8,489 bases of DNA, from NCBI GenBank assembly GCA_016201425.1, contig JACQCW010000019.1:1-8489 (forward strand), given 5' to 3'. A program made the translations under genes and the position numbers. Of the stretch, positions 1 to 8,489 are shown piece after piece. This DNA is from Candidatus Vogelbacteria bacterium. Lineage in GTDB: Bacteria; Patescibacteria; Paceibacteria; UBA9973; UBA12445. The notes under the pieces are model-generated. The model had not been told where the DNA came from, searched no databases, and was given only the letters and a program-made list of their open reading frames with translations. Positions within the stretch are counted from its first letter, which is position 1; each line of letters starts with the position of its first letter.

Positions 1-1
1 A

Positions 2-340
2 TATGTTTGGCAGAACAGTTTTATCACTGAACCACTTCGAAGGTTTATTGATAATCCTGAGATCATAGAGAAAATCTTTGATTCTCTTACGCCGCGCGAT
101 ATTAAGGCCTCGGATCCGATGTTTTATCTTTCGAGGTTAGCTCCGGTTTTTGTCCTTTACTTTTGTCTCTGCCTTCTTGGTCATAAGGACCAAGTTCATA
201 AACTGGATCCTTTATTCGATCTACTTGCAATGGGTGTGGTGCCGCACCATATCGAAATGATCGAAGATAAGACAGGCGAAGTTTGTCTTTGTGGTGAAAG
301 TCGAATTTGTGTTGCCGTGGAGCGTGATCTAGAAAAGTAG
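2..340 (+). CDS. 3' end of an unrecognised protein (5' truncated)
   Basis: The frame is open from the first bases of the window to a TAG stop at 338-340, giving 112 residues of a protein whose start lies upstream. The first in-frame ATG, at 119, has no special claim to be the start, because coding-like sequence continues upstream of it (for example FITEPLRRFIDNPEIIEKI). The fragment is mixed helical. It has a hydrophobic, cysteine-containing stretch (FVLYFCLCLLG) and ends in a charged tail with a CLCGE cysteine pair. I do not recognise the family and propose no function. A strong + strand terminator 15 nt downstream supports a real transcribed gene ending here. It is separated from serS by that terminator and a new promoter, so it is probably in a different transcription unit. 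Confidence 0.6.
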   Translation, partial: YVWQNSFITEPLRRFIDNPEIIEKIFDSLTPRDIKASDPMFYLSRLAPVFVLYFCLCLLGHKDQVHKLDPLFDLLAMGVVPHHIEMIEDKTGEVCLCGESRICVAVERDLEK

Positions 341-355
341 AGGATGTAAAGTTTG

Positions 356-390
356 GGCTGGTTCGATTGAATCAGCCTTTTTTATTTTAT
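356..390 (+). terminator. Rho-independent terminator after the partial gene
   Basis: A 9-bp stem (356-364 with 369-377, one G-U pair) closes a GATT tetraloop and is followed directly by six T residues and a further T-rich run. This is a textbook intrinsic terminator on the + strand. The T-tract runs straight into the serS promoter region. Confidence 0.9.
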
Positions 391-396
391 AAATTC

Positions 397-405
397 TGGT
401 AAGAT
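397..405 (+). promoter_or_regulatory. Extended -10 promoter of the serS operon, probably leaderless
   Basis: TGgTAAGAT is an extended -10 element (TG at 397-398, hexamer at 400-405). Its last base lies 7 nt before the serS ATG at 413, so transcription would begin at or within a base of the start codon. No good -35 is visible at 17 nt spacing, where the sequence is the terminator T-tract; the extended -10 could compensate. A weaker alternative, TATAAA at 388-393, would give a leader of about a dozen bases. Confidence 0.6.
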
Positions 406-412
406 TAATAAT

Positions 413-1684
413 ATGTTGGATATTAAATTTATTAGAGAAAATCCCGATCTTATTAAGGAGGCAGCGCGTAAAAAGCACCTTTCTTTTGATGTTGCGAAAC
501 TTCTTGAAGTTGATAAACAAAGATTGACTTTAATGACCGAGATAGAGCAGATGCGGGCAAAGCAAAACCAAGTGAGTGTAGAAATAACAAAGGCACAAGA
601 TCCGAATCTGAGGGCTGCACTTATTGCTAATATGAAACAGGTCAAGGATACGATGCAGAGACGTGATGAGGCACTTACTGAAATCATGAAGAGTTGGAGA
701 GAGTTGATGTTAACGGTACCAAATATTCCTGATATGTCCGTGCCCGAGGGAGAAAGTGATAAGGAAAATGTTGAGTTACGTACATGGGGCGAGCCAAAAC
801 AGTTCACATTTAAACCAATGAGCCATATCGACTTGATGACTAAGAACGATCTGGTGGATTTTGACCGTGGTGTGAAGGTCGCCGGCTTTCGAGGGTATTT
901 TTTAAAAAATGAGGCGGCACGAATGTCGATGGCTATTTGGCAGTTTGTGATGGATGAGCTGGTTCCAAAAGGTTTTACACCGATGATTGTTCCATCGCTT
1001 GTAAGGAAGGAGGCATTCTTGGGAACCGGATATTTGCCACAGGGTGAAGAAGACTTATACAAAACGCAAGACGGTAGTTATTTATCAGGAACTGCCGAGG
1101 TGGCCACGATGTGTTACTTCATGGATGAAATTTTGAAGAAGGAAGAACTCCCCAAAAAAATGCTTTCTTTTAATACCTGCTATCGTCGTGAGGCTGGTAG
1201 TCATGGTAAGGATACAAAAGGGCTTTATCGAGTGCATGAATTTAATAAAGTTGAGCAGGTGGTTTTATGTGAGGCGTCACATGAGACCAGCGTCAAGCTT
1301 CATGAAGAGTTAACCGCAAATGCTGAAAGGTTACTTCAGGCGCTACAGCTCCCGTATCGTGTCGTCGTAAATTGTGGCGGAGATCTTGGGTTGGGACAAG
1401 TTAAAAAATATGATATTGAAGTATGGATACCATCCGAAGAACGCTATGGTGAAACACATTCGTCTTCATACTTTCATGATTTCCAAACCAGGCGGCTTAA
1501 CATTCGATATCGTGATGAAGCCGATGGCAAACTCAGATTTGCCCATTCTCTCAATAACACAGCGCTCGCAACTCCGCGGCTTCTTATATCCATTATAGAA
1601 AATTATCAGAATGAAGATGGAACTATCTCGGTTCCTGAGGTCTTGAAAAAATATATAGGAACAGATTTGATTTCTAGAAAATAA
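413..1684 (+). CDS. serS: Seryl-tRNA synthetase
   Basis: Charges tRNA-Ser with serine in the cytoplasm (class II aminoacyl-tRNA synthetase). The 423 residues match the usual bacterial length of about 420-430. The N-terminus (MLDIKFIRENPDLIKEA) is the classic SerRS start, so the ATG at 413 is secure. Residues about 27-100 form the antiparallel coiled-coil arm that grips the tRNA long arm, followed by the NIPDMSVPEGESDKENVE and WGEP linker motifs. In the catalytic core I see TAE at 227-229 (serine-binding), motif 2 CYRREAGSHGKDTKG at 256-270 with HEF at 275-277, ETHSSS at 347-352, and motif 3 with its arginine at R389. Motif 3 is unusual: NNTALATPR (381-389) replaces the common NGSGLAVGR-type sequence. 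The gene heads an operon with the FtsQ-like gene 12 nt downstream. No Shine-Dalgarno is evident. Confidence 0.97.
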   Translation: MLDIKFIRENPDLIKEAARKKHLSFDVAKLLEVDKQRLTLMTEIEQMRAKQNQVSVEITKAQDPNLRAALIANMKQVKDTMQRRDEALTEIMKSWRELMLTVPNIPDMSVPEGESDKENVELRTWGEPKQFTFKPMSHIDLMTKNDLVDFDRGVKVAGFRGYFLKNEAARMSMAIWQFVMDELVPKGFTPMIVPSLVRKEAFLGTGYLPQGEEDLYKTQDGSYLSGTAEVATMCYFMDEILKKEELPKKMLSFNTCYRREAGSHGKDTKGLYRVHEFNKVEQVVLCEASHETSVKLHEELTANAERLLQALQLPYRVVVNCGGDLGLGQVKKYDIEVWIPSEERYGETHSSSYFHDFQTRRLNIRYRDEADGKLRFAHSLNNTALATPRLLISIIENYQNEDGTISVPEVLKKYIGTDLISRK

Positions 1685-1696
1685 GTACACAACGCG

Positions 1697-2599
1697 ATGG
1701 AGATTAATCGTGAGATATTTAAATCTTCAGTCAGGATAAAGGGCCGCAAATTTTATCGTTTTATACTATATGTTTTGTTTTTTGCTGCCTTTCTTTTTGC
1801 GTTACTTAATTTTATTTTTAAGTTGGATAAGTTAGCGATTAAACAAGTTTTTATCAGTGGAAACAAAAATATTGAAACAGGCCTAATCTATGATGTAACC
1901 AAAGAAAATTTGAGTGGAAATTATTACTATATGTTTCCTAAAAACAACATTCTAATTTACCCTAGGGATGAAATCGAGAACTCTCTTAAAAAGAATTTCA
2001 TGCGAATTAAATATGTAGATATAGCGAGCGTGCTAGGTAATTTGTCTCTATCGATAAGCGAGCGTGAACCTGCGTATTTGTGGTGTGATGATGCCGACAA
2101 AGATGCAATTGATAGAATTTGTTACTACCTTGACGAAGACGGATTTACGTTTGCTATTGCTCCACAATTTTCGGGAGATGTGTATTTGAGTTTTTATGGA
2201 GGTAATAAGCGTGGTGGGTATATGGGGCGGAGTGTATTAGAGACCGCGAGTTTTCACTCAATCGTGGACATAAAGAATTACTTTTTAAAAGCTATTACAT
2301 CAGAGCACATTCAGTTAGGAGTTTTAAGCGGAATTTACATATATAAAAATGGCGACTTCGATCTGCTCTTTGGCAACGGCAATTCAAAGTGGAGGTTGTC
2401 TATTAATCTACCGGAAGGCGATTCAATCAATTCACAATCTGAAAATTCGTTGGAAAGTAAGTTGTTCGCCATTCTTAATTCTCAAGTTTTTAAGGATGAA
2501 TTGAATCATGCAAACAATAAGCTTGAATATATAGATTTGCGATTTGGGAAAAAAGTGTTCTATAAGTTTAGCCACATTGGCTATATTGGTACCAAATGA
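1697..2599 (+). CDS. ftsQ: FtsQ/DivIB-like cell division protein (POTRA domain)
   Basis: Predicted bitopic divisome protein. In known bacteria FtsQ/DivIB links FtsL and FtsB to the septal peptidoglycan machinery. A basic cytoplasmic tail (1-20) precedes one membrane span (about 21-42). A POTRA-type region follows at about 47-125, with the VFISGNKNIE opening and the SISEREPAYLWC strand, then YLDEDGF and, near the C-terminus, IDLRFGKKVFYKF (279-291). These are the typical landmarks of FtsQ in order. At 300 residues it is of normal size. It has only two cysteines, C130 and C142, both in the predicted extracytoplasmic part. It follows serS by 12 nt, has no Shine-Dalgarno, and its TGA stop overlaps the next ATG (ATGA). 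No ftsA, ftsZ or mur genes are in the window, so it sits outside a classical dcw order as far as can be seen. Confidence 0.85.
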   Translation: MEINREIFKSSVRIKGRKFYRFILYVLFFAAFLFALLNFIFKLDKLAIKQVFISGNKNIETGLIYDVTKENLSGNYYYMFPKNNILIYPRDEIENSLKKNFMRIKYVDIASVLGNLSLSISEREPAYLWCDDADKDAIDRICYYLDEDGFTFAIAPQFSGDVYLSFYGGNKRGGYMGRSVLETASFHSIVDIKNYFLKAITSEHIQLGVLSGIYIYKNGDFDLLFGNGNSKWRLSINLPEGDSINSQSENSLESKLFAILNSQVFKDELNHANNKLEYIDLRFGKKVFYKFSHIGYIGTK

Positions 2600-4500
2600 A
2601 TCGTTCTCCCATCAAGCAGTATATTTTTTGGATATTGATTGTATTCTTACTCGGGTGGTTTTTGGGAATGACTTTTTACGCTCTGTCTACTCATATTTCT
2701 AGACATCTATCAGATAGTACTGGGAACCAAGGTGACAGGACCGACTCAGTTTTAGGAACAACATTACATTATAGAAAACCGTTAGAAGTACCAACGCTCT
2801 CAGTTTTAGATTTTAAGAAGGTCAAGTCAACAATTAAGGCCAAGTCTTTTTTAGTTAAAGACCTTGATAACGGATCAAATATTTTGCTACGTGACAGTGG
2901 AGACAAGTTACCGATTGCATCTGTGACTAAATTAATAACAGCAATGGTGGCCATCGATAACATGCATTCGGATGATATCGTTCAGATGTCGAAGAGGGCC
3001 GTAGATACTTTGGGTCATCAGGGGAATTTGGCTATTGGTGAAAAGTTTAAATTGATTGATCTCGTAAATTGTTTACTACTCGAATCGAGCAATGATGCCG
3101 CCGAAGCATTGGCAGAACATGTGGGTCGAGATAAGTTTCTTTTACTCATGAATAGCAAGGCACAGGAGATCGGTATGGCCAATACTAAGTTTAAAGACCC
3201 AAGTGGATTATCTATTTTTAACATTTCCACGACGGAAGATTTAACCACTTTGATTGAATATATTAGAAAGAATCGAACTGATGTTTTGGATATAACAGCT
3301 AAAAGATTTCACAAAGTTGTGGGTGGCAATATGTCTCATGATCATGTTTGGCTTAATCGAAATCGTCTCATCAGACAAAACAACGATTTTTATATTGGGG
3401 GAAAGGACGGTTTTACCAGCGATGCACTCATGACCTTTGTCGGCGTCTTTTCTGTATCTGTTACAGAAATAGATCAAAAGCGATTTTCGATTGCGTTATT
3501 GCGAAGTAGCGATAGAAATGGAGATGTTGATAGGATTCTTAGTGGCCTTACAGCCTCGCTACAATATCAAAGTGGTGGCTCTTTTGCTGATATGTTAAAA
3601 GAAAGGCGACTTACAAAGAAAGCGATTGAACCAGAAAAGAATGTTTCACTTATGTTTGTTGGCGATATAATGATGGACCAAGGCGTCCAACAGATGATTA
3701 ATTTACATGGCGGTGACTTCATGTTTCCATTTGAATATGTCCCGTTTTTAAAAGATTCAGATATTCTTTTTGCAAACCTAGATGGCCCTGTCTCAGATCA
3801 GGGATATGATTTGGGTAATGTCCACTCTTTTAGAATGGACCCCAAAGTTATACCCGCATTAGCTCAAGCGGGATTTACTGTGGTTTCATTGGCAAATAAT
3901 CATATTGGCGACTGGGGCCTGACGGCGTTCGAGGACACGCTGAATAGATTGAGGTCTGGTAATATTTTGCCTGTGGGAGCAGGGTATACTAAAAGTAATG
4001 CGAGTACGGTTAAAATCGTTGAAAGAAACGGTATCAAGGTGGGATTCTTAGGATTTTCTGATGTTGGTCCAACATGGTTGACACACAATGATAGTCTTCC
4101 TTCAATTTTATCTGCAAGCGATCCTGAAATTAAGAGTATAATTTCTAATGCTGCGAAAAAAGTTAATCATCTTGTTGTCTCATTTCACTTTGGAGAGGAG
4201 TATCGTAGTAAGGTCACGGATAGGCAGCGTGATTTGGCACACATGGCGGTAGACGCAGGGGCAAAAATAGTTATTGGACATTATCCCCATGTGGTACAAA
4301 AGATAGAGAGGTACAAAGGAGGTCTAATCGCGTATAGTCTCGGAAACTTTATTTTTGATAAGTCTCTTTCAAGGGACGCAACAAGCGGTGACATGCTAGA
4401 AGTTATTTTGGATAAGGCCGATATATTAGAGATAAATGAGAACCAGGTTGTGCAAAATGCCTATTTTCAGCCTCACCTCGTTGAGGAGTCTGGTAAGTAG
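2596..4500 (+). CDS. Membrane-anchored S11 D-Ala-D-Ala carboxypeptidase fused to a CapA-like domain
   Basis: A 634-residue two-domain envelope protein. A signal anchor at about 8-30 has no clear cleavage site or lipobox, so both domains should face outward. Residues about 70-320 form an S11 (DacA/DacF type) penicillin-binding domain with all three motifs: SVTK (S109 nucleophile, K112), SSN (164-166) and KDG (270-272). Such enzymes remove the terminal D-Ala from peptidoglycan stems. After a short linker, residues about 348-590 match the CapA/PGA_cap metallophosphatase-like family: VGDIMM (355-360), NLDGP (394-398), LANNHIGDWG (432-441), HFGEEY (531-536), GHYPHVVQ (561-568) and YSLGNFIFD (580-588). 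The exact substrate of CapA domains is poorly settled, and no capB or capC is present, so polyglutamate synthesis is not implied. The ATGA overlap with the FtsQ-like gene indicates coupled translation. The usual PBP5 C-terminal domain is absent. The domain identities are firm; the joint function is inferred. Confidence 0.9.
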   Translation: MNRSPIKQYIFWILIVFLLGWFLGMTFYALSTHISRHLSDSTGNQGDRTDSVLGTTLHYRKPLEVPTLSVLDFKKVKSTIKAKSFLVKDLDNGSNILLRDSGDKLPIASVTKLITAMVAIDNMHSDDIVQMSKRAVDTLGHQGNLAIGEKFKLIDLVNCLLLESSNDAAEALAEHVGRDKFLLLMNSKAQEIGMANTKFKDPSGLSIFNISTTEDLTTLIEYIRKNRTDVLDITAKRFHKVVGGNMSHDHVWLNRNRLIRQNNDFYIGGKDGFTSDALMTFVGVFSVSVTEIDQKRFSIALLRSSDRNGDVDRILSGLTASLQYQSGGSFADMLKERRLTKKAIEPEKNVSLMFVGDIMMDQGVQQMINLHGGDFMFPFEYVPFLKDSDILFANLDGPVSDQGYDLGNVHSFRMDPKVIPALAQAGFTVVSLANNHIGDWGLTAFEDTLNRLRSGNILPVGAGYTKSNASTVKIVERNGIKVGFLGFSDVGPTWLTHNDSLPSILSASDPEIKSIISNAAKKVNHLVVSFHFGEEYRSKVTDRQRDLAHMAVDAGAKIVIGHYPHVVQKIERYKGGLIAYSLGNFIFDKSLSRDATSGDMLEVILDKADILEINENQVVQNAYFQPHLVEESGK

Positions 4501-4533
4501 CGTCGATGTGCATAATTTTCGGCATTTATGAGG

Positions 4534-4539
4534 TATAAT
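4534..4539 (+). promoter_or_regulatory. Consensus -10 box for the membrane protein / AAA+ unit, probably leaderless
   Basis: A perfect TATAAT ends 7 nt before the ATG at 4547, predicting transcription from the start codon or the base before it. An in-frame TGA at 4529-4531 excludes any start further upstream. No convincing -35 is visible at 16-18 nt spacing. No terminator precedes it, so readthrough from the serS operon is also possible. Confidence 0.65.
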
Positions 4540-4546
4540 ATTACAC

Positions 4547-4942
4547 ATGGTTATTCTTAGGCTTATCGGAGACTATTTTATTTGGCATTATACAGTTGCT
4601 GTCAAAAATATTTTTTTCATGTGGTTTGATTTTGAGTGGTTCGCCTGGAATTATTTCTCTATAAAGCAACTAACAAGGACACTTTTTGTCCCATGGAAAA
4701 GGCTTGGCGAGAATACTAAAGATTATTTTGATTTGGGGGCTGTCTTAACTGCTGTTGTCGTCACGACACTTATGCGTTTACTCGGTGCGCTCATACGTTT
4801 GAGCACAATTATATTCGGATTATTTTTGATGGTCTTGCTTATTCCACTTTGTGTCCTAGCCTTGATCGCATGGATTCTGATGCCGGTTATTTTAGGCTTT
4901 ATTTTTGCGCTAGGAGTCGAATTACTTGTAAAAGCTTTCTAA
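4547..4942 (+). CDS. Small polytopic membrane protein of unknown function
   Basis: A 131-residue protein in two parts. The first 60 residues are rich in aromatics and probably lie on or partly in the membrane: WHY near 13, FFMWFDFEWFAWNYFSIKQL around 23-42, then RTLFVPWKRLGE. After a short polar stretch (about 55-62), almost continuous hydrophobic sequence runs from 63 to 123, enough for two or three spans. I recall similar proteins, with an FSI...TLF.PWKR signature, from Patescibacteria as conserved hypotheticals, but cannot check. The ATG is fixed by an in-frame stop 18 nt upstream and lies 7 nt after a TATAAT. The AAA+ gene begins 5 nt after its stop, so the two are almost certainly one transcript and possibly one membrane complex. 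No catalytic motif is visible, and no enzymatic role is suggested. Confidence 0.85.
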   Translation: MVILRLIGDYFIWHYTVAVKNIFFMWFDFEWFAWNYFSIKQLTRTLFVPWKRLGENTKDYFDLGAVLTAVVVTTLMRLLGALIRLSTIIFGLFLMVLLIPLCVLALIAWILMPVILGFIFALGVELLVKAF

Positions 4943-4947
4943 GCTCT

Positions 4948-7398
4948 ATGAAATTAAGTCAGTTCAATAAAAATACCATTCCATTTCTTCCAATTTTAGC
5001 TCTTGAGCAGGTTATTTCCCATAAAATTCGTCATCGTGTCATAACGGCAAGCCAATATATCATTGCCCTTTTTCTCGCAGGTTTGTGTATAAGTAAGCTG
5101 TATCACCATGTAATTCCGGTTTTAGCAAATTTATTAGGATTGGCACTTATACTAATAGGAATATCTGTTGTTGTTTCTCTGCTCGAAGCCTTTTTTCGAT
5201 CTTACTACTATTTTGGGATTACTTTTTCAGAATTGGATGCTGGTAGGATAATTTATCAAACTAAAAGTGGCGATGCTGTTAGGGCGTTGTTCTCGATTCC
5301 TTTGGGTGAAAAAATACGTCTAAGAGCCGGAATACCAATTGACTCCCTGAAGAGCTTTTTGATATCTCGTGGAGAAATTATGCCAGATATCGAATTGCCA
5401 GATGTGGGCCTTGATCATTTTTTTTCAACAAGTGATTTAGTCGGGGCAATGTTTAGGGGTGATGACAAGTTTTCGAAGTTTTTATTTGGGTTTGGAATCG
5501 GAGGAAAAGAGTTAATTCAGATTTTGGATTGGATTAATTACGAAAATGAGCGTTCCGCTAAAAAAGAGAGATGGTGGTCAAGGGAAAATTTATCCAACCG
5601 ACGGGCGATAGGTAAAGAGTGGTCATTTGGCCGTACGCCGATACTCGATAAATTTAGCACCGATCTCTCTATGGATCCGAATATTTTTAATCAAGGCAGA
5701 GAGAGATCGTACAGGAATGACTTAGTTGGGCAAATTGAAATTGTTTTTACAAGGGCAACGGGAGCGAACGTAATTGTTGTTGGTGATCCGGGAGTTGGGG
5801 TTTTTGGTGTTATTCTAGATTTTATTAGAAAGATTGTTTCTGGTCGGGTTAGTCCAAACATAGCCTATTCTCGAGTCCTCGATTTAGATTGGAACAAACT
5901 CATCTCAGAATCCAGGGAGAAAACTGTGTTTGAAGATAATTTTACGCGATGTTTAAATGAGTCGATTTATTCAGGGAATATAATTTTTGTAATCCAAGAT
6001 CTACCTTCTTTTATGGCCTCATCTGAAGCACTGGGCACACAGCTCTCAAGTTTACTTTCACCATATCTAGACAAGAATGTTCGGTTTGTGGCAACCGCAG
6101 ATCCTACGAAATTTCATCAACTCGTTGAAGCGAATTCAGTCTTTAACCAATATTTCGAAAAGATTAAAGTAGAGGAGCCAGATGAACAAAAAACTCTTGA
6201 GATTGTCGAAAAAAACTTGCGCGATGTAGAACTGTCTCATAACTTCACGTTCACATTTTTGTCCGTTAAAGAGATCATAAGATCCGCTACATATTATATA
6301 ACCTCTGGTGTTATGCCGAGTAAGGCGATAAATTTGGTTACTGAGTTATCCGCTCAAGCGTCTTTTGCTGGTCTTAAGGTTATAGGTAAAAGTGATGTTT
6401 TGAACTTTATTCGAACGAAAACCAATATACCAGTTGGCGATATTGGTCAAGATGAAAAACAGACACTTCTTAATCTGGAGGTTGAGTTGCATAAAAGAGT
6501 GATCGGCCAGGGGCAAGCGATTACGGCAATTAGTAATGCTATGAGGCGGTCTAGGGCAGGTGTGCGTGATCCTAAAAAGCCCATTGGTTCATTTCTCTTT
6601 TTGGGTCCAACTGGCGTTGGTAAAACTGAAACAGCAAAGGCTTTGGCGCAAATATTTTATGGAGATGAGAAATATATGTTACGCCTAGATATGACAGAAT
6701 ATCAGTCTGGTGATTCGCTTAATCGTCTGATCGGTTCATTCCAAGAAGGTAAACCAGGGGTTCTCTCAAGTATGTTGCGTGAAAGTCCCTATGGCGTTCT
6801 TCTTCTTGATGAATTTGAGAAAGCTGACAAAGATGTTTTGAATCTTTTTTTACAAATATTAGACGAAGGATTTTTTTCCGATATGACCGGCAAGAAAGTT
6901 TCCACGCAAAATATTATCTTTATTGCCACTTCGAACGCAGCGAGTCAGATGATATTTGATATTACTGAAAAAGGGAATGATCCTACTATATATAAAACAG
7001 ATATCATTAATAAGATTGTTTCAGATGGTATATATAAACCCGAACTCATCAATAGATTCGACGATGTGGTGATCTTTCATCCGCTTAATAAAGACGAGTT
7101 ACAACAGATCACGGGTTTGATGTTGAAGAAATTGGCCAAGAGGTTGCAGGAGAAGGGGATTGAGCTTGTAGTCAACCCACTGCTTACCGGCAAGATCATG
7201 AATGCTGGTTACAATAGAACCTTCGGTGCTCGACCGATGAACCGTGCGATACAAGAGCAGGTGGAAGAACCTATTGCAAAAAAAATAATCGAAGGCAGCC
7301 TCATCCCAGGCGCAAAGATGGAGTTTACAGAAGCAGATTTTCCAACCACTGAGCCAGATGTCTCAGGTTCTATATTAGGAGAAACTACCAAGTCTTAG
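4948..7398 (+). CDS. Membrane-anchored Clp/Hsp100-like AAA+ ATPase with a degenerate first ATPase domain
   Basis: An 816-residue double-AAA+ protein. Two hydrophobic segments (about 33-52 and 55-83) form a membrane hairpin. A divergent region follows, perhaps a remnant Clp N-domain around 155-200, then a linker with TPILDKFSTDLS as in ClpC/ClpB. D1 (about 256-470) aligns along its length with ClpB/ClpC but looks dead: Walker A is GDPGVGVF (279-286, no K[T/S]), the Walker B acidic pair is QD (350-351), and the arginine-finger ERRF position reads NQYF (400-403). D2 (about 500-790) is intact: GPTGVGKT (553-560), LLLDE (618-622), sensor 1 TSN (661-663), INRF (701-704) and GARP (760-763). There is no M-domain between D1 and D2, no clear IGF/VGF ClpP-docking tripeptide, and no GYVG pore loop. 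The start at 4948 is chosen 5 nt after the previous stop; an in-frame ATG at 4849 would add 33 residues read out of frame from the upstream gene. A remodelling role at the membrane is inferred. Confidence 0.9.
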   Translation: MKLSQFNKNTIPFLPILALEQVISHKIRHRVITASQYIIALFLAGLCISKLYHHVIPVLANLLGLALILIGISVVVSLLEAFFRSYYYFGITFSELDAGRIIYQTKSGDAVRALFSIPLGEKIRLRAGIPIDSLKSFLISRGEIMPDIELPDVGLDHFFSTSDLVGAMFRGDDKFSKFLFGFGIGGKELIQILDWINYENERSAKKERWWSRENLSNRRAIGKEWSFGRTPILDKFSTDLSMDPNIFNQGRERSYRNDLVGQIEIVFTRATGANVIVVGDPGVGVFGVILDFIRKIVSGRVSPNIAYSRVLDLDWNKLISESREKTVFEDNFTRCLNESIYSGNIIFVIQDLPSFMASSEALGTQLSSLLSPYLDKNVRFVATADPTKFHQLVEANSVFNQYFEKIKVEEPDEQKTLEIVEKNLRDVELSHNFTFTFLSVKEIIRSATYYITSGVMPSKAINLVTELSAQASFAGLKVIGKSDVLNFIRTKTNIPVGDIGQDEKQTLLNLEVELHKRVIGQGQAITAISNAMRRSRAGVRDPKKPIGSFLFLGPTGVGKTETAKALAQIFYGDEKYMLRLDMTEYQSGDSLNRLIGSFQEGKPGVLSSMLRESPYGVLLLDEFEKADKDVLNLFLQILDEGFFSDMTGKKVSTQNIIFIATSNAASQMIFDITEKGNDPTIYKTDIINKIVSDGIYKPELINRFDDVVIFHPLNKDELQQITGLMLKKLAKRLQEKGIELVVNPLLTGKIMNAGYNRTFGARPMNRAIQEQVEEPIAKKIIEGSLIPGAKMEFTEADFPTTEPDVSGSILGETTKS

Positions 7399-7404
7399 AC
7401 TTGG
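7388..7404. repeat. Perfect inverted repeat over the AAA+ stop codon
   Basis: CCAAGTC and GACTTGG flank a TTA spacer, giving a 7-bp stem with a 3-nt loop that contains or abuts the TAG stop (7396-7398). No T-tract follows, so it is not a terminator on its own. It could stabilise the mRNA 3' end or be chance. Confidence 0.6.
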
Positions 7405-7428
7405 CCTCAGGTGTAAATATTGATTTCA

Positions 7429-7470
7429 CTCGCGTTGCCCAAAAGCAATAGCGGGTTTTCTTGTTTTTGT
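7429..7470 (+). terminator. Rho-independent terminator after the AAA+ gene
   Basis: Positions 7429-7438 pair with 7445-7455 (ten pairs, two of them G-U, with one bulged A at 7450) around a 6-nt loop. The stem is followed by TTTTCTTGTTTTTG. Its position 30 nt after the stop and before a new promoter fits the end of the membrane protein / AAA+ unit. Confidence 0.75.
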
Positions 7471-7489
7471 GATGATTTTTTGATACTGT
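7461..7489 (+). promoter_or_regulatory. Promoter of dus, probably leaderless
   Basis: TTGTTT (7461-7466) lies 17 nt upstream of TACTGT (7484-7489), which has an extended TG at 7481-7482. The -10 ends 7 nt before the dus ATG at 7497, the same spacing as the other two promoters here. The -35 lies inside the T-tract of the preceding terminator. The hexamers are imperfect, so the call leans on the repeated spacing. Confidence 0.5.
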
Positions 7490-7496
7490 CAAATTA

Positions 7497-8489
7497 ATGG
7501 TAAAAGGATTTTGGGAAAAATTAAAGAAGCCAATATTTGCTTTGGCACCGATGGCGGATGTTACCGACGCGGCTTTTCGGCGTATTATTGTTAAGTATGG
7601 TAAACCAGATGTGATGTGGACAGAGTTTGTGTCATGTGATGGATTATGCTCATCTGGTAAACCAAAATTATTGAAAGACTTATGGTTTACGGATATAGAG
7701 CGGCCAATTGTGGCGCAGTTTTTTGGTGCTAAACCTGAGAACTTTTACAGATGTGCAAAATTAGCTTTGGAGCTTGGCTTTGATGGTATTGATATAAACA
7801 TGGGATGTCCGGATCGATCTATTAATAAACAGATGGCATGTGCGGAGCTCATTAATAATCCTGAGCTTGCCAAGATGATTATTAGAGAAACAAAACGTGG
7901 GGCAGAAAATTTACCCGTATCTGTTAAAACACGTGTTGGATATAATAAAGAAAATTTAGATGAGTGGTTAAAAAATTTATTGAGCGAAACTCCTGCCGCG
8001 ATAGTTATTCATGCGAGAACAAAGAAAGAGTTATCGCTTGTGCCTGCGCGATGGGAATTAATTGCGAGAGCTAAGGAGATCGCCAAAGATAGTGAAACTT
8101 TAGTAATTGGCAATGGTGATGTAAAAGATCTCCGTGATGCTTATAATAAGATCAATCAAACTGGTGCCGATGGGACGATGCTTGGTCGTGCGGTATTCGG
8201 AAATCCATGGTTATTTAGTGACTATAATCGCACGAAGTCACTGAAGAAGTTCGAGTCAAAAGAGTCTACACTGTTTGTAGATAAGAAGGCGACACTTACA
8301 TTAAGCGAACGGCTTAAAGTGATGCTTGAACATGCGGAACTTTTTGATGAGCTTTATACCGGGATCAAAAGTTTTGCTCTAATGCGAAAGCATTTTGGTT
8401 CGTATGTTGGGGGATTTTCTGGAGCAAAGGAGCTTCGCGTGCAATTGATGGAGGCTGAAAATTCAAAACAGGTACAGAAGATTGTTGAG
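7497..8489 (+). CDS. dus: tRNA-dihydrouridine synthase (3' end outside window)
   Basis: FMN- and NADPH-dependent reduction of uridine to dihydrouridine in the tRNA D-loop region. The frame is open to the last base, giving 331 residues with no stop, so the gene is cut by the window edge, probably near its end. Family motifs in order: APMADVTDAAFRR (17-29), NMGCPDRSINK (101-111) with the catalytic cysteine at C104, VKTRVGY (143-149) with K144, IHART (171-175) with H172, IGNGD (204-208), and GADGTMLGRAVFGNPWLF (223-240). The C-terminal helical tRNA-binding region is under way from about 265 (KSFALMRKHFGSYVGGFSGA). The ATG at 7497 is the only plausible start, as an in-frame TGA lies at 7473-7475. 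Whether it matches DusA, DusB or DusC specificity cannot be told. Departures from common Dus sequences, such as R and I in place of the usual K and V after GCP, look clade-specific and leave the catalytic residues intact. Confidence 0.95.
   Translation, partial: MVKGFWEKLKKPIFALAPMADVTDAAFRRIIVKYGKPDVMWTEFVSCDGLCSSGKPKLLKDLWFTDIERPIVAQFFGAKPENFYRCAKLALELGFDGIDINMGCPDRSINKQMACAELINNPELAKMIIRETKRGAENLPVSVKTRVGYNKENLDEWLKNLLSETPAAIVIHARTKKELSLVPARWELIARAKEIAKDSETLVIGNGDVKDLRDAYNKINQTGADGTMLGRAVFGNPWLFSDYNRTKSLKKFESKESTLFVDKKATLTLSERLKVMLEHAELFDELYTGIKSFALMRKHFGSYVGGFSGAKELRVQLMEAENSKQVQKIVE

Follow-up and report, generated by a model that had tools for sequence, protein, structure and literature searches.

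The window, by which we mean the whole 8,489-nucleotide stretch of DNA analyzed here, encodes an 816-amino acid protein that, judged from its sequence and a structural model, belongs to the Clp/Hsp100 proteins and combines two hydrophobic helices near its N-terminus, a degenerate first AAA+ module (D1) and a second module (D2) in which the ATPase motifs are kept. The reading that we favor, at a probability of slightly over one half (ca. 0.53), is that this protein and a small partner encoded next to it make up a two-component, single-engine membrane ATPase of the Patescibacteria, which would remodel its targets without threading them, in the manner of Torsins or NSF. The features on which this reading draws are the following:

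4547..4942, + strand: membrane partner protein, 131 aa, with three predicted helices (residues 2-36, 39-44 and 63-130)
4948..7398, + strand: membrane Clp-like AAA+ protein, 816 aa (ATG at 4948, open frame)
5038..5094, + strand: hydrophobic helix 1, residues 31-49 (hydrophobicity and AlphaFold2 model)
5119..5175, + strand: hydrophobic helix 2, residues 58-76 (hydrophobicity and AlphaFold2 model)
5218..5568, + strand: N domain made up of helices only, putatively a divergent relative of Clp_N, residues about 91-207 (hhalign and AlphaFold2)
5653..6372, + strand: D1, an AAA+ module with degenerate catalytic motifs, residues about 236-475 (alignment and AlphaFold2 model)
5782..5805, + strand: degenerate D1 Walker A, GDPGVGVF (279-286), with K/T changed to V/F at 285-286 (alignment)
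5995..6000, + strand: degenerate D1 Walker B, DE changed to QD (350-351; alignment)
6145..6156, + strand: degenerate D1 arginine-finger site, NQYF (400-403; alignment)
6445..7320, + strand: D2 AAA+ module together with its D2-small domain, residues about 500-791 (Pfam, alignment and structure)
6604..6627, + strand: intact D2 Walker A, GPTGVGKT (553-560; K and T in 137/137 family members)
6733..6759, + strand: shortened D2 pore loop 1, GSFQEGKPG (596-604), without the canonical aromatic (alignment)
6796..6813, + strand: intact D2 Walker B (617-622; D and E in 137/137)
7054..7056, + strand: intact D2 arginine finger, R703 (137/137)
7231..7233, + strand: intact D2 sensor-2, R762 of GARP (136/137)

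The coordinates, frame and residue numbers given in an earlier note on this DNA proved exact (816 aa from the ATG at 4948), and the N-terminal membrane hairpin that it proposed is borne out by the hydrophobic segments at residues 31-49 and 58-76 together with helices at 25-52 and 57-89 in the AlphaFold2 model. Over residues 229-801 this model, with a pLDDT of 85, can be superposed on ClpB and ClpC, in agreement with the statement that the D1 fold aligns with these proteins; along with the Clp-type AAA+ modules and the D2-small domain, the structural match also upholds the placement in the Hsp100 family. Pfam domains PF07724 and PF10431 were present in all 27 family members scanned. At least one hydrophobic helix lies N-terminal to D1 in 134/137 members of the family, versus 1/50 canonical Clps; the members without a predicted membrane helix at this place are P0018, L179 and the truncated L007. 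When the family N domain was compared with canonical Clp N domains by hhalign, the probability was 98.6 (E 1.1e-15), while Pfam Clp_N did not match the window protein and was absent from the 25 families listed out of 49. No M-domain insertion was found, the segment equivalent to residues 403-511 being 100-129 residues long in 137/137 members; it reaches at least 160 residues in 38/50 canonical rows, which include short-segment types.

Patescibacteria are among the largest bacterial radiations and have small genomes. By its sequence, the Clp-like protein is one of a family of paralogues distributed widely in this group. In a tree built from D2 only, one branch (support 0.978) separates the 137 members from 47 canonical Clps, with low supports along the backbone; these 47 are what was left of 50 canonical rows after removal of identical or gappy ones. 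The unusual Hsp100 architecture anticipated in the earlier note was found, but it is not that of an odd single protein, as the 137 family members share the clade. The canonical set (n=50) includes 24 rows from the homologue search, about a dozen of them near-copies of one type; two rows of the set (P0022 and P0029) are themselves incomplete in D1, and the canonical-like ORFs L144 and L160 were shifted into it from the family before counts were made. A further profile search for homologues returned 34 proteins, none of them new. The eight named-locus genomes in which a family member is present also carry separate, canonical-type Clp genes.

The stop codon of the partner gene lies 5 bp upstream of the Clp-like start codon. 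The partner family has the motif FFS..L..TLF.PW.R, and the model of the window's partner consists of helices only, without an AAA+ fold. Pfam gave no match for the partner, nor for the 120 relatives listed out of 1136, and Foldseek found no PDB match to the model at E<=0.001; an NCBIfam match to IcmV was weak (E 0.074) and was taken as chance. A partner of about 130 aa is present in 116 of 118 loci, directly upstream in 97 and fused to the N-terminus in 19, and at the two remaining loci a partner match was found in a separate search. The fusions are scattered over several separated positions in the tree. Around other Clp genes (72 control loci), 0/6759 ORFs match the partner profile at E<1. 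The profile behind the 118-locus count was refined on those same loci; its 8-row starting version, built from 8 of the 118, found 99 sequences, versus 115 with the refined one. In the reverse direction, 82 of the 83 strongest of 133 partner matches adjoin a family gene (73 beside one already listed and nine beside one found on inspection) and the other lies at a contig edge. Among the 50 weaker matches, 38 are adjacent and three are not, with nine left out of the tally; the three (E 0.0015 to 0.009), each on a different contig from the family gene, are possibly chance matches. Adjacency and fusion therefore establish the pairing at the level of the genes, and the two proteins would be expected to form a physical complex.

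Of 286 genomes sampled, at least 110 were verified to carry the two-gene module, which is a lower bound on prevalence because lower-scoring rows of the survey entered only via partner matches. Of the genomes surveyed, 270 matched at 1e-80, a figure that includes canonical Clps, and the 118 loci comprise 109 from higher-scoring survey rows, eight from another search and the window itself. By phylum, partner profile A4 matched 73/145 genomes of Patescibacteria, 0/151 genomes in the phylum of a Chloroflexi genome and 1/149 in that of a Streptococcus genome, where the single match (E 0.008) contains six stops. An earlier profile, A2, matched none of six single genomes from other phyla. Family members also occur in records named Saccharibacteria.

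Alignment with ClpB-, ClpC- and ClpA-type proteins puts the three D1 changes at the canonical K/T, DE and RR columns, as the earlier note had it. That note had also allowed for a sequencing error or a recent change, which, like chance, is ruled out by the 16 homologues nearest in sequence (P0002-P0017; identity 33-74%): their D1 Walker A never shows K followed by T/S, nor does their D1 Walker B show DE. A K at the Walker A column is kept in P0010, P0011 and P0013; the RR pair occurs only in P0017, with a single R in P0005, P0011 and P0014. A complete D1 (K-T/S, DE and RR) was seen in 0/137 family members, versus 48/50 canonical Clps. The losses are graded, however, rather than joint as had been proposed: of the 137 members, 107 retain the K and 26 retain DE, but only two have the RR pair, which, with the tree, rules out a single joint event. 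The window protein and its eight nearest relatives are, on this sequence evidence, an end stage of D1 loss. Walker A and B are both kept in 22/137 members, and a passive D1 is therefore unproven beyond the near relatives of the window protein. Core conservation in the nine closest members is 0.60 for D1 versus 0.82 for D2, whereas 24 canonical rows show the opposite direction (0.70 versus 0.66). D1 is apparently a tier that is kept though non-catalytic.

In D2, the window protein has LLLDEFEK at 618-625, TSN at 661-663, NRF at 702-704 and GARP at 760-763. The claim that D2 keeps every motif holds for the ATPase motifs but not for pore loop 1, which is shortened and has no aromatic where canonical Clps have theirs. 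D2 is likely the sole candidate engine, its ATPase activity being predicted from these motifs. The division of labor suggested earlier, a structural D1 and a working D2, thus stands as far as D2 is the only likely engine, but the threading that such work implies is disfavored by the losses in the pore loops. Canonical Clps have a D2 pore loop 1 of the GYVGYEEGG type, with an aromatic at the canonical column in 50/50, versus 3/137 family members (L105, L151 and L165); for D1 the counts are 44/50 and 0/137. Neither this loss in both rings nor the partner at 4547..4942 had been noticed in the earlier note. The D2 loop is below the canonical 13 residues in 112/137 members. A ClpP-loop-like tripeptide of the (I/L/V)GF type was found in D2 of one member, where it was judged spurious, versus 36/50 canonical Clps. 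With the pore-loop aromatics gone, threading in the way that is usual for Clps is disfavored.

Other residues may nevertheless serve for threading, because some aromatic stands somewhere in the D2 loop of 36/137 members, including the window protein (F598, at the canonical Pro column), 25 members have a loop of canonical length, and in 27 the D1 loop segment carries an aromatic at some other position. The protein could then be a membrane-protein extractor or unfoldase that threads via these non-canonical D2 loops and hands substrates to the cytoplasm or to another protease, for which the intact D2 engine and the Clp fold would be suited. Passages of one paper describe Pex1/Pex6 as threading in spite of a D1 ring without hydrolysis motifs, with a live D2 and aromatic D2 loops (PMC9265785). 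Those loops have stayed aromatic, however, whereas most of the family's have not, the canonical aromatic being gone from D2 in 134/137 members and from D1 in 137/137. We therefore consider this alternative unlikely, if worth keeping in mind.

It is less probable still that D2 serves as an ATP-controlled assembly switch or scaffold, in which binding of ATP would only assemble the ring round the partner and do little mechanical work. Strict conservation of the D2 site alongside a dead D1 and the loss of canonical substrate-handling residues would fit such a switch, but the Walker B Glu and the arginine finger, which serve hydrolysis and not binding alone, are kept in D2 of 137/137 members. A membrane-localized ATPase for a ClpP-dependent protease, as implied by the public names of relatives and the overall similarity to ClpC and ClpB, is very improbable given that the ClpP-loop-like tripeptide is missing in 136/137 members and the canonical threading aromatics are lost; ClpP partnership is thus unsupported, and the label "ATP-dependent Clp protease ATP-binding subunit" that some relatives carry is probably wrong. 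Several catalytic losses in D1 might suggest a decaying pseudogene or an assembly error, but this is refuted by the homologue set, with the open frame, the lack of K-T/S and DE in D1 of 16 close homologues as well, a strongly conserved D2 and partner pairing over many genomes.

Our favored reading, a single-engine ATPase that remodels without threading, can be put as a mechanism. The Clp/Hsp100 paralogue would be anchored at the membrane, presumably on its cytoplasmic face, by the hairpin and by the small partner, supplied by the neighboring gene or within the same polypeptide. It would assemble into a double ring, putatively hexameric, with D1 as a passive tier and ATP probably hydrolyzed by D2 alone. 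Most likely it would neither thread nor degrade proteins, because neither ring retains the canonical aromatics with which Clps grip, and the loop for docking to ClpP is lost too. AAA ATPases work via pore loops or via N-domain movements, according to passages of the paper cited above (PMC9265785), and here D2-driven movements of the ring might reach the hairpin and the partner by way of D1 and the N domain. As a result, a membrane-protein complex would be remodeled, assembled or disassembled, as Torsin and NSF do to theirs. The membrane remodeler of the earlier note is thus something that we, too, infer.

Over 89 loci, neighbors named by eye include RsmH (14), MraZ (13), an MraY-like transferase (13), an FtsL-like protein (11), MurT (8) and GatD (8). 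Many ordinary housekeeping genes also recur among the neighbors, so that gene neighborhood gives only a weak lead toward envelope or division complexes. Full-text literature searches returned nothing describing the Clp-like or partner family among the matches listed. Genetic tools have been published for Saccharibacteria, in a paper whose main text, as searched, contains neither "Clp" nor "AAA" (PMC10633639), and these tools, together with the occurrence in Saccharibacteria records, make the family open to experimental testing. A passage of another paper mentions one predicted clp protease gene in TM7x (PMC10768705), with no link to the Clp-like family established.

Among known systems, FtsH is a membrane-anchored bacterial AAA+ protein with two N-terminal membrane helices, one AAA module and a zinc protease domain. 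The Clp-like protein shares the anchoring and the two helices but has no matched peptidase domain, Peptidase M41 being absent from its Pfam matches at E 0.001 or 0.01. Human CLPB/Skd3, which is among the sequence matches of the family, has ankyrin repeats and no D1; in common with what is predicted for the family, it has just one active engine, a D2-type module like that of ClpB. Pex1/Pex6 and NSF are type II AAA ATPases, a different AAA subfamily; a dead D1 over a live D2 is common to Pex1/Pex6, as described in the source cited above, and our family. The closest matches are ClpC and ClpB, both in structure and in sequence (the latter among the best 60 of 83 PDB profile matches). With these and ClpA the family shares the D1-D2 order, the fold, the D2-small domain and, it may be, an N domain of Clp_N descent that has diverged, but it differs in its membrane helices, dead D1 and dedicated membrane partner, and in lacking canonical pore-loop aromatics, the M domain and the ClpP loop.

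Torsins have one AAA+ module and are slow, cofactor-stimulated ATPases. Torsin orthology is unsupported, Torsin not being among the best 60 of 83 PDB profile matches, an absence that is non-excluding. Passages of one paper describe Torsins as Clp/Hsp100-related and membrane-associated, without aromatic pore loops and with a membrane partner, LAP1/LULL1, in an assembly that includes a degenerate AAA+ module and in which the cofactor donates the arginine finger (PMC5425593). As far as that description goes, the family is likewise Clp/Hsp100-type, membrane-associated and without aromatic pore loops (apart from 36/137 members, in which an aromatic stands somewhere in the D2 loop). In contrast, its D2 has an arginine finger of its own (R703, 137/137), its degenerate AAA+ module is in cis, and its partner is a small helical protein, not AAA+. 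If the family does not thread, it would be a natural bacterial case of an Hsp100 engine turned to another use, and possibly a model for Torsin action. Tentatively, and at less than even odds, we suggest that the Patescibacteria have a non-threading Hsp100 membrane machine of their own, a Clp-derived counterpart of Torsin in which a hairpin and a partner have replaced the pulling loops and move an envelope complex.

The window, an 8489-base contig, carries serS, a 300-aa protein, a carboxypeptidase/PGA_cap fusion, a membrane protein gene, a Clp-like gene, and a dus gene truncated by the contig end. Two adjacent genes are considered here, the first being designated the partner:

4547-4942, 131-aa membrane protein (partner)
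4948-7398, Clp-like gene, 816 aa

The Clp-like ATG at 4948 lies 5 bases past the stop codon of the partner gene, and the N-terminus of its product, MKLS.F, is common to close homologues. Upstream, a single ORF (2596-4500) encodes an S11 D-Ala-D-Ala carboxypeptidase-type domain together with a PGA_cap (capsule synthesis) domain (Pfam). Even at E 10, neither Pfam nor NCBIfam gave a match for the 300-aa protein (1697-2599), which by eye bears an unproven resemblance to FtsQ. Cell-wall and division genes, named by eye, recur beside relatives of the Clp-like gene across different lineages, a weak hint at the substrate.

An earlier note had assigned the 816-aa protein an N-terminal membrane hairpin, a dead first AAA+ module (D1), and a live second one (D2); all residues that it named were correct when the sequence was rechecked. 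At E 0.001, Pfam recognised D2 (AAA_2, ClpB_D2-small) and no Pfam ATPase model covered the D1 core; D1 can still be aligned with ClpB by phmmer against PDB sequences. An AlphaFold2 model based on a 27-row alignment (mean pLDDT 85, pTM 0.77) has two helices of membrane length, an N domain that is entirely helical, and a pair of AAA+ modules. Both modules (residues 229-801) superpose on ClpB and ClpC, with 563 residues of the model matching 9gi1 at 4.8 A and 295 residues of D2 matching 4lj7 at 1.7 A. Profile comparison (probability 98.6) identifies the N domain as a putative divergent Clp_N, a call that Pfam does not make in the window protein. Among 16 full-length close relatives (33-74% identity), the D1 described in the note as having lost its catalytic signatures is similarly degenerate: K followed by T/S is found in 0/16 and DE in 0/16, with K in its column in 3/16 and an RR pair in 1/16.

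A genome scan found the family in records named Taylorbacteria, Parcubacteria, Magasanikbacteria, Moraniibacteriota, Saccharimonadales, and Saccharibacteria. The eight genomes behind loci L001-L008 also encode separate canonical-type Clp genes, their type being judged by split matches (by sequence for L090-L092); a ninth genome (L012) yielded only a canonical-type protein (L089). A search of 286 genomes of the phylum gave more loci, from whose higher-scoring matches the sample was taken. The 117 loci analysed outside the window, the window itself, and 19 database proteins make up the 137 members (118 loci) that were compared with 50 canonical Clps. Literature searches of a library with few subscription papers and no bioRxiv preprints listed no description of the family; one listing covered 12 of 358 results.

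In D2, all 137 members have both Walker A residues (K, T), both Walker B residues (D, E), the sensor-1 N, and the arginine finger; the sensor-2 R is present in 136/137. A complete D1 (K-T/S, DE, and RR) occurs in 0/137 members versus 48/50 canonical proteins, and 26/137 lack K, DE, and RR altogether. The D1 Walker A K is found in 107/137, K then T/S in 54/137, DE in 26/137, K-T/S plus DE in 22/137, at least one finger R in 25/137, and RR in 2/137. The pore-column aromatic is rare, at 0/137 versus 44/50 canonical proteins in D1 and 3/137 (L105, L151, L165) versus 50/50 in D2. Counting any position, aromatics occur in the D1 loop segment of 27/137 members versus 49/50 and in the D2 loop of 36/137 versus 50/50, the window having F598. 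The D2 loop has 13 residues in 50/50 canonical proteins, versus 12 or fewer in 112/137 members and 13-14 in 25/137. A ClpP-loop-like tripeptide was found in 1/137 members versus 36/50, an M-domain-sized insertion in none of the 137, and at least one hydrophobic helix before D1 in 134/137 versus 1/50.

In a D2-only FastTree (294 columns), a single branch (support 0.978) splits the 137 members from 47 retained canonical proteins. On a weakly supported backbone, the first-branching group (support 0.54-0.62) comprises 18 members that retain D1 Walker A and B. In the window protein and the eight relatives closest to it (P0002-P0009), K, DE, and the RR pair have all been lost; what remains is an S in the T/S column of P0009 and one R in P0005. 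The sequences thus indicate family-wide loss of the RR pair and pore aromatics and graded loss of the D1 Walker motifs, with the order of these events an inference. In the same nine members mean identity is 0.60 in the D1 core and 0.82 in the D2 core, unlike 24 canonical rows (0.70 and 0.66); thus, D1 appears to be retained as a structure under weaker constraint.

Several individual sequences deserve mention. A ClpC-like gene whose D1 and D2 ATPase motifs are complete is found at L144 (9114-11687) and at L160 (2915-5665), in each case on the same strand as the family gene and about 3-4 kb from it; it is possibly a trace of the founding duplication. The database protein P0022, a Clp with Clp_N and no predicted membrane helix, also has a degenerate D1 (no K, ED in place of DE, no RR), together with an aromatic D2 pore loop of canonical length; by sequence it is a separate dead-D1 Clp. 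The family gene of L007 (3458-5988) is interrupted: it is split over two overlapping frames, and the search showed a TGA in frame, which an error or an alternative genetic code could explain. Members at L005 (7167-9938) and L111 (1189-3963) are 924-925 aa long, the former starting with a stretch rich in CxxC that resembles a zinc-binding extension.

The presence of the 131-aa gene beside the Clp-like gene is not incidental. Partner relatives are encoded immediately upstream in 97/118 loci and form an N-terminal fusion in 19/118; the exceptions, L007 and L184, each have a partner match by another search. The partner profile was refined on the same loci, and its 8-row starting version, from eight of them, gave 99 sequences versus 115 after refinement. 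Among 6759 ORFs at 72 loci around other Clp genes, none matched at E<1. A partner-first search returned 133 rows in 130/273 genomes. Among the strongest rows, 83 with E up to 5e-10, 73 adjoin a listed family gene, inspection of the DNA showed the same for nine of the other ten, and one is at a contig edge; of the 50 weaker rows, 38 are adjacent, three (E 0.0015-0.009) are on other contigs, and nine had no listed family row for comparison. A single profile detected the partner in 73/145 genomes of this phylum, 0/151 of the phylum of a Chloroflexi genome, and 1/149 of the phylum of a Streptococcus genome, that match being weak and stop-ridden. A protein search gave 1136 partner sequences at E<=1e-4, counting the window's own, with no Pfam domain among the best 120. 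The partner is modelled as three helices (pLDDT 94), with no PDB match at E<=0.001. Fusions are spread over separated clades (e.g. L008/L127, L123, and one 10-locus clade). At L215 (2436-4331) and L214 (2106-4400), hardly any sequence separates the fused partner from D1-D2, the N domain being reduced or missing, which suggests that the partner can act as the membrane anchor.

The family has kept the D2 ATPase engine and a membrane route comprising hairpin and partner. The D1 engine and the ClpP dock have been discarded, and both rings have lost the canonical residues that grip substrates. AAA ATPases work via pore-loop pulling or via N-domain movements, according to a Pex1/Pex6 review (PMC9265785). 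Because the canonical pore loops are gone, the family would more likely act through N-domain movements, an argument limited by the off-column D2-loop aromatic that persists in some members, the window protein included. Torsins, as described in a review (PMC5425593), are membrane-associated eukaryotic Clp/Hsp100 relatives without aromatic pore loops, whose membrane cofactors have a degenerate AAA+ fold of their own. As far as that account goes, the family resembles them in kinship, membrane association, absence of canonical pore aromatics, and possession of a membrane partner. It is not itself a Torsin, since it has two AAA+ modules, with an arginine finger of its own in D2, but it may work in a Torsin-like manner.
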